This document shows, in pieces, positions 1 through 64,000 of a stretch of DNA of 64,000 nucleotides. The stretch comes from Rhodospirillales bacterium (GTDB lineage Bacteria; Pseudomonadota; Alphaproteobacteria; Rhodospirillales; Casp-alpha2): NCBI GenBank assembly GCA_018662225.1, contig JABJGO010000072.1, positions 1 to 64,000 on the forward strand, read 5' to 3'. Every line of letters begins with the position of its first letter. Within the stretch, counting starts at the first letter, position 1. The translations under genes were made by a program, and so were the position numbers. Under the pieces are notes generated by a model, which saw only the letters and a program-made list of their open reading frames with translations, made no database searches and had not been told where the DNA came from.

Positions 1-1745
1 GACAGGCCCTTGCCCCAGAAAGCCGGGTCGCCGGCGTCCAGACCGAAGGGGGCGAGCAATTCCTTGTGCCGCAAGGTGCCGCCCGCCGAGAGCATCTCCA
101 GATATTTCTCGGCGAAACCCTGCTCGGCGTCCTGATAGACCGCGTAGAGCGAGTTCACCAGACAGTCGCCGAACGCATAGGCATAAACGTAAAATGGGGA
201 ATGAATGAAGTGGGGAATGTAGGCCCAGTAGTTTCGGTAATCATCATCGAAGCGTAACGCAGGCCCCAGGCTGTCGGTCTGAATTTGCATCCAGATATCG
301 CCAAGCCGTTCGGCGGTTAACTCACCATTTTGACGTTCATCATGAACCAGTCGTTCAAATTCATGAAAAGCCACCTGGCGGACCACCGTGTTCATCATGT
401 CTTCCACCTTGCCCGCGATCATAATGCGACAAAGGTTGGCATCTTTATCGCCATCCAGCGTGGCCAGCATAGACTGAAAGGTCAACATTTCGCCAAACAC
501 AGAGGCTGTTTCTGCCAGCGTCAGCGGCGTATCGCACATTAATGTACCCTGCGGCGCCGCCAGCACCTGATGAACCCCATGCCCCAATTCGTGCGCCAAT
601 GTCATTACGTCCCGGGATTTACCGTGGAAATTCATCAAAATATAGGGATGCACCGATGGCACCGTCGGATGTGAGAACGCACCTGAATCCTTGCCCGGTC
701 GGGGTGGCGCATCTATCCAGCGCTTATCGAAGAACGTGAAGGCGATTTCCGCCATCTGCGGATCGAACCCGCCATAGGCATCCAACACCGTGGATCGTGC
801 GTCTTCCCAAGAATAAGTACGGTCTGCCTGATCAGGTAAAGGCGCATTACGATCCCAATAATCCAGTTGGTCCACACCAAACCATTTGGCCTTGAGGGCG
901 TAATAACGATGGCTCAGGCGTGGATAGGCATCTTTCACCGCACTCACCAATGCCTCGACCACGTCATCCTCAACCTGGTTTTCCAGATTGCGGCTCGACA
1001 TGGGGGCGGCGTAGCTGCGCCAGCGGTCTTCAATTTCCTTGTCCTTGGACAGCGTGTTTGTGATCAGCGAGAACAGGCGTACCTGACCACTAAGATGTTG
1101 ACCCAGCGCCTTTGCGGCAGCTTTTCGAACAGCGCCATCTGTGCTGGATAAACGGTTCAGGGTATCGCTCAGGGTCAGTTGCTCACCATCCAGATCAATA
1201 CGCATATCGGCCATGGTTTCATCGAACAGACGTGACCACGATGATCGACCGGTGACCGATTTCTGGTGCAGAAGCTGTTCCAGTTCATCGCTGAGCTCAT
1301 GGTCGCGGAATGCCCGCACATCACGCAACCAGGGTCCATAATGCGCAACCGCGCTATCGGCGATCAAATTCGTAAACGCTTCTTCATCCAGCCGGTTTAT
1401 TTCCAGCGTGAAAAACAGTACATGGGTGGAGATATCGGTAATGCGCTCATGGATACTCTGATAGAACCGGGCTGTGTCCGGATTGCTGACATCGGCCGCA
1501 TACAACAACTGCGCATAGCTGCCGATTCGGTGCATATCCTGCGTCAGACTCTCAAAATCAATGATGGCTTCAGCGAATGCTGTGGGGCTGAGTTCAGCGA
1601 CCCGGCCCTGAAAAGATTTCTCAAAACCCGTTGCTTTATCGCTCACCTTGCCCAGATCAGCATCGATTTCAGGCGCGTCGGGACCACTGTAAAAATCGCT
1701 TAAGTCCCAAGAGGGGATGTTTTCCGGGTTTGCACTGGCCATCAT
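1..1745 (-). CDS. pepF: M3-family oligoendopeptidase F, C-terminus cut by window edge
   Basis: Zinc metallopeptidase expected to cleave short peptides in the cytoplasm. Translating the minus strand from the ATG at 1745 gives an open frame to the window edge of about 580 residues. The zinc-binding motif HELGHGVH lies near residue 380-390 (about 576-606), and the tail-side sequence has the Tyr/His-rich region expected of the M3 family (for example a PHF..SPFYVYAYAFGD stretch). Two ATG codons are adjacent at 1745 and 1742; either could be the start. The gene diverges from the acyl-CoA ligase, with about 90 bases between the starts. The C-terminal few residues are outside the window, so completeness cannot be judged. 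The family assignment is from the motif and overall sequence character and is confident; substrate range is unknown. Confidence 0.9.
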   Translation of the reverse strand, partial: MMASANPENIPSWDLSDFYSGPDAPEIDADLGKVSDKATGFEKSFQGRVAELSPTAFAEAIIDFESLTQDMHRIGSYAQLLYAADVSNPDTARFYQSIHERITDISTHVLFFTLEINRLDEEAFTNLIADSAVAHYGPWLRDVRAFRDHELSDELEQLLHQKSVTGRSSWSRLFDETMADMRIDLDGEQLTLSDTLNRLSSTDGAVRKAAAKALGQHLSGQVRLFSLITNTLSKDKEIEDRWRSYAAPMSSRNLENQVEDDVVEALVSAVKDAYPRLSHRYYALKAKWFGVDQLDYWDRNAPLPDQADRTYSWEDARSTVLDAYGGFDPQMAEIAFTFFDKRWIDAPPRPGKDSGAFSHPTVPSVHPYILMNFHGKSRDVMTLAHELGHGVHQVLAAPQGTLMCDTPLTLAETASVFGEMLTFQSMLATLDGDKDANLCRIMIAGKVEDMMNTVVRQVAFHEFERLVHDERQNGELTAERLGDIWMQIQTDSLGPALRFDDDYRNYWAYIPHFIHSPFYVYAYAFGDCLVNSLYAVYQDAEQGFAEKYLEMLSAGGTLRHKELLAPFGLDAGDPAFWGKGL

Positions 1746-1835
1746 GGGCTTCCTTGTTTCATTGTGATCATCGCTCAGGAGCTATAGATTACGATTCGCG
1801 CCATATGTCAATTTGGTGTCAATTTGGGAGGCCGC

Positions 1836-3611
1836 GTGGATACCTGGAATAATCTAAGCACCATGTTTTTTGAACAGGCTGACCGCCTGGGCGACAAGCC
1901 TTTCCTGTGGGAAAAGCAGAATGGTGTCTATGAGGCGGTATCGTGGAACGAAGCCGCGCAACGGGCATGCGCCATCGCAAACGGGTTATTGGCCCATGGG
2001 ATTAAGCCTGGTGATCGGGTGGTTTTGGTTTCCGAAAACCGCCCTGAATGGTTAATTACAGAAATCGCCGTCCTCTCCATTGGTGCCATTCTGGTCCCGG
2101 CCTACACCACCAACACAGTTGATGATCACGCCCACATCCTGATGGACAGTGGTGCCAAGGCCGCACTTGTATCAACGAACAGGCTGGCCGTTCCGTTGCT
2201 CGCAGCGGCCCGTAAATCACCAGCGTTGGCATTCATATGCCATATGGAACCGATCGAGGAAGCCCACGATCACGCGATACCGCTCCATACGCTCATGAAC
2301 GATGGGCGGGCACGGGGTAACGATATTCGGGCCCTGGCCGCCACCTGGACACGCGACAGCACAGCCTGCATCATTTACACATCTGGTACCGGCGGCCTGC
2401 CCAAAGGGGTTATTTTGCACCACGGGGCGATTTTGCATAACTGTGAAGCCGCAACTGACGCTCTGATGGAAATGGGGTTGGATGATGAAGTATTTCTATC
2501 GTTCCTGCCCCTGTCGCATTCATACGAACACATGGCCGGGCAATTTTTCCCCATCTTCGTAGGTGCGCAGATCTATTACGCCGAAGGGATCGAAAGTCTT
2601 GGTGCCAATATGGCAGAGGCCCACCCCACCATTATGACGGCGGTGCCGCGCCTGTACGAGACCATGCACCAACGCATCACACGCGGCGTTCAGAAACAGG
2701 GCGGCATGAAAGAAAAGCTGTTCAACACCGCTTATACTCTGGGGGCAAAACGATATCACGATCCGAAATCACTTTCCGTGACAGAACGGATAATGGACCG
2801 CGTGGTGGATAAATTGGTCCGCGACAAAGTACGGAGCCGCTTTGGCGGTCGATTGAAAGCGCTGGTTTCCGGTGGTGCGCCGTTGAACCCCGAAATCGGC
2901 CTGTTCTTTACCGCGCTGGGATTACGCATTCTTCAGGGATACGGACAAACCGAAAGCGCGCCCGTCATTACAGTGAACCGCCCCAGCGGACCAAAGATGC
3001 ACACGGTCGGCCCTATTGTTAAAAACACCGAGGTCAAGATTGCCAGCGACGGTGAAATCCTTTGTCGTGGTGAATTGGTCATGCAGGGCTACTGGAACAA
3101 TGAACAGGCCACCGCCGAAGCCATCAAGGACGGCTGGTTGCATACGGGTGATATTGGCGAATTCGATGCTGATGGTCATCTGCTCATCACTGATCGTAAG
3201 AAAGACATCATTGTGAATTCAGGCGGCGACAACATCGCACCGCAACGGATCGAAGGTATTCTGTGTCTGGCCCCCGCCATCGCCCAGGCTATGGTTTATG
3301 GCGACAAGCGCCCAAACTTGGTGGCGTTGATTGTGCCGGATGAAACATGGTTTCAGGATTGGACCAAAGAAAGCGGAAAAACCGGGAGCCTGAGCGACTT
3401 GAAAGATGATCCAAATTTAAGAGCCGCCATGAGTGAAACTCTGGATGGCATTAATAAGCCTCTTTCAAATATTGAAAAAGTGCGGCGCTATATAATTGCG
3501 GACGAGCCGTTTACGATTGATAACGGTGAAATGACGCCCACCATGAAGGTGCGACGTCACGTGTTGAAGGACCGATACGGCGAAAGACTGGAAGGTTTGT
3601 ACCGATCATGA
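1836..3611 (+). CDS. fadD: Long-chain fatty acid--CoA ligase (AMP-forming)
   Basis: Activates long-chain fatty acids to acyl-CoA through an acyl-adenylate at the inner face of the membrane. The protein carries the family landmarks in order: the phosphate-binding loop YTSGTGGLPKG, the adenine-binding GYGQTES, and the GWLHTGDIG hinge region followed by TDRKKDIIVNSGG. Length (591 aa) fits the bacterial FadD15/FAA-like subgroup. The frame can begin at a TTG at 1824, but a GGGAGG ribosome site at about 1826-1830 sits inside that extension and is well spaced for the GTG at 1836, which I choose. The stop overlaps the next gene by four bases (ATGA), so the two are probably translated together. Chain-length preference cannot be read from sequence. 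Confidence 0.9.
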   Translation: MDTWNNLSTMFFEQADRLGDKPFLWEKQNGVYEAVSWNEAAQRACAIANGLLAHGIKPGDRVVLVSENRPEWLITEIAVLSIGAILVPAYTTNTVDDHAHILMDSGAKAALVSTNRLAVPLLAAARKSPALAFICHMEPIEEAHDHAIPLHTLMNDGRARGNDIRALAATWTRDSTACIIYTSGTGGLPKGVILHHGAILHNCEAATDALMEMGLDDEVFLSFLPLSHSYEHMAGQFFPIFVGAQIYYAEGIESLGANMAEAHPTIMTAVPRLYETMHQRITRGVQKQGGMKEKLFNTAYTLGAKRYHDPKSLSVTERIMDRVVDKLVRDKVRSRFGGRLKALVSGGAPLNPEIGLFFTALGLRILQGYGQTESAPVITVNRPSGPKMHTVGPIVKNTEVKIASDGEILCRGELVMQGYWNNEQATAEAIKDGWLHTGDIGEFDADGHLLITDRKKDIIVNSGGDNIAPQRIEGILCLAPAIAQAMVYGDKRPNLVALIVPDETWFQDWTKESGKTGSLSDLKDDPNLRAAMSETLDGINKPLSNIEKVRRYIIADEPFTIDNGEMTPTMKVRRHVLKDRYGERLEGLYRS

Positions 3612-4648
3612 ATGCCCCTGTTCGCGCCATCCAAATTGGCGACTATGCCCCCACCATCCGGCTACCCAACCAGCGTGACAAGGCCGTATGGGCTTATGAT
3701 ACCAATCTTGCCGGACACCCGGTTATCTATCTCATCGTTCGTGACGCCACATCACGCACAGTGACGACGGCATTAGAGGCTTTGCGGGATTGTTACGATG
3801 AGATTCGTGATATTGACGCCCATGTCATTGCCATCACCAACCTGACTCCGGACGGCAATAAGCAGCTGATAGAGAAACTCGACCTCTATTTTTCTGTTCT
3901 GTCCGACCCCACCGGGTTTTACGCATCATCATTTAATTTATCGGCAGGTAATGACACGATTGCTTGTGCGGTTGTGGACCGGAACTGCCGCCTCCTGAAA
4001 TTACTGGATAACGTGTCCCCTGCCCCCATGGCTCAACAGGCCCTGAAAATCTGCCAGCGCGAAGTGGCTGTAGGTGATGATGAGCAGGTCGGAACGCAGG
4101 CACCTGTGCTGCTTGTCCCCCGCGTATTCGAACCCGATTTTTGTAAAAAATTGATCAAGTATTGGCGACAGGGCGAAAAGGAAGAAGATCAGATCACACG
4201 CCGTGGCATGGGTAATCCGCATGATGTGGGTAATGACGATATGAAGCGGCGCACAGATGTGCGCATCCCGGGTGGCGATGATCCGCTCAATTTTGAAGTC
4301 AGCCGCCGGTTAAGTTTTCGGGTCATGCCGGAACTGGAAAAAGTTTTCAATCACAAATCGAGCAAATATGAGCTGGCCCGTGTGGGGTGTTATGAGAGCT
4401 CTAACAGCGGTTTTTTCAGAGCGCATCGCGACCTCTATCACGGTGACAACGAAACGCCCCGGCGTTTTGCCATGAGCCTCAATCTTAATGACGGTTTCGA
4501 AGGCGGCGGCGTTCGCTTCCCCGAATATAGTATGAAGACCTACACCGCCCCCTTGGGCGGCGGTCTTGTCTTCTCATGTAAGCTGCTTCACGAGGTCTTG
4601 CCCATCACCAAAGGCAAACGGTTCGCCGTGTTCCTGTTCTTCAACTAA
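3608..4648 (+). CDS. Redoxin-like domain fused to 2-oxoglutarate/Fe(II) prolyl-hydroxylase-like oxygenase
   Basis: The C-terminal third is a 2OG-Fe(II) dioxygenase: the iron triad is readable as H273-x-D275 (HRDLYHGD) and H328, with R338 placed to bind 2-oxoglutarate. A glycine-rich FEGGGVRFPEY strand between them is typical of prolyl 4-hydroxylase-like enzymes. The first about 160 residues look like a thioredoxin-fold peroxiredoxin (DYAPTIRLPNQ start, VLSDPTGFYASSF), yet the place where the peroxidatic TxxC cysteine should be reads RDATSRTVTT with no cysteine. The redox activity is therefore probably lost and this half may serve in substrate binding. It overlaps the acyl-CoA ligase by four bases. 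The hydroxylated substrate is unknown. Fold calls are from motifs only. Confidence 0.8.
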   Translation: MNAPVRAIQIGDYAPTIRLPNQRDKAVWAYDTNLAGHPVIYLIVRDATSRTVTTALEALRDCYDEIRDIDAHVIAITNLTPDGNKQLIEKLDLYFSVLSDPTGFYASSFNLSAGNDTIACAVVDRNCRLLKLLDNVSPAPMAQQALKICQREVAVGDDEQVGTQAPVLLVPRVFEPDFCKKLIKYWRQGEKEEDQITRRGMGNPHDVGNDDMKRRTDVRIPGGDDPLNFEVSRRLSFRVMPELEKVFNHKSSKYELARVGCYESSNSGFFRAHRDLYHGDNETPRRFAMSLNLNDGFEGGGVRFPEYSMKTYTAPLGGGLVFSCKLLHEVLPITKGKRFAVFLFFN

Positions 4649-4663
4649 AGCCGGGTTCTTCAA

Positions 4664-5548
4664 CTAAGCTCGGGCACGGCGTTTCACGTTGGTGATAGCA
4701 ACCCCCGACAGGATGATGATCAGCGCCACAAGCGATTGGGCGGGCACCTCTTCATTCAACAACAAGAAACCCCATATAACACCGAGACAGGGGATGATGT
4801 AATTGATCACCGAAAAGAAGGTTGTGCCTCGGTCCGCAATCAGCCGGAAATATAGAATGCTGGCAAGCGCTGAGGGTACAAACCCCAGATAGATGCCGGC
4901 GCCCAAATGGACCGCTGCCGGGGCCAGTGTCCATGGCTGATCCAACAATAACGACGCAGGCACCATGAAAACCATGGCACACACTGTCATGGCCGTGGCC
5001 GACTCAACCGGATCACCGCCAGCCGGTAAACGTTTGGAAATGACGGTCGCAATACCATAAAAAATAGCGGCACCCGCCACGGCCAGGCGACTGATGGTGT
5101 CGCCGTCCATATCATGCAGCGCCTCTGGGCCGAACAGAACCACGACCCCGATGAACCCGATCACCAAACCGATCAACCGTGTGGGGGTGATCTTGTCGGT
5201 ATCGGTGAAGAAATGGGACAGCACCAGCGTCGCCAGCGGCATGATCGCAAGCAGAATAACGGCCTGACTGCTACTGATTCCCACCTCGCCCCAACTTATA
5301 AGGAAAAATGGCGCGCAGTTTCCGGTTATCCCGATCAGCACATAGGGCGTCCAGTTCCGGCCCCATTTCGGCAACCGCTTACCTTGAAAGCGCAAGAAGC
5401 CGTACAGCACAATCGCAGCGACACCCAGGCGCAACGCGACCAGGGTTACAGGTGGAATTTCATGGACCGAGAATTTGATGGCGGTAAAGGACGAGCTCCA
5501 CATACATGCGAGCAGAAACAGCATCCCGACAGCGCGCGTATTGCTCAT
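4664..5548 (-). CDS. EamA-family (DMT superfamily) transporter
   Basis: Inner-membrane exporter-type permease of about 294 residues with roughly ten hydrophobic segments arranged as two EamA repeats (first about residues 5-135, second about 145-285). The sequence begins MSNTRAVGMLFLLACMWSS, a common EamA start in which the first helix carries the W-S-S motif. I place the start at the ATG at 5548, which overlaps the TGA of the upstream epimerase (ATGA); the open frame extends nine codons further but only into that gene. The overlap suggests co-transcription with the epimerase. The substrate is unknown; family members export amino acids, nucleosides or drugs. It converges with the oxygenase gene with about 15 bases between stops. 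Confidence 0.85.
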   Translation of the reverse strand: MSNTRAVGMLFLLACMWSSSFTAIKFSVHEIPPVTLVALRLGVAAIVLYGFLRFQGKRLPKWGRNWTPYVLIGITGNCAPFFLISWGEVGISSSQAVILLAIMPLATLVLSHFFTDTDKITPTRLIGLVIGFIGVVVLFGPEALHDMDGDTISRLAVAGAAIFYGIATVISKRLPAGGDPVESATAMTVCAMVFMVPASLLLDQPWTLAPAAVHLGAGIYLGFVPSALASILYFRLIADRGTTFFSVINYIIPCLGVIWGFLLLNEEVPAQSLVALIIILSGVAITNVKRRARA

Positions 5549-6528
5549 GTGACGCCGTAATAATCCGTATACCACGCGATGAATTTTGCCACACCTTCCG
5601 GCATGGATGTACGCGGATCAAATCCGAAGTCCCGCCGGGTATCGTCGATATCAGCGAAGGTTTCGCGCACGTCACCGGGCTGCATGGGTTGGAAATCTAT
5701 TTCGGCTTTCTTACCCAGAGACTTTTCAATCTCGGCCACAAAGTCCATCAGGCTTTCGGACTTATTGTTTCCGATGTTGTAAACCCGGTGCGGCATTTTG
5801 CCATCGACTTCTAAAGCTGGCTTATCCAGACAACCAATTACGCCCGCCACAATGTCATCAATGAAGGTGAAGTCCCGTCGCATATCGCCATTGTTAAACA
5901 CAGGAATAGGCTCGCCCGCCAAAATCTTCTTCACAAAAATAAAGGCTGCCATATCCGGTCGGCCCCACGGCCCGTACACGGTAAAGAACCGAAGCCCCGT
6001 CAGGGGTATAGCGAACATGCGCGCATAGCTTTCGCTGATCATCTCCATGGATTTCTTAGTAGCGGCGTAAAGCGAAACCGGGTCATCGACCCTGTCTTTG
6101 ATGCTGAATGGCAGCTTGGTGTTCGCCCCATAAACCGAAGACGAAGACGCGTAGACGAAGTGTTTTAGTTCTGCCAGTTTCCGGCAGGCCTCGACCAGAA
6201 CCACATGACCGTTCAGATTACTATGCATATAGGCGTAAGGATTGATCAGCGAATAACGCACGCCTGCCTGCGCCGCCAAATGGACCACCCGGTTGATATC
6301 GGGTCGCTTGGCAATCATCGCCTCGACGGCATCCTTGTCGGCGATATCATCTCGGAACAACTCGAAATTCGGGCTTTCTGAAAGGATGGCAAGACGGGCT
6401 TCTTTCAACGACACATCGTAGTAATCATTGACGATATCAATGCCCACAACCTTCTCACCACGCGCCAGTAATGTCCGCGTTGTATGGAACCCAATGAAGC
6501 CAGCAGCGCCTGTTACAAGAACCGTCAT
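5545..6528 (-). CDS. NAD-dependent sugar epimerase, UDP-glucuronate 4-epimerase-like
   Basis: Short-chain dehydrogenase/reductase of the extended type acting on nucleotide sugars, probably supplying UDP-galacturonate for surface polysaccharide. Visible are the dinucleotide-binding TGAAGFIG near the N-terminus, the IDIVNDYYDVSLKEARL segment characteristic of the glucuronate epimerase group, the SSSSVYG strand, and the catalytic YxxxK (Y154, K158 counted from the chosen start). The open frame begins at a TTG at 6546, but AAAAGG lies six bases before the ATG at 6528, so the shorter 327-residue protein is preferred. It overlaps the EamA gene by four bases. Sugar specificity is inferred from family resemblance and not proved. 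Confidence 0.85.
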   Translation of the reverse strand: MTVLVTGAAGFIGFHTTRTLLARGEKVVGIDIVNDYYDVSLKEARLAILSESPNFELFRDDIADKDAVEAMIAKRPDINRVVHLAAQAGVRYSLINPYAYMHSNLNGHVVLVEACRKLAELKHFVYASSSSVYGANTKLPFSIKDRVDDPVSLYAATKKSMEMISESYARMFAIPLTGLRFFTVYGPWGRPDMAAFIFVKKILAGEPIPVFNNGDMRRDFTFIDDIVAGVIGCLDKPALEVDGKMPHRVYNIGNNKSESLMDFVAEIEKSLGKKAEIDFQPMQPGDVRETFADIDDTRRDFGFDPRTSMPEGVAKFIAWYTDYYGVT

Positions 6529-6580
6529 ATCATGCCTTTTAGTCAATCACCTGAGATGCCACCCTATACCCGAAACCGTG

Positions 6581-7456
6581 CTAGAGCACAAACCACAGAA
6601 GAGCCGGTAAGGTGATAAATGACAGGGCGGTTGATATGACAATCATGCCGGCCACTTCGCCCGGTTCCTGATCGAATTTCACCGCAAACAGATAGTTATA
6701 AACAGCCACCGGCATGGCCGCTTCCAGAATCAGCACACCGCGCTCAGCACCTTCAAATCCAAATGCCCATGCGACGCCAACGCCCACTAGAAAGCCCATG
6801 ACCAACCGCAGCGCAGAAAGCAGGACTGCCCGTTGCAGGCTGGTTACTTTCAGGCTGGCCAGTGACACACCGAGCATAATCAACATAAGCGGAATGGTCA
6901 GTCCGCCCAGCAATTCTGCTGTATTGCCGATCCACCGGGGTACATCGAAATCCGTCAACATAACAGCCACTGCGGCGGCTACGGCGTAGATAAATGGTAA
7001 CTTGAGAACCTGCTTGATCGAAAATGAGCCCGCTGAAAATGCCACACCCAGCGTAAACATCATGACCACATTCACGGCAAAATAGGTGATGGCCAAGGCC
7101 AGGCCTTCCGGGCCAAAGGCAAACAGACACAGCGGCAACCCCATGTTACCCATATTCGCCCAAACCATAGGCGGCAGATAGGGTTGCAGCCGAAGATCGG
7201 CAATCCTCAGAATTGGCGCACCAATAACGGCAAACATCACAACCGTAACCGCGGTCGCCATTGCCATCCTTGAGAAGGTGTCAGGATCAATTTCCACATT
7301 GGTCAGGGTCGCAAAAACCAGCGCCGGCGTACCAATGTAGGTGACCAGCCGGGTTATCTGGTCCACGTCAAAGGTGTAGCCCCGCTTCGACCACACAAAC
7401 CCGATCAGAGCGCAAATCACCACCGGTGATACAATGGTCAACAGCTCCAAAATCAC
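6581..7456 (-). CDS. AEC-family (auxin efflux carrier-like) permease
   Basis: Inner-membrane transporter of 291 residues with about ten hydrophobic segments, starting VILELLTIVSPVVICALIGF. The opening glycine/proline-rich helix, the WANMGNMGLPL motif in the first half and the EAAMPVAVYNYLFA motif in the second half identify the AEC family, whose bacterial members carry malate, malonate or similar anions. The start is a GTG at 7456 that overlaps the TGA of rarD (GTGA); the open frame continues upstream inside rarD but that part has no transporter character. Coupling to rarD is likely. Substrate is unknown. Its stop lies 52 bases before the epimerase start, so all four genes from rarD to the EamA exporter could form one transcript. 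Confidence 0.85.
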   Translation of the reverse strand: MILELLTIVSPVVICALIGFVWSKRGYTFDVDQITRLVTYIGTPALVFATLTNVEIDPDTFSRMAMATAVTVVMFAVIGAPILRIADLRLQPYLPPMVWANMGNMGLPLCLFAFGPEGLALAITYFAVNVVMMFTLGVAFSAGSFSIKQVLKLPFIYAVAAAVAVMLTDFDVPRWIGNTAELLGGLTIPLMLIMLGVSLASLKVTSLQRAVLLSALRLVMGFLVGVGVAWAFGFEGAERGVLILEAAMPVAVYNYLFAVKFDQEPGEVAGMIVISTALSFITLPALLWFVL

Positions 7457-8382
7457 GTTGCGGTCTCCGCTAATTGCTGCCTGCGGTGTTTGAGAGCATC
7501 GGTGGAATAGAGTGCAAGTGCTAGCCAGATAATGGCGAAACTGGCCATATGCCACCCGGTGAATTGCTCACCAAAAACAAACACGGCCAGGATGAAGTGT
7601 CCGGTGGGCGTTATATACTGGAAAAACCCCAGCACAGAAAGCGGCAACCGACGCGCCGCCTCGGTAAACAGGACAAGCGGTAAAGACGTGACAATACCGC
7701 TCGCCACCACCAGCGCGAACAACTCCATATCATCAAGACTGACAACCGGGTTCATATCAAATTGGCTGCTGTGGTCCGACCATAACCAGGCCAGAAACAA
7801 CAGGGCAATGGGTGTAATAATAATCGTTTCGGCAAATAGCCCCGTCATTGAACCCACGGGTGATTTCTTGCGCGCCAGGCCATATAGCGCGAACGTCAGC
7901 GCTAGCGATAAGGACACCCAGGGAAAAACACCAAGGCCAAAAACCATTACAGCGACACCCGCCGCTGCTATCAACAACGCCAGCTTTTGCATAGGCCGCA
8001 GGGTTTCTTTGAGAACGATCACGCCAAGCAACACATTAAGCAATGGGTTGATGTAATACCCGAGGCTGGACTGCAAAACGTATCCGTTGGTAATCGCCCA
8101 TATAAAGATAAGCCAGTTTACCGACAGCAACGACGTTGCCACCACAATGGCACGACGCGCTGTCTTGTCACGAAAAGCCGCCACAACGTGTTGCTTACCA
8201 CGCAGAATCAAAACGATTGGCAACAAGGTAACGAGAACCCAGAACGCCCGATGAGCCAGCATTTCAAGGGCTGGAACAGACGACACCGCCTTGAAGTACA
8301 GGGGGAACACCCCCCACAGGGAAAATGCAATAACGGCAAATACCCCGCCGCCGGTTCGGCTACTGGAATTATCGTCAGTCAT
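7453..8382 (-). CDS. rarD: RarD-type EamA permease
   Basis: A 309-residue inner-membrane protein of the RarD branch of the DMT superfamily. It shows the N-terminal GVFAVIAFSLWGVFPLYFK helix, LAHRAFW, and the NWLIFIWAITNGYVLQSSLG and YINPLLNVLLGV signatures that distinguish RarD from other EamA proteins. About ten membrane segments can be drawn. RarD was named for chloramphenicol sensitivity in other bacteria, but its transported substrate is not established. It lies 25 bases downstream of pyruvate kinase on the same strand and overlaps the AEC permease by four bases. Confidence 0.88.
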   Translation of the reverse strand: MTDDNSSSRTGGGVFAVIAFSLWGVFPLYFKAVSSVPALEMLAHRAFWVLVTLLPIVLILRGKQHVVAAFRDKTARRAIVVATSLLSVNWLIFIWAITNGYVLQSSLGYYINPLLNVLLGVIVLKETLRPMQKLALLIAAAGVAVMVFGLGVFPWVSLSLALTFALYGLARKKSPVGSMTGLFAETIIITPIALLFLAWLWSDHSSQFDMNPVVSLDDMELFALVVASGIVTSLPLVLFTEAARRLPLSVLGFFQYITPTGHFILAVFVFGEQFTGWHMASFAIIWLALALYSTDALKHRRQQLAETAT

Positions 8383-8407
8383 ATTGAGAGCCTTGCTCGC
8401 CGAAAGT

Positions 8408-9823
8408 TTACTCTACCCAGGCGATACGCAGGATGTTGGTGGCACCTGGTGTTCCAAAGGGAACGCCAGCTGTGATAATCAAACGATCGCCGGCCGAGGC
8501 GAACTCTTCCTCAGATGCAATCTTGATGGATTTCGTCACCATTTCGCGGAAACTGGATGCATCTTCTGTAAATACACAATGAACCCCCCAGACCAAGGCT
8601 AGACGGCGGGCCGTTCCCGTGCGGGGCGTACAGCAGATAATCGGCACTTCCGGGCGTTCGCGAGCGGCCCGTAACGTGGTTGAGCCGGTGGACGTGAACG
8701 TCACGATAGCCGCAGCAGAGATCGTGCTGGCACATTGACGCGCCGCCGACGTAATGGCATCGGCGGCCGTGGATTCAGGATCCTGTCGTTGGGCTTCCAT
8801 CATTTCTTCAAATATAGGGTCCCGTTCAACGCGCCTGATAATACGGTCCATCATGGTCACCGCTTCGACCGGAAAGTCGCCCGCCGCTGATTCGGCGGAC
8901 AGCATAACCGTATCGGCGCCCTCATAAACGGCCGTTGCCACGTCTGATGCTTCCGCACGGGTTGGCGTTGGGGCATCAATCATGGATTCCAGCATTTGGG
9001 TTGCCACGATAACAGGCTTACCAGCCAACCGGCAGGATCGGATAATCAGTTTCTGGAATGCGGGCACATCTTCGGGCAGGCATTCCACCCCCAGATCGCC
9101 GCGCGCAACCATCAGCGAGTCTGATAGCTCGATGATCTCGTCCAGATGTTTAATGGCGCTGGGTTTTTCGAGTTTCACCATGATACCGGCGCGACCAGCG
9201 ACCAGCTTACGACCTTCTTCCACGTCTTCAGGACGCTGCACAAATGACAATGCAATCCAGTCCACACCAAGATCCAGTGCGAAGCGCAGGTCTTCTCGAT
9301 CTTTCTCGGTTAACGGCGACACATCAATAACTGCATCAGGCAGGTTCAGGCCTTTGTTATCCGACAATGGCCCCCCGGCGATGACCTCGGTGACAGCATG
9401 GCTATCGCTGAATTCTTTGACCTTGAGGCGAATCCGGCCATCATTCAGCAGCAAATCCGTACCGTCGGACAATGCTTTGAAAACCTCCGGGTGGGGGAGC
9501 TGCACACGGGTCTGATCACCCGGCTCCTCAGACAGATCAACCTGAAACGTTTGACCCACTTCCAATTCAATACCATCGCCAGCAAACTCACCAACGCGGA
9601 ACTTGGGGCCTTGCAGATCGCCAATAACGCCAATGGGGCGACCATACCTTTTCTCTAGCTCACGAATATCATCGTAACGTTTTTTATGATCTTCGTGGGT
9701 ACCATGGCTGAAATTCAGGCGAAATACGTCTGCGCCCGCTTCAAACAACTTTGCCATCATCTCTATTGTTGATGATGCAGGACCGAGCGTCGCAATGATT
9801 TTGGCTTTTCTTTGTCTTCTCAT
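8408..9823 (-). CDS. pyk: Pyruvate kinase
   Basis: Transfers phosphate from phosphoenolpyruvate to ADP, the last step of glycolysis, in the cytoplasm. The 471-residue sequence contains the N-terminal RRQRKAKIIATLGPAS, the substrate loop FRLNFSHG, the metal-binding MVKLEKPSAI..IMVARGDLGVE region (here SLMVARGDLGVE), and the ATQMLESMI..PTPTRAEASDVA signature. The length fits bacterial type II enzymes. The start is the ATG at 9823. The gene heads a minus-strand run with rarD 25 bases downstream and diverges from the hypothetical gene at 10002 across about 180 bases in which I recognise no regulatory motif. Confidence 0.96.
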   Translation of the reverse strand: MRRQRKAKIIATLGPASSTIEMMAKLFEAGADVFRLNFSHGTHEDHKKRYDDIRELEKRYGRPIGVIGDLQGPKFRVGEFAGDGIELEVGQTFQVDLSEEPGDQTRVQLPHPEVFKALSDGTDLLLNDGRIRLKVKEFSDSHAVTEVIAGGPLSDNKGLNLPDAVIDVSPLTEKDREDLRFALDLGVDWIALSFVQRPEDVEEGRKLVAGRAGIMVKLEKPSAIKHLDEIIELSDSLMVARGDLGVECLPEDVPAFQKLIIRSCRLAGKPVIVATQMLESMIDAPTPTRAEASDVATAVYEGADTVMLSAESAAGDFPVEAVTMMDRIIRRVERDPIFEEMMEAQRQDPESTAADAITSAARQCASTISAAAIVTFTSTGSTTLRAARERPEVPIICCTPRTGTARRLALVWGVHCVFTEDASSFREMVTKSIKIASEEEFASAGDRLIITAGVPFGTPGATNILRIAWVE

Positions 9824-10001
9824 GTCGTCCCTACCTTATTGAGTCGACATAAGCGCACATCAACCCGGTTTTTACAATTCCAATTCCGGTTCCACTTCCG
9901 GGCCATTTCCGTGACGATTTCTGCCGCAGGCCTTTTATCAGGGCCTCAAGACAGGTAGACTCAGAGAGATTCGTGAATGTAGGAGTGGGAGTGAGCGTAC
10001 C

Positions 10002-10616
10002 ATGCTCAAGAAATTTGTATCAAACGCTCTGTTGTCAGTGGTTATGGACAAGAGTGCCAGAAAAAAACTGGCTGATCTCAAAGGTGCTAGCTCACCTGCA
10101 CCTCCCATATCCCCCGGCGAGTCAAAGAAATCAAAGAAAACGAAAAAGCCCGTCAGGCCTTCATCCCCCGGGCCTTCATCCCCCGGGCCTTCATCCAACG
10201 AGTCAGACGAGCAAATTCTGTCCACCATAACTGATGCCCTTGCCGAGGCCCGCGCCGAGGCGACGGGTACCCCCCCGAGTAGCGCCAGAAAAAAGACGGA
10301 AAAGCGATTTGAGCCCACAGGCGCGAAAACGCCACCCAAATCAAAGGATAAGGGTAAGGCATCTCCGGAACGCGAGGCCTTGCTCAAACAGGCAATATCT
10401 GTTCATCGTCAGAAGCAAAAAGTTCTTGATGACTTACCTGCCGAAGCACGTGACAAGCTCATGTATATGGCTATGTACGCCATGGACCCGGCTTCTTTAC
10501 CGCCTGAGGCACGCCAGATTGTAGCCGATGAACTTGAGGCCGAGGCAAAAGCCGCCGGTGCCCCGGTGGACGATATAGGTAGTGCCGCGAAACCCAAGCG
10601 ACGCAAACGAAAATAG
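10002..10616 (+). CDS. Low-complexity Lys/Pro/Ser-rich hypothetical protein
   Basis: No family recognised. The 204-residue product starts MLKKFVSNALLSVVMDKSAR and then enters a disordered basic region (residues about 30-130) rich in Ser, Pro and Lys that includes a PSSPGPSSPGPSS repeat encoded by 15-bp tandem units. A predicted helical segment (about 125-190) contains charged and alanine-rich stretches with DPASLPPEARQIVADELEAE. The C-terminus KPKRRKRK is strongly basic. There is no signal peptide or membrane segment, so a cytoplasmic, perhaps nucleic-acid- or protein-binding role is possible but unsupported. It precedes cheZ on the same strand by 82 bases. Coding status is supported by length, start context and sensible amino-acid use outside the repeat. 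Confidence 0.6.
   Translation: MLKKFVSNALLSVVMDKSARKKLADLKGASSPAPPISPGESKKSKKTKKPVRPSSPGPSSPGPSSNESDEQILSTITDALAEARAEATGTPPSSARKKTEKRFEPTGAKTPPKSKDKGKASPEREALLKQAISVHRQKQKVLDDLPAEARDKLMYMAMYAMDPASLPPEARQIVADELEAEAKAAGAPVDDIGSAAKPKRRKRK
10158..10196 (+). repeat. 15-bp tandem repeat within hypothetical gene
   Basis: The unit CCTTCATCCCCCGGG occurs at 10158-10172 and 10173-10187 and begins a third time at 10188. It encodes PSSPG repeats in the disordered region of the gene at 10002. Unit length is a multiple of three, so copy-number change would keep the frame. Confidence 0.9.
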
Positions 10617-10698
10617 CTCGAGATTCCCTTCTTGGCTTGACGCATTTGTCCATATAAGATCACGCAAGACCCCAAGCAACTAACAGTAAGATGGTAAA

Positions 10699-11235
10699 AT
10701 GCCCCTTGAGCCCACAGATGAAGCCGCTGTCCTGAAAGCCGAACTTGTTGGATTGTTCCAGTATGTTAACCGTGTCCGTGATGAGATCGCGGCCATGCAC
10801 CGCCCGGCAGATGACGAACATCACCTGCCTAGCATGAGCGACCAGCTTGATGCGATCGTGGACGCCACAGAAGAAGCAACCAACACCATCATGGAAAGCG
10901 TTGAGCAGGCCACAGAGTTACTATCGAGCATTAGGCCGGATGTGAATGACGCGCAAAAAGCCGTCATCGATTCTGCCATCGATATCAGCAATAACGTCTT
11001 CGAAGCCTGTTCATTCCAGGACATTACCGGCCAACGCGTTTCCAAGGTAATGAAGTCCATCATCTATGTTGAAGAACGCGTCAACAATCTGATCAGTATC
11101 TGGGGCAAAGACGAGATGGATAAAATCGAAGTCAAACCGGTCAAGGAAAAGACCGAAGATGAGAAACTCCTTGATGGCCCCCAACTTGCGGGCAAGGGTA
11201 TTTCCCAATCCGAAATTGATGCTCTGTTCGACTAA
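10699..11235 (+). CDS. cheZ: CheY-P phosphatase CheZ (first copy)
   Basis: Dephosphorylates CheY-P to terminate the signal to the flagellar switch. The 178-residue all-helical sequence carries the family active-site motif ACSFQDITGQR, where D108 and Q112 correspond to the catalytic Asp/Gln pair of enterobacterial CheZ, preceded by the long-helix segment DQLDAIVDATEEATN. The C-terminal tail SQSEIDALFD resembles the short amphipathic CheY-binding helix. A second related gene lies at 40105-40767 beside cheY. This copy is alone, away from other chemotaxis genes, followed by a cyclophilin gene. Family call is confident; whether both copies act on the same CheY is unknown. Confidence 0.85.
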   Translation: MPLEPTDEAAVLKAELVGLFQYVNRVRDEIAAMHRPADDEHHLPSMSDQLDAIVDATEEATNTIMESVEQATELLSSIRPDVNDAQKAVIDSAIDISNNVFEACSFQDITGQRVSKVMKSIIYVEERVNNLISIWGKDEMDKIEVKPVKEKTEDEKLLDGPQLAGKGISQSEIDALFD

Positions 11236-11284
11236 TTTATATGTTCCCCCTAGCCCAAAATACTTATCACACACGCGAGGAATC

Positions 11285-11839
11285 ATGCGTTCTCTCCATA
11301 TTGCACTCACCCTGTTTGTATTCTTCATGACCGCCGCTACCGATAACACGGCCGAGGCTGGCGATCCTGAAAACACATTGTTCCTGGAATTGAAAACAGG
11401 TCGCGTGGTGATCGAGCTGCGCCCTGACTTGGCACCCAATCATGTGGAACGCATTAAGGAGTTGAGCCGCGAAGGTTTTTACGACGGTCTGTTGTTCCAC
11501 CGTGTGATCGAAGGTTTCATGGCTCAAACCGGCGATCCGGAAGGAACCGGCATGGGTGGGTCCGGCCAGAATTTGATGGCTGAATTTACCGCTGAACCGC
11601 ACACCCGTGGGACCTTGTCCATGGCCCGCAGCAGCAGTCCGAACAGCGCCGACTCACAGTTTTTCATCGTTCTCGATGATGCCCCGCACCTGAACGGCCA
11701 ATACACCGTATGGGGCAAGGTAATCGAAGGCATGGAGCATGTGGATCAGATCAAGCTGGGTTCATCCGCCATGAATGGTAAAGTCTATGGCCCGGATAGT
11801 ATTGTTTCCATGCGCGTCGCCGCCGACGTGGAGGAATAA
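11285..11839 (+). CDS. Periplasmic cyclophilin-type peptidyl-prolyl isomerase
   Basis: Catalyses cis-trans isomerisation of proline peptide bonds during folding. Residues 1 to about 26 (MRSLHIALTLFVFFMTAATD, then NTAEAG) form a signal peptide, so the enzyme acts in the periplasm. The cyclophilin core includes FYDGLLFHRVIEGFMAQTGD, the GTGMGG turn, SMARSSSPNSADSQFFI and the ending GKVIEGMEHVDQIK. The frame is open from 11159 but the GAGG at about 11276-11279 and the signal peptide point to the ATG at 11285, giving 184 residues. It sits between cheZ and the liv operon; no functional link to either is evident. Confidence 0.92.
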   Translation: MRSLHIALTLFVFFMTAATDNTAEAGDPENTLFLELKTGRVVIELRPDLAPNHVERIKELSREGFYDGLLFHRVIEGFMAQTGDPEGTGMGGSGQNLMAEFTAEPHTRGTLSMARSSSPNSADSQFFIVLDDAPHLNGQYTVWGKVIEGMEHVDQIKLGSSAMNGKVYGPDSIVSMRVAADVEE

Positions 11840-11872
11840 TCTCAAAGGAAGACACTAGGAAAGACGCAAGCG

Positions 11873-12658
11873 ATGATATCCGTTGAAGATGTCTCATTGC
11901 ATTTTGGGGGAATCAAAGCCGTTGATGGCACCTCCTTTACCATCAAACAAGGCTCTGTCACAGGCCTGATCGGGCCGAATGGGGCCGGTAAAACCACGCT
12001 TTTCAATGTGATCGCCGGTGTTTATGCGCCAACGTCGGGCCATATCATTTTGAATGGCGAAGACGTAACCGGCCTCAAGCCTCACGAACTATTCGATAAA
12101 GGCTTGCTCCGAACCTTTCAGATCGCCCATGAGTTCTCATCTCTGACGGTTCGTGAAAATCTGATGATGGTTCCGGCTAATCAAGCGGGTGAAAGCCTGA
12201 TGAGTGCCTGGTTCAGACGCGACGCCGTTGCCGCCCAGGACGCCGCCATTCGCGACAAGGCCGCTGAGGTGATGGATTTCCTGAAACTCAGCCATCTGGC
12301 GAACGAGCAAGCCCGAAACCTTTCCGGTGGCCAGAAGAAGCTGCTGGAGTTGGGCCGTACCATGATGGTGGATGCCAAGGTCGTGCTGCTGGATGAGGTT
12401 GGTGCGGGGGTCAACAGGACCTTGCTGAAGGAAATTGGCGATACGATTCTCAGGCTCAGGGACGAACGCGGCTACACCTTCTGTATGATCGAACACGACA
12501 TGGATTTCATTTCGCGATTGTGCGACCCGGTCATCGTTATGGCCGAAGGCCGGGTATTGACCCAGGGCACACCCGACGAGGTCAAAGCCAACGAAGACGT
12601 TATTGAGGCTTACCTTGGGACCGGCCTTAAAAACAAATTGGCGGCGGAACCAGCATGA
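11873..12658 (+). CDS. livG: Branched-chain amino-acid-type ABC transporter ATPase LivG
   Basis: One of two cytoplasmic ATPases driving uptake of branched-chain or other hydrophobic amino acids (or related amides). The 261-residue protein has Walker A GPNGAGKTT, the LivG-type GLLRTFQIAHEF segment, signature LSGGQKKLLELG and Walker B VVLLDEVGAGVN, where the usual DEPxAGLN is replaced by DEVGAGVN. The catalytic glutamate is kept, so activity is expected. The C-terminal AEGRVLTQGTPDEV is typical. It is the first gene of the operon livG-livF-livH-livM-binding protein; its stop overlaps livF by four bases. Confidence 0.9.
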   Translation: MISVEDVSLHFGGIKAVDGTSFTIKQGSVTGLIGPNGAGKTTLFNVIAGVYAPTSGHIILNGEDVTGLKPHELFDKGLLRTFQIAHEFSSLTVRENLMMVPANQAGESLMSAWFRRDAVAAQDAAIRDKAAEVMDFLKLSHLANEQARNLSGGQKKLLELGRTMMVDAKVVLLDEVGAGVNRTLLKEIGDTILRLRDERGYTFCMIEHDMDFISRLCDPVIVMAEGRVLTQGTPDEVKANEDVIEAYLGTGLKNKLAAEPA

Positions 12659-13359
12659 GCTATCTGAGCGCCACAGGCATGCGAGGCGGATATGGTGGCG
12701 TTGATATTCTTCAGGGCTGTGACATCACCGCCGATAAAGGTGAAATCGTGGTTATTGTGGGGCCCAACGGGGCCGGTAAATCCACCGCCATGAAGGCCAT
12801 ATTCGGCATGATTGATTTGCGCGAAGGTGACGTACGGCTTGGTGATAAATCCATCACCAATTTATCACCCCAAGACCGGGTCAAGGAAGGCATGGCGATG
12901 GTTCCGCAAACCGACAACATCTTCACCTCCATGACCGTGCAGGAAAACCTGGAGATGGGAGCCTTCCTCAGGCGCGATGATATCTATGCCACCATGGAGC
13001 ACATCTTTGATCTGTTCCCCATTCTCAAAGATAAACGCCATCAAGCTGCGGGTGAACTATCCGGTGGTCAACGCCAGCAAGTAGCCGTAGGGCGGGCATT
13101 GATGACCCAGCCCGATGTTTTGATGCTGGATGAGCCCACAGCAGGCGTATCACCCATTGTGATGGATGAGCTGTTTGATCGAATTCTTGAAGTGCGGAAG
13201 ACCGGCATTGCTATCCTGATGGTAGAACAGAACGCCCGTCAGGCGCTCGAGATCGCCGACAAAGGCTACGTTCTGGTAACCGGCGAGAACAGGTTCACTG
13301 ACACAGGTGCGGCGTTACTGGCAAATCCGGACGTGCGCCGGTCGTTCTTGGGAGGCTGA
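12655..13359 (+). CDS. livF: Branched-chain amino-acid-type ABC transporter ATPase LivF
   Basis: Second ATPase of the importer. The 234-residue sequence shows Walker A GPNGAGKST, the Q-loop VPQTDNIFTSMTVQENLEMG, signature LSGGQRQQVAVGRALM, Walker B VLMLDEPTAGVSP and the switch histidine region replaced by the LivF-typical MVEQNARQALEIAD. It starts at the ATG overlapping the livG stop and ends five bases before livH, which implies tight translational coupling. Confidence 0.92.
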   Translation: MSYLSATGMRGGYGGVDILQGCDITADKGEIVVIVGPNGAGKSTAMKAIFGMIDLREGDVRLGDKSITNLSPQDRVKEGMAMVPQTDNIFTSMTVQENLEMGAFLRRDDIYATMEHIFDLFPILKDKRHQAAGELSGGQRQQVAVGRALMTQPDVLMLDEPTAGVSPIVMDELFDRILEVRKTGIAILMVEQNARQALEIADKGYVLVTGENRFTDTGAALLANPDVRRSFLGG

Positions 13360-13364
13360 CGGAT

Positions 13365-14381
13365 ATGGATACTGATACGATCAACGCCATCGTCCTGTTC
13401 TCCAATTTCATCCTCGTGCCGGGTATGACCTATGGCGCTCAACTTGCCCTTGGCGCTTTGGGGATTACCCTGGTTTTTGGCGTTTTGCGATTTGCCAATT
13501 TCGCCCATGGCGACATGATGGCTTTCGGAACCATGATTGTGGTGATGATCACCTGGTGGTTCCAGTCGTTGGGCATTACCATAGCGCCATTACCAACGGC
13601 CCTGCTGGCGTTGCCGCTGGCTATTGTTATCTCCATGAGCGTGACGTTGCTTAATGACCGAATGATCTTCCGGTATTACCGTAAGAAACGCAGTAGCCCG
13701 TCAACTTTCGTGATCGCATCAACGGGTGTCATGTTCGTCTTCAACGGCATCGTTCGATTCATTATCGGGCCTGATGATCAGCGATTTACGGATGGCGAGC
13801 GGTTCATTATCAAGGCCCGTGAATTCAAGAAAATGACCGGGTTGGATGAAGGCCTCAGTATCAAGGTTAGTCAGGGCTTGACCATCGTAATCGCCATTAT
13901 TCTTGTGGCTGCCTTATTCTGGTTCCTGCAACGGACCCGAACCGGTAAAGCCATGCGGGCATTTTCAGACAACGAAGACCTGGCCCTGTTGTCCGGAATT
14001 GACCCGGAGCGGGTGGTTGCCATCACATGGATTATTACTGCCGCCCTGGCCACGATCGCCGGCACCCTTTACGGCCTGGATAAAAGCTTTAAGCCCTTTA
14101 CGTATTTCCAACTTCTGCTGCCCATGTTTGCATCCGCTATCGTGGGCGGCATTGGCAATCCGGTCGGGGCCATTGTGGGGGGATTCGTTATCGCCTTTTC
14201 CGAGGTGATCATTACCTATGCCTACAAAAAATTCCTGATCTATGCGGTCCCGCCGGGCTGGGCACCTGACGGCCTGATGCAGTTGCTATCTACCGACTAC
14301 AAGTTTGCCGTATCGTTTATGATTCTGGTGCTTGTTCTGTTGATCCGGCCCACAGGTATATTCAAGGGAAAAGTCATATGA
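13365..14381 (+). CDS. livH: Branched-chain amino-acid-type ABC permease LivH
   Basis: Inner-membrane permease subunit of 338 residues with eight or more hydrophobic segments. The LivH signature is visible as GALGITLVFGVLRFANFAHGD near residues 26-50 and the coupling-helix region RTRTGKAMRAFSDNEDLALLSGIDPERV around residues 185-215. The conserved end ADGLMQ-like region reads PDGLMQLL, then a last helix and RPTGIFKG. It overlaps livM by four bases. Confidence 0.92.
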   Translation: MDTDTINAIVLFSNFILVPGMTYGAQLALGALGITLVFGVLRFANFAHGDMMAFGTMIVVMITWWFQSLGITIAPLPTALLALPLAIVISMSVTLLNDRMIFRYYRKKRSSPSTFVIASTGVMFVFNGIVRFIIGPDDQRFTDGERFIIKAREFKKMTGLDEGLSIKVSQGLTIVIAIILVAALFWFLQRTRTGKAMRAFSDNEDLALLSGIDPERVVAITWIITAALATIAGTLYGLDKSFKPFTYFQLLLPMFASAIVGGIGNPVGAIVGGFVIAFSEVIITYAYKKFLIYAVPPGWAPDGLMQLLSTDYKFAVSFMILVLVLLIRPTGIFKGKVI

Positions 14382-15775
14382 GCGCATCCCGGCCTCATCT
14401 GAACAGTAACCGGCGCGCCGTCATGGCCTTCACGCTCATGGCGGGCCTGTTAATTTTGGTTGGCTTCGCGCAATCATGGTCGGTCGCCATGGTGATCTTC
14501 AATCTGGGCCTGATATCCGCTGTTATGGCACTGGGCATCAACATTCAATGGGGATACGCAGGGTTATTCAACGTGGGTACCATGGGCTTTGCCGCGTTAG
14601 GTGGCGTGGCCGCCGTACTGGTATCCAAACCCCCGGTCCCGGAAGCCTGGGCCGCAGGCGGTGCCGATTTGGGTATCGCATTACTGATTGCCGGGGGCAC
14701 GCTGGCCGCCGTAATCATTGCTTACCGCCGCATCCCCAAAGGTCCCATGCGGACCATCGCCCTGGTCGTAATCTTCGTTGCGGGTTACACCGTGTTCCGT
14801 CCCTTTTTTGATCCCGCCGTCGCCGCCATTGAAGCCGTCAATCCGGCGTCCACCGGATATTTGGGCGGGCTTGGCTTACCCATCATCCTGTCATGGGTCG
14901 TGGGGGGGCTTTTTGCCGCAGGGGCAGCCTGGGTCGTGGGCAAAATTGCACTGGGATTGCGGGCCGACTATCTGGCGATTGCCACACTGGGCATCGCCGA
15001 AATTATTATTGCCATTATCAAAAATGAAGACTGGCTGACCCGTGGCGTGAAGAATGTGGCAGGCCTGCCACGCCCGGTTCCATATGAGGTCGATTTACAG
15101 CAGAACCTGACCTTTATCCGGGTCGTTGAATGGCTGCATTCTGATACCCTGGCAGCCTTGGCAACTGATGCCCGCATGGCGCGGCTGGATAGTTTCATTG
15201 TGGAATCATCCAGCATTTTTGTGAAGCTTTGTTACGCCGGCCTATTCAGCGTCGTCCTGCTGATCATACTTACTTTAAGTGTTCGTGCTTTGAATTCGCC
15301 CTGGGGTCGCATGATGCGCGCCATTCGTGACAACGAAGTCGCCGCGAGCGCCATGGGTAAGAACGTCACCAAACGCCACCTACAGGTGTTCGTGCTGGGC
15401 TCAGCCGTGGTCGGCATCGCGGGGGCCATGCTAACCACACTGGACGGCCAGCTAACACCGGGAACCTATAATCCGCTCCGCTTCACTTTCTTGATCTGGG
15501 TTATGGTGATTGTGGGCGGGTCCGGGAATAATGTGGGGGCCGTGCTCGGTGGATTTTTAATCTGGTTCCTGTGGGTTGAAGCAGAACCCGTTGGTGTATG
15601 GTTAATCACTAACGGTACGGCGTGGATGGATGCCGCAAGCCCCATTCGTGCGCACTTGATGGAATCTGCGCCACACATGCGGATTTTCACCATGGGGGTT
15701 ATTTTGCTACTAGTCATCCGGTTCCATCCTCATGGTATCTTGCCCGAGGTGGTAAAACGCGAAGACGACAAATAG
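14378..15775 (+). CDS. livM: Branched-chain amino-acid-type ABC permease LivM
   Basis: Second permease subunit, 465 residues. It has the LivM core: INIQWGYAGLFNVGTMGFAALGG near residues 55-75, GLRADYLAIATLGIAEII near 190-210, and the coupling segment SPWGRMMRAIRDNEVAASAMGKNVTKRHL around 305-340. It is longer than many LivM proteins because of an extra hydrophobic stretch at about residues 90-170 between the first core helices, which is seen in a subset of alphaproteobacterial homologues as far as I recall. The stop is 85 bases before the binding-protein gene; the gap includes a strong GGAGG ribosome site. Confidence 0.9.
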   Translation: MSASRPHLNSNRRAVMAFTLMAGLLILVGFAQSWSVAMVIFNLGLISAVMALGINIQWGYAGLFNVGTMGFAALGGVAAVLVSKPPVPEAWAAGGADLGIALLIAGGTLAAVIIAYRRIPKGPMRTIALVVIFVAGYTVFRPFFDPAVAAIEAVNPASTGYLGGLGLPIILSWVVGGLFAAGAAWVVGKIALGLRADYLAIATLGIAEIIIAIIKNEDWLTRGVKNVAGLPRPVPYEVDLQQNLTFIRVVEWLHSDTLAALATDARMARLDSFIVESSSIFVKLCYAGLFSVVLLIILTLSVRALNSPWGRMMRAIRDNEVAASAMGKNVTKRHLQVFVLGSAVVGIAGAMLTTLDGQLTPGTYNPLRFTFLIWVMVIVGGSGNNVGAVLGGFLIWFLWVEAEPVGVWLITNGTAWMDAASPIRAHLMESAPHMRIFTMGVILLLVIRFHPHGILPEVVKREDDK

Positions 15776-15860
15776 AGCTAGATCAAGGTTCATGCGGCGC
15801 ATATTATTTTTGAGACAAAACAAGCCACAATAAAATTGAGAAACTTTTGAGGAGGACGTT

Positions 15861-17057
15861 ATGAGAAAATTACTATTGGCAACCACAATGGTTGCAGCCC
15901 TGGCTTCACCCGCCATATCACCCGCCGTGGCCGATGAAATTAAGGTCGGTATCATTCTGGGCTTTACCGGCCCTATTGAATCCCTGACCCCTGATATGGG
16001 TTCTGCCGCTGAACTGGCTTTTAAGGAAGTTTCAGATTCCGGCATGTTGCTGGGTGGCAAAACGATCGTCTCTGTTCGCGCCGATTCCACCTGTGTGGAT
16101 TCAGCCGCCGCAACCACAGCGGCTGAACGTTTGATCACATCGGATGGCGTTGTTGCCATTATGGGTGCTGACTGTTCCGGCGTTACGGGTGCGATCGCTA
16201 ACAACGTGGCCGTACCGAACGGCGTTGTTATGGTTTCGCCTTCTGCCACGTCACCCGGCCTTTCCGATATGGATGACAAAGGTCTGTTCTTCCGCACAGC
16301 CCCGTCTGATGCCCGTCAGGGTCAGGTTATCGCCGATATCCTTAAAAGCCGTGACATCATGGACGTGGCCGTAACCTACACCAACAACGATTATGGCAAA
16401 GGCCTATCAGACTCTTTCCTCAACGCCTATGCCAAGGTCGGTGGTTCAGTTTCCATGACCGCAGCCCACGAAGATGGCAAGGCTGACTATTCAGCCGAAG
16501 TTGCAGCACTGTCTGCGGCTGGCTCAAAGCACTTGGCTGTGTTCGGTTACGTGGATCAGGGCGGCAAAGGCATCATTCAGGCGTCTTTGGACACCGGGGC
16601 ATTTGATAACTTCATTCTGGCTGACGGCATGATCGGCGACAGCCTGATTGCCGCCATTGGCGACGATCTGAACGGTGCGGTTGCGACCCTGCCGGGTGCT
16701 GAAACACCGGGTGCGAACACGTTCTCATCCATGGCTGAGAAAGCAGGCATTACCGTCGGTGGCCCATTCACGGGCGAGTCCTATGATGCCGGTGCCCTCA
16801 TCGCGCTGGCGATGCAGGCCGCGGGGTCTTCTGATCGTGCTGCAATTCAGTCGAAGCTGATGGATGTGGCCAATGCACCCGGCGAAACAATCATGCCAGG
16901 TGATTTGAAAAATGCTCTGACTATCCTCGCTAATGGTGGTCAGGTGAACTACGAAGGCGCTACCGGCGTTGAGTTCAACTCACTAGGAGAAGTTCTGGGC
17001 AGCTACAAAGAGCTGGAACTGATCAACGGTAAGTATGAGACCATCAACGTTCGTTAA
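15861..17057 (+). CDS. Periplasmic substrate-binding protein of the liv-type ABC importer
   Basis: The 398-residue protein begins with a signal peptide (MRKLLLATTMVAALASPAIS, cleavage probably near PAVADE) and continues with the type I periplasmic-binding fold of the Leu/Ile/Val family: IKVGIILGFTGPIESLTPDM, VAIMGADCSGVTGAIAN, the serine-rich SPSATSPGLS ligand loop and FRTAPSDARQGQVIAD. GAGGAGG six bases before the ATG predicts high expression, as usual for binding proteins. It is the last gene of the operon and is followed by a hairpin terminator. The ligand could be branched-chain amino acids, amides or other amino acids. Confidence 0.92.
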   Translation: MRKLLLATTMVAALASPAISPAVADEIKVGIILGFTGPIESLTPDMGSAAELAFKEVSDSGMLLGGKTIVSVRADSTCVDSAAATTAAERLITSDGVVAIMGADCSGVTGAIANNVAVPNGVVMVSPSATSPGLSDMDDKGLFFRTAPSDARQGQVIADILKSRDIMDVAVTYTNNDYGKGLSDSFLNAYAKVGGSVSMTAAHEDGKADYSAEVAALSAAGSKHLAVFGYVDQGGKGIIQASLDTGAFDNFILADGMIGDSLIAAIGDDLNGAVATLPGAETPGANTFSSMAEKAGITVGGPFTGESYDAGALIALAMQAAGSSDRAAIQSKLMDVANAPGETIMPGDLKNALTILANGGQVNYEGATGVEFNSLGEVLGSYKELELINGKYETINVR

Positions 17058-17078
17058 TCTATCTTCGATCTAAATATT

Positions 17079-17115
17079 AAACCGGGTGGTACGTATGTGC
17101 CGCCCGGTTTTTATT
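17079..17115 (+). terminator. Rho-independent terminator after the liv operon
   Basis: AAACCGGGTGGTAC pairs with GTGCCGCCCGGTTT (with two G-U pairs) around a short loop and is followed by a T-rich run. It lies 21 bases after the binding-protein stop, and its distal end touches the stop of the convergent vWA gene, so it may serve both. Confidence 0.85.
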
Positions 17116-18289
17116 TGTTCAATTCACGCATGGCAGCATCAAGTCCCTCAAGCGTCAGCGGATACATGCGGTCTCCCATGATCTGTTTCATCATCTGAAC
17201 AGATTGAGTATGACCCCACCATTCCTCTGGTATGGGGTTGAGCCAAACGGCGTGTGGATAGGTGGTGAGCAAACGCTCCATCCACGCAATGCCCGCTTCC
17301 GCGTTCCAATGCTCAACACTGCCACCCGGATGGACGATCTCATAGGGGCTCATGGAAGCGTCCCCCACGAACACCAGCTTGTAATCAGACGGATACGTAT
17401 GCATCACATCCCACGTGGGTGTGGTTTCCGTATAGCGACGAACGTTGTCGCGCCACAGGACTTCATAAGGACAGTTGTGGAAGTAAAAGTATTCAAGATG
17501 CTTGAACTCGACCCGCGCCGCTGAAAACAGCTCAGCCATGACCTTCACATGCAGATCCATTGATCCGCCCGCATCCAGCGCTAACAAAACCTTGGCCGCG
17601 TTATGGCGCTCGGGCACCATTTTTACATCCAGGTACCCCTTCTCGGCCGTGGCCTTGATGGTGCCGTCCAGGTCCAGTTCTTCATCGGCCCCTTCGCGGG
17701 CGAAACGCCTGAGACGTCTGAGGGCGACCTTGATGTTACGGGTGCCCAGCTCCACCGTGTCATCGAAGTTCTTGAACTCACGTTTGTCCCAGACTTTGAC
17801 GGCCCGATAGTTCCGGTTTTCATGCTGACCGATGCGGATGCCTTCAGGGTTATAGCCGTAAGCCCCATAAGGGGACGTGCCGCCGGTGCCGATCCACTTG
17901 CTGCCGCCTTGATGACGACCTTCCTGCTCTTCCAATCGCTTGCGTAGTTCTTCCATAAGTTTTTCCCAACCACCCATGGCCTCGATTTCGGCTTTTTCCT
18001 GTTCCGTAAACATACGGTCAGCCAATGAGCGCAGCCATTCTTCCGGGATATCAGCCTCGATGCCTTCGTTGCTGAGCGCTTCCAGCCCCTTGAACACATG
18101 GCCGAACACCTGATCAAAGCGATCAATATGGCGCTCATCCTTCACCAGGCACGACCGGCTCAGGTAGTAGAAGTTTTCAATCTTGTGGTCGGCCAGGTTC
18201 TTGTCCAACGCCTCCATGAGCATCAGGTACTCACGCAATGAAACCGGGACTCCCGCATCACGTAGATCAAGGAAGAACTGAGAAAACAT
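17111..18289 (-). CDS. CoxE-like von Willebrand factor A domain protein
   Basis: A 392-residue cytoplasmic protein beginning MFSQFFLDLRDAGVPVSLRE, the standard start of CoxE/YehP-like proteins that partner MoxR ATPases. The vWA domain occupies about residues 225-390. Its metal site reads LALDAGGSMDLHVK: the first Asp and last Ser of the DxSxS motif are present but the middle Ser is Gly. Residues about 125-180 form a charged, Gly-rich linker. The gene starts on the base after the MoxR stop, so the two are translationally coupled. Pairs of this type assemble or activate metalloenzymes or other complexes; the target here is unknown. Confidence 0.85.
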   Translation of the reverse strand: MFSQFFLDLRDAGVPVSLREYLMLMEALDKNLADHKIENFYYLSRSCLVKDERHIDRFDQVFGHVFKGLEALSNEGIEADIPEEWLRSLADRMFTEQEKAEIEAMGGWEKLMEELRKRLEEQEGRHQGGSKWIGTGGTSPYGAYGYNPEGIRIGQHENRNYRAVKVWDKREFKNFDDTVELGTRNIKVALRRLRRFAREGADEELDLDGTIKATAEKGYLDVKMVPERHNAAKVLLALDAGGSMDLHVKVMAELFSAARVEFKHLEYFYFHNCPYEVLWRDNVRRYTETTPTWDVMHTYPSDYKLVFVGDASMSPYEIVHPGGSVEHWNAEAGIAWMERLLTTYPHAVWLNPIPEEWWGHTQSVQMMKQIMGDRMYPLTLEGLDAAMRELNK

Positions 18290-19147
18290 TTACCGTCTCT
18301 GCTGGCGATCCAGAAAGGCCATACGTTCCAGCATATGCACATCCTGCTCGGTTTTAAGCAACGCACCATGCAAGGGCGGGATAAAATCTTTGGAATCCGA
18401 GCTGCGCAAGGCCTCGGTTGGAATATCTTCAGCCATCAGCAGCTTGATCCAATCCAGAAACTCAGATGTGGACGGCTTTTTTTTCAGACCAGCCACGTCG
18501 CGGATTGCGAAAAACACGTTCATGGCCTCGGCCACCAACCGTTTCTGAATACCCGGATAATGCACATCCACGATAGCCTTCATGGTGGCCTCGTCCGGGA
18601 ACTGAATATAATGGAAGAAACACCGGCGCAGAAATGCGTCAGGTAATTCCTTTTCATTGTTCGATGTGATGATCACGATGGGGCGGTTTGTGGCCTTGAT
18701 GGTTTGTTGGGTCTCGTACACATGAAATTCCATGCGATCCAGTTCCAGCAACAGATCGTTGGGGAATTCGATATCGGCTTTGTCGATTTCATCGATCAGC
18801 AATACCGGACGACCTTCATGCTCAAACGCTTCCCACAGCTTACCACGGACAATGTAGTTACCGATGTCGTGGACACGTTCGTCGCCCAATTGAGAATCAC
18901 GTAGGCGCGCCACCGCATCGTATTCGTATAATCCCTGATGGGCCTTGGTGGTGGACTTCACATGCCACTGGATCAGGTCTTTGCCGAGCGCCGACGCGAT
19001 TTCGGTCGCCAGTACGGTCTTGCCGGTACCGGGTTCCCCCTTAACCAACAATGGTCGTTCAAGCGCGATGGCGGCATTGACCGCTACCATCAGATCATCT
19101 ATCGCCACAAAGGAGTCAGTGCCCTCGAAGCGTTTTTCAGTATTCAT
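18290..19147 (-). CDS. MoxR-family AAA+ ATPase
   Basis: Chaperone-like AAA+ ATPase of 285 residues. Walker A is GEPGTGKTVLATEIA, Walker B is VLLIDEIDKAD, sensor 1 lies in IVIITSNNEKELPDAFLRRC, which also supplies the arginine finger. The FHYIQFPDE and sensor 2 regions follow. It directly precedes the vWA gene with no gap and follows the MFS gene by 14 bases, forming a three-gene unit. In MoxR-vWA systems the ATPase remodels client proteins recruited by the vWA partner; the client is not indicated in this neighbourhood. Confidence 0.9.
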   Translation of the reverse strand: MNTEKRFEGTDSFVAIDDLMVAVNAAIALERPLLVKGEPGTGKTVLATEIASALGKDLIQWHVKSTTKAHQGLYEYDAVARLRDSQLGDERVHDIGNYIVRGKLWEAFEHEGRPVLLIDEIDKADIEFPNDLLLELDRMEFHVYETQQTIKATNRPIVIITSNNEKELPDAFLRRCFFHYIQFPDEATMKAIVDVHYPGIQKRLVAEAMNVFFAIRDVAGLKKKPSTSEFLDWIKLLMAEDIPTEALRSSDSKDFIPPLHGALLKTEQDVHMLERMAFLDRQQRR

Positions 19148-19161
19148 TTTGTCTTTATTCC

Positions 19162-20388
19162 TTACTCTGCCGGTTGTTCTATTGGCTCTTCCGGGGGGCT
19201 TGGAGCCCCTTTCCAGGGGCCAACACGCGCCACATTATCAGGGCTGGGGGTTCGCGGTACAAGCATCGCCAGCGCCAGTGAAACACCAGCCAATGCAGCC
19301 CCACTCAGGAACACCGCACCCGGTGAGATGATCCAGAGGAAACCGTAGGCGGCGGGCAGAACCACGGCGGCAATGTGATTGATGGTAAAGGACACACCAG
19401 ACGTGCTGGCGATATCCGCTGGATCAGCGATCTTTTGCAGGTACGTCTTCATGGCGATCGCCACTGAGAAGAACAGGTGATCCAGAATATAGAGCGCTAC
19501 AGCAACGCTGGCGGTTTCCACAAATGCATAACCTGTAAAGACGGCAATGAGGCCAATGTATTCGATGATCAACGCCCGGCGCTCACCAAAGCGGCCAATC
19601 AGTTTACCAATGATGGGGGCTGTAAGCATGGTCAGCAAACCATTGGCCAGATATAAAAGCGCCACTTCGCCAGGGCTGAAACCGAATTTCTCGACCATCA
19701 GGAAGCCAGCAAACACCACGAAAATCTGTCGTCGTGCCCCGCCCATGAACTGAAGACAATAGTACAGCCAGTACCGTTTGCGGATCACGATGTGTTTGTG
19801 CTGTACCGTGACCGATTCCATACGCGGGAAGAATAACCAGCACGCGATAGCAATGACCACAGCCGAGCAGCCACCCACCACATATACCCATTTCATGGCA
19901 ACCCCAAAGGTGTCCACAGCGAAATAGATCAATCCGAATGCTACCAACCCGGCAAAAGAGCTGGCGGCGACAATACGGCCCAGGGCCTCTGCTGCTACTC
20001 TCTTGTCCAACCACTGGAGCGACAAGGATTGATGGATGCTTTCGAAATAGTGATAACCCACGGACATAACCACCGTGGTGAAATAGAGTCCGTAAACGGT
20101 GGGGAAAAAACCGGTAATCGCCGTGCCCACCCCCAGTAGGGCGAGCGCTAAGACAGCAAAGGGCTGCTCCTTGACGATCAGCAGCACAAATACCACCGTG
20201 AACGTCAAAAATCCGGGTACCTCACGTAGACTTTGCAAAATACCAATTTCAATCCCGGTAAAGGCTGCCTGCTCCACGGCGAAGTTATTCAGCAAGGTCA
20301 TCCACGTATAAAAGGCCAGCGGACTGCCAACAGCCAGCAGGATCAATAAGGTTTCAGGACTACGCCAGCTTCGGGTCGAGAACGACAT
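19162..20388 (-). CDS. Major facilitator superfamily transporter
   Basis: A 408-residue membrane protein with about twelve hydrophobic segments and a cytoplasmic Pro/Glu-rich C-terminal tail. A loop-type motif GKLIGRFGERRALIIEYIGL in the second half matches the MFS D-R-x-G-R-[RK] pattern. It lies first in the unit MFS-MoxR-vWA, 14 bases before the ATPase gene. I cannot name the substrate; the sequence does not carry an obvious drug or sugar signature. Confidence 0.8.
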   Translation of the reverse strand: MSFSTRSWRSPETLLILLAVGSPLAFYTWMTLLNNFAVEQAAFTGIEIGILQSLREVPGFLTFTVVFVLLIVKEQPFAVLALALLGVGTAITGFFPTVYGLYFTTVVMSVGYHYFESIHQSLSLQWLDKRVAAEALGRIVAASSFAGLVAFGLIYFAVDTFGVAMKWVYVVGGCSAVVIAIACWLFFPRMESVTVQHKHIVIRKRYWLYYCLQFMGGARRQIFVVFAGFLMVEKFGFSPGEVALLYLANGLLTMLTAPIIGKLIGRFGERRALIIEYIGLIAVFTGYAFVETASVAVALYILDHLFFSVAIAMKTYLQKIADPADIASTSGVSFTINHIAAVVLPAAYGFLWIISPGAVFLSGAALAGVSLALAMLVPRTPSPDNVARVGPWKGAPSPPEEPIEQPAE

Positions 20389-20515
20389 GGGTGTTCCTAT
20401 TTTCCAGAGACATATGGTTTAAGTGACGTGTCTACTATACCGGCACGTGACAATAAACATCGAAATGATGCCAAATACGCATGGAGCCAATCCCGGAGCA
20501 CCAATATTTCGACTC

Positions 20516-21595
20516 TTAGGACCGCGACAGTCTCTCGAATTGCTCTGCCGCCTCGCTGACCAACATGCTCACAAGCGCGCCAGCACCGGCCACGCGGTTC
20601 AGGCCGGCTGCCTGCCCTGCCAGCAGGCTGGAAAACGCCGCTGATCCTTCTGACTCTGCTTTGTTCTTAAGCGGACGTAATGCGCCGGACGCTGTCGGGA
20701 AATCTGGTGGTGCATCTGTGATAGCGCCCACGTCATTGACCAATTGGGTTCTGAAGCCTCGCGCCGGGCGGCCCGTCCAGGCATTGGTGATAACGGTTTG
20801 GTCGTCTTCCGCGCCACTCAAGGCATCACGATGCAAATCACTGACCAGAGATTCAGGCGTAGACAGGCAAGCGGTTCCGATCTGCACGCCGCTGGCACCG
20901 AGCGCAAATGCCGCTGCAATTCCCCGGCCATCGGCGATACCGCCCGCCGCGATCACGGGCACCTGAACCGCGTCTACGACCTGTGGCACCAAAGCCATGG
21001 TACCGGCTTGCTCGGTTATGTCCTCAGACAGGAACATGCCTCGGTGGCCACCCGCTTCACTACCTTGTGCGATAATGGCATGGCACCCGCGTTCTTCCAG
21101 CCAGCGGGCCTCGCGGACCGTATTGGCAGAGCAGACAATTTTGCATCCCACAGCCCGCACCCGGTCCAACAACGACTGTTCCGGTAAACCGAAATGAAAA
21201 CTGACCACAGCCGGTTTCAGGTCTTCAATGATCGCGCAGGCATCCTCCCCAAAAGGGGGCAAGTCTACGGTTGGCACGGGTGTGTCGTCACCCAGCCCAA
21301 ACTCTTTGTAATAGGGATCTAACCGCGCACGCCACTGGGCGTCCTGCGCCGCATCTGGTTTCGCCGGATCATGGCAAAAGAAGTTTGCGTTAAAAGGCTG
21401 GGTCGTTTGTTGTTGGATAATGCCAATGCCCGCGCGCATTTGGTCACCGTTCAGCGTGGCACAAGGTAATGAGCCCAGTCCGCCCGCTTCACAAACCGCA
21501 ACCGCCATGGTCGCATCAACCGAGCCGGCCATGGGTGCCTGAATGATGGGGTGCGTCACGCCAAAGAGATCAACCAGTCTACGATCAGGCCACAC
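20516..21595 (-). CDS. Nitronate monooxygenase-like (2-nitropropane dioxygenase family) flavoprotein
   Basis: FMN-dependent TIM-barrel enzyme, 359 residues, expected to oxidise nitronates such as propionate-3-nitronate to protect respiration. Visible are the N-terminal FGVTHPIIQAPMAG, the GGLGSLPCATL segment, the catalytic-region AIIAQGSEAGGHRG with its HRG motif, the FMN phosphate loop VPVIAAGGIADGRGIAAAF and GASGVQIGTACLSTPE. The start is a GTG at 21595 with GGAG seven bases upstream. It lies 23 bases downstream of alaS, so it may share its transcript. Other members of the family are enoyl reductases, which cannot be excluded. Confidence 0.87.
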   Translation of the reverse strand: MWPDRRLVDLFGVTHPIIQAPMAGSVDATMAVAVCEAGGLGSLPCATLNGDQMRAGIGIIQQQTTQPFNANFFCHDPAKPDAAQDAQWRARLDPYYKEFGLGDDTPVPTVDLPPFGEDACAIIEDLKPAVVSFHFGLPEQSLLDRVRAVGCKIVCSANTVREARWLEERGCHAIIAQGSEAGGHRGMFLSEDITEQAGTMALVPQVVDAVQVPVIAAGGIADGRGIAAAFALGASGVQIGTACLSTPESLVSDLHRDALSGAEDDQTVITNAWTGRPARGFRTQLVNDVGAITDAPPDFPTASGALRPLKNKAESEGSAAFSSLLAGQAAGLNRVAGAGALVSMLVSEAAEQFERLSRS

Positions 21596-21618
21596 AATGC
21601 GTCTCCATACTCAGTTAT

Positions 21619-24261
21619 CTATTCGGAAAGAGCTGCCTCAATGGCCGCCAGTGCTTCGGTAGCTTTCGATCCATCCGGACCGCCGGCCTGGGCCATGTCC
21701 GGGCGACCACCGCCGCCTTTTCCACCAACCACGGCCGCGCCTTCACGGACCAGATCAACGGCACTGAATTTATCGGTCAAATCATCGGTTACGCCAACAA
21801 CCAGTGATGCCTTATCACCGTCCACGGCAACCAATGCCACCACGCCAGACCCCAGCTTGGTTTTAAGATCATCAGCAAGACCTTTGAGTTCCTTGGCCGG
21901 AACACCTTCGACCACACGGCCCACGAACGTGGTACCAGCCACGTCGCGGGTATCATCACCACCGGATGCACCACCGCCTGCTGCCATCTGCCGGCGCACG
22001 TCGGATAGTTCTTTCTCCAGCCTTTTGCGATCTTCCACCAGTTGAGCAACCCGGTCCGTTACGTCGGCGGGAGCAGATTTGAGGGTAGCTGCCACAGATT
22101 GAACAATCTGATCCTGGGCTCGGAAGTAGTCTTCTGCCCCTTGGGCGGTGACCACTTCGATACGGCGCACCCCGGCAGCGACCGCACTTTCCGAGATCAC
22201 CTTGCACACCGCAATATCGCCCGTACGGTGCACGTGTGTTCCGCCGCAAAGCTCGGTTGAATAATTACCGGCTCCATCAGCCCCCATGCTGACCACGCGC
22301 ACCTCGTCACCATATTTCTCACCGAACAATGCCATGGCACCTGCCTCAACGGCGGCGTCCGGTTCCATCAGTCGGGTCACCACATCGGTGTTGGCGCGAA
22401 TTTGCGCGTTCACGCTGGCTTCCACTTCTGTGATTTCTTCCGGCGTAATCGGCTTGGGGTGGGCAATGTCAAAACGCATCCGGTCCGGTGCAACGAGCGA
22501 GCCTTTCTGGGTCACATGATCACCCAACTGACGTCGCAGGGCTTCATGGATCAGGTGGGTGACAGAATGATTGGCCCGCAGGGCTGATCGCCTCGTGTGA
22601 TCCACATCCATGGTTACGTCGTCGCCGACTTGGGCGCCTCCACCCGTAATATGGCCTTCATGCACATGCACAGCACCCAGCTTTTTATGAGTATTCGTAA
22701 TCTCAATATGGACGCCTTCGCCTAAGTGCATAACCCCGGAATCGCCCATCTGGCCACCGGATTCTCCATAGAAAGGCGTTTGGCTGGTGATCACAAACAC
22801 ATGGTCGCCCTTCCCCGCTTCGCTAACCCGCGCGCCGTCTTTAACCAGATCAACGATCTGGCCTTCGGCACTTTCGGTGGAATAGCCGAGGAATTCTGTG
22901 GCACCGTGTTCCTGTTGAATTTCAAACCACACCGCTTCGGTGGCGGCTTCGCCGGAACCGGACCAGGCCCTACGGGCGTCTGCACGCTGACGCTCCATGG
23001 CGGTCTCGAAGCCGTCCACATCCACGTCAATGGACCGGGCTTTGAGGGCGTCCTGTGTCAAATCAAGAGGGAACCCAAAAGTATCATACAGCTTGAACGC
23101 TGTCTCCCCGTCCAACTGTCCGCCATCACCCATACCGCCGGTGGCCTCATCCAATAGCTTGAGGCCGCGATCAAGCGTCTTCTTGAAGCGGGTTTCTTCC
23201 AATTGCAGGGTCTCAGTGATCAGCGGTTCCGCCCGTACCAATTCCGGGAAGGCCTGTCCCATTTGGGCGGTGAGTGCCGGAACCAGTTGCCACATGAGCG
23301 GGTCTTTGCAGCCCATTAACTGGGCATGGCGCATACCGCGCCGCATGATCCGGCGCAGCACATAACCGCGACCTTCATTTGACGGCAGAACACCATCAGC
23401 GATCAGGAAGCTGCACGCGCGCAGGTGATCGGCGATGACACGGTGCGAAATCTTGAATTCACCATCAGCGTCGGTGCCGGACACATCAGCGGATGCATTG
23501 ATCAGGGACCGCATAAGGTCAATGTCGTAGTTATCATGACTGCCCTGCATTACGGCTGCAATGCGTTCCAGCCCCATGCCGGTATCAATAGAGGGATGTG
23601 GCAGATCAACCCTTTCGCTGGTGGTCACCTGCTCATACTGCATGAACACCAGATTCCAGATTTCGATAAACCGGTCGCCGTCTTCATCGGCGCTGCCCGG
23701 TGGGCCACCCGGAATATGATCGCCATGGTCATAGAAAATTTCAGAACACGGTCCACATGGGCCTGTATCACCCATAGCCCAGAAGTTATCGGACGTGGGG
23801 ATTCGGATGATTTTGTTCTCAGAAAGCCCGGCGATCTTTTTCCATAAATCGAAGGCATCGTCGTCTTCGGCATAGACCGTGACCAACAACTTGTCTTCGG
23901 ACAGGCCGAATTCCTTGGTGATCAGGTTCCATGCAAGCTCGATGGCGTGTTCTTTGAAATAATCACCAAACGAGAAGTTACCGAGCATCTCGAAAAACGT
24001 GTGATGACGCGCCGTGCGGCCCACGTTTTCCAGATCGTTATGCTTGCCACCGGCGCGAACGCATTTCTGGGACGTAACGGCGCGGGAATAATCGCGCTGC
24101 TCAAGGCCCGTAAAGACGTTCTTGAACTGCACCATACCGGCATTGGTGAACATTAGAGTGGGATCGTTGCGTGGCACCAGCGGGCTGGAGTCCACTACTT
24201 CGTGACCGTGTGTCCCGAAGTAGTCCAGGAACGCTTTTCTGATGTCGTTGACCGTCTGCAT
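21619..24261 (-). CDS. alaS: Alanyl-tRNA synthetase
   Basis: Charges tRNA-Ala with alanine and hydrolyses mischarged Ser/Gly-tRNA. The 880-residue length is standard. The sequence begins with the class II catalytic domain ([36 protein letters not shown]), contains the editing-domain zinc motifs HSVTHLIH and CGGTHV, and ends with the DHHA1-type [13 protein letters not shown] segment. It follows recA by about 150 bases; the recA-alaS order on one strand is common in alphaproteobacteria. Confidence 0.97.
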
Positions 24262-24353
24262 GGTTAGCCCAAAAACCCTATATTCAAATCACCTAAGCGT
24301 TTTTAGCGGCGGGTCTCGTTACTGTCCAGCAGACGCACGCCCAGAATGCAGAA

Positions 24354-24377
24354 AACGCGGACCATTAGGCCCGCGTT
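24354..24377 (-). terminator. Hairpin terminator after recA
   Basis: On the minus strand AACGCGG and CCGCGTT pair around a ten-base loop and are followed by TTTTC. It lies about 30 bases past the recA stop and before alaS, so alaS probably relies partly on its own promoter. Confidence 0.7.
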
Positions 24378-24408
24378 CCCTGAATTCCATCGATAGAGAC
24401 GCCGCCGA

Positions 24409-25557
24409 TCAGCTGGCTTCGTCTTCCGTTGGCGCATCGGCACCGATAACCGGGGCGTCTGTACTCAACTCGTCATCATCGTCGCTGATGGGCGTACTCT
24501 CGGCCACCATCATGGCGTCGGATACCAGTCCGGCGTTCTGACGGATCAAAGCTTCGATCTCATTGGTCATATCCGGGTGTTCGCGCAGGAAGACCTTGGC
24601 ATTCTCGCGGCCCTGACCGATGCGTTCTGATCCGTAGGAGAACCAGGACCCGGATTTATCCACCACGCCGGCTTTAACGCCGAGATCAAGGATTTCACCC
24701 ATCTTGGATACACCTTCGCCGTACATGATATCGAATTCGATCATCTTGAATGGCGGGGCCAACTTGTTTTTAACCACCTTCACCCGGGTTTGGTTACCGA
24801 CCACTTCGTCACGATCCTTGATCGAGCCAATACGGCGGATTTCCATACGGATGGAAGAATAGAACTTGAGCGCGTTACCGCCGGTGGTGGTTTCGGGGTT
24901 ACCGAACATAACACCGATCTTGATCCTGATCTGGTTGATGAAGATAACCATGGTGTTGGAGCGCGCTACTGACGACGTCAATTTACGCAGGGCCTGGCTC
25001 ATCAAGCGGGCCTGAAGGCCTACGTGATGGTCGCCCATTTCACCTTCCAGTTCCGCGCGTGGCACGAGAGCGGCCACACTATCAATCACCAGAACATCAA
25101 TGGCACCGGAACGCACCAGGGTATCGGTAATTTCAAGGGCCTGTTCACCGGCATCGGGCTGGGAAATAAGCAGTTCGTCCACATCCACGCCCAGCTTGAC
25201 GGCGTAAGACGGATCAAGCGCGTGTTCCGCATCAACAAAAGCACAAGTGCCGCCATTTTTCTGTGCTTCGGCGATAACATGCAGGGCCAGGGTGGTTTTA
25301 CCGGAACTTTCCGGGCCATAAATTTCGATAACACGACCGCGTGGCAGACCACCGATACCAAGACCGATATCAAGCCCAAGTGAGCCTGTGGAAACCACAT
25401 CGGCTTCGACGGTTTCGCGCTGGCCGAGCCGCATAATGGAGCCCTTGCCGAACGAGCGTTCGATCTGTGACAACGCGGCATCAAGCGCCTTGTTCTTTTC
25501 CACGTTGTTTCCTTTGCCGTTATCTTTTTCGACGAGCTTGAGCGCTGCATCTGACAT
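24409..25557 (-). CDS. recA: RecA recombinase
   Basis: ATP-dependent strand-exchange protein for homologous repair and co-protease for LexA. The 382-residue product shows Walker [16 protein letters not shown], the [15 protein letters not shown] segment, Walker [13 protein letters not shown], the loop L1 region and the loop L2 region [12 protein letters not shown]. The C-terminal tail is acidic, as usual. The frame opens at a GTG at 25569, but that codon is inside the AGTGAGG ribosome site whose spacing fits the ATG at 25557. A LexA-type motif lies about 52 bases upstream. Confidence 0.97.
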
Positions 25558-25608
25558 GGTGTACCTCACTTATTCCATAGGGTCATCGTTGTTTCAATAA
25601 CCCGATAC

Positions 25609-25623
25609 GTACATGTTTTGTTC
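25609..25623 (-). promoter_or_regulatory. Candidate LexA (SOS) box upstream of recA
   Basis: Plus-strand GTAC-N7-GTTC (minus-strand GAAC-N7-GTAC) matches seven of eight fixed bases of the alphaproteobacterial SOS operator GTTC-N7-GTTC. It lies 52 bases before the recA start, a normal position. One mismatch in the left half-site keeps confidence moderate. Confidence 0.55.
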
Positions 25624-25776
25624 TCATTGGCAACAATAAATTTTAATGCATTGATAAACAACAGTTTTATTAAAAACTATTCCCGTAATGTTCTACTTAT
25701 TGCGAACACATTTCAATGCGAAGTCGAAACAATTATTAAATCCGGTATCAAGCAGACTGCTCGAATCTCGTCTTTA

Positions 25777-28284
25777 TTACCCATCATTCATCACATCGCG
25801 CACGGTGCTGGCCAGGGTCTTCAGGCTGAAGGGTTTGGCCAGGAAGTGGATGGACGGGTCGCGGCTGATTTCTTCGCGGAAGACTTCTTCGGTATAGCCA
25901 GACATAAGCACCACCCGCATATCCGGCATTTCCTGACGCACCAGTTGGATGAATGTATGACCGTCCATACCGGGCATCACCACGTCTGAAACAATAAGAT
26001 CAATGGGTTCTTTCGAGCCGTTCAGCACATCCAGTGCTGTCTCGCCGTTATCGGCTTCAAGCACGGTATAGCCTTTATTACGCAGTGCGCGCGATCCAAA
26101 CAGGCGTACCGCGTCTTCGTCTTCCACCAACAGGATCACACCACTGCCAGTCAGGTCTGTTGTGGCCGAACCAACCGCATCTTCCTTTTGCCGGGCGCGG
26201 TGATCCATGAGGGCCTGGTCAGCGCCACGTGCCGCCGCCCTTACCCCTGTTTCGCCCTCAGCGCCGCTGGCGGGCAGATAGATGCTAAATGTGGTGCCGT
26301 GGCCAAGGGCGCTTTCCACAAACACGAAGCCCTCTGATTGGCGAATAATGCCGTAAACGGTGGAAAGGCCAAGCCCTGTCCCCGCCCCCACTTCTTTGGT
26401 GGAGAAAAACGGCTCGAAGATTCGCTCGATGTTTTCGCGCGATATGCCGGTGCCTGTATCGGATACGGATATAACCACGTAGGTTCCAGGCGGCATCACA
26501 TCCGGCCCGCGTTGAACAGGGGCCGTTACGGTTTCATTGCGGGTCCGCACGCTCAACGTGCCACCACCCGGCATGGCGTCGCGGGCATTCACCGCCAGAT
26601 TGATAATAACCTGATCAAACTGGCCCCGGTCAGCCCGGATCAGATAGGCATCCGGCGCATGCTCAAACGTCAACTCCACCCGCTCACCAATCAAACGACC
26701 TAACAGGTGTGAGAGATCGCCCAGCATTTCTGTGGGATCGAGCACAACAGGCTTTAGAGTTTGCTTGCGTGAGAATGCCAGCAACTGGCGCACAAGATTG
26801 GTGGCCCGATTGGCGTTCTGTTTTATTTGCATAATATCGGCGAAGGATTCGTCATCGGGGCCGTGACGCTCCAACAATAAATCAGAAAACCCGATCATGG
26901 CGGTCAGTAGATTATTGAAATCGTGAGCCACACCACCGGCCAACTGGCCCACGGCCTGCATCTTCTGAGACTGGGTGAACTGGAGTTCCAGGTGACGGTG
27001 CTCTGTTTCATCGATCACATGCAGCACCATGTCATCATTGTCGCCCATCTTTGATACATAGAGTGAGGCGGCGCGTTCTACCGCCGAATCACTGGAAGGA
27101 AACCGCACTTCCACATGGGCTGAGCGAGCCGTCCCCATGATCATCTTGGACAAGACACCAGTGTACTCTTCCTCATCCTGCGGCGCGATGAATGTGGCCA
27201 GTGATATCCCTTTTAATGCATCCCCGCTTTTGCCCAGGAATCGCGCCAGCGACGTGTTGCAATAGCGGATCGCCCCGTTGCCATCGAGAATGGCAATCCC
27301 CACCGGCGCATCATCAAACAACCAGTCAGGCGGAACAGCAGCTGCGACAGCAGCCTGGTTATCAACTGATTGATCCGTTAGATCAGCGTTCGAATCCGAT
27401 CCGTTTTCCGGATCACGCAGGACAACCGCACGGCTGCCGCCCTGCTGGGCTCGGGCCCGGCGGTTTTGAATGATATAGGCCCGAAAAGTCTGTTCGGTAC
27501 CGGTTTGCAACGTCACATAACCGACGCCGCCTTCGGGCGGAACCTTGTCTCCGCGTAATAGTTGCTCGAACGGCACCTTGTTTTGCACCAGATCATCCGC
27601 TGTCCGACCCACCCAGCGAGAAAACACGGCGTTAGAATAGGTTATGTTCCCGTCGCTGTCCGTGGCGTAGAATCCCACGGGCAAGTTGTCCAGAAAGTCG
27701 TTGACCATGTTCACTTCTTCACGGCCTTGGCGCTGGTGCTCCCGTTGCTGACTTATGTCGTCCAATCGCCACACAATATGGTCGTGATCGTCTGGCACAG
27801 CGTTGATGCGCCACCATTGCTGGCCGCCACCAGCCAGGCTAAACCAGACTTCTCCGCGTGTGGGTACCCCGCCTGAGGCATTGGCAAAAACACGCTCAAA
27901 CTCTGCCCGCGCTTCCAGGTCAATGACAGCTTCACGAATACCGGATACCCCCGACGCGGGCGTGAATGCAGCATCATAGGCTGCCGTCGCATGGATACGT
28001 TCGCCTGTCCTGTCGGTTATCAACACCGCATCACCGCCACGCATGATGGCATTTGAAATGGCGTTTGATAATTCGCCTTTCTCATCGCCCTTGCGTGCTT
28101 TCGAAAGGCAGCTCAAGGTTGAGATAACCGCAGCACCGAGTAGCCCTCCCGCCAGGCCAACCGATAGGTCAGTATCAGCCACCAGGAAAAGGGTGATGGC
28201 TGAGGTACCACACAATATACCTAATGCGCCCCAAAACAGGCGGCTGCCCAGTATACTATTTATGGTGGAACCTGCCCGATTCAT
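25777..28284 (-). CDS. cckA: Hybrid sensor histidine kinase CckA
   Basis: Membrane hybrid kinase/phosphatase that feeds the ChpT-CtrA phosphorelay controlling cell cycle and, in many relatives, motility. From the N-terminus: two hydrophobic segments (about residues 10-70), two or three PAS domains (about 85-420, with YATDSDGNITYSNAVFSRW and IAILDGNGAIRYCNTSLARF), a HisKA helix with the phospho-acceptor in LAGGVAHDFNNLLTAMIGF (H454 from the chosen start), an HATPase domain (NLAVNARDAMPGGG, GTGLGLSTVYGI) and a C-terminal receiver (ILLVEDEDAVR, IVSDVVMPGMDG). The FNNLLTA motif is typical of CckA. The frame opens at a TTG at 28302 inside the flhB stop; the ATG at 28284 is more likely, giving 835 residues. 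Gene order flhB-cckA supports the name. Confidence 0.9.
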   Translation of the reverse strand: MNRAGSTINSILGSRLFWGALGILCGTSAITLFLVADTDLSVGLAGGLLGAAVISTLSCLSKARKGDEKGELSNAISNAIMRGGDAVLITDRTGERIHATAAYDAAFTPASGVSGIREAVIDLEARAEFERVFANASGGVPTRGEVWFSLAGGGQQWWRINAVPDDHDHIVWRLDDISQQREHQRQGREEVNMVNDFLDNLPVGFYATDSDGNITYSNAVFSRWVGRTADDLVQNKVPFEQLLRGDKVPPEGGVGYVTLQTGTEQTFRAYIIQNRRARAQQGGSRAVVLRDPENGSDSNADLTDQSVDNQAAVAAAVPPDWLFDDAPVGIAILDGNGAIRYCNTSLARFLGKSGDALKGISLATFIAPQDEEEYTGVLSKMIMGTARSAHVEVRFPSSDSAVERAASLYVSKMGDNDDMVLHVIDETEHRHLELQFTQSQKMQAVGQLAGGVAHDFNNLLTAMIGFSDLLLERHGPDDESFADIMQIKQNANRATNLVRQLLAFSRKQTLKPVVLDPTEMLGDLSHLLGRLIGERVELTFEHAPDAYLIRADRGQFDQVIINLAVNARDAMPGGGTLSVRTRNETVTAPVQRGPDVMPPGTYVVISVSDTGTGISRENIERIFEPFFSTKEVGAGTGLGLSTVYGIIRQSEGFVFVESALGHGTTFSIYLPASGAEGETGVRAAARGADQALMDHRARQKEDAVGSATTDLTGSGVILLVEDEDAVRLFGSRALRNKGYTVLEADNGETALDVLNGSKEPIDLIVSDVVMPGMDGHTFIQLVRQEMPDMRVVLMSGYTEEVFREEISRDPSIHFLAKPFSLKTLASTVRDVMNDG

Positions 28285-28298
28285 AACGACTGTATGCC

Positions 28299-29369
28299 TC
28301 AATGCATCGTAGTGCCGCGTTGGCGCATGACGAAGCCAATGACCTCGGCTACAGCCTGATAGTGCTCAAGTGGAATTTCTTCATCCACTTCTACACTGGC
28401 GAACAGAGCACGGGCAAGCGCCGGGTTTTCGACAATCGGTATTTCGTTGTCTTCCGCAATTTCCCGGATTTTAAAAGCAATGTGGTCAGCCCCTTTGGCG
28501 ACCACAATCGGTGCCTGCATTTCTTCGAGCTTATAGGACAGAGCAATTGCAAAGTGCGTGGGGTTTGTGACGATCACGTCTGCCTCGGGTACATTTGCCA
28601 TCATGCGCTGGCGGGTCCGTTCTGCACGTAGCTGTCGGATACGGGCCTTCACATGAGGATCGCCCTCGCTTTGCTTATGTTCGTCTTTTACTTCCTGTTT
28701 GGTCATCTTCATCTGCTGAACAAAGGCATATTTCTGATAGATGTAATCGAAAACCGCAATGATGCTCATAATAATGAGGGAGCCAACCGCAATTCGGATG
28801 ATCACGGCATGGAGGCGGTCCAGTGTGGAAACAATCTCAATAAACGGAATCAGCGTGATATCATCAAGCAATGGCAGGGCAAGCGCTGTTGACACGATGC
28901 CCACCAGCACAAGCTTCATGATGCCCTTCACGAATTCCACCACTGAACGCAAGGAAAACATGCGCTTTAGCCCCTTAAGCACCGAAATCTTGCCGGGATC
29001 AGGGGCGAGCTTGCTTGGAGCCCAGACTAGGCCACTTTGAACAACATTGCTGGCAACGCCCATAATTATCAGCAGTATCATTATGGGGGCTAGTATCAGG
29101 CCTACGGTAACAGACACATCGTACAGTACGTCACGCAGGTGGAACAGATCAGCATCAATATTGTGGGGCTGTTCAATAAACTGACGTCCCAATTGGCTGA
29201 TCTCTTGCGCTATGGTCGGCATCATCAGGAAAAGCGCAAACGTAGAGCCCAGCAAAATTGCCCAGCTTTTGATTTCCTGGGATGATGCTGTTTGCCCTTG
29301 CTCTTTGGCTTTTGCCAATTTTCGCCCGCTGGGGTCTTCTGTTTTTTGGGCGTCGTCTTCTTCAGCCAT
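28299..29369 (-). CDS. flhB: Flagellar export apparatus switch protein FlhB
   Basis: Inner-membrane component of the flagellar type III export gate that switches substrate class from rod/hook to filament. The 356-residue protein has a charged N-terminus (DAQKTEDPSGRKLAKAKEQG), four membrane helices, and a cytoplasmic domain with the autocleavage site NPTHFAIAL, where cleavage is between Asn and Pro. The expected VVAKGADHIAFKIREIAEDN follows. It lies downstream of fliR but is separated from it by a 126-bp repeat element, and its stop is followed almost immediately by cckA. Confidence 0.96.
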   Translation of the reverse strand: MAEEDDAQKTEDPSGRKLAKAKEQGQTASSQEIKSWAILLGSTFALFLMMPTIAQEISQLGRQFIEQPHNIDADLFHLRDVLYDVSVTVGLILAPIMILLIIMGVASNVVQSGLVWAPSKLAPDPGKISVLKGLKRMFSLRSVVEFVKGIMKLVLVGIVSTALALPLLDDITLIPFIEIVSTLDRLHAVIIRIAVGSLIIMSIIAVFDYIYQKYAFVQQMKMTKQEVKDEHKQSEGDPHVKARIRQLRAERTRQRMMANVPEADVIVTNPTHFAIALSYKLEEMQAPIVVAKGADHIAFKIREIAEDNEIPIVENPALARALFASVEVDEEIPLEHYQAVAEVIGFVMRQRGTTMH

Positions 29370-29400
29370 TATGGACTATCCGTTTAATATCGGCCCTGCT

Positions 29401-29526
29401 TAGGGTCTTATCGTTCTTGATTTAATCAATCAAGAACGTGAATCAGCCCCTAAATATATGAATCTGAGGACGATTCACGCTTCAAAAGTATCACGAAGTG
29501 ATTCTATTTGAAACGATCGTGCTCTA
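29401..29526 (-). repeat. 126-bp structured repeat, copy A (MITE/RIME-like)
   Basis: This copy fills most of the gap between fliR and flhB. It is the near-identical inverted counterpart of 33746-33871; hand alignment gives about ten differences in 126 bases. It is bounded by TA on both sides, and the fliR stop codon TAG is formed at its edge. A perfect 10-bp stem (GTTCTTGATT/AATCAAGAAC, 29413-29437) and an ATCAC-GAA-GTGAT hairpin are present. There is no coding capacity. TA flanks are what IS630/Tc1-mariner-derived miniature elements leave; no transposase is in the window. Confidence 0.9.
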
Positions 29527-30285
29527 GGAACCGGTGAAGCGGATAAAAGTATCCTGAAAATGTTGCAGGAATAATATCATCAAGCCTGAGAGCGTAGATA
29601 TCAAAACTAGAATTTGTAGCGAAATCTGAATGGGCATGGCGAAAAAGAACAGCGGCAAGGCTGGCATAAGCCGACCCAGAATGCCCAATCCCGCATAATA
29701 GGCCAAGGCAACCACCAGAAACGGTGATGCCAGTTGTAATCCCAATGCAACGCTGTCCGCCACGTCGCGCGCCATCATCATAGCAATATCACCGACCATC
29801 AAAGCCGCACCCGGTTTGAACAGGGCATACGTTTCAATCAGGGCCTCGAACATAACGTGATGCATATCGGTTACAAAAATCATCAACAATCCGATCGTCG
29901 TCAACAAGCTGGCAACAACCGAGCTTTGCGACTCAACAATAGGATCCTGAATCATGGCATTCGCCAGTGAAGCAAACATGGCAACATACGTCCCCATGAT
30001 CTGTAACGTGCCCAGCGCAATGCGACCCAGTATACCAAAAAATACACCAATATAGGCCTCTGAAGCGATCAGAATGACCACGTCTGCCGCACCTTCGGGT
30101 TGGGGCGGTAGCAACGGCAAGACAAGGTGTGTGGACGCGAAGCTGACCGACAGCGCAATGCCTAAGCGAACACGTGTGTTCACGTAAACCGTGCTAAACC
30201 CCGGCATGATCATAAAGGCAGTGCCGACCCTGGCAAACACCAGGAAGAATCCGAATATGTTGAAGGTCAGGAATTCACTCAGCAT
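29524..30285 (-). CDS. fliR: Flagellar export gate protein FliR
   Basis: Integral membrane subunit of the FliPQR export gate. The 253-residue protein starts with MLSEFLTFNIFGFFLVFARVG, then PGFSTVYVNTRVRLGIALS, both standard FliR signatures, and has six or so membrane helices ending with LSGLMILFLQHFQDTFIRF. It follows fliQ by 34 bases. The stop codon TAG coincides with the boundary of repeat copy A. Confidence 0.94.
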   Translation of the reverse strand: MLSEFLTFNIFGFFLVFARVGTAFMIMPGFSTVYVNTRVRLGIALSVSFASTHLVLPLLPPQPEGAADVVILIASEAYIGVFFGILGRIALGTLQIMGTYVAMFASLANAMIQDPIVESQSSVVASLLTTIGLLMIFVTDMHHVMFEALIETYALFKPGAALMVGDIAMMMARDVADSVALGLQLASPFLVVALAYYAGLGILGRLMPALPLFFFAMPIQISLQILVLISTLSGLMILFLQHFQDTFIRFTGS

Positions 30286-30319
30286 ACCGGATCAACTCAC
30301 CCAAATTTACACAATGGAA

Positions 30320-30586
30320 CTAACTGAGGCCGATCATCCGATCGTACATTCTCTCTGAAAACTCGATGACGGTGTTCATCATGTACGGCAGAAATACAAT
30401 AAGGGCCGTAAAAATAACCAAAATTTTCGGAACGAAGGTCAGGGTCATTTCCTGGATGGTTGTCAGTGCCTGAAACAATGCAATGGCAACACCAATCAAT
30501 AGCCCGGCGCCCATAATCGGGCCAGCCGTCATCAGAATAACCGTCAGGGCCTCACGCCCAATGTCCAATACATCTGTTCTATTCAT
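30320..30586 (-). CDS. fliQ: Flagellar export gate protein FliQ
   Basis: Small two-helix membrane subunit of the export gate. The open frame extends to 30661, but FliQ proteins are about 88 residues and begin with a sequence like MNRTDVLDIGREALTVILM, so the ATG at 30586 is chosen and gives exactly 88 residues. The two hydrophobic helices surround the conserved QALTTIQEMTLTFVPK loop. About 118 bases separate it from fliE. Confidence 0.94.
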   Translation of the reverse strand: MNRTDVLDIGREALTVILMTAGPIMGAGLLIGVAIALFQALTTIQEMTLTFVPKILVIFTALIVFLPYMMNTVIEFSERMYDRMIGLS

Positions 30587-30704
30587 GCAATTGCCTACGC
30601 TACCCTTGATGTTCGCGACTAAGACCGCAATCTCTCTGATTCGCGCTATCATAAAGCACAAAGCGACCAGACACGACCAATTTCACATCGCTGGATAAAT
30701 AGCC

Positions 30705-31025
30705 CTACATGGGCATACGCAGGATTTCCCGATAGGCTTCAACGACCTTGTCGCGGACGCTCATCACCGTGCGCAAGGTAACTTCGGCTTCCGCCACGGC
30801 CGTTACAACCTGTGTCATATCTGCGGTGCCGTTGATACCGGCGATCGACAGCTGTTCACTGCGTTCGCCAATTTGGACAGCTTCGCGGATAGCCCCATTG
30901 ACGAGGGACGCAAAATCTTCGCCAGCAGAAGGAGCGGCTTTGCCGGGCATTTCACCCGTCACACCTTTTGCGACGTTCTTGTAGGCATCAATCGCCTGAT
31001 TAATGTTCTGTGCAGCGGTAATCAT
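30705..31025 (-). CDS. fliE: Flagellar MS-ring/rod adaptor FliE
   Basis: Periplasmic adaptor that joins the MS ring and export gate to the proximal rod. The 106-residue protein has the conserved C-terminal half: FASLVNGAIREAVQIGERSE and VVTAVAEAEVTLRTVMSVRD, ending KVVEAYREILRMPM. It is 102 bases downstream of the flgB/flgC locus and upstream of fliQ, the usual alphaproteobacterial order. Confidence 0.94.
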   Translation of the reverse strand: MITAAQNINQAIDAYKNVAKGVTGEMPGKAAPSAGEDFASLVNGAIREAVQIGERSEQLSIAGINGTADMTQVVTAVAEAEVTLRTVMSVRDKVVEAYREILRMPM

Positions 31026-31127
31026 TTTTTGTTACCTATTTCCCGTTCCAGGTTCAGTGTGCGCTGTTTCTAAGCGCGCCCGTTCCATTAGTTTTGGTCC
31101 ATTGTTATGACCCATTATTACGTTCTG

Positions 31128-31806
31128 TTATTGCGGGCCCAAAATATCGATAAGGCTTGTCAGCATAGCCTTTGAATTCTTGATCACGTTCAGATTGGCT
31201 TCGTAAGACCGTTGAGCCTCACGCATATCCATCATTTCGATTAACGTGTTCACGTTCGGCGTCAGCACATAACCGTTTTCATCGGCAGATGGGTGAGACG
31301 GATCGAACGTTTTTCCAAATTTTGAAAGGTCTGGTCGAATTTGATCAACCTGTACCATGTTCAGGCCAGATCGGTTGTTCAACACGTTTTCGAAGGTAAT
31401 GATCTGGCGGCGACCAATGGCCAATTTGAGCATGGCCAGATTCTTGCGATAGATTTGAGAGGTAAATTTGTGCATGATCGCGTTCTCGTTGAGCATTTGA
31501 ACCTGCTCTTCCAGCACAACCGAGTTACCACCGGGGGCCGTTTCATACGACAGGCGATTAGGTTCTTCGGAAAAGTCCTTGATACGCTTGCGCTGCCCCC
31601 CCAAGATGACCGTCACCGGTGGTCATATTGATCTGCATTGTTTCACGGCGCAGAATATCGCGAAACTGAAAGGGACGCAGATCTTTAGCCTTGTATTCCG
31701 GCGTATCCGCGTTGGCCACGTTCTGCGACAAGACTTCCTGACGTTGCGTCACCCATGACAAACGCTTTTTAACGGCGCTAAAGAGGGTTAGATCATCAAG
31801 GCTCAT
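31128..31806 (-). pseudogene. flgB: flgB with homopolymer frameshift, fused in frame to flgC lacking its N-terminus
   Basis: The start at 31806 gives a normal FlgB N-terminus (TLFSAVKKRLSWVTQRQEVL, then SQNVANADTPEYKAKDL), but this frame stops at 31558. A run of seven C at 31596-31602 (G on the coding strand) is one base too long: with six, the frame would continue into the FlgB C-terminal half in the other frame (DFSEEPNRLSYETAPGGNSV, VVLEEQVQMLNENAI, then KNLAMLKLAIG). At about 31407-31413, where FlgB should end, the sequence passes directly to RRQIITFENVLNNRSGLN, which matches FlgC from about its 42nd residue and runs to the normal FlgC end (NTLIEMMDMREAQRSYEANL, ILGPQ). So the flgB stop, the gap and the flgC start region are missing. 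This is either a real lesion or an assembly error. Confidence 0.85.
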
Positions 31807-31926
31807 GGTTCAAATGCCTCACTTAAGATTTCCAATTAATTTCTTGGTAGGAATTATCTGCCTAGTAGGTTAACAACTGATTAACCTTCTTTTGGCATTC
31901 CTATGGTTGAACCTTGGTAGAAGCAT

Positions 31927-32346
31927 TTGTCCGACGATACGAACCCCGATGAAGAGCCGAAAAAAGGCGCTCACAACAAGCGTAAGGACGCTGTTGCGGT
32001 CGCCATGTCCTATCATGGGCAAACGGACCAGGCGCCCCGGGTTGTTGCCGGTGGTCGGGGAACTGTAGCTGAACAGATCCTTGAGATCGCCTTTGCGAAT
32101 GGAATCAAGGTCAGAGAAGACGCTGATCTGGCAGAATTGCTGAGCGCCATCGATTTAGATGATGAGATCCCGCCCGAAGCATTTGCTGCGGTGGCCGAAA
32201 TATTGATCTATGTTTACAAAGCGAATGGAAACTGGCCTGATTACCTGAATGAAGCCTTTGGCGGTCCGGCACCAAACCCCAAAGAAGCACCAAAGGAAGA
32301 TGGATCCGACATGCCTGATAATGGCGAGGACACAACCCATGGATAG
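31927..32346 (+). CDS. FlhB C-terminal-domain paralogue (FlhX-like)
   Basis: The 139-residue soluble protein resembles the cytoplasmic end of FlhB: residues about 25-105 include AVAMSYHGQTDQAPRVVAGG, AEQILEIAFANGIKVREDAD and the FlhB-typical IDLDDEIPPEAFAAVAEIL, then YVYKANGNW. It lacks membrane helices and the NPTH cleavage motif, so it corresponds to the post-cleavage part. The start is a TTG at 31927, the first possible start after an in-frame TAG at 31918. It diverges from flgB and leads the unit flhX-unknown-fliO-fliP. Stand-alone FlhB C-domain proteins can substitute for the cleaved FlhB part in other bacteria; here the role is inferred. Confidence 0.8.
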   Translation: MSDDTNPDEEPKKGAHNKRKDAVAVAMSYHGQTDQAPRVVAGGRGTVAEQILEIAFANGIKVREDADLAELLSAIDLDDEIPPEAFAAVAEILIYVYKANGNWPDYLNEAFGGPAPNPKEAPKEDGSDMPDNGEDTTHG

Positions 32347-32638
32347 CGAGCAAGATACCAGTACAATGGAACAGGAGATCGCGGATTTGCGTTCAACCCT
32401 GGACGAGGCCCTCAAAGCCATTGCCGAAAAACAGGAGGTGGATTTGTCCCTGATCGGTGACATGGTTGAACACCTGACCAAGCGCTTACAACGTGAAATC
32501 ATATCCCTGGATCCGAGCAGACGGGAAACCATGCTGATTCAACTAACCGAAGTTGTCACAAAATTCACGATGATTGAAGAGGCCTTCAGGGCAAATGCGC
32601 CGCTCCCTGCCGGACCGAGCGACGAGGCCCTGAACTAA
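32339..32638 (+). CDS. Small acidic coiled-coil hypothetical protein in the fliOP operon
   Basis: No family recognised. The frame is open from 32249 but the upstream part overlaps the FlhB-like gene; the ATG at 32339, which overlaps that gene's stop by eight bases, gives 99 residues starting MDSEQDTSTMEQEIADLRST. Residues 10-75 are predicted helical with heptad-like spacing, without membrane segment or cysteine. The stop overlaps the fliO start (TAATG). Position between an FlhB paralogue and fliO suggests a flagellar assembly role, which is an inference from context only. Confidence 0.7.
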   Translation: MDSEQDTSTMEQEIADLRSTLDEALKAIAEKQEVDLSLIGDMVEHLTKRLQREIISLDPSRRETMLIQLTEVVTKFTMIEEAFRANAPLPAGPSDEALN

Positions 32639-32988
32639 TGGATTACACCAATATTGCACAAGCTTTTCTGGCCCTTATCTTTGTGCTTGGGTTAATCGGT
32701 GTGGTCGCCGTCGTGGCACGGCGATTGGGGTTAGGCGTACCCACACCTACCCTCAGAACCAAGAATAAGCGGGTCACGGTGGTTGAAGTAACCATCATCG
32801 ATAGCAAACGACGATTGGTGTTGGTACGGCGCGATGATCAGGAACACCTGATCCTGCTGGGTGCCACGACTGAGCAAGTCGTTGAAACCGGCATAAAAGC
32901 AGGGCAGACTCCCCTTCAGTCCACGCTTGATTCGCTCGATACCAACACGACAAATGCTTCACCTGAGATAACGAAACCACATGAATAA
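32638..32988 (+). CDS. fliO: Flagellar biosynthetic protein FliO
   Basis: Membrane protein that helps assemble the FliP ring of the export gate. The 116-residue sequence has one N-terminal membrane helix (ALIFVLGLIGVVAVVARRLG) and a small beta-rich cytoplasmic domain with VVEVTIIDSKRRLVLVRRD and HLILLGATTEQVVETGI, the standard FliO signature. It overlaps the upstream gene by one base and fliP by eight bases. Confidence 0.9.
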   Translation: MDYTNIAQAFLALIFVLGLIGVVAVVARRLGLGVPTPTLRTKNKRVTVVEVTIIDSKRRLVLVRRDDQEHLILLGATTEQVVETGIKAGQTPLQSTLDSLDTNTTNASPEITKPHE

Positions 32989-33748
32989 ATACGTAACCTG
33001 GAAACGATGTGCGCTGGCGGCTCTGGTGGGCCTTACCGGTTTGATTGTTAGCATAGGCTTTGTCTCACCAGCAGACGCTCAGATGCTGTCACTGGACCTG
33101 GGCGAAGGCGGCGGCGATGCCACGGCACGCATTGTACAGTTAATCATCTTGATCACGGTGTTGAGCCTGGCGCCCAGCATTCTGGTCATGGTCACATCTT
33201 TTACCCGTATCGTCATTGTTCTGGCGTTTGTGCGGACGGCCATGGGCACACCGCAGGCACCACCGAACCAGGTGCTCATTTCTCTGGCCATGTTCCTCAC
33301 CATTTTTGTCATGATGCCCGTGTTTGAAGAATCGTATGATTCAGGCATCCGTCCCCTGATGGAAAACCAGATTGACGAATTTGAGGCTTTCGAGCGCGCC
33401 TCTGAACCTTTCCGAGGGTTCATGATGGGGCTTGTGCGCGAAAAAGATTTGATGCTGTTCGTCAATCTGGCCGAGATAACAGACGAAGAGATAGATGAAG
33501 GAATGCCGCTTCGCGCGCTTGTGCCAGCCTTTATGATTAGCGAGCTCAGACGGGCATTTGAAATCGGTTTCCTGATCTTCGTGCCATTTCTGATCATTGA
33601 TATGGTGGTGGCTTCAGTCCTCATGGCCATGGGTATGATGATGCTGCCACCCATCATTATCGCCCTGCCCTTCAAGATTATTTTCTTTGTGCTGGTAGAT
33701 GGTTGGTATCTGGTGGTGGGGTCACTGGTCCGAAGTTTCGGAACCTAG
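32981..33748 (+). CDS. fliP: Flagellar export gate protein FliP
   Basis: Core membrane subunit of the export gate. The 255-residue precursor begins with a cleavable signal-like segment (about residues 1-33, ending PADAQ), then ILITVLSLAPSILVMVTSFT, RIVIVLAFVRTAMGTPQAPP and LISLAMFLTIFVMMPVFEE, all FliP signatures; the C-terminal half has FMISELRRAFEIGFLIFVPF and MGMMMLPPIIIALPFKIIFF. The stop TAG at 33746-33748 forms the boundary of repeat copy B. fliQ and fliR are encoded on the opposite strand in the divergent operon. Confidence 0.96.
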   Translation: MNKYVTWKRCALAALVGLTGLIVSIGFVSPADAQMLSLDLGEGGGDATARIVQLIILITVLSLAPSILVMVTSFTRIVIVLAFVRTAMGTPQAPPNQVLISLAMFLTIFVMMPVFEESYDSGIRPLMENQIDEFEAFERASEPFRGFMMGLVREKDLMLFVNLAEITDEEIDEGMPLRALVPAFMISELRRAFEIGFLIFVPFLIIDMVVASVLMAMGMMMLPPIIIALPFKIIFFVLVDGWYLVVGSLVRSFGT

Positions 33749-33871
33749 AGCACGATCGTTTCAAATAGAATCACTTCGTGATACTTTTGAAGCGTGAATC
33801 GTCCTCTATTACATATGCTTAGGGGCTTATTCACGTTCTTGATTGAACCAATCAAGAACGATAAGACCCTA
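33746..33871 (+). repeat. 126-bp structured repeat, copy B (MITE/RIME-like)
   Basis: Near-identical to 29401-29526 in the opposite orientation. It exactly fills the space between the convergent genes fliP and roxA, and its TA ends form part of both TAG stop codons. The 10-bp stem (33835-33859) is conserved while its loop differs between copies. Ends read TAGAGCACG and GACCCTA, with an ATCGTT motif repeated inversely a few bases inside each end. No open frame is present. Confidence 0.9.
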
Positions 33872-35056
33872 GAGCGACCATTCCAATGCCTGATCGTTAT
33901 ACAGTGTTGCTAACATCGATAATGCGGGCTCACTTATATCGGCCTCACTTATATCAGACAGTCCAAAGGCCTGCTCGCTGCACATACAATCCACCAACGC
34001 GCTCAGCGAGTTGTCCATACGGACAGCCTTCCCGCCATAGCCCACATAGAAATCACCGTTGGTCGCACCAACAATAACTAACTTTACATAAGCTGGCTTA
34101 ATCAACTGGCGACCGGTTTCCATATGCGCCCTCAACGTATCCACTGACAGGATGTCATCGCGTTCGCCTAAATCAGCTATGTCTTCATTGGAAGACCCTG
34201 CGAAGAACTCGGTTAGCCACTGCGCAAAGTGCCCGCCATTGACGTTTCCACTCAGCAGCGTTTGGAAATTCTGAACCGCCTCTGAAGACACCGTAAACCC
34301 AGTATCATCCATTCCCAGACTTGCGGCGCCATAAGGCTGGTCCAATGCATCAAACTCACTGAGATATTGTCCGTAACCCATAAATAAATCAGATAACTTC
34401 GGCCCCAGAAAACCGACAGAGTACGTGAGGGAACTTTCCAGCGTCACGCCCGCATGGGCAAATCGCGGGGGAATATAAATCACATCACCACAGGAGACTG
34501 TTACAGTATCGCCTACAAAATCATCGCGCAGAACTTTCAGATCGAGACCATCCACATAGATTTCCTGCTCAGGTGACAATGGCGCATTCGCCACCGTCCA
34601 CTGACGTTGCCCTGCCCCCTGCACCAGAAAGACATGATAGCTATCCATGTGGGGGCCCACGGTGCCACCGGGCGTGGCGTAGCTCACCATAATGTCATCC
34701 AGCAACCACCGGGGGGAGAAATCAAAACACCGCAACAATGCGGCTGTTTCGGGATGGTACTGCTCCACATTCTGAACCAGCAGACTCCACTTCTCAGGGG
34801 GCTGGGTTTGAAAATCTTCCTCATCAAATGGGCCAAACTGACAGCCCCATGTGCTTTGCTCATCTGGCGTATTCACCAGACGGGACCGCACGCCATCTTC
34901 ACCGGCCAGTGCAGCCAGCTCATCAGCCTCGATGAGTCCCTGCATCACCGAAACAGGAACGGCACCACGCACCACGAACGGCAGCCGGCCCCAATAGCGG
35001 GTGTAAAAAACCGATGGTGGAGGCATGGAATCAAGGATGGCTAGAGCGTTATTCAT
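33869..35056 (-). CDS. roxA: RoxA/YcfD-like ribosomal protein hydroxylase (JmjC/cupin-4 oxygenase)
   Basis: 2-Oxoglutarate/Fe(II) oxygenase of the ribosomal-oxygenase family; the E. coli relative hydroxylates an arginine in ribosomal protein uL16. The 395-residue protein has the cupin-4 JmjC core with the iron ligands H136-M-D138 (GTVGPHMDSYHVFLVQGAGQ) and H200 (YIPPRFAHAG), followed by the dimerisation and winged-helix-like C-terminal regions. N-terminal FYTRYWGRLPFVVRGA fits the family start. It is five bases downstream of the AMIN/TPR gene at the end of the motor operon, an unusual location. Its stop codon is at the edge of repeat copy B. Confidence 0.88.
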   Translation of the reverse strand: MNNALAILDSMPPPSVFYTRYWGRLPFVVRGAVPVSVMQGLIEADELAALAGEDGVRSRLVNTPDEQSTWGCQFGPFDEEDFQTQPPEKWSLLVQNVEQYHPETAALLRCFDFSPRWLLDDIMVSYATPGGTVGPHMDSYHVFLVQGAGQRQWTVANAPLSPEQEIYVDGLDLKVLRDDFVGDTVTVSCGDVIYIPPRFAHAGVTLESSLTYSVGFLGPKLSDLFMGYGQYLSEFDALDQPYGAASLGMDDTGFTVSSEAVQNFQTLLSGNVNGGHFAQWLTEFFAGSSNEDIADLGERDDILSVDTLRAHMETGRQLIKPAYVKLVIVGATNGDFYVGYGGKAVRMDNSLSALVDCMCSEQAFGLSDISEADISEPALSMLATLYNDQALEWSL

Positions 35057-35061
35057 GCAGA

Positions 35062-38000
35062 TTAATTCATCTGGCTCAGATTTTCGGTTGCAAGGCGCTC
35101 TTTGTAGGCAGCCATGAAGGTCTGGAAATTTTCAGCTACTCTGACTTTCGATGGAATCGATTCTTGTGAAATCAGGCCGAATTGCTCGGGGGTCGCAATC
35201 AACACGAAAGCATCTTTTAAATCGGTCGCGTACATAGCGGCGCCGTATTTCTCGCGCAATACCCCCAGCCCCCTGTCATTGCCGCTCAGGGTCAATGCAA
35301 TTGCGTAGTTCAGGATATTGAGGGCCTGTTCAGGATCGAGCGGCTCATCGTTTGGTGCTGCATCAATACGGATGATCTTGCGCAATGACTGTGCCGCTCG
35401 CGGCCAGTCCTTGCTGCTCCAGTATGATTCTGCCCGTAGTTGCTCAGCCTGACGGGACTCATCTTCTTCCAGCAACAGTAGCGCGCCCATGCTCTCGCCA
35501 ACCCCCATCATGGCACGGGAACGCAACTGTACACGTTGGACCGCCAGCGCCGGTGGCAAGTCCTCACCTTCTGATCCATCTAGTGCTTTGAGGGCACCAG
35601 CATAGTCCTTAGCCAACATCCGTACGATGGCAAGCTGTGCCCCCACACGAGCCTTATCAACCCCTTGTAGGCGGAATTTTATCTGCCCGTCCAATAACGC
35701 AGCGGCTTCAGTCAGCAAATCAACCTTAACCAAACGGTCTGACAGTTTGCGAATCATCTGATCACCCAGTTCGCCTACTGGTGTCAGTTCCTTGAACTCT
35801 TCATACAATGCAATAGCGGTAACTGGCGGCATCCGATCAGCACCGTCCTGAAGATACAAATAGGAGAATGTGTCTGACATGCGTTGGGTAACCTGTTCGG
35901 CTCCTTCGCGTTCACGGAAGTACGTCGCCGCCTGACGCAGAGTACTCAACCCCTGTCGGAAACCGCCTTGTGACAGGTATAGGTCACCCAGTCGTCTCAG
36001 CAGATCAAATTCGAATTGACCGCCGCGCCAGGCGAACCTGAGTTTCTCAAGCGAATTGATCGTCGTCATGATGTTGGCGCGTTCCATTTCCAGCAAAAGC
36101 TCGGCTCTCGCCACACTGGCAAAGATACGGCTAGGTCGGTCCACGCCGGCGATGGCCAATTCGAAATTGCCCACAGCCGCTTCAAAATCACCGGCGACTT
36201 CATCTTTTAAACCGGACAGATATAACCACTTAGAGCGTTCCTTCGGAAAAAGATCCTCGGCGCTCAGATTTTCTGAAAATTCCTGTGCACGATCAGCATC
36301 ACCCACCCGGATGGTTGCTTCGATAACATGAAGAGCCAATGGAATACGCAAGGCCCGTGGATAAGCATCAGGGATGCGCGCGGTAGAACGAATGCCGCGC
36401 ATCACATCAGCATCTTCGTTGCCCGCTGAAAATTCCACCATGGATCGCCAAAAATGGCCTTCGTCACTGTTATCCAATTGCGATCCTTTGAGATCGATCC
36501 GCGCGTCCGTAAACCGATGCATCAGAAAGTTTGCGATGCCTCGATAAAGCCGATAGTCGGCTTGTTTTTTTGCCGTTGGCACTTCATCAGCCAGAACACG
36601 GAGGACGCCCAACGCCTCAGCCGAATAACCGTGGGCCAGGAAGAACCGAACAAGATCGATCCGCTTTTCTGCTCGCTTGGTACGGCTTGGCGCCACAGCG
36701 ATCGCACGCTCTATGGCCTGACGTTCTTCACTAAAAAACCTCATAGACACATCCCGCAATGGCTCGAAGTCAACAATGCGGGACATGGGGCGATCAGAAT
36801 CAGATTGCGCGCGTGCCATGTCCAAATCTGTGGTTGGTGAAATATGTAGAACACGCGTGCTGGTAATGCCGATTCCTTGGCGGACAGGGCGGACGCGCAA
36901 ACTATCAATACGCGGCTCAATCACGACGCCCTGGCTGGATGGGCGAATACGAAACTGCGGATACTCATACAGGTTTGTGACGCCGTATCCCAAGGGAAGA
37001 ACAGGGACCACGATAAAATATTCACCCATTTCCGGATCAACCAACGGAACCGCCTTGCCCGGTTCGGGGACCGGCAGGAATACCCTTGCCCCAACCGGGG
37101 AATCCGGTTGCGACGCCGCCGCTACCGGTGACAAGGTTGTCAGACCTTGCTCAGTAAATTCCAAAATCCAGGCAAGGCCCTCACGTTTTGGAATCGGGTT
37201 AACGCCACGTTTGGTGATAGCGCGTAACACCGTTGCCGCCGGGTGCGGCAATTGCCTTAACGCAAGGAGTTGATCACCAGCGATTTCTTGCATAGCCGCC
37301 ACATCGACGACCGAAGGCTTGTCAAATACAATCCACAACGCACCGCCGCGACGAAAGACAGCTGCCGCCACGGGTTCAGTCCAATTAAATTGCAACGTAA
37401 AACCGTTATCGCTACCGCTAGCACGGCTGGTACCGTTTGCGACGCCGACACTATCAACCAGTGCTGCATTCTGGCCGGTTGTGCCACTGATGGTAAGGTC
37501 GGTGGGCTGGGTATCTGAACTTTCGCCTGTCGCCACAGACTGTAACGCTACAGTGGCCTCAGGCTCTAGTGTGGTGGTCGTCGTCTGAGTTTCTGCTGTT
37601 TGTATAGCCTCCTGTGTCTCCTGTGCAACTGCTGGAGCCGACTCTGTGGTCTGTTCTGGTACGGGCGGCTCAGTCGCGGCGGCAATTAGTTCAGAGGCTA
37701 TTGTTGAAGAGGCAACATCTGGCAGCACGCCCGGCGTACTGTCATCAGACGGGAACACGATATCAACAACAACTTTGGACCCAGCATAAAAATCCTTGAT
37801 CTCAGCGCCTTCGGCTATGGCAAGACTGACCACAGTATTTTTTTCTGTTACCTGATGACGGGCTTGCCCCACGACGGCGGGCCGAACTTGCGCCAAACGA
37901 CTCACATCCATACCCACCGGCTGGTCAAACGTGAAAGTCACCACATTGCCCTGTCGGTTCAACTTGTAGGGAACCTGGTTTTCCCAATCAAAAACGACCC

Positions 38001-38523
38001 GCAGCTTGTCTGCATGTAGTCCCGTTCTGACCCCCACTTGTGTCAGGGCGGACGTATCAACAGAGGACGCAGTAGAAACCGTCGACGTGATACTCGGCGC
38101 GGGGTCTGCTTGAGGATCAGTCGCCGTTGTAGCCTCTGCCACGGGTGCCTCACCCGTGAAGGGGCTGCCAATCAAGTCGATGACCACGGCGTTGCCAGCA
38201 GGAAAATGGATCAGCTCAAATGGCTTGGTCAGAGAAAGTGTCACTTGCTGCCCATTGGCATTTGCAGAAGTGGCCGTCACAAAGCCTGGTAAACCACTTG
38301 TGATGACAGAGAAGTCTGCTTCAACAGAACGATCAAATGACAGAATTAGCTGCTGGCCCGACAGATTGGCCTGATACCCCACAGGCGAGTTCCAAATAAA
38401 AGCCAAACGACTGCCTTGGGCGTTTGTCGCCACACGTACTTGGACAGGGTCAGCTTCTGCACGCGTTGATGTGATTCCAACCCCAAGTATCACTAAAATC
38501 ATCAACGGCCAAAACAGGCGCAT
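35062..38523 (-). CDS. Large periplasmic protein with AMIN-like repeats and TPR region, motor operon
   Basis: No named family recognised. The 1153-residue protein begins with a signal peptide (MRLFWPLMILVILGVGITST, cleavage near RAEA). Three beta-rich AMIN-like repeats can be aligned at about residues 25-118, 158-258 and 355-465: each has a [LF]xFxW start, a [VI]xFxFD[QKR]P-like strand and a closing V[VI][DI] strand. Linkers between repeats 2 and 3 are Thr/Glu/Ala-rich. From about residue 600 onward the sequence is helical with TPR-like units (for example SKWLYLSGLKDEVAGDFEAA). The start overlaps the motB stop by one base. AMIN domains bind cell wall, so a periplasmic scaffold near the stator is a plausible role, but this is inference. 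Confidence 0.75.
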   Translation of the reverse strand: MRLFWPLMILVILGVGITSTRAEADPVQVRVATNAQGSRLAFIWNSPVGYQANLSGQQLILSFDRSVEADFSVITSGLPGFVTATSANANGQQVTLSLTKPFELIHFPAGNAVVIDLIGSPFTGEAPVAEATTATDPQADPAPSITSTVSTASSVDTSALTQVGVRTGLHADKLRVVFDWENQVPYKLNRQGNVVTFTFDQPVGMDVSRLAQVRPAVVGQARHQVTEKNTVVSLAIAEGAEIKDFYAGSKVVVDIVFPSDDSTPGVLPDVASSTIASELIAAATEPPVPEQTTESAPAVAQETQEAIQTAETQTTTTTLEPEATVALQSVATGESSDTQPTDLTISGTTGQNAALVDSVGVANGTSRASGSDNGFTLQFNWTEPVAAAVFRRGGALWIVFDKPSVVDVAAMQEIAGDQLLALRQLPHPAATVLRAITKRGVNPIPKREGLAWILEFTEQGLTTLSPVAAASQPDSPVGARVFLPVPEPGKAVPLVDPEMGEYFIVVPVLPLGYGVTNLYEYPQFRIRPSSQGVVIEPRIDSLRVRPVRQGIGITSTRVLHISPTTDLDMARAQSDSDRPMSRIVDFEPLRDVSMRFFSEERQAIERAIAVAPSRTKRAEKRIDLVRFFLAHGYSAEALGVLRVLADEVPTAKKQADYRLYRGIANFLMHRFTDARIDLKGSQLDNSDEGHFWRSMVEFSAGNEDADVMRGIRSTARIPDAYPRALRIPLALHVIEATIRVGDADRAQEFSENLSAEDLFPKERSKWLYLSGLKDEVAGDFEAAVGNFELAIAGVDRPSRIFASVARAELLLEMERANIMTTINSLEKLRFAWRGGQFEFDLLRRLGDLYLSQGGFRQGLSTLRQAATYFREREGAEQVTQRMSDTFSYLYLQDGADRMPPVTAIALYEEFKELTPVGELGDQMIRKLSDRLVKVDLLTEAAALLDGQIKFRLQGVDKARVGAQLAIVRMLAKDYAGALKALDGSEGEDLPPALAVQRVQLRSRAMMGVGESMGALLLLEEDESRQAEQLRAESYWSSKDWPRAAQSLRKIIRIDAAPNDEPLDPEQALNILNYAIALTLSGNDRGLGVLREKYGAAMYATDLKDAFVLIATPEQFGLISQESIPSKVRVAENFQTFMAAYKERLATENLSQMN

Positions 38524-39272
38524 TACAGTTCCCCTCCAGTGGGGAAAATAACAATATCAACACGGCGTGCCATGGTGGCACGTTCATCTTCTGGCAGGTC
38601 CGGCAATTCATCATACCGGCTGTCAGAAAAGCCATATGCTGCGATATCCTGATTTACACCGGATTGACGCAACAAATTACTAACAGCGGTGGCTCTGGCA
38701 ATTGATAACTCCCAATTGGACGTAAAGATAGCGCTATTGGGCGGGACCGGGTCAGAGTGGCCGTTTACACCGATTTGGTTGGCCACATTTCGTAAAACTC
38801 CACTCAATTTGAACACGGCATCCCAGGCATTTTCGGTCAAAACGGCACCCGATTCTTCAAACAAGGCATCACTGGGCAAAGCGACCACCAGCCTGTCATC
38901 CAGTCGAAGGACGCGGCTGCCACCTAGAACTTCGTCATTCGACAACAGCTCAGTCATCACGCCGGACAAATAATCTATATCTGTTGCATTCTCACGCAGG
39001 ACCGTGGAGATATTGAATTCTGATGATTTAAGGACAGGTTCTTCTTCTATGATGGTCGGACTTAAAGAGCGCGAGAGCGTATCTGTGATCTCGTTCCAGT
39101 TGTCCAGATTCATATCTGACATCGAAAACAGCAGCACGAAAAATGTCAGCATCAATGAGATCAGATCCGAGAAAATAATCATCCAGGACTTGCTGATTGT
39201 ACCCTCTGGGGTCTCAAATTCCTGAGGCGATGGAGAGCGCACGACGGTGCGACGACGACGGCGCGGGCTCAT
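38523..39272 (-). CDS. motB: Flagellar motor stator protein MotB-like
   Basis: Stator subunit that conducts ions and anchors to peptidoglycan. The 249-residue protein has a basic N-terminus (SPRRRRRTVVR), one membrane helix SWMIIFSDLISLMLTFFVLL with the proton-binding aspartate at D36, and an OmpA-type C-terminal domain with INGHSD-like GVNGHSDPVPPNS, NWELSIARATAVSNLLRQSG and ARRVDIVI. It overlaps the second MotB-like gene upstream by four bases and the AMIN/TPR gene by one. No motA is in the window, so its partner is encoded elsewhere. Confidence 0.85.
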   Translation of the reverse strand: MSPRRRRRTVVRSPSPQEFETPEGTISKSWMIIFSDLISLMLTFFVLLFSMSDMNLDNWNEITDTLSRSLSPTIIEEEPVLKSSEFNISTVLRENATDIDYLSGVMTELLSNDEVLGGSRVLRLDDRLVVALPSDALFEESGAVLTENAWDAVFKLSGVLRNVANQIGVNGHSDPVPPNSAIFTSNWELSIARATAVSNLLRQSGVNQDIAAYGFSDSRYDELPDLPEDERATMARRVDIVIFPTGGEL

Positions 39273-40081
39273 TCTACCTCTCCTTCAGGGTTCAACGAGG
39301 TAGGCGTGTCCGCATCAGGAACCGATTGGATCAGGTTACCTGCCGCACTAGGGAGAAGGTCGGGCTGTGCGACTTCCGAATCGTCATAGATGAGTTCTTC
39401 ACCGATGGGCAGATCGAACTGGAGACGAGCAGCGGATTCCTCGCGCACATAAAAATAGAGGGAAACATCAGTTGGCTTGCCGGGGATAATACCCACAGAG
39501 ACCGCATGCGGTGGCGCGCCACGCTCAATAACCTTTCGGGCAAACGCGCCAGCCCGTGCCAACTCTAGAGTCTGGATCACCGGTAGATTATTATCGTCCG
39601 ACAAGGGGCTACCAATCAAAAAAGCCATTTCAAACCGAAACCCGGGTGGGTTGGCGCTTAGCGAACCCATGGTACGATCGAGCAGATTTGTACGAATGCT
39701 CCTGACTTCAGCCTTGCCGTCTTCGAACAATTCATGGGCTTGGAAATCAACGCGCATTACCCGGCCGGGCTGCACCACTTCAATACGATCAATGGCAATG
39801 GATGTGGAAAAAACACCTGTTATGTGTTGCTGGAAGGCATCAGGTGACAAGACCTCGCCCTGGTTTGATGAGAAATCTGTAGGATCGGTGACGGGGCCGA
39901 CGAGGTCTGCAAATGTCGAGGTCAGGCTATCCATGACCTCTTTCGATTTGGTTTCTTCAATGGTTGAGATGCTCACCAGAATGATGAAGAAGGCGAGCAC
40001 AAGGAGGAATAGACCCAAAAACAGGGTTACAGTACTCGTGCCACCCGCGCGGGTGGCGTGAACGGAGTCAAAATCGTCCAT
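39269..40081 (-). CDS. MotB-like membrane protein with degenerate OmpA domain and no channel aspartate
   Basis: A 270-residue protein with one N-terminal membrane helix (TVTLFLGLFLLVLAFFIILV) that lacks the acidic residue required for ion conduction. The periplasmic part keeps an OmpA-like pattern: RVMRVDFQAHELFEDGKAEV, then ELARAGAFARKVIERGAPPH AVSVG in the place of the usual SxxRAxxVxxYL helix, but the peptidoglycan-binding NGHTD and R-R-V motifs are not evident. It overlaps motB by four bases. It could be an accessory stator subunit or a motor-spacer protein. Assignment is by pattern and context. Confidence 0.65.
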   Translation of the reverse strand: MDDFDSVHATRAGGTSTVTLFLGLFLLVLAFFIILVSISTIEETKSKEVMDSLTSTFADLVGPVTDPTDFSSNQGEVLSPDAFQQHITGVFSTSIAIDRIEVVQPGRVMRVDFQAHELFEDGKAEVRSIRTNLLDRTMGSLSANPPGFRFEMAFLIGSPLSDDNNLPVIQTLELARAGAFARKVIERGAPPHAVSVGIIPGKPTDVSLYFYVREESAARLQFDLPIGEELIYDDSEVAQPDLLPSAAGNLIQSVPDADTPTSLNPEGEVE

Positions 40082-40104
40082 TTATGGTTGGCTTCCTGAA
40101 TTCC

Positions 40105-40767
40105 TCAGTCAAAACTGGCCAATAATGCGTCGATATCCTCCTGGCTTTGGGCCTTGTTTTCCAGTTGTGGCCCACTAAGCAGTTCTTCGTCTGTAGGTGC
40201 TTTATCCTCTACGCTTTCGGTCTCTGGTAAGGCAGACTTATAACGATCAATCTCAGTACCAAACGCCTCTACCAGCCTGTTGACCTTATCATCAATATCC
40301 TTCAGTGCGTTGACAACTTTTGTTATGCGCTGGCCTGTGATGTCCTGGAACCCGCACGCTTCAAAAATATTCGTCGTGGACTCCATTAGTTTGTCGGCAA
40401 CCTCAGGCGAAACTTCATCGACAACGCCTTCGATAATTTCGGCATAGTCCATGATACGGTTGGTGGCTTCTGCAGTTGCATTAACAATGGCATCCAGTTC
40501 ATCCGTAGCCGTGGGGATGTAATCATCCGTCACCTCATCGGGGCGTAACGCGGCAATATCAAGTTTGGCGGAATCAATAAATGCCGCCAAAGATTCCAAT
40601 TCCAGATAAAGTTGAATATCCGTTGCCGTCAGTTCGCCCTGCATGGAGCCCATGATGGATTCCACAACTTCCTTGATATCATCTACAGCAACAGTGCCAC
40701 CGTTGCTTTGGCGAATATCGTCAAGGCGCTCATCAAGTTCATGATTTATAGCGATATCAGTGGTCAA
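40105..40767 (-). CDS. cheZ: CheY-P phosphatase CheZ (second copy)
   Basis: CheZ-like phosphatase of 220 residues. The active-site motif ACGFQDITGQRITKV has D142 and Q146 at the catalytic positions, preceded by DELDAIVNATAEATNRIMDY. The C-terminal CheY-binding tail is SQEDIDALLASFD. Relative to the first copy at 10699 it has an about 35-residue longer N-terminus. It lies 32 bases downstream of cheY and upstream of the motB-like genes, so it is the copy most likely to serve this CheY. Confidence 0.87.
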   Translation of the reverse strand: MTTDIAINHELDERLDDIRQSNGGTVAVDDIKEVVESIMGSMQGELTATDIQLYLELESLAAFIDSAKLDIAALRPDEVTDDYIPTATDELDAIVNATAEATNRIMDYAEIIEGVVDEVSPEVADKLMESTTNIFEACGFQDITGQRITKVVNALKDIDDKVNRLVEAFGTEIDRYKSALPETESVEDKAPTDEELLSGPQLENKAQSQEDIDALLASFD

Positions 40768-40799
40768 GTCTCGACCTCGGCTAAGCTGGATGTCGGCCC

Positions 40800-41186
40800 C
40801 TAAAACTCACCTAAAACACTGGTCAGTTTGGTTTTCAGGGTTTCAGCATTGAATGGTTTAACAATGTAGTTGGAGACACCGGCTTCCTTAGCCGCAATGA
40901 CGTTTTCAGTCTTGCTTTCCGCCGTAATCATAACGAATGGAATGTGTTTCAGGTTATCGTCAGCTCGCACCAGGCGCAGCAACTCAATACCGGTCATGGG
41001 TTCCATGTTCCAGTCAGAAATAACGAGGCCAATGTTATTACTTTTGAGCACGTCTAACGCCATTGTGCCGTCAGTTGCATCATGGATATTAACGAAATTC
41101 AATTGGCGAAGTAGATTTCGCAGAATTTGCAACATTGTCTTGTAATCGTCCACAATCAGGACGTTCATGCTCATGTCGACGGCCAT
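40800..41186 (-). CDS. cheY: Chemotaxis response regulator CheY
   Basis: Single-domain receiver that binds FliM when phosphorylated. The 128-residue protein shows the acidic pair in NVLIVDDYKTM (D13, D14), the phospho-acceptor D58 in LVISDWNMEPMTG, the conserved Thr in PFVMITAES and Lys in NYIVKPFNAETL. The W after the phospho-Asp and the FNAETLK end are CheY-like. The ATG at 41186 has GGAG upstream. It is encoded between motE and cheZ, in the same run as fliM. Confidence 0.94.
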   Translation of the reverse strand: MAVDMSMNVLIVDDYKTMLQILRNLLRQLNFVNIHDATDGTMALDVLKSNNIGLVISDWNMEPMTGIELLRLVRADDNLKHIPFVMITAESKTENVIAAKEAGVSNYIVKPFNAETLKTKLTSVLGEF

Positions 41187-41305
41187 AGTTCACTCCATTC
41201 CTTGGAAACGTGCTCGAATCATAATCATATATTTGTGCATGTCACTCAAATTACAACATAAAACTTCGCTATTGCAGGTCAGAAACAAAAAAAATGGATG
41301 GCGCC

Positions 41306-42040
41306 TTATTGTCCGAGGGCCGCCCCCGCCTCGGGAATGTTTCTGAGACGTGACAACTCAACTGTCACATCGCGCGCTTTTAAAGGATTCATACTGGCCA
41401 TAACAACGGCTAGTTTGCGTTCCTTCATGCGTTCCGCGACCAGCAAAAGTGTATCCATTTCAAGCTCTTCGAAAATTCGAGCCGCATCCTTGGGCTTCAT
41501 GTTCTCGTAAATCTTCACAAGGCTACTGACTTTTCCTAACTGCTGCTCATCATACGTTTTGATAAGACCCTCAATTGTGGCCTTGAACGCTCGCATCTGT
41601 TTGATTTTATTATCGATTCGATCTTCCGCAGCCTGAAGCATGCCCGTCCGCTGATCCAACTCCAGACTTTGCCGATCCAACTCGTCCCGACGCGCCGACA
41701 GCAATTGCAGCAGTTCAATTTCTTCCTGCGTCAATAACGTGGGGTCCTGATTGACCAATCGCTCGGCTTCAGCATCAATTTGGTTTTCGTCCAGGCTAAA
41801 CGGATCAAAATCGTCACCTGCCAACTCGCCATCTTCGTTGAGTACGGTATCACCGCCCCCCCCAAGTGCCTGTGGGTCCTCGGGATTCTCGGTTTGTGCC
41901 GCAGCACCAGCCACAGTGACGGTATCATTTGTTAAACCTTCGATACCGTCCCATACATCGGAGACCTTTACCGTCAACATTAAGACAAGGGCAAAGATCG
42001 TAATTGGTAAAAATCGAATTTTGAAAAATGATTTAAACAT
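41306..42040 (-). CDS. motE: MotE-like flagellar motor chaperone
   Basis: A 244-residue protein with an N-terminal membrane anchor (LPITIFALVLMLTVKVSDVW), an acidic disordered segment (about residues 45-90), a coiled coil (about 95-165, QEEIELLQLLSARRDELDRQ) and a C-terminal helical MgtE-N-like domain with SSLVKIYENMKPKDAARIFE and ARDVTVELSRL. This layout matches MotE, a periplasmic chaperone for stator-associated MotC in rhizobia, and related proteins near fliM in Rhodospirillales. It is 12 bases downstream of the DUF6468-like gene. Confidence 0.8.
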   Translation of the reverse strand: MFKSFFKIRFLPITIFALVLMLTVKVSDVWDGIEGLTNDTVTVAGAAAQTENPEDPQALGGGGDTVLNEDGELAGDDFDPFSLDENQIDAEAERLVNQDPTLLTQEEIELLQLLSARRDELDRQSLELDQRTGMLQAAEDRIDNKIKQMRAFKATIEGLIKTYDEQQLGKVSSLVKIYENMKPKDAARIFEELEMDTLLLVAERMKERKLAVVMASMNPLKARDVTVELSRLRNIPEAGAALGQ

Positions 42041-42052
42041 TTAATCTGACCA

Positions 42053-42556
42053 TCAATTTGTCGAGCGAATGGCTTTCAAGAGCTCTCGTTCCGCTTCAGA
42101 GCGAAGAGAGTTCTCACCATTTTCAGAGGGTTGCGGAGACGCCGTCAGGGGGGCACGTTTCGCGGTGGCGATTGGTGAAGCCGGTACGGTCTGGCCAGAT
42201 GACGGAGCCACCGCCTCGGCCGTGTCAGGTGCCGGTGGAGCATCGGGTCGAGAAAGACGAATCATATCTTCCAGACGGTCCGCTGTTTTTTCACCGCGCT
42301 CCAGTAAAAATGCAAGATCGTCATGCAGGGCCTGGGCTGAGTCCAGTTTACGCTGCATGTTCTCGGCACTGGTTCTTAGCCCGCCCAAACTCTCGTCCGC
42401 CCGCCTAGTTGATTCTGTAAATGTCGCAGCAAGCTTTTCCAACTGGGCCTTGTCACGCCGCAGCATGCCCAAGCGACCATTCAGGCGCACGATATACGGT
42501 ATCATGACCACCAAAAGACCCAGAACAATTACATCAACAATCAATGAATAAGGCAC
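42053..42556 (-). CDS. DUF6468-like flagellar-operon membrane protein
   Basis: A 167-residue protein with one N-terminal membrane helix (YSLIVDVIVLGLLVVMIPYI) followed by a long coiled coil (about residues 28-100, RLGMLRRDKAQLEKLAATFT) and a Pro/Ala-rich disordered C-terminal part. The sequence and location between fliM and motE fit the DUF6468 family found in alphaproteobacterial flagellar operons. Its function is not established; a role next to the C ring or stator is inferred from conserved position. Confidence 0.75.
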   Translation of the reverse strand: MPYSLIVDVIVLGLLVVMIPYIVRLNGRLGMLRRDKAQLEKLAATFTESTRRADESLGGLRTSAENMQRKLDSAQALHDDLAFLLERGEKTADRLEDMIRLSRPDAPPAPDTAEAVAPSSGQTVPASPIATAKRAPLTASPQPSENGENSLRSEAERELLKAIRSTN

Positions 42557-42569
42557 AATCTTCTACTTT

Positions 42570-43706
42570 TCACTCTGTCTGCTCGGTACCCGTTTTGTCC
42601 AAAACCTGAACCGCAATACTATTGCCTTGTCGGCCCATTCGACCTGTATACATGGGCACGTCACCGCATTTCATCAAGACGTCAGATGTGGGCGTGGCAC
42701 CCAACATCAACCGTGAGCCGATACCCATGTTGAAGATATCGCCCAATTTCATAATCTGCTCATCCGCCACGGCCTCCAAATCGATTTCGGTCATCCAGAG
42801 TTCTTCAGCCAGGTGAGTTTCCCAGATGGAGTCCCGACCAAATTTCTCACCCATAAACATTTGCAGTAACAGCTCACGAACCGGTTCCAGTGTTGCATAG
42901 GGCAGTAACAGCTCCAACCGGCCGCCACGATCTTCCATATCAATACGAAGGCGCGCCACGATGGCCGCGTTGGATGGCCTGGAAATGGTAGCAAATCTAG
43001 GGTTGGTCTCCAGGCGGTCAAATCGCATGGTCACGGGGCTTAATGGCTCGAACGCGGCCGATAGGTCCTGCAACATCACCTGAACCATTCGCTCGACCAA
43101 TGAGCGTTCAATTGTTGTATAGGGGCGACCCTCAATACGCATGGCCGCCGTTCCGCGTCGTCCCCCCAACAGCACATCCACAATGGAATAAATCAGAGAT
43201 GAATCCACGGTTATCAACCCAAAGTTATCCCATTCTTCGGCCTTGAACACGCTCAGCATGGCAGGTAACGGGATCGAATTCAGATAGTCGCCAAATCGGA
43301 TAGAGGCGATGTTATCAAGCGAGACCTCCACGTTATCAGAGGTAAAATTACGTAGAGACGTGGACATCAATCGCACGAGGCGGTCAAACACCACCTCCAA
43401 CATCGGCAACCGTTCGTAAGAGACCAGTGCGCTAGACAAGATAGCCTGGATGCCTGAGCGGTCAGAGCCATCGTCGGCGTCATCATCAAAGCCAAGCAGG
43501 CTGTCGATTTCATCCTGGTTGAGGACTCTGGTCGTTTCACCGGGTGTCTCACCGGCCTCCTCATCGCCGGACGTCATGGCGTCCCACTCGGCGGCAAGGT
43601 CATCACCTTCGCCACCATCGCCTTCATCGTCGCCGCCCATAGCGGCTTCCCATTCAGCGGCCATGGCCTCTTGGTCTAGATCTTCTTCTTCTTCAGCAGG
43701 TGCCAT
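42570..43706 (-). CDS. fliM: Flagellar switch protein FliM
   Basis: C-ring component that receives CheY-P and contacts FliG. The CheY-binding motif LNQDEIDSLLGF lies at about residues 62-73 rather than at the extreme N-terminus, because an acidic extension of about 60 residues precedes it with two similar blocks, AAEWEAAMGGDDE and AAEWDAMTSGDEE. The middle CheC-like domain has the FliG-contacting LLGGRRGTAAM and IEGRPYTTIERSLVERMVQV; the SpoA-type C-terminus has IMKLGDIFNMGIGSRLMLGA. The frame opens at a TTG at 43712, but AGGA spacing favours the ATG at 43706 (378 residues). Confidence 0.94.
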   Translation of the reverse strand: MAPAEEEEDLDQEAMAAEWEAAMGGDDEGDGGEGDDLAAEWDAMTSGDEEAGETPGETTRVLNQDEIDSLLGFDDDADDGSDRSGIQAILSSALVSYERLPMLEVVFDRLVRLMSTSLRNFTSDNVEVSLDNIASIRFGDYLNSIPLPAMLSVFKAEEWDNFGLITVDSSLIYSIVDVLLGGRRGTAAMRIEGRPYTTIERSLVERMVQVMLQDLSAAFEPLSPVTMRFDRLETNPRFATISRPSNAAIVARLRIDMEDRGGRLELLLPYATLEPVRELLLQMFMGEKFGRDSIWETHLAEELWMTEIDLEAVADEQIMKLGDIFNMGIGSRLMLGATPTSDVLMKCGDVPMYTGRMGRQGNSIAVQVLDKTGTEQTE

Positions 43707-43735
43707 TACCAATTCCTGTGCTTTGGTTCCGTTGG

Positions 43736-44275
43736 TTACTGAATCAACATCTCACGGAACAAAACATCTTTAATCCTGATAGGGCTGGCCGCCGCACTCA
43801 CGCGGGTCAATAATTCCTCGCGCAATCGGTACATACCCGCAGCCCCTTTCAAATCCTCTAATCGGAGTTCGCGCAAATAAACCTGAAAATTATCGACAAT
43901 TCTGGGCATGACCTGTTCCACTCGTGGAATATCCATTTCTGATTCCATTTCCAGACTAATCCTGATCTTCAAGAATGAGCTCTTTCTATCTGTTGAATTC
44001 AGGTTAACCAACAGCTCCGGCATCTCGTAATAAACGCCATTGATTTCGCCTTGCTCACCATCCATTTCCTCAGTGGTCTCTGGAGATCCAAGCACCATTT
44101 CCAAAACCGGATCCAGTAACCCGGTAAAATAAGCCCCTGCCAAACCACCGATCACCAGCAACAACGAAACAGCGATAATGATCAGAAGTTTCTTTTTACT
44201 GCCATCACTCTCGCCGTCGCCGTCTTCACCGCCGCCTTCTTCGGTTTCTTCTTCGGGTTCATCTTCGTCCGCCAT
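43736..44275 (-). CDS. fliL: Flagellar basal-body-associated protein FliL
   Basis: Single-pass membrane protein that surrounds and supports stator units. The 179-residue sequence has an acidic Gly-rich N-terminus (residues 1-25), one membrane helix KLLIIIAVSLLLVIGGLAGA, and a periplasmic domain with YEMPELLVNLNSTDRKSSFL and LRLEDLKGAAGMYRLREELL, the FliL pattern; it ends VLFREMLIQ. It is 29 bases upstream of fliM and heads the motor operon. Confidence 0.93.
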   Translation of the reverse strand: MADEDEPEEETEEGGGEDGDGESDGSKKKLLIIIAVSLLLVIGGLAGAYFTGLLDPVLEMVLGSPETTEEMDGEQGEINGVYYEMPELLVNLNSTDRKSSFLKIRISLEMESEMDIPRVEQVMPRIVDNFQVYLRELRLEDLKGAAGMYRLREELLTRVSAAASPIRIKDVLFREMLIQ

Positions 44276-44746
44276 AAACTAAATCCGATCATCAGCGGAG
44301 GCGAAGCCATCCGTCACTAAACAAACAGAGTAGATGTTGATGGTTAACAAGTTATTGACAAAGGGCAAAGCCATCACGTCCTTGAAGGTTAATCATTAAC
44401 ATGCGCCGTTATTAACAGACTTGGGATTTTCCTTATGACACAAGGAAACCTAGCCTGCTACGAATCCCAGAATACCAAATCCATGGGAGTTACGACAACC
44501 AAATGGATCATATGTCTTCATCTAACCGAGACGGCCCAGCCATATGGAGACTACCGGTCTTTCGTTGATCATGGCTACAGTGCGGCAGAACTTGCCGGGC
44601 AAACACAATCCGGCTCTGCAATTTTCGCCACATCATTCAATTTATCATTCCCAACCTATTGATATTGCTGACTTAAAAAACTGGCACGCATCCTGCTTAT
44701 GTAGTGGCGGGTATGTAACGTCTGTGACGTAAAAAGGTATGGAACA
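44276..44746. other. 471-bp intergenic region between fliL and flgF
   Basis: Divergent promoter region. It holds a sigma-54-like promoter for flgF at 44682-44697 and a GTAGTGGCG motif at 44701-44709. Near 44340-44420 there are several GTTAAC/TTAACA-like words in the fliL-proximal half. Two short frames (about 60-75 codons) exist but show no ribosome site or recognisable product, so I see no gene here. Confidence 0.7.
44682..44697 (+). promoter_or_regulatory. Sigma-54-type promoter upstream of flgF
   Basis: TGGCACG-N4-CTGCT matches the -24/-12 consensus TGGCACG-N4-TTGCW with one mismatch. It predicts transcription from about 44708, 40 bases before the flgF start. Confidence 0.75.
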
Positions 44747-45484
44747 ATGGAAAACACACTATTCGTAGCACTTTCGCGGCAAATGGGTCTCAAACGACAA
44801 ATGGCCGTTGTCGCCAATAATATTGCCAATATGAACACCACTGGCTTTAAAGGCGAGAAGATGATGTTCGTTGAACATGTGGTTCGTTCTCAAAATAGCG
44901 ATAATGCGCTGGGTGAAAAGCTGTCCTACGTTCGCGATATTGCGACGGTCCGCGACACCACGGCGGGTCATATGTCTCAAACCGGTAATCCCCTTGATGT
45001 GGCCATCCAGGGCGACGGATACTTCGCTATCGAAACCCGCGGCGGCGAGCAGTTCACGCGAAATGGCCGCTTTCAGCTAGACGCAACCGGACAACTGGTA
45101 ACCAATTCGGGCGATCCGGTCATGTCTGCATCCGGGCAACCGTTCTTCTTTGGTCCCACAGACACGCAAATCACGATTTCCGGCGACGGCACCATTTCAA
45201 CAGAAAACGGCGCACTGGGACGATTGAAGGTCGTTAAGTTCCCCGATGAACTTGCCCTTCAGCAATCAGGCGGTCTGCTTTTCAATGCAGATCCTCAGAA
45301 TGAGCCAGAAGAAATTGAAAGCCCTCAAGTACTACAGGGTGCGTTGGAAAGCTCCAACGTGCAGCCCATCATTGAATTGACACGCATGATCGAAACACAA
45401 CGCAGTTATGACAGCGTGAAAAAGCTCATTGAAAAAGAAGACGAACGCACAAAAACCATGATTCGAGAAATTCTGCGGGTTTGA
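44747..45484 (+). CDS. flgF: Flagellar proximal-rod protein FlgF
   Basis: Axial protein of the proximal rod, exported by the flagellar type III system. The 245-residue protein starts MENTLFVALSRQMGLKRQMA with the rod/hook N-terminal helix and VVANNIANMNTTGFKGEK, has the internal GNPLDVAIQGDGYFAIETRG, and ends with the C-terminal helix IELTRMIETQRSYDSVKKLI. It is preceded by a sigma-54-like promoter and followed by flgG after 64 bases. Confidence 0.94.
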   Translation: MENTLFVALSRQMGLKRQMAVVANNIANMNTTGFKGEKMMFVEHVVRSQNSDNALGEKLSYVRDIATVRDTTAGHMSQTGNPLDVAIQGDGYFAIETRGGEQFTRNGRFQLDATGQLVTNSGDPVMSASGQPFFFGPTDTQITISGDGTISTENGALGRLKVVKFPDELALQQSGGLLFNADPQNEPEEIESPQVLQGALESSNVQPIIELTRMIETQRSYDSVKKLIEKEDERTKTMIREILRV

Positions 45485-45548
45485 TCTCGCTAAACGCACT
45501 CGAACAAAACGCTGACTAGACACAACAACGTACCGAAAGGACGGGAAA

Positions 45549-46334
45549 ATGAAATCGTTAAGTATCGCCGCTACAGGCATGTTGGCCCAACAACGAAATG
45601 TTGAGGTCGTATCAAATAACCTGGCAAACATGAACACCACATCGTACATGCGTCGCCGGACCGAATTCCACGATCTCTTGTATCAAAACCTGCGACGCGT
45701 GGGTTCCACATCTTCCGATGCCGGTACCGTTGTGCCATCTGGTGTACAGATTGGTCTCGGCGTCAAACTGGCTGCGGTTTATCGCATCCATGCCCAAGGC
45801 AATCTGACGGCCACGGACAACACCTTCGATCTCGCCATCCAGGGCAATGGCTTCTTCGAGATCACAAAACCCGATGGCACCACAGCCTACACGCGCGATG
45901 GCACATTCCAGATGAACGGAAGCGGTGAACTCGTCACTCATGATGGTTTCACGGTTGCAGGGGGTATCTCTGTGCCGGAAGACGCCATTGATGTCACCGT
46001 CAATTCAAGCGGTGAAGTCCTGGCCAAGATTCAAGGCCAGGTAGCGTTGTCAAACGTGGGGCAAATTCAGCTTGCCACGTTCCCTAACCCAGCTGGTTTA
46101 CAGGCCGAAGGCGGCAACATGTTTACTGAAACCGCCGCTTCCGGTGCCGCAACCACAAGCACAGCAGGTTCGGCCGGGGTTGGTAGTATCCTTCAAGGCT
46201 TCCTTGAAACATCCAACGTGAATGCTGTTGAAGAGATTTCCAACCTGATTTCAGCCCAACGTGCTTATGAAATGAATTCGAAGGTCATTCAGACCTCCGA
46301 TGAAATGATGGGCACACTGACACAGATGCGATAG
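45549..46334 (+). CDS. flgG: Flagellar distal-rod protein FlgG
   Basis: Distal-rod subunit. The 261-residue length is standard. N-terminal AATGMLAQQRNVEVVSNNLA then NMNTTSYMRRRTEFHDLLYQ, central NTFDLAIQGNGFFEITKPDG and C-terminal GFLETSNVNAVEEISNLISA QRAYEMNSK are textbook FlgG features. AAAGGA precedes the ATG. The next gene flgA starts 12 bases after its stop. Confidence 0.96.
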   Translation: MKSLSIAATGMLAQQRNVEVVSNNLANMNTTSYMRRRTEFHDLLYQNLRRVGSTSSDAGTVVPSGVQIGLGVKLAAVYRIHAQGNLTATDNTFDLAIQGNGFFEITKPDGTTAYTRDGTFQMNGSGELVTHDGFTVAGGISVPEDAIDVTVNSSGEVLAKIQGQVALSNVGQIQLATFPNPAGLQAEGGNMFTETAASGAATTSTAGSAGVGSILQGFLETSNVNAVEEISNLISAQRAYEMNSKVIQTSDEMMGTLTQMR

Positions 46335-46346
46335 GTGGACGTCGTC

Positions 46347-47381
46347 ATGAAATCCATATTCTTCATCTTTTGCCTGCTCGCAGGTATCACACTCGCTCCG
46401 TTCGCCCTGGCCCACGCGGCCGATGTCGTGACGGGGGGCGAGACCGGGGGCGAGACCGCGGACCATATACCACAGTTTGGTTCCACGCAGGTAACAGGCC
46501 CTGTTACATTGCGCGAAGCCATCTATGTGGACCGCGATATTATCCAACTGGGCGATATATTCCTCAATACTGGTTCGTTGGCTGACAAAGCTGTGGTTTA
46601 CGCCCCTGCTCCCGGCGATACGACGACGTATGGTGCCAAGTGGCTGGCGCGGGTTGCTCGCTACTATGGGCTGGAGTGGCGCCCGGATACGCCCCGCTCG
46701 GAATTCCAGGTCGTTCGTGAAAGCCAGGTCATCACCCATGAGGAAATCATGGATGCTATTTCTTTTGCATTGCTGGATTATGGCCTGTCCTCTGACATGA
46801 AGGCTGAGTTGATATCTCGCGATGTTCGTATCTACCTACCCGTTAATGCCATAGCAGAAATCGCCGTGGAGAGTCTTCGGGTAGACGAACGAGCGAACCG
46901 GTTCAGCGTTATTATTGCGGCTCCTGCTGGTGATTTGTCCGCAAAGCGGGTCCAGTTATCGGGGCGCATCTATCAAACCATGGAAGTGCCTTTTACCACC
47001 AGAGCCATCCAGTCTGGTGAAGTCATTAGTGAGCGCGATATCGAATGGCGCCGCGTTCGCGTCTCTCGCATCTCGAACGATACCATGACTTCGGCGCGGG
47101 ATATTTTTGGCAAAACACCGCGACGTAACCTGAAAATTGGTGACATGATCCGCGCCAGCCAGATCGAAGCGCCGGTTCTTGTGCCGCGCAAAAGTCTGGT
47201 CACCGTTCTGCTGGAACACCCCTTCATGACCCTGACCGTTCAGGGCAGAGCGCTGGAGAGTGGATCCTTAGGCGATGTAATCCGGATCAAGAACAACCAT
47301 AGTAATGTAATTGTTGATGCTGTCGTCACAGGCTCCGGGTACGCCGTAGTTCATATTTCATCCCAGATGGCCATGAACTGA
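46347..47381 (+). CDS. flgA: Flagellar P-ring assembly chaperone FlgA
   Basis: Periplasmic chaperone that assists FlgI polymerisation into the P ring. A signal peptide MKSIFFIFCLLAGITLAPFA (cleavage near LAHA) fixes the start at the ATG at 46347; the GTG at 46335 is less likely because AGGTGG is spaced for the ATG. The 344-residue protein contains a SAF-type domain (IQSGEVISERDIEWRRVRVS) and the C-terminal LVTVLLEHPFMTLTVQGRAL and GDVIRIKNNHS strands. Just after the signal peptide a 12-bp direct repeat encodes TGGETGGET. It sits between flgG and flgH. Confidence 0.92.
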   Translation: MKSIFFIFCLLAGITLAPFALAHAADVVTGGETGGETADHIPQFGSTQVTGPVTLREAIYVDRDIIQLGDIFLNTGSLADKAVVYAPAPGDTTTYGAKWLARVARYYGLEWRPDTPRSEFQVVRESQVITHEEIMDAISFALLDYGLSSDMKAELISRDVRIYLPVNAIAEIAVESLRVDERANRFSVIIAAPAGDLSAKRVQLSGRIYQTMEVPFTTRAIQSGEVISERDIEWRRVRVSRISNDTMTSARDIFGKTPRRNLKIGDMIRASQIEAPVLVPRKSLVTVLLEHPFMTLTVQGRALESGSLGDVIRIKNNHSNVIVDAVVTGSGYAVVHISSQMAMN

Positions 47382-47436
47382 CCACCACGCCCATAACGAA
47401 AACCAAATAACGAAGAACCGATGGGAAACCTGACCA

Positions 47437-48207
47437 ATGACCAAGTTAACCTTATTCAGATCACCGGCTGCCAAAGCCATTGTCCTTTCGCTGGGCATGA
47501 CACAGATCGCCGCCTGCAACACCATGTCTCGCCTATCCGAGGTTGGTGATGGCCCCGAACTGACCACCATCGAGAACCCCATTGCAGCAGAAAGTTATCA
47601 GCCGGTTTCCATGCCCATGCCCGCCCCTCAGGCCGTTGCTGATAATCCGAACTCTCTGTGGCGCTCGGGCGCAAAGGCATTCTTCAAAGATCATCGCGCC
47701 AAGGAAGTGGGCGATATCCTGACGGTGAAGCTGGAACTGGATGATAGCGCCACATTGTCAAATGTAACCGAGCGTGACCGGTCTGATTCAGAAGATGTGG
47801 AAATCACTGACCTTCTTGGATACGAAGATCATTTGAGTGCAATTCTTCCCAGTAGTATTGATGCGCCCGGCACCATTGCCGATTTTGGCAACACGCATTC
47901 CACATCCGGTGACGGTGCTATAACCCGAAGCGAGGCTGTCGATCTGGAACTGGCCGCGGTGGTCACACAAATCCTGCCCAACGGCAATCTAGTTCTCATG
48001 GGTCGTCAGGAAGTCATCGTCAATTCTGAGCTTCGTGAACTGATGGTTACCGGCGTCATTCGCACCAGTGATATCGACACAGACAACACGATTGAACATA
48101 CCAAAATCGCCGAAATGCGCGTCGCCTACGGTGGGCGCGGATCGCTAAGTCAGCTGCAACAACCGCGCTGGGGTATGCAGGTCTGGGATATCCTGTTCCC
48201 GTTCTAA
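47437..48207 (+). CDS. flgH: Flagellar L-ring lipoprotein FlgH
   Basis: Outer-membrane ring lipoprotein. The 256-residue precursor has a lipobox IAAC followed by N at about residues 24-28, so it is lipidated at that cysteine. Conserved features are SLWRSGAKAFFKDHRAKEVG, GDILTVKLELDDSATLSN, a GDGAITRSEAVDLELAAVVT segment and ILPNGNLVLMGRQEVIVNSE near the C-terminus, ending IAEMRVAYGGRG. A hairpin terminator follows about 53 bases after the stop. Confidence 0.95.
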   Translation: MTKLTLFRSPAAKAIVLSLGMTQIAACNTMSRLSEVGDGPELTTIENPIAAESYQPVSMPMPAPQAVADNPNSLWRSGAKAFFKDHRAKEVGDILTVKLELDDSATLSNVTERDRSDSEDVEITDLLGYEDHLSAILPSSIDAPGTIADFGNTHSTSGDGAITRSEAVDLELAAVVTQILPNGNLVLMGRQEVIVNSELRELMVTGVIRTSDIDTDNTIEHTKIAEMRVAYGGRGSLSQLQQPRWGMQVWDILFPF

Positions 48208-48260
48208 GTTTTAACCATTCCCGTTCTGGGTTCTGGTCAGCAGAATCTGGTACACCAACT

Positions 48261-48293
48261 AGGCCGGCGCAGAAAGCGTCGGCCTCTTTTTTT
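48261..48293 (+). terminator. Terminator after flgH
   Basis: AGGCCG and CGGCCT, extended by GCGC/GCGT pairing, form a stem followed by a run of seven to eight T. It ends the flgF-flgG-flgA-flgH transcript. Confidence 0.85.
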
Positions 48294-48324
48294 GTCTGCA
48301 TGCGAATCAGGGGCAGTAGAAACA

Positions 48325-48353
48325 AAAGCGGCGCCAGATCATGGCGCCGCTTT
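48325..48353 (-). terminator. Terminator after dksA
   Basis: A perfect 11-bp stem, AAAGCGGCGCC with GGCGCCGCTTT around a seven-base loop, lies 27 bases past the dksA stop and is followed on the minus strand by TTTTGTTT. Confidence 0.85.
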
Positions 48354-48379
48354 CAAATCCGATGTGTTTATATACCCGA

Positions 48380-48796
48380 TCAATCGTCTCGGTGGGTGCG
48401 CTCCATCCGTTCGTGGCGTTCCTGGGCTTCGATGCTCAGGGTCGCAATGGGACGCGCTTCGAGACGTGAAATCCCGATGGGCTCCTGGGTTTCTTCGCAA
48501 TACCCATATGACCCTTCGTCGATCCGATGAAGGGCTTCGTCAATTTTTGAAATCAGCTTACGGGCGCGATCACGGGTCCGCAGTTCCAAAGACCGTTCAG
48601 TTTCGATGGAGGCACGATCTGCAATATCAGCTTCAAGAATGCCGCCTTCCTGAAGGCTTTGGAGGGTGTCATTTGACTCACCCACCAATTCCGTGCGCCA
48701 ACGCAACAGCTTCTGGCGAAAGTACTCCTGCATAAAGGAGCTCATAAATTCCTTGTCGTCTACCGGTGAGTAGTCTGGCGATAGTGTAACAGTCAT
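48380..48796 (-). CDS. dksA: RNA polymerase-binding transcription factor DksA
   Basis: Works with ppGpp on RNA polymerase to adjust rRNA and amino-acid promoters. The 138-residue protein has the coiled-coil finger with the acidic tip region (ADIADRASIETERSLELRTR) and the C-terminal globular part DEGSYGYCEETQEPIGISRL EARPIATLSIEAQERHER. Only one cysteine remains of the four-cysteine zinc finger, which is common among alphaproteobacterial DksA proteins. It is followed by a strong terminator and lies next to fliX, a conserved alphaproteobacterial neighbourhood. Confidence 0.93.
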   Translation of the reverse strand: MTVTLSPDYSPVDDKEFMSSFMQEYFRQKLLRWRTELVGESNDTLQSLQEGGILEADIADRASIETERSLELRTRDRARKLISKIDEALHRIDEGSYGYCEETQEPIGISRLEARPIATLSIEAQERHERMERTHRDD

Positions 48797-48958
48797 TTCA
48801 ATTCTTCTCCCACGTGCATCGCCGGGTTCTTGGTCGATGGCGCGGCAATATATGGACGACAGCCCACAGTCGCAAGGCTGTTTTTACAAATTATGACAAA
48901 AAAGTGAAAGGTAAATACGCTAAACATCTAAAACAAAAGGCTTTAGTATAACCGTATG

Positions 48959-49399
48959 TCAGATATCCCGCGTCAGTTTAGCGATCTCGACTTCTGAACG
49001 AAGCTCAATCTCATCAATTATCTGGGTCAAGGTTGGATCATCTGATTCAAGCCGTTGCTGGCGCATTCTTTGGGCCAGCTCTGCCAACCTGTCTTTCGAG
49101 ATCGTGCCCAGCAAGAGGCCAAGGCGGATTTCCTCTAACCGATCCAGCAGATCATCGCCATAATCGATGACCAACCCGCGGGATCGACCATCCGTTGCAT
49201 CACCAACTTCCTGAACGGACAGAATACCGCCGACAGGGGCAACGCCAACCACACCGCTGGCACCCTCAGCACCACCGGTGTCAGCCGCTTCACGCAAGGT
49301 TTCAGAAAAAGCAGAACCGCTTTCTGATGTCTTGCGGTTTTTTCGAGTTGCCGTCGGGCCACGCCCAGCGCCAACGTTGCCTACTTTCATATCGGCCAT
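48959..49399 (-). CDS. fliX: Flagellar assembly regulator FliX
   Basis: Alphaproteobacterial cytoplasmic regulator that couples basal-body completion to FlbD/sigma-54 transcription in Caulobacter. The 146-residue protein has a basic, disordered start (MADMKVGNVGAGRGPTATRK) and a helical C-terminal half with DDLLDRLEEIRLGLLLGTIS and LAELAQRMRQQRLESDDPTL, ending IDEIELRSEVEIAKL. In Caulobacter fliX is divergent from flgI; here the divergent genes are fbpABC and flgE, with flgI further on. Confidence 0.85.
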   Translation of the reverse strand: MADMKVGNVGAGRGPTATRKNRKTSESGSAFSETLREAADTGGAEGASGVVGVAPVGGILSVQEVGDATDGRSRGLVIDYGDDLLDRLEEIRLGLLLGTISKDRLAELAQRMRQQRLESDDPTLTQIIDEIELRSEVEIAKLTRDI

Positions 49400-49597
49400 G
49401 ACTGTCCAATCTTGCCGCGAATCGAGATCGCGCGACTCCTGTAATCAAGTGTGCCCAAGCCAGGCAACAAACACCAGTGGTTTCGAGCATTTCATCCGCC
49501 CCGCGTCAGGTCAGAATATTTCCGCTATTTTTTTACGGTTATTTGTTAAGAATCGTTTGCAATTAAATTATGCGCATCCTATATTTGTTTTTAGTTG

Positions 49598-49614
49598 TTG
49601 CGAATAATTCGCAA
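49598..49614. promoter_or_regulatory. Fur-like palindromic operator upstream of fbpA
   Basis: TTGCGAATAATTCGCAA is a perfect 17-base palindrome, overlapped downstream by a further GCAATTGCAATT word. It lies 44 bases before the ferric-iron binding-protein gene. The GAATnATTC core is of the kind bound by Fur/Irr regulators; I infer iron-dependent repression from the palindrome and the gene it precedes. Confidence 0.6.
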
Positions 49615-49657
49615 TTGCAATTAGACTAATTAAAAACTACTTTCCAGGATCTCTGAA

Positions 49658-50710
49658 ATGCTGAAGAAAATTCTGATCGGTGCACTCGCCATCATTGGGC
49701 TCACAACCGCATTCATTTGGTCCCCCAAAGCCAATGACAACGTTGTTAATTTGTATTCCTACCGCCAACCCTTTCTGATCAACCCGTTGCTGGAAGCATT
49801 TACCGGTGAAACTGGTATTGACGTAAATGTTGTGTACGTGAAGAAAGGTATGCTGGAACGCCTGAAAGCAGAAGGCGACAACAGCCCCGCTGACATGGTT
49901 CTGACCGCCGATGTCGGCAGGCTCAATGATATGCTGGAAGCCGACATTCTACAGCCGGTATCCTCTTCTGAAATCGATGCCAACATCCCGGCGCAGTACC
50001 GTCATCCAGATGGCATGTGGTTTGGCCTGACGGTCCGTGGTCGCATTATTTTTGCTTCAAAAGAGCGTACTGATACAGGTGAAGTCCTGTCATACGCGGA
50101 CCTCGCCAAGCCTTCGCTTAGAGGTCGCATCTGCACACGGTCAGGCAAGCACATCTATAATGTTTCATTGATTGCATCTGTCATCGCCCACAACGGCGAA
50201 GACAATGCGCAAACTTGGTTGTCCGGTGTGCGCGATAACCTGGCTCGCAAACCGCAGGGTAACGACCGGGCCCAGGCAAAAGCCATCTTCGAAGGCGAGT
50301 GTGACTATGCTATCGCCAACACCTATTACATGGGCAAGATGGAAACCAATGAGAAAAAACCTGAGCAAAAGCAATGGGCCGACGCCGTACGGGTTATTTT
50401 CCCGGATCAGACTAGCAACGGGACACACGTAAATGTTAGTGGTGCCGCCGTCACGAAAAGCGCCAAGAATGCGGATAATGCAGCCAGGCTTATCGCTTTT
50501 CTGAGCGGAGACCGGGCGCAAAAAATCTATGCTGAGCAGAACTTTGAATACCCGGTTAAATCAGGCATCGCCCTTCACCCGGTAGTGGCCAGTTGGGGTA
50601 CATTCAAAGCCGATTCGATTGATTTGGCCGAGGTCGCAAAATATCGCGCGACAGCGTCACGACTGGTGGATATAACGGCTTATGATTTAGGCCCGCAAAA
50701 CGGCTCATAG
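49658..50710 (+). CDS. fbpA: Ferric-iron ABC transporter, periplasmic binding protein
   Basis: Extracellular solute-binding protein of 350 residues with an N-terminal signal/anchor segment (MLKKILIGALAIIGLTTAFI). NLYSYRQPFLINPLLEAFTG, the VVYVKKGMLERLKAEGDNSP segment and the adjacent tyrosines in YAIANTYYMGKM, which are the ferric-ion ligands of FbpA/FutA-type proteins, support iron binding. GVAVTKSA-like SGAAVTKSAKNADNAARLIA and EQNFEYPVKSG complete the pattern. It is the first gene of fbpA-fbpB-fbpC behind a Fur-like palindrome. Confidence 0.9.
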   Translation: MLKKILIGALAIIGLTTAFIWSPKANDNVVNLYSYRQPFLINPLLEAFTGETGIDVNVVYVKKGMLERLKAEGDNSPADMVLTADVGRLNDMLEADILQPVSSSEIDANIPAQYRHPDGMWFGLTVRGRIIFASKERTDTGEVLSYADLAKPSLRGRICTRSGKHIYNVSLIASVIAHNGEDNAQTWLSGVRDNLARKPQGNDRAQAKAIFEGECDYAIANTYYMGKMETNEKKPEQKQWADAVRVIFPDQTSNGTHVNVSGAAVTKSAKNADNAARLIAFLSGDRAQKIYAEQNFEYPVKSGIALHPVVASWGTFKADSIDLAEVAKYRATASRLVDITAYDLGPQNGS

Positions 50711-50759
50711 AACCTGATGCATCCGTAGCAATTAGCCACTCACTGGGGAGCAGGCTACC

Positions 50760-52451
50760 GTGACACAAACATCTGCATCACCTACTGGTGCCGCAATAAG
50801 TACGACAAAGAACCGCTTACGCCTCGATGGCTGGACCATCGGGGCGTTTGTCACGGCTGGGTTGATTGCATTACCCATCCTGGCTGTACTGGTCATGGCG
50901 CTGGTTCCCAGCGATGATATTTGGGCGCATTTGGCCTCCACCGTTTTACCGCATTACATATGGACCACATTGGTTCTCATGTTCGGTGTTGGGGCGGGAA
51001 CCCTTGTTGTGGGCACGGGAACCGCGTGGCTGGTTACCATGTGCGCCTTTCCAGGCAGGCGCATATTTGAGTGGGCATTGGTTCTGCCGCTCGCCGTGCC
51101 CGCCTACGTTATTGCTTACGTTTATACGGACGTTCTTGAGTTCGCCGGACCGGTTCAAGGCCTGTTGCGAGACATGTTTGGTTGGCACAACAGGCAAGAT
51201 TACTGGTTTCCGGAAATTCGATCCCTGGGCGGTGCCATTACCATGATGACCCTGGTGCTGTATCCCTATGTATACCTTCTGGCTCGGGCGGCATTTCTGG
51301 AGCAATCGGTGTGTGTACTGGACGTAAGCCGCACCTTGGGCAAGACCCCGTGGCAATGCTTCAGATTAGTTGCCCTGCCTCTGGCGCGACCGGCTGTCGT
51401 GGCTGGCGTATCGCTGGTCATGATGGAAACGCTGAACGATTTCGGGACCGTGAATTACTTTGCCGTAGCGACGTTTACAGCCGGCATTTATGATGTGTGG
51501 CTAAACATGAATTCCATCAGCGGTGCGGCTCAACTGGCCAGCGTTATGCTGATGTTTGTGATTGCCCTTATCGCCCTGGAACGGACAGCCCGCAAAAACA
51601 AACGATACCATCATACCGGCACCAAATATTCGACCCTGCCCACGCTTAGACTAAGCGGCCCAAAACAGGTTTTGGCCAGCGTGCTCTGTACGGCACCGAT
51701 CCTGCTGGGCTTTGTCGTTCCGGCCTGGGTTTTGGGGCGTTACTCGTTGCAGTTCTACGATATTACGCTGCAAAGTAATTTCATCGACTACGTTTTGAAC
51801 AGCATCGGATTGGCAACGTTCAGCGCCATTTTGGCAGTGATATTGGGCCTGTTTCTGGCTTATGCCATTCGGCTTCAAGGCTCGGCCAGTCTGCGCATGG
51901 TGGCCCGATTTGCCAGCATTGGCTATGCGGTACCAGGGGCGGTTCTGGCCATTGGTGTCATTCTGCCGCTAACCCGGTTTGAAAATTCCGTTGACGCCTT
52001 GAGCCGCGATTGGCTCGGCATCCCGCTCGGACTTTTCATCAGCGGCACCGTAGGTGCCTTGGTCATCGGATACATCGTTCGCTTCCTGGCATTGTCATAC
52101 GGTGCAGTCGAGGCCAGTCTGGCCAAGGTAACACCAAGCATGGACGGCGCTTCACGTACACTGGGTCACGGCCCCGGACGTACTTTGTTCAAAGTGCACC
52201 TGCCCATGATGCGGACCAGTATTCTAACCGCCGCAATACTGGTGTTTGTGGATGTCATGAAAGAGTTGCCCATGACCATGATGTTGCGACCTTTCAATTT
52301 CGAGACGCTGGCAACCTATGTGCACCAATACGCCTCTGATGAACTGCTTGAAGAATGTGCCCTCGGCGCGCTATCCATCGTTATCGCTGGCATATTGCCG
52401 GTCATCATCCTCAGCCGAGCCATCGCCCGCTCCCGCCCCGGTCAAAAATAG
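50760..52451 (+). CDS. fbpB: Ferric-iron ABC transporter permease
   Basis: Inner-membrane permease of 563 residues with about twelve hydrophobic segments in two fused permease halves. Each half has an EAA-type coupling loop: LDVSRTLGKTPWQCFRLVAL in the first and MDGASRTLGHGPGRTLFKVH in the second. The start is a GTG at 50760 with GGGAG upstream at suitable distance. It is 49 bases after fbpA and 18 before fbpC. The duplicated layout is typical of Fe(3+) permeases (SfuB/FbpB). Confidence 0.92.
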   Translation: MTQTSASPTGAAISTTKNRLRLDGWTIGAFVTAGLIALPILAVLVMALVPSDDIWAHLASTVLPHYIWTTLVLMFGVGAGTLVVGTGTAWLVTMCAFPGRRIFEWALVLPLAVPAYVIAYVYTDVLEFAGPVQGLLRDMFGWHNRQDYWFPEIRSLGGAITMMTLVLYPYVYLLARAAFLEQSVCVLDVSRTLGKTPWQCFRLVALPLARPAVVAGVSLVMMETLNDFGTVNYFAVATFTAGIYDVWLNMNSISGAAQLASVMLMFVIALIALERTARKNKRYHHTGTKYSTLPTLRLSGPKQVLASVLCTAPILLGFVVPAWVLGRYSLQFYDITLQSNFIDYVLNSIGLATFSAILAVILGLFLAYAIRLQGSASLRMVARFASIGYAVPGAVLAIGVILPLTRFENSVDALSRDWLGIPLGLFISGTVGALVIGYIVRFLALSYGAVEASLAKVTPSMDGASRTLGHGPGRTLFKVHLPMMRTSILTAAILVFVDVMKELPMTMMLRPFNFETLATYVHQYASDELLEECALGALSIVIAGILPVIILSRAIARSRPGQK

Positions 52452-52469
52452 GCAACAGAAAGAAGAACC

Positions 52470-53528
52470 ATGAGCGGCCTTTCCATGAAAAACATATCCC
52501 ACGCGTTCAGCAACCGATCGGTGTTGAACGATGTGTCGATTGATGTGGAATCGGGCAAGGTCGCATGTTTGTTGGGCCCATCGGGGTGTGGCAAAACCAC
52601 CTTGCTGCGTATTGCCGCCGGGCTTGAGCCTCTGCAAGCCGGTGAAGTCACCGTCGGCGACCGACTGCTTGCCCAGGCCGGCAAACTGGATACACCACCT
52701 GAGGACCGCAATATTGGCCTCATGTTTCAGGACTATGCCCTGTTTCCCCATCTGGACGTGGAATCCAATATTGCCTTCGGCGTGGACCCGGGCATGTCAG
52801 AACGGCGGCAATGGATTTCGGGTGCGCTGGATCGTATGAGCTTATCCGGTTACGCAACGCGTTATCCGCACGAGCTTTCTGGTGGTCAGCAACAACGTGT
52901 TGCCCTGTTGCGCGCATTGGCACCGGACCCCAGCATCTTGTTGCTGGATGAACCTTTTTCCGGTCTGGACGTAACGCTGCGTGCACAGGTCCGCGAACAA
53001 ACGCTGGAACTGTTACGCGAAACCGGACGTACCGCGTTGATGGTTACCCACGACCCGGAAGAAGCTATGTTCATGTCCGATACCTTGCTGGTCATGAATG
53101 AAGGGCGCCTGGTGCAAAGCGGGCACCCCGTCGATGTGTACCGCCACCCCGTCAATACGTTCGTGGCAAATCTGTTTGGTGATACAAATGCCCTGCGCGG
53201 GCAGTGTGTCGAAGCCGGTAGAGTGGAGACACCGTTCGGCACATTTGCCGCCAAGGGCGTTACGGCAGGAACAACGGTAGATGTCATCATTCGCGCAGAA
53301 GGATTCCGCGCGCTGACAGATGGCGATACGGCATCAAACACAGCCACGGTCCAGGTGACCACGGCATATCCTATTGGACGATCTTCCCATCTGCGGCTGG
53401 TGCTGGAGAAAGGCCATGGCGCCCCACTGCATGCCCGCTTCCCCGGCGTGTTCATCCCGGCACCAGGCTCTGAGCTGCAAATCGCCGTTGATCCCGATCA
53501 GGTGTTCATCTTTCCGACCAATGCCTGA
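52470..53528 (+). CDS. fbpC: Ferric-iron ABC transporter ATPase
   Basis: The 352-residue ATPase shows Walker A LLGPSGCGKTTLLRIAAGLE, Q-loop MFQDYALFPHLDVESNIAFG, signature HELSGGQQQRVALLRALA, Walker B ILLLDEPFSGLD and switch His in MVTHDPEEAMFM. A C-terminal OB-fold regulatory part of about 120 residues follows (from about residue 235). It closes the fbpABC unit, which lies between fliX and flgE. Confidence 0.93.
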   Translation: MSGLSMKNISHAFSNRSVLNDVSIDVESGKVACLLGPSGCGKTTLLRIAAGLEPLQAGEVTVGDRLLAQAGKLDTPPEDRNIGLMFQDYALFPHLDVESNIAFGVDPGMSERRQWISGALDRMSLSGYATRYPHELSGGQQQRVALLRALAPDPSILLLDEPFSGLDVTLRAQVREQTLELLRETGRTALMVTHDPEEAMFMSDTLLVMNEGRLVQSGHPVDVYRHPVNTFVANLFGDTNALRGQCVEAGRVETPFGTFAAKGVTAGTTVDVIIRAEGFRALTDGDTASNTATVQVTTAYPIGRSSHLRLVLEKGHGAPLHARFPGVFIPAPGSELQIAVDPDQVFIFPTNA

Positions 53529-53652
53529 CTTAGCATTAACTGACCCGGCAATTTTTTCTCCCCAGAAAGGCAATCTTTCCTGTTGTTCTGATTAAAATTC
53601 ACACGCCTTAAAATTAAATCATATAAAACAATAACTTAAGTTCCTATATTTC

Positions 53653-53668
53653 TGGCATCCATCTTGCA
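53653..53668 (+). promoter_or_regulatory. Sigma-54-type promoter upstream of flgE
   Basis: TGGCATC-N4-TTGCA fits the -24/-12 consensus with two mismatches in the -24 part and a perfect -12. It predicts a start near 53680, about 70 bases before flgE. The spacer CATC and a downstream GTAGTGGCG (53675-53683) are shared with the flgF promoter. Confidence 0.75.
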
Positions 53669-53750
53669 ATTCAAGTAGTGGCGCAATGTGCGTCGCGTAT
53701 GAATTTACGGCGTAACAAACAGAGTTACTGCCGAAGTTGGAGCCATTGTT

Positions 53751-56066
53751 ATGACCCTTAGTGCATTTACGATCAGCACCCTTGGTATGCGGGCACAGGC
53801 GACTGGCCTGAATGTGATCGGCACCAACGTTTCCAACCTTCAGACCGGCGGCTATAAACGGGCCGATGCCCATTTTCAGACCATGGTTAGTGAAACCATG
53901 TTTGAGCAGTCTGACACCGGCGGCGTGCGACCGAAGATACTACAACGAAATTCCGTGCAGGGTACCCTGCTACCCACGGGTAGCGCCATGGATCTCGCCA
54001 TCATTGGCGACGGATTCTACGTAACCCGTGCCACATTTGATTCCAGTGGCGAGTTGCTCTACACCCGTGACGGGGCGTTTGAGAAAAGCGTTCTGAACCC
54101 CATTACAACCACAGACCCCAACACCGGCGACATCATCAACACAAAAGATGCGTGGTTGGTTGATAAGAACGGCAATTATGTACTGGGATTTGCTGTCAAT
54201 GCGGATGGCACCTTCCCGACGAGTGGTACGCCTGCACCCATGCGCGTTGACCAAAATGCCTTTATTGATCTGGGAACCGCTTCAACAAGTGCTGAGCTTG
54301 GGCTCAATCTGGACTCAAATGCCGATGTGGTAAATTACCCGCACGTGACGGCTGTATCGAATTATGACAATGCCGGTCTTCGCCCCGATGGCATGGAGGT
54401 TCTCACCATCGACTTTGTTGATTCCAATGGCGATCGACAGGAAGCACGACTGAATTTCACAAAAACAGCCAGTAATATCTGGGATATGTCGGCCACATAC
54501 GAAGGCAGCGGCACAGCCCAGATCAATACCATAACAGTGGATGGTGTTGTTGATATAGGTGACACTTACGATGTAACGGTCAATGGGCAAACCGCGTCCT
54601 ACACGGTGGCCACCGGCGACACGCAAGCCGACATCGTTTCCGGCTTGATTGCGGCCCTGAACGCTGACCCGTTGGTCGCCGCCGATGTAACCGCCTCCAC
54701 GGGAACAGATGCGGGAACGCTGTTTCTCACATCGACCGCTGTGAACACGGTCTTTACATCAACGGCCAGTTCCACAAATGGACCAAACATTGCCCAGGTT
54801 TCATCCGTGGCCCTGACTGGCGCGTTGGAAGTTGGTGACGTATACAACCTGAACATTGGTGGTACGTCGTTCAGCCGAACCGTGGTCGGCTCAGATACAA
54901 CTCTCAATGATGTGGCAGCAAGTATGATTGCCACCATCAATGCAACCCCGGCACTGAATGCGCAAGTTACCGCGTCTGCGGGCGGTGCAGGGGAAATTGT
55001 CTTAACAGCGGTCACCGCCGGCTCGATTGTGACTGTTTCACCATCTGTAACCGATCGCGGTCAAACAGATGTGTTGACCCTGACGGGCACATTGGAGGCC
55101 GGTGATATCTATACAGCAACAGTGGATGGCACACCCGTTTCCTACACGGTGGCCGGTGGCGATACACTTGCAATCGTCCGTGATGGCTTGGCCGCCGCCA
55201 TTAATGCCAATGGCACCACCAATCTGGTGGTCAATGCCGAGGCGGGGGCCACACCGGGGGAATTGGTTCTGTACACCACAACGCCCGGCAACACGTTCAC
55301 GGCAACCGGGAGCACCACAAATGGTGGTCTGAATCCCGATAATGCAATTACCGCGATCACGGCGCCTAACGGTCTGGCCAGTGCGATGGCGTCAACAACA
55401 ACCACCGCAGCGCTCACCACGACAGCGGACAACACAGCCACGTCCACCATCCGTGTGGCAGCGCAGGCCACCCTTCAGTCGACACCAGTGACCACACTGA
55501 CATTTTCCGGGGATGGTGAAGTTGTTCAGGAATCCTTGATCACACCCGGCACCTTTACGGAACCCGATCCCGTTACGTTGAACTTCAGCTTCCCGGCCAC
55601 CTCGACCGATCCGGTGGGGACGGCAACGTTTGATCTGGACGTCACGGGCCTCAGCCAGTTTGCAACGGGGTTCCTGTTCCAGCGATACTCGGAAGATGGT
55701 TTTGAAGCAGCCTCAATGAACGATATCGGCTTCGATGAGATCGGGCGTGTTATCGGGCACTTCGATAACGGGCGTTCCAAAGAGCTTTACCAAATTCCAC
55801 TGGCAAAGTTCGCCAATCCAGATGCTCTGGAAACGCACAACGGGATGACATTTACGGAAACGACAGAGTCCGGCACAGCGACCATTGAGCCTGTAAACAT
55901 CAGTGAAATCGCCAATTTTGCAACGTATACGCGGGAAATTTCTAACGTTTCAGTGGTGGACGAGTTCACCGCTATGATTCAAACCCAGCAAGCATACAAT
56001 TCATCCGCAACGGCGTTTAAGACCGCCGACGAAATGTATCAACTTGTTGCTCAATTGAAACGCTAA
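53751..56066 (+). CDS. flgE: Flagellar hook protein FlgE with repeated surface domains
   Basis: Hook subunit, exported by the flagellar system. N-terminal TISTLGMRAQATGLNVIGTN then NVSNLQTGGYKRADAHFQTM, central GSAMDLAIIGDGFYVTRATF and YTRDGAFEKS, and the C-terminal EISNVSVVDEFTAMIQTQQA YNSSATAFKTADEMYQ identify FlgE. At 771 residues it is much longer than the usual 400-480. The excess comes mainly from three tandem modules of about 90 residues at about residues 258-527 and a Thr/Ala-rich stretch at about 540-580. It is transcribed alone behind a sigma-54-like promoter after fbpC. Confidence 0.92.
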   Translation: MTLSAFTISTLGMRAQATGLNVIGTNVSNLQTGGYKRADAHFQTMVSETMFEQSDTGGVRPKILQRNSVQGTLLPTGSAMDLAIIGDGFYVTRATFDSSGELLYTRDGAFEKSVLNPITTTDPNTGDIINTKDAWLVDKNGNYVLGFAVNADGTFPTSGTPAPMRVDQNAFIDLGTASTSAELGLNLDSNADVVNYPHVTAVSNYDNAGLRPDGMEVLTIDFVDSNGDRQEARLNFTKTASNIWDMSATYEGSGTAQINTITVDGVVDIGDTYDVTVNGQTASYTVATGDTQADIVSGLIAALNADPLVAADVTASTGTDAGTLFLTSTAVNTVFTSTASSTNGPNIAQVSSVALTGALEVGDVYNLNIGGTSFSRTVVGSDTTLNDVAASMIATINATPALNAQVTASAGGAGEIVLTAVTAGSIVTVSPSVTDRGQTDVLTLTGTLEAGDIYTATVDGTPVSYTVAGGDTLAIVRDGLAAAINANGTTNLVVNAEAGATPGELVLYTTTPGNTFTATGSTTNGGLNPDNAITAITAPNGLASAMASTTTTAALTTTADNTATSTIRVAAQATLQSTPVTTLTFSGDGEVVQESLITPGTFTEPDPVTLNFSFPATSTDPVGTATFDLDVTGLSQFATGFLFQRYSEDGFEAASMNDIGFDEIGRVIGHFDNGRSKELYQIPLAKFANPDALETHNGMTFTETTESGTATIEPVNISEIANFATYTREISNVSVVDEFTAMIQTQQAYNSSATAFKTADEMYQLVAQLKR
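54522..55332 (+). repeat. Three tandem approximately 90-residue modules in FlgE
   Basis: Units begin at about 54522, 54790 and 55062. Each follows the pattern [GA]xL-E-x-GD-x-Y-x-x-x-[VI]-x-G-T-x-x-S/Y-T-V-x-x-GD-T, then an amphipathic helix with AA[IL]N, then G-A/T-G-E-L/I-V/F-L-T and a Thr-rich end. The same module occurs three times in FlgL. Confidence 0.8.
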
Positions 56067-56226
56067 CGCGCGCATGGGCTGATCTGGATCATCTCCAGGT
56101 CCCGAAAATATAACCCACCCGGCAACATTTTCCGCCCACCCAGCAGCGATTACCACGCCACCAGCAAATACACGCTGAACTATTAAATTATTCGTTTAAT
56201 AACAACGCCTTATCATATCCAAAAGT

Positions 56227-56242
56227 TGGCATGATATTCGCA
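56227..56242 (+). promoter_or_regulatory. Sigma-54-type promoter upstream of flgI
   Basis: TGGCATG-N4-TCGCA resembles the -24/-12 consensus with one mismatch in the -12 part. The predicted start near 56253 lies beyond the first in-frame ATG at 56248, which supports the later flgI start. Confidence 0.6.
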
Positions 56243-56304
56243 TATTAATGACCAGAAAACGACGTATTAGAAATAAAAAAACAAGATCTACGGGAAAACG
56301 AACA

Positions 56305-57477
56305 ATGAAAATGCTGAATAACTTGGCAAAATCATTCAACAACGGCCACCATGTACGCAATTGGGGGCGCAGCATTGCCGGCACAGCAATCATGACCCTG
56401 GCCGTGCTTGGCATCATGATGCAAACCGCATCTGGTGCTTCACGCATCAAAGATATTGTCGAAATCCAGGGCGTTCGCGAGAACTTGCTGATCGGTTACG
56501 GTCTTGTTGTGGGGCTAAACGGAACCGGTGATTCAATTTCAGACGGTCACTTCACCAAGGAAAGTCTGCAATCCATGCTGAACCGCATGGGCATCAAGAC
56601 CACGGATTCCGCCGTCGATTCAGATAACGTCGCTGCCGTAATGGTAACCGCCGTACTACCACCTTTTTCCCGCCAGGGTAGCCGCATTGACGTTACCGTC
56701 AGCGCCCTTGGCGATTCAGACAGCCTGCTTGGCGGCACCTTGCTGGTTACACCACTGCTTGGCGCTGACGGTGAAGTTTACGCCGTTTCACAAGGTCAAC
56801 TGGCCGTTGGTGGCTTTACCGCCGCAGGCGCCGCAGAAACAATAACCAAAGGCGTGCCCACCAGTGCACGCATTGCAAACGGTGCGATCATCGAACGTGA
56901 ACTGATCTTTGATATGTCCGGCTTGGAAACAGTCACGCTGAACTTGCGTAACCCAGATTTTACGACTGCACGTCGCATCTCTCAGGCGATCAACGCTTTC
57001 ATGGGTGCCTCCGTTTCTGACGCGGTCGATTTAAGCACTATTATCATGCAGGTCCCCGAAGGGTATAGCGGCGGTGCCGTTGGATTAATTACAGACATCG
57101 AGCAGCTTCGTATCGAGCCTGATCATCTGGCCAAGGTCGTCATTGACGAACAGTCCGGGATCATCGTCATGGGCGACAATGTACGGATCAGCAAAGTGGC
57201 CATTGCCCAGGGTAACCTGACCATCCGCATCACTGAAGCCGCACAGGTATCCCAGCCCGGACCGTTTTCCGAAGTCGGCGACACCACCACCGTTAACCGG
57301 ACGGATATCGACGTACAGGAAGACGACACCCAGCTCACCGTTGTTGATGGCGGTGTGACACTTCAGGAACTGGTGAATGGCCTGAACGCGTTGGGCATTG
57401 GCCCACGCGACATGATCACCATCTTACAGGCCGTCAAAGCAGCCGGCGCCCTGCAAGCCGATATCGAGGTGATGTAA
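56305..57477 (+). CDS. flgI: Flagellar P-ring protein FlgI
   Basis: Forms the periplasmic P ring around the rod. Conserved segments include RIKDIVEIQGVRENLLIGYG, LVVGLNGTGDS, VMVTAVLPPFSRQGSRIDVT, and the C-terminal TVVDGGVTLQELVNGLNALG and GPRDMITILQAVKAAGALQA. The frame is open from 56248, but that ATG precedes the transcription start expected from the sigma-54-like promoter. The ATG at 56305 (MKMLNNLAKS, 390 residues) gives a normal signal-peptide region with the hydrophobic AIMTLAVLGIMMQTASGA before the mature start. The flgJ start overlaps the stop by one base. Confidence 0.92.
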   Translation: MKMLNNLAKSFNNGHHVRNWGRSIAGTAIMTLAVLGIMMQTASGASRIKDIVEIQGVRENLLIGYGLVVGLNGTGDSISDGHFTKESLQSMLNRMGIKTTDSAVDSDNVAAVMVTAVLPPFSRQGSRIDVTVSALGDSDSLLGGTLLVTPLLGADGEVYAVSQGQLAVGGFTAAGAAETITKGVPTSARIANGAIIERELIFDMSGLETVTLNLRNPDFTTARRISQAINAFMGASVSDAVDLSTIIMQVPEGYSGGAVGLITDIEQLRIEPDHLAKVVIDEQSGIIVMGDNVRISKVAIAQGNLTIRITEAAQVSQPGPFSEVGDTTTVNRTDIDVQEDDTQLTVVDGGVTLQELVNGLNALGIGPRDMITILQAVKAAGALQADIEVM

Positions 57478-57797
57478 TGAGCGGTATAGATATTTCAACG
57501 GCCACCATGGCCTACCAGTCTCAGGCCCCCCAGGCGCTTGCACCTAAAGGCGCAAGCCTGCGTGAGATGAACAAACAGGCACAGGATTTCGAGGCCTTTT
57601 TCCTGAGCCAGGCTTTGCAGCCTATGTTCGAAAATATTGAGCCCGAAGGCCCCTTTGGCGGCGGTCCCGGCAATGATATCTGGAAGTCCATGCAAGTGGA
57701 TGAATACGGAAAAGCACTCGCAAAGAGTGGCGGTATCGGCATCGCCGATGCCGTGATGAAGCAGCTATTGATCGCTCAGGAAGGAATGAGTCAATGA
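57477..57797 (+). CDS. flgJ: Rod-capping/rod-binding protein FlgJ (N-terminal domain only)
   Basis: The 106-residue protein corresponds to the rod-binding domain of FlgJ (LREMNKQAQDFEAFFLSQAL, then MFENIEPEGPFGGGPGNDIW and MQVDEYGKALAKSGGIGIAD) and lacks the C-terminal muramidase, as is usual in alphaproteobacteria. It promotes rod assembly in the periplasm. It overlaps flgI by one base and the next gene by four bases. Confidence 0.92.
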   Translation: MSGIDISTATMAYQSQAPQALAPKGASLREMNKQAQDFEAFFLSQALQPMFENIEPEGPFGGGPGNDIWKSMQVDEYGKALAKSGGIGIADAVMKQLLIAQEGMSQ

Positions 57798-58237
57798 ACA
57801 TGAATGAAAAGACCGAAACACTCATGACGGTCATTGAACGACTTAACAGCCTGCTGACCGACGAGAACCAGAATCTCGTCGACAGGAAAGTCGCCGCAGT
57901 CGGCGAAATCGTTGACGAAAAGGATAAGCTCTGCAAGGCGTTTGAATTGCTTGTTCGGGGGCTCGTTAAGGACGGCGCCAATATCCACGAAGTTGAAGGC
58001 GATTTGCGCGATGAACTTCACGCCATGGGCAGCCACCTAAAAGACTTGGTCGATGATAATATTTCATCCCTGAAAAGCGCTATTGGCGCCAATGAACGAT
58101 TGATGAATGCGGTACGCAATGCCGCCATTCAATGCACACCCAAGGCTGGTAATTATACCCAGTCCGGCAACCTGTCCGCCGGTTCGCGGATAGATGAAAA
58201 ATCACCGTCACCCGTTACCGTTAACCAAGTCCTCTAA
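57794..58237 (+). CDS. flgN: FlgN-like export chaperone
   Basis: A 147-residue helical protein with the FlgN-type pattern of a long N-terminal helix (TLMTVIERLNSLLTDENQNL, VDRKVAAVGEIVDEKDKLC), ending with a polar tail that could hold substrates. FlgN binds FlgK and FlgL before export, and both are encoded directly downstream. It overlaps flgJ by four bases and precedes flgK by 21. The assignment depends on context as much as on sequence. Confidence 0.75.
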   Translation: MNMNEKTETLMTVIERLNSLLTDENQNLVDRKVAAVGEIVDEKDKLCKAFELLVRGLVKDGANIHEVEGDLRDELHAMGSHLKDLVDDNISSLKSAIGANERLMNAVRNAAIQCTPKAGNYTQSGNLSAGSRIDEKSPSPVTVNQVL

Positions 58238-58258
58238 CAAATAAGCAGGTCATAACTC

Positions 58259-60475
58259 ATGTCCGGATCATTGACAGTAGCTCTTCGCGCCGCACAAAGT
58301 GGCCTGCTTAGCACGCAGTCCGCTGTGGATGCCGTCGCCAAGAACATCGCTAATGCCAATACGGAAGGCTACTCACGGAAAATCGTGAGCTTCGAGAACC
58401 GCGTTCTGGCTGGTACTGGATCAGGTGTACAACTGTCGGCGTTCACCCGTGCCATTGATGAAGGGCTGCTAAAAGACCTTCGCCGCGAACTGTCGGAAAC
58501 CAGCGCACTGGATGCCCAGGTTAGCTACTTCGACCGCATCCAGAATCTGTTTGGATCACCCGGTGATAACAGCTCAATTTCACACATCCTGAGCCAACTT
58601 CACCAGGCGGCTGAATCGCTTGCGTTATCGCCAGAAAAGACCCTGGAGCAAAACGAATTTGTGCGCTTTGCCGAAGAGGTGGCGTTGAAGCTGCAATCCA
58701 TGACCGAGTCAATTCAGGCTCTTCGTGCCCAGGCCGATAATGAAATCGAGAATGTGGTTAATGAGATCAACACGTACACGAATGAGATTGCCGATGCCAA
58801 TGACAAGATCATTCGCAACGAAGCAATTACCAATGATGTGACTGACCTGAAGGACAAGCGCGACCTTGCCCTTAAAAGGCTTTCAGCCTTGATCGAAACC
58901 ACAACATTTCCGCGTAACAATGGCGATCTGGTGGTCTTCACAGCGAGCGGTTTCTCGCTGGTTGACCGAACGGCCAACGAAATGACCCATACGGCTGTGG
59001 GTAACCTGACCACATCGTCGACCTATGCATCCGGTAATTTGACGGGGGTCTTTTTGGGCGGAGAAGCTGCGGATAATGACATTACGAATCGGGTAACGGG
59101 TGGCGCACTTTCGGCTTTGATCAAGCAACGTGATGACGTCTTGCCAAATTTGCAAAGCCAGCTGGATGAATTAGCCACTGAATTACGCGATGCCGTCAAT
59201 GCTGTTCATAACCGTGGCACCACATACCCGGGGTTGCAGAGCATGTCCGGTAACCGGAAATTTATCGACGCGGACGCTCAAACAATTACCCTTGACCCCA
59301 CCAACAGCACAGATGATGTAACCATTGCCATGTTCGATTCGTCTGGCCTTCAGTTGCAATCCACCACGCTGAACACAATCATGATGGCTGGTGAGTATGG
59401 TACTGGTATCCAGTCAGATCATGGGCCTTGGACGATCACCGAGGTTGCAGCCACCGTGGAAGACTGGTTACAGGCGAATGGCGCAAGCTCGGCGACTGTG
59501 GGCATCAGTTCGTCAACCGGTAAAATGGATATCAGCCTGAACGACTCCACCGTCTATATGGCATTCCGCGACGAGGTAGCAACAGCCGAAGGCAGCGCCG
59601 CGGGCGACGCCGAAATCGGGTTTGATTCAGATGCTGATGGTGATGTGGATGAAACCGTATCCGGCTTCTCCAGCTTTTTCCGTCTGAATGATCTATATGT
59701 GGATGACACGAATGGTGCCCTGCTCGAAAGCGTTCAGCTATCGGACAACTTCAGTTCATCGGTTTCGACGCTGACGTTCTATGACGGGACCGCAGGTGTG
59801 GGGTCCGGTAACGCGCTTGGTTCGGTCTCCTTTACGAAAAACCAGTCACTTACCAGCATGGTTAAATCTATCAATGATGCATCTCTTGGCATAACAGCGT
59901 CCATCACCCCCGACGGATCCGGGTCACGCTTGCGATTGTTGCATGATGCCGGGCTGGAATTGGTCGTAACGCAAGGCTCCAGTGATTCAATCCTGGAAGC
60001 GACAGGTCTGGCACCCTCAAATTCCCGCTCTGCCACGTCCATCGCAGTTCGCGATGACATCGCGGCAACACCAGGTCTGGTTACGACAGCTCAGATGCAA
60101 TTTGACACGACAAAAGGTCGATACATGATCAACGCCGGTGATAATACGATCATTCAGGACCTTGCCGAAATGCTGAGTGCAAAGAACGTTTTCGATGCGG
60201 CTGGCGGTCTCAATGGTGCTACCCGTACGTTTGAAGAATTCTCCATCGATATTCTATCCCGCCAGGCCAATTTGGCTGATACCAATGAATCACAGCTGGC
60301 TACCCAGTTGGGGCTCACGGAATCGCTTGAGCTTGAAGCATCGCGCATAAGTGGCGTCAACATGGATGAGGAAATGGCCAACCTCATCGTATATCAGCAA
60401 TCATTCTCTGCGGCAGCCCGTGTGATTTCGGTCATTCAGGAAATGTTCAAAACACTTGAACAAGCAGTCGGTTAA
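58259..60475 (+). CDS. flgK: Hook-filament junction protein FlgK (HAP1)
   Basis: Junction protein between hook and filament. The 738-residue protein starts with SGSLTVALRAAQSGLLSTQS and AKNIANANTEGYSRKIVSFE, and ends with SGVNMDEEMANLIVYQQSFS AAARVISVIQEMFKTLEQAV, both diagnostic. The core includes the DLKDKRDLALKRLSALIETT segment. Length is normal to slightly long. A central part is Asp-rich (FDSDADGDVDETVSGFSS), which could bind calcium, though no full EF or RTX motif is seen. It lies between flgN and flgL. Confidence 0.95.
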   Translation: MSGSLTVALRAAQSGLLSTQSAVDAVAKNIANANTEGYSRKIVSFENRVLAGTGSGVQLSAFTRAIDEGLLKDLRRELSETSALDAQVSYFDRIQNLFGSPGDNSSISHILSQLHQAAESLALSPEKTLEQNEFVRFAEEVALKLQSMTESIQALRAQADNEIENVVNEINTYTNEIADANDKIIRNEAITNDVTDLKDKRDLALKRLSALIETTTFPRNNGDLVVFTASGFSLVDRTANEMTHTAVGNLTTSSTYASGNLTGVFLGGEAADNDITNRVTGGALSALIKQRDDVLPNLQSQLDELATELRDAVNAVHNRGTTYPGLQSMSGNRKFIDADAQTITLDPTNSTDDVTIAMFDSSGLQLQSTTLNTIMMAGEYGTGIQSDHGPWTITEVAATVEDWLQANGASSATVGISSSTGKMDISLNDSTVYMAFRDEVATAEGSAAGDAEIGFDSDADGDVDETVSGFSSFFRLNDLYVDDTNGALLESVQLSDNFSSSVSTLTFYDGTAGVGSGNALGSVSFTKNQSLTSMVKSINDASLGITASITPDGSGSRLRLLHDAGLELVVTQGSSDSILEATGLAPSNSRSATSIAVRDDIAATPGLVTTAQMQFDTTKGRYMINAGDNTIIQDLAEMLSAKNVFDAAGGLNGATRTFEEFSIDILSRQANLADTNESQLATQLGLTESLELEASRISGVNMDEEMANLIVYQQSFSAAARVISVIQEMFKTLEQAVG

Positions 60476-60488
60476 TTAAAGGAACTCT

Positions 60489-63400
60489 GTGATGACACGT
60501 ATCTCTGATGCATCATCAATCAACAGCCTGATCAATACGATGCTGCGCACGGAGCAGCGTCGCGTAGACGCCAACTTTCAGGTGGTATCTGGAAAGGTGT
60601 CGCCTGACTATGCCGGAATAGCCAATCAATCAGAGCGATTGGTCAGCCTTGAAACCCAGCGCGACCTGAATGATCGATTTATCAGTAACAACGAAACCGC
60701 GCAACTTCGTCTGGATGTGTCCACTCAGTCGTTGCAGTTTTCGAACGATGCCGTCAAGGACGTGCGTGAAACTATCAGTAATTTCCTGGGCAGAGGTGTA
60801 TTCGACGAGCAAAGCGTTGAAGAATTACAAAAATTCGCCTTCAACAGCATGCTTAACCTGGAGGCATACCTGAACGTCGACATCGATGGTCAGTACATGT
60901 TCGCAGGCAGTCGCTCGGACCAGAAACCGGTTGATCTGGGCCTAAGCTCACTGGACGCCTTCCAGCAAAAATATGATGGCGCGATCAACCAGTATGCGAC
61001 CACACGTGATGCCCATCTAGTACAGATGGATACGTCTCAGGACACCAATAATCTGAATAAGGACTACATCGACGCCTCAAACTGGCTTGTCTTCCGCCAG
61101 GACGATGACGGTGATGCGACCACGCCCGGCACCAGTTCAATCGAAGCCACCAGCGATATGTTCTCAGGCTATGAGCCCGGTAGCCGGATCACCGTAACAA
61201 ACTCAGGCAGCAACAACGGGGATTACACCGTTAAAAGCGTTTCGTCTGATGGAACAAAAATCTTCCTCTCAACGGAAATGCTCACAGACGAAGACTTGCC
61301 GCTAGGATTAACCACTGAAAGCGTTATTAGTGTTGCCCAGGTAGACACGGCAACCGTCGGTGCAACGACCTATGAGACTGGTGATGTTTTTTCTGTCATC
61401 GTCGACGGGAACACGGTTTCTTATACTACCGTTGGCGGTGACGCGAGCGACAACGATATCCGAGATGGGTTGCGCGCTGCCATTAATGCAGACGCCACTG
61501 TCAGTGCCATCGTAACGGCAAGTGATGGTGCTGGAACCGGCGAACTATTACTGACAGGCGTCGATTCCGGTGTCGCATTCACGGCGACGATTTCGGACAC
61601 GAATGTTGGCGCGGGCACGGACGATCAAGTGGCAACAATCTCGACCACGACATCAAGTTCGGGTGCCGTTCCCCAGGAAGACTCCCTGACGTTCGGCGGC
61701 ACCGTGGAAGCCAACGACGTTTATACTGTTAACATTGACGGCAATGTAATTACCTATACGACAACCGGTGCTGAAGGCGATATGGACGGTGTCCGTGACG
61801 CCATACGGAATTTGATTAATGCAAACGCGACGATCAGTGCATTGGTAACGGCCACCGATGGCAGTGCCACTGGCGAACTTCTATTGACGGCAGACAATCC
61901 CGGCGTTGCATTTACCACCACGTCTTATGCCACCGAAGTCGGCGGCACCAACGATAACACCACGACATTGTCGACGACCAGGGCTAGTAGTGGTGATGCG
62001 ACACTAACCCTGCCCGATGATTCTCAGCTTACCAATGCTGATACGGGCGGTGTTTCCTTCGATCGCGCGGCAGGCACTATTTCGGCCGTGACGGTCGACG
62101 CCTTCCTGAACGTCAGTGTTGGTGATGTGGTCAATGTAAGCGGTGACGCTCAAAGCAATGGTAGCTATACGGTTACAGCCATTGATGCCACCAGTCAGAC
62201 CTTGACGGTCACGGCAGGTGCCTCGTTGACGTTGGAAAATGGCACGGTCGTGGATTCAAGCGACACTGACCGGATGGTATTCAGCAGATCTGGTGACACC
62301 ATTACCTCAGACCGCGCTGCATTTACAAACTTTACGGCCGGTGAAAAATTAACGGTGGCGGGAACATCGAAAAACGACGGTATTTATACCATTAGCTCCG
62401 TCGCCGCTGACGGCAAGAGTATTACGATTGAATCGTCGAAGCTCACCGACGAAGGCTCTGGCAGTGGCACCAAATTCTTCGATTACGATGTGGGCTCCCG
62501 GTTCCAGTTTGATTCAACGGCCGATACCTTGCAGGCACAGGACATTAGCGGTAGCGCATTGGCCGGTGCCTTCACGGGGTTACAGGTTGGCGATTCCTTC
62601 GTTGTCACGGGAGCCGATAGTAACCAGGTTGATGTAGTTACCATGGGTGGCACCGTTGAGACTGGGGACATATACTCAGTTACGATTGATAGCAACACGG
62701 TTAGTTATACGGTACAGGCTGGTGATTCTACCCTGAATGATATCCGTGATGGTTTGCTGGCAGCCGTAAATCTCGATGCCTCGGTAAATACAATTATTAC
62801 AGCCACTGCCGGAGGCGCTGGTGAACTCACCATAACAGCGGACGTGGCAAACGTGGCATTTACCATGACGTCCAGCGCGACCAATGTTGGCGTCACGGCG
62901 GACAACACGGCGACCACAGCGACCACCACCAACGATAATACCTACACAATTGGCAGTATCTCCACAGATGGATCAACGATTACCATGGCCGGATCAACCC
63001 CGGTTGGTAGCAATCAGACAGTGAGCACAGGCGCTGGCGTGGCCGCGTCGGCGCGTGGCTTCGAGCTTCGCACGGGTAACGAAATCATCTTTGATGATAC
63101 CGCTAATACCATTACCCTACAGGACATCACCACCAATGCCGCCACCCAAAATATTTTTGACAACCTGCAAGTCGGTACCGTGTTCACGATCACCGGGACC
63201 GGTAGCAATGATGGCACCTATACTGTTGCCTCGCTTGCATCCGACGGATCCAGCATCACAGTGGAAGAAGACATTACCATCGCTGAAACCTTTGATCCGA
63301 GCACTTCATTATCACAGGTGAACATTGAGGTCTTTGCCGCAGCAGGCACGATCACTTCATCACAGTCATACTACAATGGTGACAATTTCACCATGACCCA

Positions 63401-63608
63401 CCGGGTGGACGAAGATCGTTCCATCAATTGGGATGTAAATGCATCCCACCCGGCATTCGAAAAAGCTATTCGTGCCATGGGCATTCTGGCACAGGGTGCA
63501 TTTGGGTCTGAAGGCGGTCTGGACGAAAATCAGGACCGTATTCGAGATGCACTTTATCCGGATCTAAATGCAAAGCCCCGTGAAGCGCGGCGATGCCACG
63601 CGAAATAA
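60489..63608 (+). CDS. flgL: Hook-filament junction protein FlgL (HAP3), enlarged and C-terminally truncated
   Basis: N-terminal flagellin-like domain (RISDASSINSLINTMLRTEQ, SLETQRDLNDRFISNNETAQ, LEAYLNVDIDGQYMFAGSRS) identifies FlgL. At 1039 residues it is two to three times the usual length. The excess, about residues 215-945, is a mosaic of two repeat types (see the repeat entries). Near the end HPAFEKAIRAMGILAQGAFG and DENQDRIRDALY are normal FlgL C-terminal sequence, but from about 63556 the frame runs into antisense of a convergent TPR gene (PDLNAKPREARRCHAK) and stops. The last about 100 residues of the C-terminal helical domain, needed for assembly, are absent. This is a lesion or a misjoin. 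Confidence 0.85.
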   Translation: MMTRISDASSINSLINTMLRTEQRRVDANFQVVSGKVSPDYAGIANQSERLVSLETQRDLNDRFISNNETAQLRLDVSTQSLQFSNDAVKDVRETISNFLGRGVFDEQSVEELQKFAFNSMLNLEAYLNVDIDGQYMFAGSRSDQKPVDLGLSSLDAFQQKYDGAINQYATTRDAHLVQMDTSQDTNNLNKDYIDASNWLVFRQDDDGDATTPGTSSIEATSDMFSGYEPGSRITVTNSGSNNGDYTVKSVSSDGTKIFLSTEMLTDEDLPLGLTTESVISVAQVDTATVGATTYETGDVFSVIVDGNTVSYTTVGGDASDNDIRDGLRAAINADATVSAIVTASDGAGTGELLLTGVDSGVAFTATISDTNVGAGTDDQVATISTTTSSSGAVPQEDSLTFGGTVEANDVYTVNIDGNVITYTTTGAEGDMDGVRDAIRNLINANATISALVTATDGSATGELLLTADNPGVAFTTTSYATEVGGTNDNTTTLSTTRASSGDATLTLPDDSQLTNADTGGVSFDRAAGTISAVTVDAFLNVSVGDVVNVSGDAQSNGSYTVTAIDATSQTLTVTAGASLTLENGTVVDSSDTDRMVFSRSGDTITSDRAAFTNFTAGEKLTVAGTSKNDGIYTISSVAADGKSITIESSKLTDEGSGSGTKFFDYDVGSRFQFDSTADTLQAQDISGSALAGAFTGLQVGDSFVVTGADSNQVDVVTMGGTVETGDIYSVTIDSNTVSYTVQAGDSTLNDIRDGLLAAVNLDASVNTIITATAGGAGELTITADVANVAFTMTSSATNVGVTADNTATTATTTNDNTYTIGSISTDGSTITMAGSTPVGSNQTVSTGAGVAASARGFELRTGNEIIFDDTANTITLQDITTNAATQNIFDNLQVGTVFTITGTGSNDGTYTVASLASDGSSITVEEDITIAETFDPSTSLSQVNIEVFAAAGTITSSQSYYNGDNFTMTHRVDEDRSINWDVNASHPAFEKAIRAMGILAQGAFGSEGGLDENQDRIRDALYPDLNAKPREARRCHAK
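61140..63290 (+). repeat. Second repeat family in FlgL (five copies)
   Basis: Units at about 61140-61300, 62040-62270, 62270-62470, 62500-62630 continued at 62940-63000, and 63080-63290 share the pattern F-x(n)-D/N-T-I, then VGD/PGS-x-[VIL]-x-V-[TS]-G-S-x-N-[DN]-G-x-YTV/I-x-S-[VIL]-x-x-D-G-[ST]-x-I-T/F. They look like small beta domains. The fourth is split by an FlgE-type module. Confidence 0.75.
61339..62940 (+). repeat. FlgE-type modules in FlgL (three copies)
   Basis: Copies lie at about 61339-61660, 61680-61990 and 62630-62940. Each has GD[VI][FY][ST]VxI[DV]GN[TV][VI][ST]YTT/V, then a helix with IRDGL or IRNL and AxIN[AL]DA, then TA-G-GEL-LT/IT and a Thr/Asn-rich tail. They match the three modules of FlgE. 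Confidence 0.8.
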
Positions 63609-64000
63609 GCCCCTGCCCCAACAAACTGCGACCGTATAAAAGAAAAAGCGCCTGATTCCCCTGGTGCAAGCGTAACTCTTTCTCACACGTAGCGATGGCG
63701 GTATCGAAATCCTCTTCATAGAATGCTCGCAGCGCGTCAACCTGATACGATACAGACTCGCCAGCGCCATCCAGCGCCTTGGCAAGATCATCCAGTCCAT
63801 CAACCTGAAGATCAGCGAGCAAGGGGTTTGATTCTCCGGCTGCTGACAGTTTCGCGAAATAAACACTATCCCCCATATTCCCGGCATAGGCCTGAATGTG
63901 GGCTAGAATATCGCAGCCTTCCGCACAATCAGGGTCCAATTCATGCCCTTTATTGGCAAATTCAATGGCACGCCCAAGATCTTTCAGCAAGAAAGCGACC
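63466..64000 (-). CDS. TPR-containing protein, partial (right edge) and interrupted at its 3' end
   Basis: The frame is open to the right edge (the apparent first codon at 63990 is an internal TTG), so the N-terminus is outside. Visible are TPR-like helices: LGRAIEFANKGHELDPDCAE, then FDTAIATCEKELRLHQGNQA and LLGQGLISRGIAALHGALHL, the last ending in DPDK, a typical TPR repeat end. From about 63556 to 63466 the frame is antisense to flgL and no longer TPR-like, so the gene is truncated at the flgL collision. TPR proteins adjoining flagellin loci can be O-GlcNAc-transferase-like modification enzymes, but no catalytic domain is in view, so the function is open. Confidence 0.6.
   Translation of the reverse strand, partial: VAFLLKDLGRAIEFANKGHELDPDCAEGCDILAHIQAYAGNMGDSVYFAKLSAAGESNPLLADLQVDGLDDLAKALDGAGESVSYQVDALRAFYEEDFDTAIATCEKELRLHQGNQALFLLYGRSLLGQGLISRGIAALHGALHLDPDKVHLEYGPDFRPDRLQTQMHPVPECPWHE

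Follow-up and report, generated by a model that had tools for sequence, protein, structure and literature searches.

Why should two copies of a short repeat coincide so precisely with the stops of flagellar export genes? In the window (the whole stretch of 64,000 nucleotides of Rhodospirillales DNA analysed here), direct reading and a repeat search identify 29401-29526 and 33746-33871 as mutual inverted copies bounded by TA on each side. The original prediction had described such a pair with about ten differences, and the count is exactly 10 of 126 positions. The mismatches fall at 23-25 (the loop of hairpin B), at 44, and then at 54, 55, 61, 63, 64 and 65 (the spacer and the inner end of hairpin A). 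In the repeat search, the inverted arms span 29401-29533 and 33739-33871, and the one other inverted pair among those listed measures 32 nt at 78%. Each copy consists of two hairpins (63 and 52 nt), a feature absent from the original prediction, with their heads outward and an 11-nt spacer between them, and the folds of both copies on both strands exceed those of dinucleotide shuffles (z -5.2 to -8.5; 0 of 200 shuffles as good). The features of the two copies and of their host genes are as follows.

28299-29369, minus strand: flhB, downstream of copy 1 and co-directional with fliR
29401-29526, minus strand (A-to-B on the minus strand): element copy 1, between fliR and flhB
29401-29452, plus strand: copy 1, hairpin unit B, which has TAGGGTCTTATCG as its outer end and GAATC (a GANTC site) at 29440-29444
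29453-29463, no strand: spacer of copy 1
29464-29526, minus strand: copy 1, hairpin unit A, whose outer TAG (29524-29526) serves as the fliR stop
29524-30285, minus strand: fliR (Pfam Bac_export_1), stop from copy 1
32981-33748, plus strand: fliP (PF00813), stop from copy 2
33746-33871, plus strand: element copy 2, where fliP and roxA converge
33746-33808, plus strand: copy 2, hairpin unit A, whose outer TAG (33746-33748) serves as the fliP stop, with GAATC (GANTC) at 33768-33772 and 33796-33800
33809-33819, no strand: spacer of copy 2
33820-33871, minus strand: copy 2, hairpin unit B, whose outer TAG (33869-33871, minus strand) serves as the roxA stop, with a foot of GAATA that lacks GANTC
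33869-35056, minus strand: JmjC_2 domain protein (the roxA of the original prediction), stop from copy 2

These gene coordinates confirm that the TA ends form part of the TAG stops of fliR, fliP and roxA, and, as had also been claimed, one and the same element end, TAGAGCACG, adjoins the stop in both flagellar genes. The answer that we consider probable is that the copies belong to a non-coding, double-hairpin mobile family of ∼105-170 bp, and that its CTAG target and TAG ends explain most of the placement at stops.

The idea of a TA-flanked miniature element with further genomic copies was borne out, as this genome holds nine A-units and one 39-bp piece, and a gene's stop codon is carried at an end by seven of these 10 copies or pieces. 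The family is widespread in Alphaproteobacteria: it is present in 39 of 150 relatives, and a GTDB search returned at least 119 stretches, with a covariance-model match at 114 of the 119 loci among the matches listed, with Brevundimonas, Phenylobacterium and Caulobacteraceae among the record names. The covariance model thus detects these repeats widely across the class. Nine doublets measure 116-140 bp with a spacer of ∼11 nt, and 31 GTDB doublets measure 105-168 bp. No Rfam family matches the elements (the single Rfam hit in the stretch is elsewhere) and plasmid sequences gave no match to the element; phage sequences gave a 26-base match, shared by three records of Vibrio phages (E 0.4), and viral contigs one match. 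The stems covary, with 37 two-sided cells vs 11.7 in shuffles (0 of 500 shuffles reach this), which upholds the view that the stem is kept while the loop varies. GANTC occurs at 1.52 per unit in A-type units (102 units) vs 0.22-0.26 in mononucleotide shuffles by genome; the foot site (95/102) is partly circular, being built into the model, and the apical site (52/102) less so. In the B foot, GANTC is present in window copy 1 and absent from window copy 2. Both the covarying stems and the GANTC frequency favour an alternative in which the repeat is a selected 3′-end element, its hairpins stabilizing or terminating mRNA or its GANTC giving CcrM-dependent control, and in which selection keeps or places copies at stops, although covariation can also be yielded by palindrome self-correction (the B arm of copy C49 is symmetrized).

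Element ends were collected in two sets. The pattern used for set 1 required the TAG end to be intact, and its share of stops may be inflated as a result; set 2 was found without that requirement. Deleting the element and one TA of a presumed TA duplication reconstructs the empty site, which in 26 of 31 doublets reads CTAG, with CTAA or TTAG less frequent, and which fits YTAR in 30 of 31. C or T precedes the TA in 112/116 set-1 ends and 89/93 set-2 ends, A follows the right-hand TA in 3/31, and T precedes the left-hand TA in 20/116. Thus, the proposal of insertion at TA within stop codons stands as regards the TA flanks and the stop placement, but the target is CTAG/YTAR and not any TA. Observed/expected CTAG is 0.23 in coding vs 0.91 in non-coding DNA. 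Congener G001 has no element at this locus, and its FliP and FliR stop at the codon used in the window, there a TGA. Three relatives lacking the element at a further site likewise share the codon at which purF ends. The end of roxA is not conserved, since roxA of G001 is 8 residues longer than that of the window and crosses the fliP end. One site in G118 reads CCTAG, vs CCTGG in three congeners, and a second G118 site is unlike CTAG in its two congeners, which counts against a CTAG target.

With gene calls from a home-made caller, the pooled sets contain 113 ends no more than 200 bp from a gene 3′ end, and in 57 of these (50%) the stop lies exactly at the element TAG. This is far above the any-TA control (341/1749, 19.5%) and higher than the YTAR control (194/561, 35%; p 0.002). 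Relative to the CTAG control (63/143, 44%), the pooled placement shows no significant excess (p 0.32), and target choice therefore explains most of the stop placement. Nevertheless, the excess over the YTAR control, together with that in set 1 alone (40/63 vs a CTAG control of 50/109, p 0.03) and in this genome (7/10, above the CTAG control, p 0.002), implies that target choice does not account for everything. Five set-1 rows that had no model match (L108, L118, L129, L143 and L180) were dropped; with them the counts are 41/65, and 58/115 pooled. The original claim that copies sit at stops is thus upheld by repeated placement, but the CTAG/YTAR target, rather than an affinity for stops, accounts for most of it. 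For a selected 3′-end element, the seven stop-bearing copies or pieces of this genome and the placement above the YTAR control are favourable, whereas the pooled agreement with CTAG is not, and numerous ends point away from the 3′ end of the gene next to them (46/116 in set 1, 28/93 in set 2). Another six ends of set 2 are internal to called ORFs or overlap them, with the stop 1013-1193 bp further on or the ORF start beyond the end. Where the partner unit is unrecognized, stop-bearing ends tend to be the ones kept in both sets, a trend that is not significant (p 0.08). Truncation of genes is an unlikely origin of the stop class because random frames would give stops inside the element about twice as often as at its end, and a stop ≤200 bp inside was seen in only 1/70 (set 1) and 6/63 (set 2).

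A 3′-end processing or termination signal had also been predicted. That role is not supported: no T-tract follows the hairpins, and copy 1 separates fliR from the co-directional flhB. Terminator-like hits in the region number 6 where chance would give 5.1, and one of them touches copy 1 from the strand antisense to fliR. The position of copy 1 within the fliR-flhB unit, without a T-tract, likewise weighs against a selected 3′-end element, which we regard as unlikely overall. Inversion of the intervening ∼4.2-4.3 kb between the two copies, a further suggestion, finds no evidence, and G001, which has no elements at this locus, has the same gene order.

On the mobile-family reading, the double-hairpin elements would be pasted in by a trans-acting DDE transposase of IS630/Tc1-mariner type, presumably with duplication of TA. 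As CTAG is depleted in genes and not between them, much of the CTAG open to harmless insertion would be ‘C TAG’ stops; the copies most likely sit on the flagellar stops because CTAG sites are rare inside genes and common at stops. Since both element ends start with TAG, insertion at the TA of a stop would rebuild that stop in frame from either side. Convergent genes whose stops share one CTAG would then each keep a stop, and fliP/roxA may be such a case. A gene-avoided, stop-common target combined with a stop-rebuilding element would be a simple reason for small mobile repeats lying exactly at stops. It may further be, with less assurance, that once a gene depends on the element TAG as its sole stop, that end stays while the remainder decays; such retention of stop-bearing ends would explain the 7/10 at stops in this low-copy genome. 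Extended over time, this becomes a ratchet of stop-codon capture, in which the element end cannot be lost because its TAG has become the only stop of the hit gene, so that old genomes would be enriched for remnants serving as obligatory stops as other copies decay. We consider the ratchet possible but on balance doubtful; if it is true, copy age and stop fraction would be linked across Alphaproteobacteria.

Judged from the ends, an IS630 kinship of the element is plausible but not proven. Paired TA-GAGC ends occur in seven of 22 IS630 loci of relatives, and the sites of those seven are CTAG (three), CTAA (two), TTAG (one) and ATAG (one), i.e. YTAR in 6/7. Element ends and IS630 have 6-9 bp in common, TAGAGC with the seven loci and up to TAGAGCACG in L047. 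IS630 is said, by Tenzen and Ohtsubo in 1991, to prefer the TA in CTAG. The IS630/Tc1-mariner derivation originally put forward thus gains from the TA/CTAG target and TA-GAGC ends, but a profile search gave no PF13358 (IS630) match in this genome, where it may be lost or missed in draft assemblies. PF13358 is also absent from 9/14 carrier genomes tried, including the high-copy G118, G129, G102 and G095 (drafts could miss it), and in a set of 61 genomes carriers have IS630 no more often (3/12) than the others do (14/49). Units within transposase loci numbered 0/16 in one screen and 1/35 in another. The single positive, locus L215 of G110, has an IS630 at the inner TA of a unit and was taken as a nested insertion rather than an autonomous parent. 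Among seven long pairs bounded by inverted unit ends (loci L091 and above), none was recognized as an autonomous element, nor was any autonomous element with full element ends recognized.

Two other transposase classes were weighed. The unit, with its conserved foot and an unpaired conserved TGA on the inner side (an asymmetric bulge), is reminiscent of a REPIN, i.e. two inverted REP hairpins moved single-stranded by a RAYT (Y1) transposase. RAYT-type Y1 matches occur in 6/14 carrier genomes, and PMC3733652 describes GTAG REPs as stop-codon providers to flanking ORFs. However, PF01797 has no match in this genome or in 8/14 carriers (including G050, G095, G102 and G118), no unit was found in 19 Y1 loci of relatives (8 + 11), and the flanks suit a symmetric YTAR target rather than a fixed cleavage tetranucleotide; we thus hold a REPIN-like origin to be improbable. 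Mobilization by an IS5/IS427-type transposase, with TA or YTAR duplication, would fit the B-unit end TAGGGT, which its ends resemble. One PF13340 locus in G110 (L242:970-1808) has ends of TA followed by GGGTTTGTTGAGAATC, and PF13340 is above cut-off in 6/12 genomes (G118, G129, G102, G110, G095 and G073), but it is absent from this genome, G142, G085, G050 and G045, and nothing in common was seen beyond TAGGGT, leaving this source very unlikely.

The preferred reading, a mobile family targeting CTAG, may be set beside known systems. Beside IS630-derived MITEs, the element has TA-GAGC ends that resemble those of IS630s in relatives, and it differs in its two separate hairpins, in an end identity of only 6-9 bp and in that no resident IS630 was found. 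RUP of pneumococcus, found with IS630-Spn1, is, according to PMC2229807, an IS630-derived MITE of ∼100 bp with a TA target. REP/REPIN sequences (GTAG and CGTC REPs), as presented in PMC3733652, also form hairpins near gene 3′ ends, occur as dimers and have TAG termini providing stops, whereas here the units are longer, the target is a TA-flanked YTAR, and this genome gave no RAYT match. Another alphaproteobacterial intergenic mosaic repeat, as PMC2573895 describes it, is the RIME of Rhizobium (Osteras 1995). The closest described family, compared by description only, is CIR, the Caulobacter CcrM-associated intergenic repeats (Chen and Shapiro 2003), which according to PMC2229807 are ∼110 bp, intergenic and conserved between Alphaproteobacteria, with two linked inverted-repeat arms and a conserved GANTC. 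By contrast, here GANTC lies in the A-arm foot, half of the units having another closer to the apex, and a YTAR/TA target is inferred, whereas that review wants more information on CIR mobility. The present family would offer a target-site argument for how such CIR-like double-hairpin repeats move.

The inverted 126-bp pair that the original prediction placed on flagellar stop codons is confirmed by direct reading and by a repeat search, with 10 differences between the copies, and the TAG ends of the two copies form the stops of fliR, fliP and the JmjC_2 protein gene (roxA).

29401-29526, minus strand (A-to-B): copy 1, in the gap between fliR and flhB
33746-33871, plus strand: copy 2, between the convergent fliP and roxA
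25777-28302, minus strand: large histidine kinase-like ORF immediately downstream of flhB and overlapping it, presumably resembling CckA

Both strands of each copy fold far better than shuffled sequence. The element comprises two hairpins, unit A (63 nt) and an inverted unit B (52 nt), separated by an 11-nt spacer. Unit A starts with TAGAGCACGATCG and ends with CGTGAATCGTCCTCTA, the final two bases of which differ in copy 1, and the outer end of unit B is TAGGGTCTTATCG. Both units are built alike, with a conserved hairpin base (foot) of TAGRG..ATCG on the outer side, a stem and loop that vary, and a second foot on the inner side in which three bases (TGA) are left unpaired. The distant copies in G004, G050 and G039 keep the feet and the spacer position and have different stems. 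Conservation of the stem is supported by 19 units, in which 37 cells changed on both sides as against 11.7 for shuffled controls, none of the 500 reaching that number, and 84.7% of cells are paired as against 76.9%, although this control is optimistic because the units are related; slid versions of the pairing gave at most 15 two-sided cells. In the window's own genome, the B unit at L003:1576-1630 (contig C49) is symmetrised: its two feet, outer and inner, match, which points to intrastrand palindrome correction.

Further copies exist in this genome, where R1, a covariance model of the unit, finds nine A-units (17 rows, the palindromes being matched on both strands) and BLAST alone detects a 39-bp piece (C94:17813-17851). 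R1 matches occur in 39 of 150 relatives, with at least 35 in five of these. A DNA pattern of the feet identified at least 119 stretches in GTDB genomes, and 114 of the 119 pattern loci listed have an R1 match (76/80 and 38/39). Among the matches listed, 73 of 80 record titles bear alphaproteobacterial names (assigned by name; Hankyongella checked) and five read just ‘bacterium’ or Proteobacteria; the taxa include Brevundimonas, Sphingomonas, Hyphomicrobium, Filomicrobium, Acidocella and Rhodospirillaceae. One Brevibacterium and one Wenzhouxiangella record among the pattern matches listed lack an R1 match and are probably chance hits. The sole viral contig (IMG/VR) matching the pattern is L388:3744-3798.

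A gene stop lies at an end of 7 of the 10 own-genome copies or pieces, with eight such stops in all (both window copies and those on C49, C26, C36, C90 and C94). The gene call on C26 is weak; we take the end of this gene to resemble nucleoside diphosphate kinase. The copies without a stop at the outer ends examined are C47, which has one at the inner end of a unit, C11 and the 39-bp piece. This proportion exceeds that of CTAG sites in the GTDB loci (49/209, p 0.002) and of YTAR sites, a wider target including CTAG, in the window (14/78, p 0.0004); the window holds just 9 non-coding CTAG sites, one of them a stop.

Placement was followed in element ends from GTDB loci (set 1, from a pattern demanding an intact TAG end) and from seven relatives' genomes (set 2, 94 units less one lacking its surrounding region, part of the R1 units listed for them). 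Of 121 set 1 ends with R1 support, 70 point toward a called gene's 3′ end, 46 away and 5 lie at an edge, and the element's TAG is the first in-frame stop in 40 of the 70 (41/73 when five rows from loci lacking an R1 match are counted in). For set 2 the figure is 17/63, with 1/19 in G118 and 8/18 in G102. As a control, pseudo-elements were set at each CTAG in the non-coding sequence of the same loci, elements excepted, and likewise at each YTAR and at any TA. Where a gene end is no more than 200 bp away, element ends fall on a stop in 40/63 (set 1) and 17/50 (set 2), CTAG controls in 50/109 and 13/34, YTAR controls in 139/383 and 55/178, and any-TA controls in 240/1186 and 101/563. Pooled, the elements (57/113) exceed YTAR (194/561, p 0.002) and any TA (341/1749, p 2e-12) and show no significant excess over CTAG (63/143, p 0.32); set 1 by itself exceeds CTAG (p 0.03) and set 2 does not (p 0.82). 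Coding sequence holds 0.207 CTAG per kb, an observed/expected ratio of 0.23, and non-coding sequence 1.324 per kb, a ratio of 0.91. Thus, a CTAG target is enough to explain the pooled stop placement, with some room left for more.

The insertion sites are in line with such a target. After removal of the element and one TA, 31 complete GTDB doublets give CTAG in 26, CTAA in 3, TTAG in 1 and TTAT in 1, and the base preceding TA is C in 92/116 and T in 20/116 ends of set 1 (75/93 and 14/93 in set 2). In the congener G001 neither window site has an element; FliP and FliR stop at the same residue, with TGA, and roxA is 8 residues longer, running across the fliP end. One G118 site reads CCTAG minus its element and CCTGG in three congeners, and the two congeners of a second do not read like CTAG; at a third (L278:3359-3497) the copy lies in the loop (CTAA) of a hairpin that, judged by eye, resembles an intrinsic terminator. 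Of nine G102 sites with flanks joined, relatives spanned one, where the element supplies the stop of a gene presumed from its sequence to be purF; the end codon is the same in G149 (TAA), G142 (TGA) and G057 (TAA). At L301 (G102) an element lies beside or within the end of an older copy; the sequence flanking it on the right matches stretches of element in G142.

The truncated stop-bearing copies on C36, C90 and C94 retain the stop end. More generally, ends lie at stops in 31/86 (set 1) and 11/47 (set 2) when the partner is unrecognised and in 10/35 and 6/46 when it is recognised, a trend only (pooled p 0.08). Nothing found requires a function for the element. The termination signal originally proposed finds no support, terminator-like matches in the region being at chance level, and a strong terminator at copy 1 would be costly because fliR and flhB are transcribed in the same direction. 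Nor is the proposed inversion between the copies seen in G001, the one congener compared, which has the same gene order; such an inversion would preserve every stop.

As for the mobiliser, paired TA|GAGC ends occur in 7 of 22 IS630 loci of relatives (L046, L047, L049, L050, L052, L210, L215) and were not seen in the remaining 15. The seven sites are CTAG (3), CTAA (2), TTAG (1) and ATAG (1), with YTAR in 6/7, and Tenzen and Ohtsubo reportedly showed in 1991 that IS630 prefers the TA in CTAG. In G110, an IS630 at L215:913-2116 occupies the inner TA of one hairpin unit, which shows a common target, not mobilisation. ISY100 is described as duplicating TA (PMC2170065). No match to PF13358 (IS630) or PF01797 (RAYT) was obtained in the own genome, nor in 9/14 and 8/14 carrier genomes, respectively, and PF13340 is patchy among carriers. 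Among 61 genomes, with carriers taken as those listed with R1 matches, IS630 is present in 3/12 carriers and 14/49 others, and RAYT-type genes in 5/12 and 13/49. The mobiliser is accordingly inferred from the target and the element ends; it was not itself found. A PF13340 (IS5/IS427-type) element in G110 (L242:970-1808) has ends TA|GGGTTTGTTGAGAATC, and its start resembles the B-unit end.

The explanation of stop placement by a CTAG target was not found in the literature searched (open papers only). That TAG termini of repeats supply stop codons is already in print for GTAG REPs (PMC3733652). The Caulobacter CcrM-associated intergenic repeats (CIR) are described as about 110 bp long, with two arms, a linker and GANTC, and as widespread in Alphaproteobacteria, their mobility being left unresolved in that account (PMC2229807). 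A-type units carry 1.52 GANTC per unit (102 units), about six times the value in mononucleotide shuffles, the foot site being partly built into R1. We regard CIR, likened by description rather than by sequence comparison, as the closest known family.
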